From: a bacterium | GTDB lineage: Bacteria > Coprothermobacterota > Coprothermobacteria > Coprothermobacterales > JAADFF01 | DNA length: 6,440 bases | Assembly: GCA_027063755.1 (NCBI GenBank) | Contig: JAMORD010000108.1 | Coordinates: 1 to 6,440, forward strand | Direction of reading: 5' to 3' | In this document: positions 1-6,440 of the stretch, one piece after another | How positions within the stretch are numbered: position 1 is the first letter of the stretch | How the letters are laid out: the number at the start of each line of letters is the position of its first letter | Program-made: the position numbers and the translations under genes | Notes under the pieces: model-generated | Told to the model about the DNA's origin: nothing | The model's input: the letters and a program-made list of their open reading frames with translations, nothing else | Databases searched by the model: none

Positions 1-513
1 GTGGGAAGAGTGAAGGAAAAAGACCTTATCAAACGGGCAAAAAAAGGAGATGTAGAGGCATTTGAGAAGTTGTTTACCCGTTTTGAAAGGGATATATACA
101 CCCTTGCATATCGCTTTGTAGGAAACAAAGAAGATGCAGAAGATGTACTACAGAATGTGGCCCTCAAGATGTGGGAGCATTTAAAGAATTTTAAAGGTAA
201 ATCATCTCTGTGGACATGGCTTTATCGCATTACCGTTAATGAGTCTATGCGTATGCTGAAACATAGAAAGAGCACATATAGTCTTCCGAGACATCTCAGC
301 ACACCGTCTCCCGATATCCATTTAGAAATAGAGGACCTTATCATGAGATTGCCGGACAGAGAAAGAGTTGTTATACTGCTAAGAGATGTTTATAACTACA
401 CATTTGAAGAAATAGCGGACATGATGGAAACTTCACCCGGTAATGTGAGGGTCATTCTTCACAGGGCGAGAAAACATTTAAAAGCCATGTGGGTAAGGGG
501 GAGAAAGACATGA
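1..513 (+). CDS. ECF-family RNA polymerase sigma factor (RpoE-like)
   Basis: This 170-residue protein has the two-domain layout of group 4 (ECF) sigma factors. Sigma region 2 covers about residues 13-92, with the typical DAEDVLQ stretch at 45-51 and the core-binding/-10-recognition helices ending in WTWLYRITVNE at 71-81. A short linker (93-108) follows. Region 4 (109-162) has the -35-binding helix-turn-helix, seen as YTFEEIADMM followed by NVRVILHRARKHL. Such proteins direct RNA polymerase to stress or envelope promoters and are normally held by an anti-sigma factor. The next gene overlaps this one by 4 bases and fits that role. The GTG at base 1 gives an N-terminus typical of the family (an LIKRAKKGD-like stretch by residue 9), so the gene is probably complete, but its ribosome binding site and promoter lie outside the window. 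The family is clear; the regulon is unknown. Confidence 0.93.
   Translation: MGRVKEKDLIKRAKKGDVEAFEKLFTRFERDIYTLAYRFVGNKEDAEDVLQNVALKMWEHLKNFKGKSSLWTWLYRITVNESMRMLKHRKSTYSLPRHLSTPSPDIHLEIEDLIMRLPDRERVVILLRDVYNYTFEEIADMMETSPGNVRVILHRARKHLKAMWVRGRKT
495..503 (+). promoter_or_regulatory. Ribosome binding site deciding the anti-sigma start
   Basis: AAGGGGGAG lies inside the end of the sigma-factor gene, 6 nt before the ATG at 510. That ATG overlaps the sigma-factor TGA as ATGA. The site favours 510 over the in-frame GTG at 489 and suggests translational coupling of the sigma factor and its partner. Confidence 0.7.
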
Positions 514-824
514 GAATGGCTGAATTTATCAGGGGTGAGCTAACTCCTGAAGAAGAAATGCAGATTGAGAGGCTTATTGCCACAGACCCTAAAGCAAGGG
601 AGGAGTATGAAGAGTGGCAGGAGTTTTTGGGTAATCTTGCGCTTCTTTCGCGTTATACTCATAAACCAAAAAGCAGACGATGGCGAGAGGCTATTAGAGT
701 AAAAGCTGAAGAAGAGCGCTATAGAAAAAAGAAATTCATTACAAGTGTTGGAATCATAACAGGTGTGATAGGAGGTGCTGCAACAGCAGCAGCCATTGCA
801 TATCTTGCAATAAGGAGGAAGTGA
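510..824 (+). CDS. Small membrane-anchored anti-sigma-like protein
   Basis: This is a 104-residue protein when started at the ATG at 510. Residues 4-40 (a GELTPEEEMQIERLI stretch, then an acidic helix) resemble the N-terminal helical fold of anti-sigma factors that clamp ECF sigmas. The position where the zinc-binding members carry a Cys-x-x-Cys pair reads TDPKARE, so a zinc site is absent. A basic segment (RYRKKK, about 71-75) leads into one strongly hydrophobic, Gly/Ala-rich helix (about 76-101), followed by only RRK. The protein is therefore probably a single-pass, tail-anchored membrane protein with essentially no external sensor domain. The ATGA overlap with the ECF gene is the usual arrangement of a sigma/anti-sigma pair. 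The role is inferred from position and this weak N-terminal resemblance. It could instead be an unrelated small membrane protein. Confidence 0.7.
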   Translation: MRMAEFIRGELTPEEEMQIERLIATDPKAREEYEEWQEFLGNLALLSRYTHKPKSRRWREAIRVKAEEERYRKKKFITSVGIITGVIGGAATAAAIAYLAIRRK

Positions 825-827
825 TAC

Positions 828-1244
828 ATGAAGCAGATACCCTTACCACATAAATGGCCCATGCTATTTGTAGACGACTATGAGATAACGGAAGATGGAA
901 TAATAGGTTATTACACTGTAGATGAAAAACTGCCTATGTTTGAAGGGCACTTTCCCGGCAACCCTATTATGCCTGGGGTGCTTCTTGTTGAGATGATAGC
1001 CCAAGTGGGTGGTGTGCTTGTCTATCATCTAATGAATAAAGAGTTTCACAACCCTATTACGCTTCTAACAGACATCAAAAATGCACGCTTTAAAGAGATT
1101 GTCAGACCTGGTGATAGGCTACAGATAAAGGCAAAGGCGACACCGCTAAAAGCCGGTCTTTATATCATAGATGGACAGGTTGAAAAAGATGGAAAAGTAT
1201 GTGCAAAAGCTACAGTTAGGGTACTTGTGAGGGAGGGAGAGTAG
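828..1244 (+). CDS. fabZ: FabZ-like 3-hydroxyacyl-[acyl-carrier-protein] dehydratase
   Basis: This 138-residue hot-dog-fold protein is close to the usual FabZ length of about 140-150. It opens with [15 protein letters not shown], the family's N-terminal signature. It carries the active-site block [22 protein letters not shown]-like at 38-59, with the expected catalytic His41 and Glu55. FabZ removes water from 3-hydroxyacyl-ACP to give trans-2-enoyl-ACP in the cytoplasmic type II fatty-acid cycle. The downstream gene encodes a FabK-like reductase for the next step, which supports this function. AAGGAGG at 812-818 lies 9 nt before the ATG, giving strong initiation just after the anti-sigma gene. 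No other fatty-acid genes (fabD, fabF, fabG, acpP) are in the window, so this may be a specialised or second FabZ. Confidence 0.9.
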
Positions 1245-2147
1245 GTGGATATTTGCAGTCTGTTAAATATAGAATATCCCATATTTCAAGGTGGTATGGC
1301 TCATGTGGCAAAGGCTCCGCTTGTGGCAGCTGTGTCGGAAGCGGGGGGGCTTGGCATAATAGGTGGCGCCGGTATGAAGCCTGAGGAGCTGAGAGAAGAA
1401 ATTAGGAAAGTGAAGAAGCTGACTTCCAAGCCTTTCGGTGTCAATCTCATGCTTCTTATGGGTTATATAGAGGAACAGATAAAAGTGGTGATAGAAGAGG
1501 GGGTTCCTGTTGTCACCACGGGGGCTGGTTCCCCGGCGCCATTTCTTAAAGAGCTTAAGGAGCATGGTGTGAAGGTTTTCCCCCTTGTCGGTTCAGCATC
1601 GCTGGCTGTTCGTATGGAGCGTATGGGGGTAGATGGTGTTGTTGTTGAGGGGAAAGAGTCGGGAGGACATATAGGTTATGTGTCAACTCTTCCGCTTCTG
1701 ACGGCTACGCTGCAGAAGGTGAAGAAGATACCTGTTATTGCTGCCGGTGGTATTGGAGTGCCCGAGGCTGCCAAGGCTGTAAAAGTACTTGGTGCAGCCG
1801 GTATACAGATGGGAACGCGCTTTGTTGCATCAGAAGAAGCCCCTGTCAGCAATACATATAGGGAGATTGTGCTGAAAGCCAACGAGCGCTCTACTGTAGA
1901 AGTGGGGTATCGCTTTAGACATGGCATGAGGCTCTACAAAAATGCCCTTGCCCGTAAACTAATGGATGCCGAGATGAAGGGTGATGAGAAACTCTTTGAA
2001 CATCTTGCCCGTGGAACGCTCCGCAAAGCCGTAGAGGAGGGTGATCCAGACGGTGGCATGTATATGATAGGTCAGTCGGCAGGTAGCATATGGGACATAA
2101 AACCCGTGGCTGAGATTATAAATGATTTTGCAGAGGTGTTAAAATAA
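1245..2147 (+). CDS. fabK: FabK-like FMN-dependent enoyl-[acyl-carrier-protein] reductase
   Basis: This 300-residue TIM-barrel flavoprotein belongs to the nitronate monooxygenase/FabK superfamily. The features seen fit FabK. PIFQGGMA (12-19) and AGGLGIIGG (33-41) are near the N-terminus, and a TTGAGSP loop is at 91-97. EGKESGGHIG (135-144) contains His142, at the position of the conserved active-site His of FabK. The FMN-phosphate-binding stretch IAAGGIG is at 165-171, and MGTRF is at 189-193. FabK reduces trans-2-enoyl-ACP with NAD(P)H, completing each elongation round in bacteria that use it in place of or beside FabI. The preceding fabZ ends in TAG directly followed by this GTG start, with an AGGGAGGGAG ribosome site (1230-1239). 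Nitronate monooxygenase is the main alternative; the fabZ neighbour and the GGHIG motif favour FabK. Confidence 0.87.
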   Translation: MDICSLLNIEYPIFQGGMAHVAKAPLVAAVSEAGGLGIIGGAGMKPEELREEIRKVKKLTSKPFGVNLMLLMGYIEEQIKVVIEEGVPVVTTGAGSPAPFLKELKEHGVKVFPLVGSASLAVRMERMGVDGVVVEGKESGGHIGYVSTLPLLTATLQKVKKIPVIAAGGIGVPEAAKAVKVLGAAGIQMGTRFVASEEAPVSNTYREIVLKANERSTVEVGYRFRHGMRLYKNALARKLMDAEMKGDEKLFEHLARGTLRKAVEEGDPDGGMYMIGQSAGSIWDIKPVAEIINDFAEVLK

Positions 2148-2165
2148 CATTTGGAGGTGGTGGCC

Positions 2166-2498
2166 ATGGGGCTAATGGATAATATCAAGAAAACAGCTGA
2201 AACAGCTAGTCAGAAGATGAAAGTGCTTGCCGACATAGCAAAGTTAACGGCAGAAAAAAAGAGTGTACTTACCCTAATGAAGAAGACATATGAAAATGCC
2301 GGTGAGACAATCATGTCTTTATATAGAGACAAGCGTGATGCCCATGCATTGGAGCCTGTCCTTGACGATTTTCTTGAAAAAATTCTGAATCTTGAGCAAA
2401 AACTGAGAAACATAGAAGATCAGATTGCCGCCAAACGCCGTGAGGCAGCAGAGGCCGGTGTAGATGAGTCGGAGATAAAAAAGGCCGAAGAGGACTAA
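2166..2498 (+). CDS. Small Cys-free coiled-coil protein of unknown function
   Basis: I do not recognise a named family. Starting at the ATG at 2166 (GGAGGTGG at 2153-2160, 5 nt upstream) gives 110 residues. The in-frame TTG at 2151 would sit on top of this ribosome site and is unlikely. The protein is highly charged and almost entirely helical. It has an N-terminal stretch MGLMDNIKKTAETASQ, then two helical segments (about 16-55 and 60-100) with heptad-like Leu/Ile spacing, and an acidic end. It has no cysteine, signal peptide or membrane segment. The N-terminal style recalls the helical leader of small zinc-ribbon proteins of Firmicutes-type bacteria, but no ribbon follows. It is the last gene of the operon, 18 bases after fabK, so it is probably co-expressed with the lipid genes. 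Any role in scaffolding or at the membrane surface is a guess. Confidence 0.75.
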   Translation: MGLMDNIKKTAETASQKMKVLADIAKLTAEKKSVLTLMKKTYENAGETIMSLYRDKRDAHALEPVLDDFLEKILNLEQKLRNIEDQIAAKRREAAEAGVDESEIKKAEED

Positions 2499-2518
2499 AT
2501 TTATAACATTGTGTAATG

Positions 2519-2549
2519 AAAGGGCGGGTATACCCGCCCTTTTTCTTTT
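2519..2549 (+). terminator. Rho-independent terminator of the sigma/fab operon
   Basis: GGGCGGG (2522-2528) pairs perfectly with CCCGCCC (2533-2539) around a TATA loop. The stem extends by AAA/TTT to 10 bp and is followed by TTTTTCTTTT at 2540-2549. It lies 20 bases after the coiled-coil gene stop. The last T of the run is also the first base of the TGTCC half-site of the next repeat. Confidence 0.95.
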
Positions 2550-2598
2550 GTCCTGATTTTTCGGACATATTGTCCGAGTTTTGGGGACAAGGTGTTAT
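2548..2598 (+). repeat. 51-bp direct repeat, copy A (promoter side of cassette 1)
   Basis: This stretch is identical over 51 bases to 3536-3586, in the same orientation. It holds four half-sites in a symmetric layout: TGTCC (2549), GGACA (2563), TGTCC (2571) and GGACA (2585), spaced N9, N3 and N9. The centre is the perfect palindrome TCGGACATATTGTCCGA (2561-2577), and the outer TTGTCC/GGACAA arms also pair. It starts on the T-run of the operon terminator and ends inside the TATAAT -10 element of the cassette. Likely roles are an operator for the first cassette gene, a cassette end, or both. Confidence 0.95.
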
Positions 2599-2601
2599 AA
2601 T
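2596..2601 (+). promoter_or_regulatory. Consensus -10 element of cassette 1
   Basis: TATAAT lies exactly 6 nt after the last GGACA of repeat A. The same spacing is found in front of cassette 2. No good TTGACA-like -35 is visible at 16-18 nt, and a TGTCC half-site falls in that region instead. The predicted transcript start is near 2608, only a few bases before the first ATG (2611), so the message would have almost no leader. The hexamer straddles the repeat end and is therefore not formed at copy B. Confidence 0.6.
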
Positions 2602-2610
2602 TACTGGGGA

Positions 2611-3168
2611 ATGAATATGACAGAGAAATATAGAGACATTATTGCAAAATTGCTACTTTTAGAAGAACCCTTTGGGGTGAGAAAAAAGGCCGATGAATTG
2701 GGGGTTCCTAGAAGCACATTACATGGGATCCTATCTTTTCTTTTATCAAAGAATGTCTTGTTAAAACAAGGAAAACAGTATGTGGTAAATCACAATTATT
2801 GGTATACCCGCATTCTTAAGGTATATACATGGATTCCAATACTGGCAGAATGTGTAAATGAGGTGTTTCAGTCTCAAGATATTTCTGTTGGTATATTTGG
2901 TAGTTTTGCCACCGGTATGGCACGGGAGAGTAGTGATGTTGATATCTGGATTTACCCGTGGACACCGGAGCTTGTTGCTTATATCTTGAAAATGGAGCAG
3001 GATTTGAATAAGTCTGTAGATGTTGTAAAACTTACTAACGATGAGATTATGCGTATTCCAAAAGAGTTTCCTGTCTTTTGGAGTGCTATGACAAGTGTTA
3101 GCATCACGGTGAAAGGGGACGATATTCTTGATATCTATGGAAGAGTGCAAGAAAAACAGGTATCTTAG
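2611..3168 (+). CDS. Winged-helix/minimal nucleotidyltransferase (MntA-like), cassette 1
   Basis: This 185-residue protein has two parts. Residues about 5-60 form a predicted winged helix, with VRKKADELGVPRSTL as the helix-turn-helix, then a short wing and YVVNH. Residues about 85-185 form a minimal nucleotidyltransferase domain: Gly97-Ser98, ten residues, then Asp109-x-Asp111 (GS-X10-DxD), and a third acidic residue, Asp137, in KSVDVV. In the MntA/HepT systems such enzymes AMPylate and silence a HEPN toxin encoded next to them, and here a HEPN-like gene overlaps the 3' end. The winged helix suggests it also binds DNA, perhaps the flanking repeats. ATG 2611 is chosen because the homologue at 4602-5177 then aligns without gaps from Met1 to the GS and DxD residues. 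ATG 2617 has a better placed GGGGA. Toxin-antitoxin function is inferred. Confidence 0.85.
   Translation: MNMTEKYRDIIAKLLLLEEPFGVRKKADELGVPRSTLHGILSFLLSKNVLLKQGKQYVVNHNYWYTRILKVYTWIPILAECVNEVFQSQDISVGIFGSFATGMARESSDVDIWIYPWTPELVAYILKMEQDLNKSVDVVKLTNDEIMRIPKEFPVFWSAMTSVSITVKGDDILDIYGRVQEKQVS
3113..3130 (+). promoter_or_regulatory. Internal ribosome site and TTG start of HEPN gene 1
   Basis: AAGGGGA (3113-3119) lies 8 nt before TTG 3128-3130, inside the nucleotidyltransferase gene. The ATG at 3137 would be 17 nt away, too far. The second cassette has a TTG at the matching codon and no nearby ATG, which supports TTG in both. Confidence 0.65.
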
Positions 3169-3544
3169 GAAAGCTCCTGTGGATGTTCGTGCAGCAGAAG
3201 TCTTTCTACAAAAAGCCCGTAGATGGCTTGATGTTGCCTATCTTTTGAAGAGAGAGTCACCTGACTATACCAGTGAGATTGCCGCTACTGTTTATAATGT
3301 TTTTTTGCATGCCTCACAGGCATTTATGGCCCTTAAAGGGATGAAAGCTACCAAACATATATGCATGATTTGGTATGTAATAGAGCATGTTCCTCTATCT
3401 GGTATAGAGAGAATTTTTCTCAATCTTTACGAGTTTCGCAATACCATGTATTACACGGCTACACCGGGTACCATTGGCGATTTAGATGATATACTCAAAG
3501 TTGCATCTGAATTTGTAGATTGGGTTGATAGCCTGTTGTCCTGA
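3128..3544 (+). CDS. HEPN-like protein, partner of the nucleotidyltransferase, cassette 1
   Basis: This 138-residue, mostly helical protein has the size and layout of HEPN proteins paired with minimal nucleotidyltransferases. Helices begin around FLQKARRWLDVAYLL (26-40) and VYNVFLHASQAFMAL (55-69). Then come ATKHIC (74-79) and the last helices with LYEFRNTMYYT (100-110). The usual HEPN ribonuclease motif is R-X4-6-H. Here Arg104-Asn105 is followed by Tyr108-Tyr109 and no His, and the homologue in cassette 2 shows the same. RNase activity is therefore doubtful, although a Tyr at this place could still be a nucleotidylation target. The gene overlaps its partner by 41 bases and starts at TTG. 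Its last codons and its TGA (3542-3544) lie inside repeat B. HEPN assignment rests on layout, motif remnants and gene pairing. Confidence 0.75.
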   Translation: MISMEECKKNRYLRKAPVDVRAAEVFLQKARRWLDVAYLLKRESPDYTSEIAATVYNVFLHASQAFMALKGMKATKHICMIWYVIEHVPLSGIERIFLNLYEFRNTMYYTATPGTIGDLDDILKVASEFVDWVDSLLS

Positions 3545-3586
3545 TTTTTCGGACATATTGTCCGAGTTTTGGGGACAAGGTGTTAT
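3536..3586 (+). repeat. 51-bp direct repeat, copy B (3' side of cassette 1)
   Basis: This copy is identical to 2548-2598. It encodes the last two codons and stop of the HEPN gene on the + strand, and contains the TAA (3583-3585) of the converging lipoprotein gene on the - strand. Its central palindrome, TCGGACATATTGTCCGA (3549-3565), is followed by GTTTTGG. That is at best a weak terminator between the convergent genes. The TATAAT seen at copy A is not formed here, because the next bases are CTA. Confidence 0.95.
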
Positions 3587-4119
3587 CTACTATATACGGC
3601 TACGGCTTCCCCCCATGCAAGAATATGCCCTTTCATGGCTTTTTCAAGTATCTGTTTTGTGACATTGCCTGACAGGTTTAATGTGCTGTCAAGGGCATAT
3701 ACCTTGATGTGATAGTGATGATCCCCATGTCCCTTTGGTGGACAAGGTCCTCCATAGCCTATCTTGTGGAAATCATTGATGCCCTGTGTGAAGGATATAC
3801 CATCTTTGACGGTATTTCTTGTCTTGGGAACTGCCTCGGGTATTGTAGTTGTTGGTGTAATGTTCCATGCTACCCAGTGCACCCATGTGCCTACTGGGGC
3901 ATCTGGGTCGTCCATAACAATAGCCAATGCTTTGGTGCCTTCTGGTATATTCCCAATATGTATCTTGGGAGATATATCTGCCCCATCACATGTGTACTGA
4001 CGGGGAAACCTCTGAAAATCAAGAGATACACTTAGCGTTTTCATACTGTCCACCCCCTGCGAACATGCAGATAATAAGATAGATAATGCCAAAATGGTAA
4101 TCCACAGTATCTTTTTCAT
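3583..4119 (-). CDS. YbhB/YbcL-type PEBP (Raf kinase inhibitor-like) lipoprotein
   Basis: The ATG at 4117-4119 gives 178 residues. It is preferred to the in-frame GTG at 4126-4128 because GAGG (4128-4131) lies 8 nt upstream of it. The N-terminus is a lipoprotein signal (KK, hydrophobic run, LLSAC) with lipobox Cys19, so the protein should be lipid-anchored outside the cytoplasm. The phosphatidylethanolamine-binding fold is shown by its two signature regions: DDPDAPVGTWVHWVAWNI (about residues 70-87) and GYGGPCPPKGHGDHHYHIKVYALD-like (about 121-144), with the conserved His residues of the ligand pocket. The exact substrate of bacterial PEBP proteins is not well established. The gene runs in the same direction as cassette 2 upstream and may receive read-through from it. 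Its stop codon lies inside repeat B. Confidence 0.93.
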   Translation of the reverse strand: MKKILWITILALSILLSACSQGVDSMKTLSVSLDFQRFPRQYTCDGADISPKIHIGNIPEGTKALAIVMDDPDAPVGTWVHWVAWNITPTTTIPEAVPKTRNTVKDGISFTQGINDFHKIGYGGPCPPKGHGDHHYHIKVYALDSTLNLSGNVTKQILEKAMKGHILAWGEAVAVYSR

Positions 4120-4175
4120 AATCCCCACCTCTATAAGTATTGTATTACAAAGGCTTTTGTGATGGTTTTATATAT

Positions 4176-4216
4176 TGTCCCACTTTTTGAAACGGTTTGT
4201 CCCGTGTATCGGGACA
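4176..4216 (-). repeat. 41-bp imperfect direct repeat, copy C (3' side of cassette 2)
   Basis: It matches 5208-5248 at 37 of 41 positions. Read on the + strand it has TGTCC at 4176 and 4198 and GGACA at 4212, the same spacing (N17, N9) as in the 51-bp repeats. TGTCCCG/CGGGACA (4198-4204 and 4210-4216) form a perfect 7-bp inverted repeat. It touches the HEPN stop codon (4217-4219) and lies 57 bases upstream of the PEBP lipoprotein ATG, so it may affect that gene's transcription. The C-terminal side carries an AT-rich run but no TATAAT at the 6-nt spacing. Confidence 0.88.
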
Positions 4217-4648
4217 TTACTTTTGAAGTATAGACTGAGTTTGATCAATAAGTATTTGAGATAACTTTATGAGTTCATCTACATCAATGGAAGAAATGTT
4301 GTCAACGGTGTAATATATGGAATTTCTTATCTGGTAAAGCAGAAAATATGTGTCAATAATATCATTGCCAAGGGTATCGTGATATGTTTCCTGGAGATAT
4401 AGGATTCCACATATATGTTTAGTTGCCTGTTTGTCATCATGAGATAGGATAGCTTCCATAGAGAAGAGAAAGATATCGTATATGAGAGAGAGTGCAGTTT
4501 CGGGATGGGTATATAGTTGATTTCTTGTGCCAATAACAAAGTCAAGCCATCTTTTTGCCTTATAGAGAAAGGATAGGGCATCTTCCTTATTTATTGCCTT
4601 TTTATTCCTGATGAACCTTTTTTCTTTGCACTCTTGCCACGATATCAA
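4217..4648 (-). CDS. HEPN-like protein, partner of the nucleotidyltransferase, cassette 2
   Basis: This 143-residue homologue of the HEPN-like protein at 3128-3544 shares the start MIS-x-x-ECK and KA-x-RWLD (30-36). It also shares an exact ATKHIC (75-80) and RN-x-x-YYT (108-114). The R-X4-6-H ribonuclease motif is again missing its His: Arg108-Asn109 is followed by Tyr112-Tyr113. Because both diverged copies keep these same residues, the tyrosines and the ATKHIC block are probably functional. The start is TTG at 4646-4648 with a strong ribosome site and no ATG nearby. It overlaps the upstream nucleotidyltransferase gene by 47 bases. The TAA touches repeat C directly. It is probably a partner or substrate of the nucleotidyltransferase; toxicity cannot be judged from the sequence. 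Confidence 0.75.
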   Translation of the reverse strand: MISWQECKEKRFIRNKKAINKEDALSFLYKAKRWLDFVIGTRNQLYTHPETALSLIYDIFLFSMEAILSHDDKQATKHICGILYLQETYHDTLGNDIIDTYFLLYQIRNSIYYTVDNISSIDVDELIKLSQILIDQTQSILQK

Positions 4649-5177
4649 TGAGTTCCTCTCCTTTAATAGTTATTTCACTACTAATGATACTTGTAAGGAA
4701 TCCAGGATTTTCCCTTGTAAGGTTTTCTATCATTTCATCTGATAGGGTTAATAGGTCTATATCTTTATTGAAAATAGCCATGAGCGATGATAGTAGTCGT
4801 CCTCTTTCAATAAAACCAATGGGTGTAGGGTGATACACCCAGATATCTATATCACTATCTTGATGATTCTTTCCCGAGGCATAGCTACCGTATATACCTA
4901 CACTGTAGGGGGTATTCTGAAAGACCTTTACAATCTGTGTTCCAATATAAGGGATAAAGACAAATTGCTTTAAACTACGGGTTTTAAAGTAACCGTGGTT
5001 TATGATGTATGTTATCCCAGTTTTTCTGACAATCTTTTCTTCTTCTAAGGTTTTTATGATTCTCCATAGTTTGCTCTTAGGTATACCAAGATTTGTAGCT
5101 GTTTCCCTTATTCTTATTGGTTTTTCCATTTCCAGTAACTGCCTTAGTATTGGTGACCAATCTTCTCTTAGGTTCAT
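4602..5177 (-). CDS. Winged-helix/minimal nucleotidyltransferase (MntA-like), cassette 2
   Basis: This 191-residue homologue of the protein at 2611-3168 has an N-terminal winged helix (about 10-60; IRETATNLGIPKSKL is the helix-turn-helix). The nucleotidyltransferase domain has Gly97-Ser98, ten residues, Asp109-x-Asp111, and Asp141 in KDIDLL. The GS-X10-DxD catalytic signature is intact and sits at the same residue numbers as in the first copy. The ATG at 5175-5177 has AGGGGG (5185-5190) 7 nt upstream. By analogy with MntA it may nucleotidylate the HEPN-like protein encoded by the overlapping downstream gene. Through its winged helix it may also bind repeats C and D and control its own operon. 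The two cassettes have diverged enough in protein and repeat that each could be specific for its own repeat. Confidence 0.85.
   Translation of the reverse strand: MNLREDWSPILRQLLEMEKPIRIRETATNLGIPKSKLWRIIKTLEEEKIVRKTGITYIINHGYFKTRSLKQFVFIPYIGTQIVKVFQNTPYSVGIYGSYASGKNHQDSDIDIWVYHPTPIGFIERGRLLSSLMAIFNKDIDLLTLSDEMIENLTRENPGFLTSIISSEITIKGEELIDIVARVQRKKVHQE
4646..4664 (-). promoter_or_regulatory. Internal ribosome site and TTG start of HEPN gene 2
   Basis: On the - strand AAAGGAGAGG (4664 to 4655) lies 6 nt before the TTG at 4648-4646. It is inside the coding region of the nucleotidyltransferase. The site is nearly ideal, and no in-frame ATG or GTG follows within the conserved N-terminal block, so the TTG start is well supported. 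Confidence 0.75.
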
Positions 5178-5195
5178 TATTTTACCCCCTAAGAC

Positions 5196-5201
5196 ATTAT
5201 A
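5196..5201 (-). promoter_or_regulatory. Consensus -10 element of cassette 2
   Basis: TATAAT on the - strand lies exactly 6 nt past the last GGACA of repeat D, as in cassette 1. The likely start of transcription (around 5189-5190) is at the edge of the AGGGGG ribosome site, so the leader would be only about a dozen bases. No clear -35 is seen; a degenerate half-site (TGTTT) occupies that place. Confidence 0.6.
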
Positions 5202-5207
5202 CCTCTA

Positions 5208-5248
5208 TGTCCCACTTTTTGAAACACTTTGTTCCGTATATCGGGACA
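5208..5248 (-). repeat. 41-bp imperfect direct repeat, copy D (promoter side of cassette 2)
   Basis: It pairs with copy C at 37 of 41 positions. On the + strand it reads TGTCC (5208), TGTTC (5230, one change) and GGACA (5244), with TGTTCCG/CGGGACA as an inverted repeat around TATAT. The outer edge falls on the last T of the gltX terminator T-run. Its inner edge is 6 nt from the TATAAT box. It is a likely operator for the cassette. Confidence 0.88.
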
Positions 5249-5281
5249 AAAACAAGAAGGGCCCCCAAGGGGCCCTTCTTG
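5248..5281 (-). terminator. Rho-independent terminator of gltX
   Basis: CAAGAAGGGCCCC (5253-5265) pairs perfectly with GGGGCCCTTCTTG (5269-5281) around a 3-base loop. On the - strand the 13-bp stem is followed by TTTTT (5252 to 5248). It lies 24 bases beyond the gltX stop. Confidence 0.93.
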
Positions 5282-5305
5282 GTGGTGATGAGATAGACTG
5301 TATTT

Positions 5306-6440
5306 TTACATTTGTGATACGGCTTTTCTTAGTCTTCTTACGACGGTGTCTTTGGGCATGGCCTCCAGCATGTGGAACAGAGATGGGCCAACTGTTTTTC
5401 CAGATACGGCTATTCTGACAATGGGGAAGAACTTTCTCGGCTTAAACTCTTTTTTGGCTGCCACATCTCTCATAGCCTGCTCTATGTTTTCTGCATTCCA
5501 CTCTGTGAGAGATTCAAATGCATCGGCAAGGTCAGCCAGTGCTGGCACCATATCTTTGCCTTTCTCCCACTGCTTCTGAGCTTTTTCATCCCACTGGAAG
5601 TCATCTGTGAAGAAGAAATCTCCCTTGTCAACAAAATCAAGAAGGGTATACGCCCTTTCCCTGAGAAGCTCAAGCACAACTTCCCAGTTGTCGGGCCACT
5701 GGTAGCCTTTTTCCTCCATAAATGGTTCAAGTTCCTTTTTCAATTCTTCAAGAGACAGTCTCTTGAGGTGCTCCCTGTTGATATGTCTCAGTTTGTCGTG
5801 GTCAAACACAGCAGGGTGGGATGTAATCTTTTCTATCTCAAAGAGTCTTATAAGTTCTTCGGGCTCATAAACCTCTTTGTTTTCCTCATAGGAGGCACCA
5901 AGGAGTGCCAAGAAGTTAAACATGGCCTTGGCAAGGTAGCCCTGCTTCTTATACTCCTCTACAGATACTGCACCATGTCTCTTAGATAACTTTGTCTTAT
6001 CTTCACCAAGAATCATGGGTATGTGTGCAAATTTAGGTACATCCCAGCCCAGTATCTCGTAAAGGATAATCTGCTTTGGTGTGTTGGAGATATGGTCTTC
6101 TCCACGCATAACAAGGGTAACGCCCATGTCGTGGTCGTCTACAACAACGGCAAAGTTGTATGTTGGTGTGCCATCGGAACGGACAATGATGAAGTCATCA
6201 AGTTCAGATATTTTTATGGATATATCACCTTTGACAAGGTCGTGCCACTTGATTTCTCTATCAGGGTTTTCGTCGGGTAGTTTAATGCGGATAGCTGGCT
6301 TTCTGCCCTCGGCTCTCAGTTTCTCCTTTTCCTCTTCAGTTAGATGTAGACATCGGCGGTCGTATTTGTAAGGTTTACCTTGCTTCTGTGCCTCTTTTCT
6401 GCGGGCCTCAAGCTCTTCAGGTGTGCAGAAACATTCATAG
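5306..6440 (-). CDS. gltX: Glutamyl-tRNA synthetase, N-terminus cut by the window edge
   Basis: The frame is open from the right edge to TAA at 5306-5308, giving 377 visible residues. About 90-100 N-terminal residues, including the HIGH signature, lie outside the window. The visible part starts with YECFC and reaches YDRRC at 26-30, the Cys-x-Cys...Tyr...Cys zinc-site pattern of bacterial glutamyl-tRNA synthetases. VRSDGTPTYNFAVVVDD and MRGEDHISNTPKQ follow. The KMSKS-type ATP-binding loop reads KLSKRHGAVSV, and the helical anticodon-binding domain fills the C-terminal third. The enzyme charges tRNA-Glu with glutamate in the cytoplasm. In some bacteria it also charges tRNA-Gln; the sequence here does not decide that. 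The Met at 6127 is internal and is not the start. The gene has its own terminator. Confidence 0.97.
   Translation of the reverse strand, partial: YECFCTPEELEARRKEAQKQGKPYKYDRRCLHLTEEEKEKLRAEGRKPAIRIKLPDENPDREIKWHDLVKGDISIKISELDDFIIVRSDGTPTYNFAVVVDDHDMGVTLVMRGEDHISNTPKQIILYEILGWDVPKFAHIPMILGEDKTKLSKRHGAVSVEEYKKQGYLAKAMFNFLALLGASYEENKEVYEPEELIRLFEIEKITSHPAVFDHDKLRHINREHLKRLSLEELKKELEPFMEEKGYQWPDNWEVVLELLRERAYTLLDFVDKGDFFFTDDFQWDEKAQKQWEKGKDMVPALADLADAFESLTEWNAENIEQAMRDVAAKKEFKPRKFFPIVRIAVSGKTVGPSLFHMLEAMPKDTVVRRLRKAVSQM

Follow-up and report, generated by a model that had tools for sequence, protein, structure and literature searches.

Among the predicted toxin-antitoxin modules of prokaryotes, HEPN/MNT pairs have been called the most abundant (PMC7641770). 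They have been described as mobile, and their presence and absence between close relatives has been noted, with the route of movement left unexplained in the same study (PMC2701414). That study does not use the term "direct repeat", and the literature that we searched held no report of direct repeats bounding MNT/HEPN pairs. In Shewanella, the MNT antitoxin has been shown to bind its own promoter, where palindromes lie near -10 and -35 (PMC4621449). According to the accounts in PMC1643837 and PMC3031569, insertion with long target duplication has been reported from Helicobacter pylori, in its restriction-modification systems (Nobusato et al. 2000; Furuta et al. 2010).

We analyzed a window of 6,440 nucleotides, the entire contig C108 of a fragmented 1.5-Mb MAG, and compared it with one sister species, G001, a MAG labelled Dictyoglomota. 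The window contains two MNT/HEPN pairs that resemble the Helicobacter insertions, as these accounts describe them, in being small addiction-type modules placed between long direct repeats with no transposase. The repeats lie exactly at both ends of each pair, and for one pair, cassette B, the related genome without the insert carries a single copy. The likeness stops at the cargo, which here consists of wHTH-MNT and HEPN genes, at the host range, which here takes in Dictyoglomota and several distant lineages, and at the repeat itself, which in the window resembles the operon's own operator. Insertion sequences and transposons are recognized by a transposase, terminal inverted repeats, and a short target duplication; the cassettes consist of two genes only, between direct repeats of 41-51 bp.

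Two repeat-bounded cassettes

The sequence-only reading had placed identical 51-bp repeats around one MNT/HEPN operon, and both the coordinates and the identity proved exact: the two copies of the repeat, R_A, occupy 2548-2598 and 3536-3586 on the plus strand, and our search of the whole genome found it at these two places only. The upstream copy, preceded at a distance of 4 bp by the terminator-like hairpin of the left operon (2518-2543, plus strand), carries TGTCC-N9-GGACA boxes twice, 22 bp apart, and its last GGACA stands 6 bp before a TATAAT (2596-2601); it is presumed to be the promoter/operator. The gene of wHTH-MNT A, an antitoxin-like nucleotidyltransferase (2611-3168, plus strand; start at 2611 or 2617), gave a Polbeta score of 32.4 bits against a cut-off of 26.9 and encodes both the GS..G..SDVD motif and the third Asp. 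The gene of HEPN protein A (3128-3544, plus strand; start at 3128 or 3137; HEPN profile 21.0 bits, cut-off 22) overlaps the MNT gene, and its stop codon TGA falls within the downstream R_A copy, which also overlaps the stop codon of a convergent PEBP-family gene (3583-4116, minus strand; PBP 143 bits) situated between the two cassettes. The claim that the repeats leave no spare DNA was likewise borne out, as the upstream copy stops 18 bp before the MNT ATG at 2617 and the downstream copy starts inside the HEPN gene and provides its stop codon.

Beyond the PEBP gene lies a second, diverged MNT/HEPN pair (cassette B, 4217-5177, minus strand), and neither this cassette nor the likeness of the A and B repeats had been recorded in the sequence-only reading. 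HEPN protein B (4217-4648, minus strand) is 36% identical to HEPN A, and wHTH-MNT protein B (4602-5177, minus strand) is 37% identical to MNT A, with a Polbeta score of 42.2 bits and an N-terminal HTH_IclR match of 26.8 bits (cut-off 22). The 41-bp repeat R_B is found directly after the HEPN B stop (4176-4216, minus strand) and 30 bp before MNT B (5208-5248, minus strand), the copies being direct and 90% identical with four differences. The upstream copy is overlapped by a promoter-like TTCAAA-16-TATAAT site, and 4 bp after it begins the terminator-like hairpin that follows gltX (5253-5281, minus strand).

The pairs share with type VII HEPN/MNT modules (Makarova 2009, PMC2701414; PMC7641770) the overlapping genes and the patchy distribution, and they have an MNT gene upstream of and adjoining a HEPN gene, with the MNT motif GSx..SDxD intact. 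They differ in the N-terminal winged helix of the MNT protein and in the HEPN protein, in which the RNase motif Rx4-6H is absent: the corresponding stretch reads RNTMYYT in A and RNSIYYT in B, with Arg and Tyr conserved and no His, and a conserved H-x-C occurs at another place. The MNT proteins score 30.2 and 38.4 bits, below the curated MntA family cut-off of 60. With Rx4-6H absent from the HEPN proteins and the two MNT scores under that cut-off, we describe the pairs as like type VII modules and do not file them there. Profile matches to solved structures linked the HEPN protein to AF0298 (2hsb) and the MNT protein to an MNT (8xeh) and to LrpA (1i1g). The PADLOC candidate defence system PDC-M05 is represented by profiles of one protein of about 200 and one of about 150 amino acids (A and B), and these matched the window MNT and HEPN A weakly, with low scores. 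We regard the pairs as toxin-antitoxin-like, with an activity of that kind predicted.

A single-repeat site in the sister species

Contig C60 of G001 aligned to window positions 1-4204 and 5208-6440, and the two alignments join in one B-type repeat (L024:3383-3423). Cassette B is missing from G001, where precisely one repeat stands between the PEBP gene and gltX, and no other cassette B homologue was found in that genome. Cassette A is at the same place in G001 with its repeat pair, and its interior is 91.5% identical between the two species and its flanks 87.4%. The shared place and repeat pair, together with an interior about as diverged as the flanks, date cassette A before the species split. 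Among the four R_A copies, three sites distinguish the species, each species having its two copies in agreement, and no site distinguishes the copies; since the pair predates the split, this pattern of concerted sites, with none of the opposite kind, suggests that the copies were homogenised after speciation. GC content is 38.8% in cassette A and 35.0% in cassette B, against 44-45% around them.

The sequence-only reading had suggested a recent origin for cassette A, which its age does not support, and recombination between the repeat copies, which gained support from the G001 site lacking B and from the homogenised R_A copies. It had also predicted an empty site with a single repeat; such a site was found for cassette B, and none for cassette A with one sister species and both genomes being MAGs. 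A repeat pair fixed in relatives, occurring nowhere else and with no empty site had been named as the pattern that would speak against mobility, and it describes cassette A taken alone; cassette B departs from it, being present in one species and absent from the other. As seven further genomes of the order and phylum yielded no PEBP match when searched, and the comparison involves one sister species and MAGs, gain and loss of cassette B are not polarised.

We consider it probable that the MNT/HEPN pairs are horizontally acquired cassettes without a recombinase of their own, gained and lost by recombination at their repeats, and that in this genus the repeat is also operator-like. A circle bearing one repeat would enter a single-repeat site by a single crossover and add the whole pair, and the reverse excision would remove the whole pair and leave one repeat in the chromosome. 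Together the two steps would explain why one site has a single repeat and why the R_A copies look homogenised. We infer this route, with either gain or loss as its direction for cassette B.

The lone G001 repeat, whose counterpart in the window is 4176-4216, stands immediately upstream of PEBP. Its boxes are conserved and its N9 spacer is altered, and it may act as a PEBP operator.

Repeat layout and a possible operator

Compared in register, R_A and R_B match at 26 of 41 positions, a value that none of 5,000 shuffles reached, and they have the layout TGTCC-N17-TGTCC-N9-GGACA in common. Allowing at most one mismatch, this layout marks the four cassette ends in the whole genome and the three repeat copies in G001, and no other place in either; with the layout confined to cassettes, we rejected a dispersed-repeat origin. 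The GGACA-6-TATAAT register is equal in the sequences of cassettes A and B and of G001. Variable sites of R_A fell at none of the 20 positions in the boxes and at 6 of the 31 outside them (P = 0.07). A promoter scan reported a site for B and none for A, and the number of sites in the region was not above that in shuffles; for this reason we treat promoter function as predicted. In this genus the repeat looks like it doubles as the cassette's autoregulatory operator, and it is probably bound by the winged helix of the MNT protein. Given their likeness, the A and B repeats may be operators borne by the cassettes and not a duplicated target, unlike the repeats in other phyla.

The main rival builds on the same features and supposes that the wHTH-MNT protein binds both operon ends, for example in a repression loop, that selection and gene conversion maintain the downstream copy, and that B was lost at the repeat by an incidental deletion between direct repeats. 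It would account for a TGTCC-N9-GGACA layout held in common by two paralogous cassettes that are 37% alike and placed identically relative to TATAAT, for boxes that are invariant amid varying spacers and intact also in the lone G001 copy, and it has a precedent in the known MNT antitoxin that binds its own promoter (PMC4621449). In other phyla, however, the repeats are ends of neighboring coding genes and not operator-like, and yet they bound the same kind of pair. As the main explanation we think paired operators rather unlikely, and the operator and mobile-cassette readings may both hold.

Recurrence in other genomes

Profile and protein searches, covering 858 genomes in total, gave 34 usable wHTH-MNT/HEPN pairs, and by a single criterion applied to all, 10 of these lie between direct repeats of 34-75 bp; outside this genus the count is 7 of 31. 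The remaining 24 pairs have no repeats, which means that repeats are not obligatory. None of the 1,108 cross-locus controls, which compared unrelated loci, was positive, the top control scoring 53 and the weakest positive 60. The final genome search, run with the repeat pattern already noticed, added one counted case (G045). The 75-bp repeats of G376, which are 142-212 bp away from the genes and surrounded by repeat-rich intergenic sequence, make a weak case that is included in the count but kept apart.

Scanning 1.24 Mb in stretches from seven genomes for repeat pairs of at least 26 bp with at least 88% identity and a spacing of 0.7-1.6 kb, we found 13, with 8 bounding MNT/HEPN pairs and 5 not; since most of the genomes had been picked because their MNT/HEPN pair had repeats, the count of 7 of 31 gives the fairer estimate. 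Within the stretches fetched, the tested repeats of G138, G258, G394, G524, and G684 are confined to the two cassette ends, and the cassette repeats are the sole qualifying pair within 140 kb in G524 and within 108 kb in G684. At one further locus (L094), long repeats were rejected as cassette ends because they derive from tandem related genes.

In other phyla the repeats coincide with coding gene ends, whereas in the window R_A and R_B resemble each other and an operator. With gene names read from translations, the repeat corresponds to a gene 3' end in four genomes: G138 (porin-like gene), G524 (GNAT gene), G684 (pyruvate kinase gene), and G045 (GIY-YIG-like gene); in G258 a small gene has it as its 5' end, and in G394 it is intergenic. 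Each time that the repeat is a gene end, the neighboring gene has been kept whole, and in four cases (cassette A in both species, G138, and G258) the HEPN gene takes its stop codon from the repeat. The copies in G045 are 79% alike, and we read this pair as an older event. No empty site was found for any locus outside this genus; for the repeats of G138, G258, and G524, the relatives were non-syntenic, ended a contig at the site, or lacked the gene. Relatives of the query MNT proteins were found in none of the viral contigs, plasmids, and phages searched, and the R_A pattern had no copy in viral contigs.

Direct repeats at gene 3' ends that leave the end intact resemble the attL and attR sites of integrative elements, and a site-specific recombinase acting in trans could mobilize the cassettes, using as attachment cores the repeats that overlap gene ends. 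The repeats are wholly different between loci with no common core, and the window holds no recombinase gene; we judge this explanation improbable. Ordinary tandem duplication or dispersed repeats, associated with MNT/HEPN by chance, were already disfavored and are hardly credible: repeats do bracket other DNA too (at 108352 in G138, and as dispersed repeats in G258), but no control among the 1,108 reached the weakest positive and just five other such pairs occurred in the 1.24 Mb.

Implications and additional observations

A broader proposal, that wHTH-MNT/HEPN pairs are widespread recombinase-free mobile cassettes that enter at gene ends, duplicating 34-75 bp, by an undescribed route, is in our view tentative and on balance doubtful. 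The exact repeat bounds, the single-repeat site in the sister species, and the recurrence in distant lineages make the route of movement testable, and the results suggest that toxin-antitoxin-like pairs and restriction-modification systems enter and leave genomes in one common way.

At locus L050 of G376, short ACTCCACACTCCGTAC-type repeats crowd the intergenic regions around the MNT/HEPN pair. In G045, a lone wHTH-MNT gene and a HEPN fragment (L206:1258-2303) lie between repeats of about 103 bp that hold the start of an ABC-transporter-like gene; this locus was left out of the count. In G138, the 3' terminus of an AsmA-like gene recurs as an 87-bp direct repeat with 99% identity (L100:8352-9897; contig C5, 108352-109897), and the 1.4-kb module between the copies comprises a small secreted-looking ORF and an unrelated two-gene pair. 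This case suggests that the repeat-bounded pattern may extend beyond MNT/HEPN. To the left of cassette A, positions 1-2147 of the window contain sigma-factor-like and small membrane-protein genes followed by FabZ-like and enoyl-reductase/NMO-like genes in one run, and the arrangement is the same in G001.
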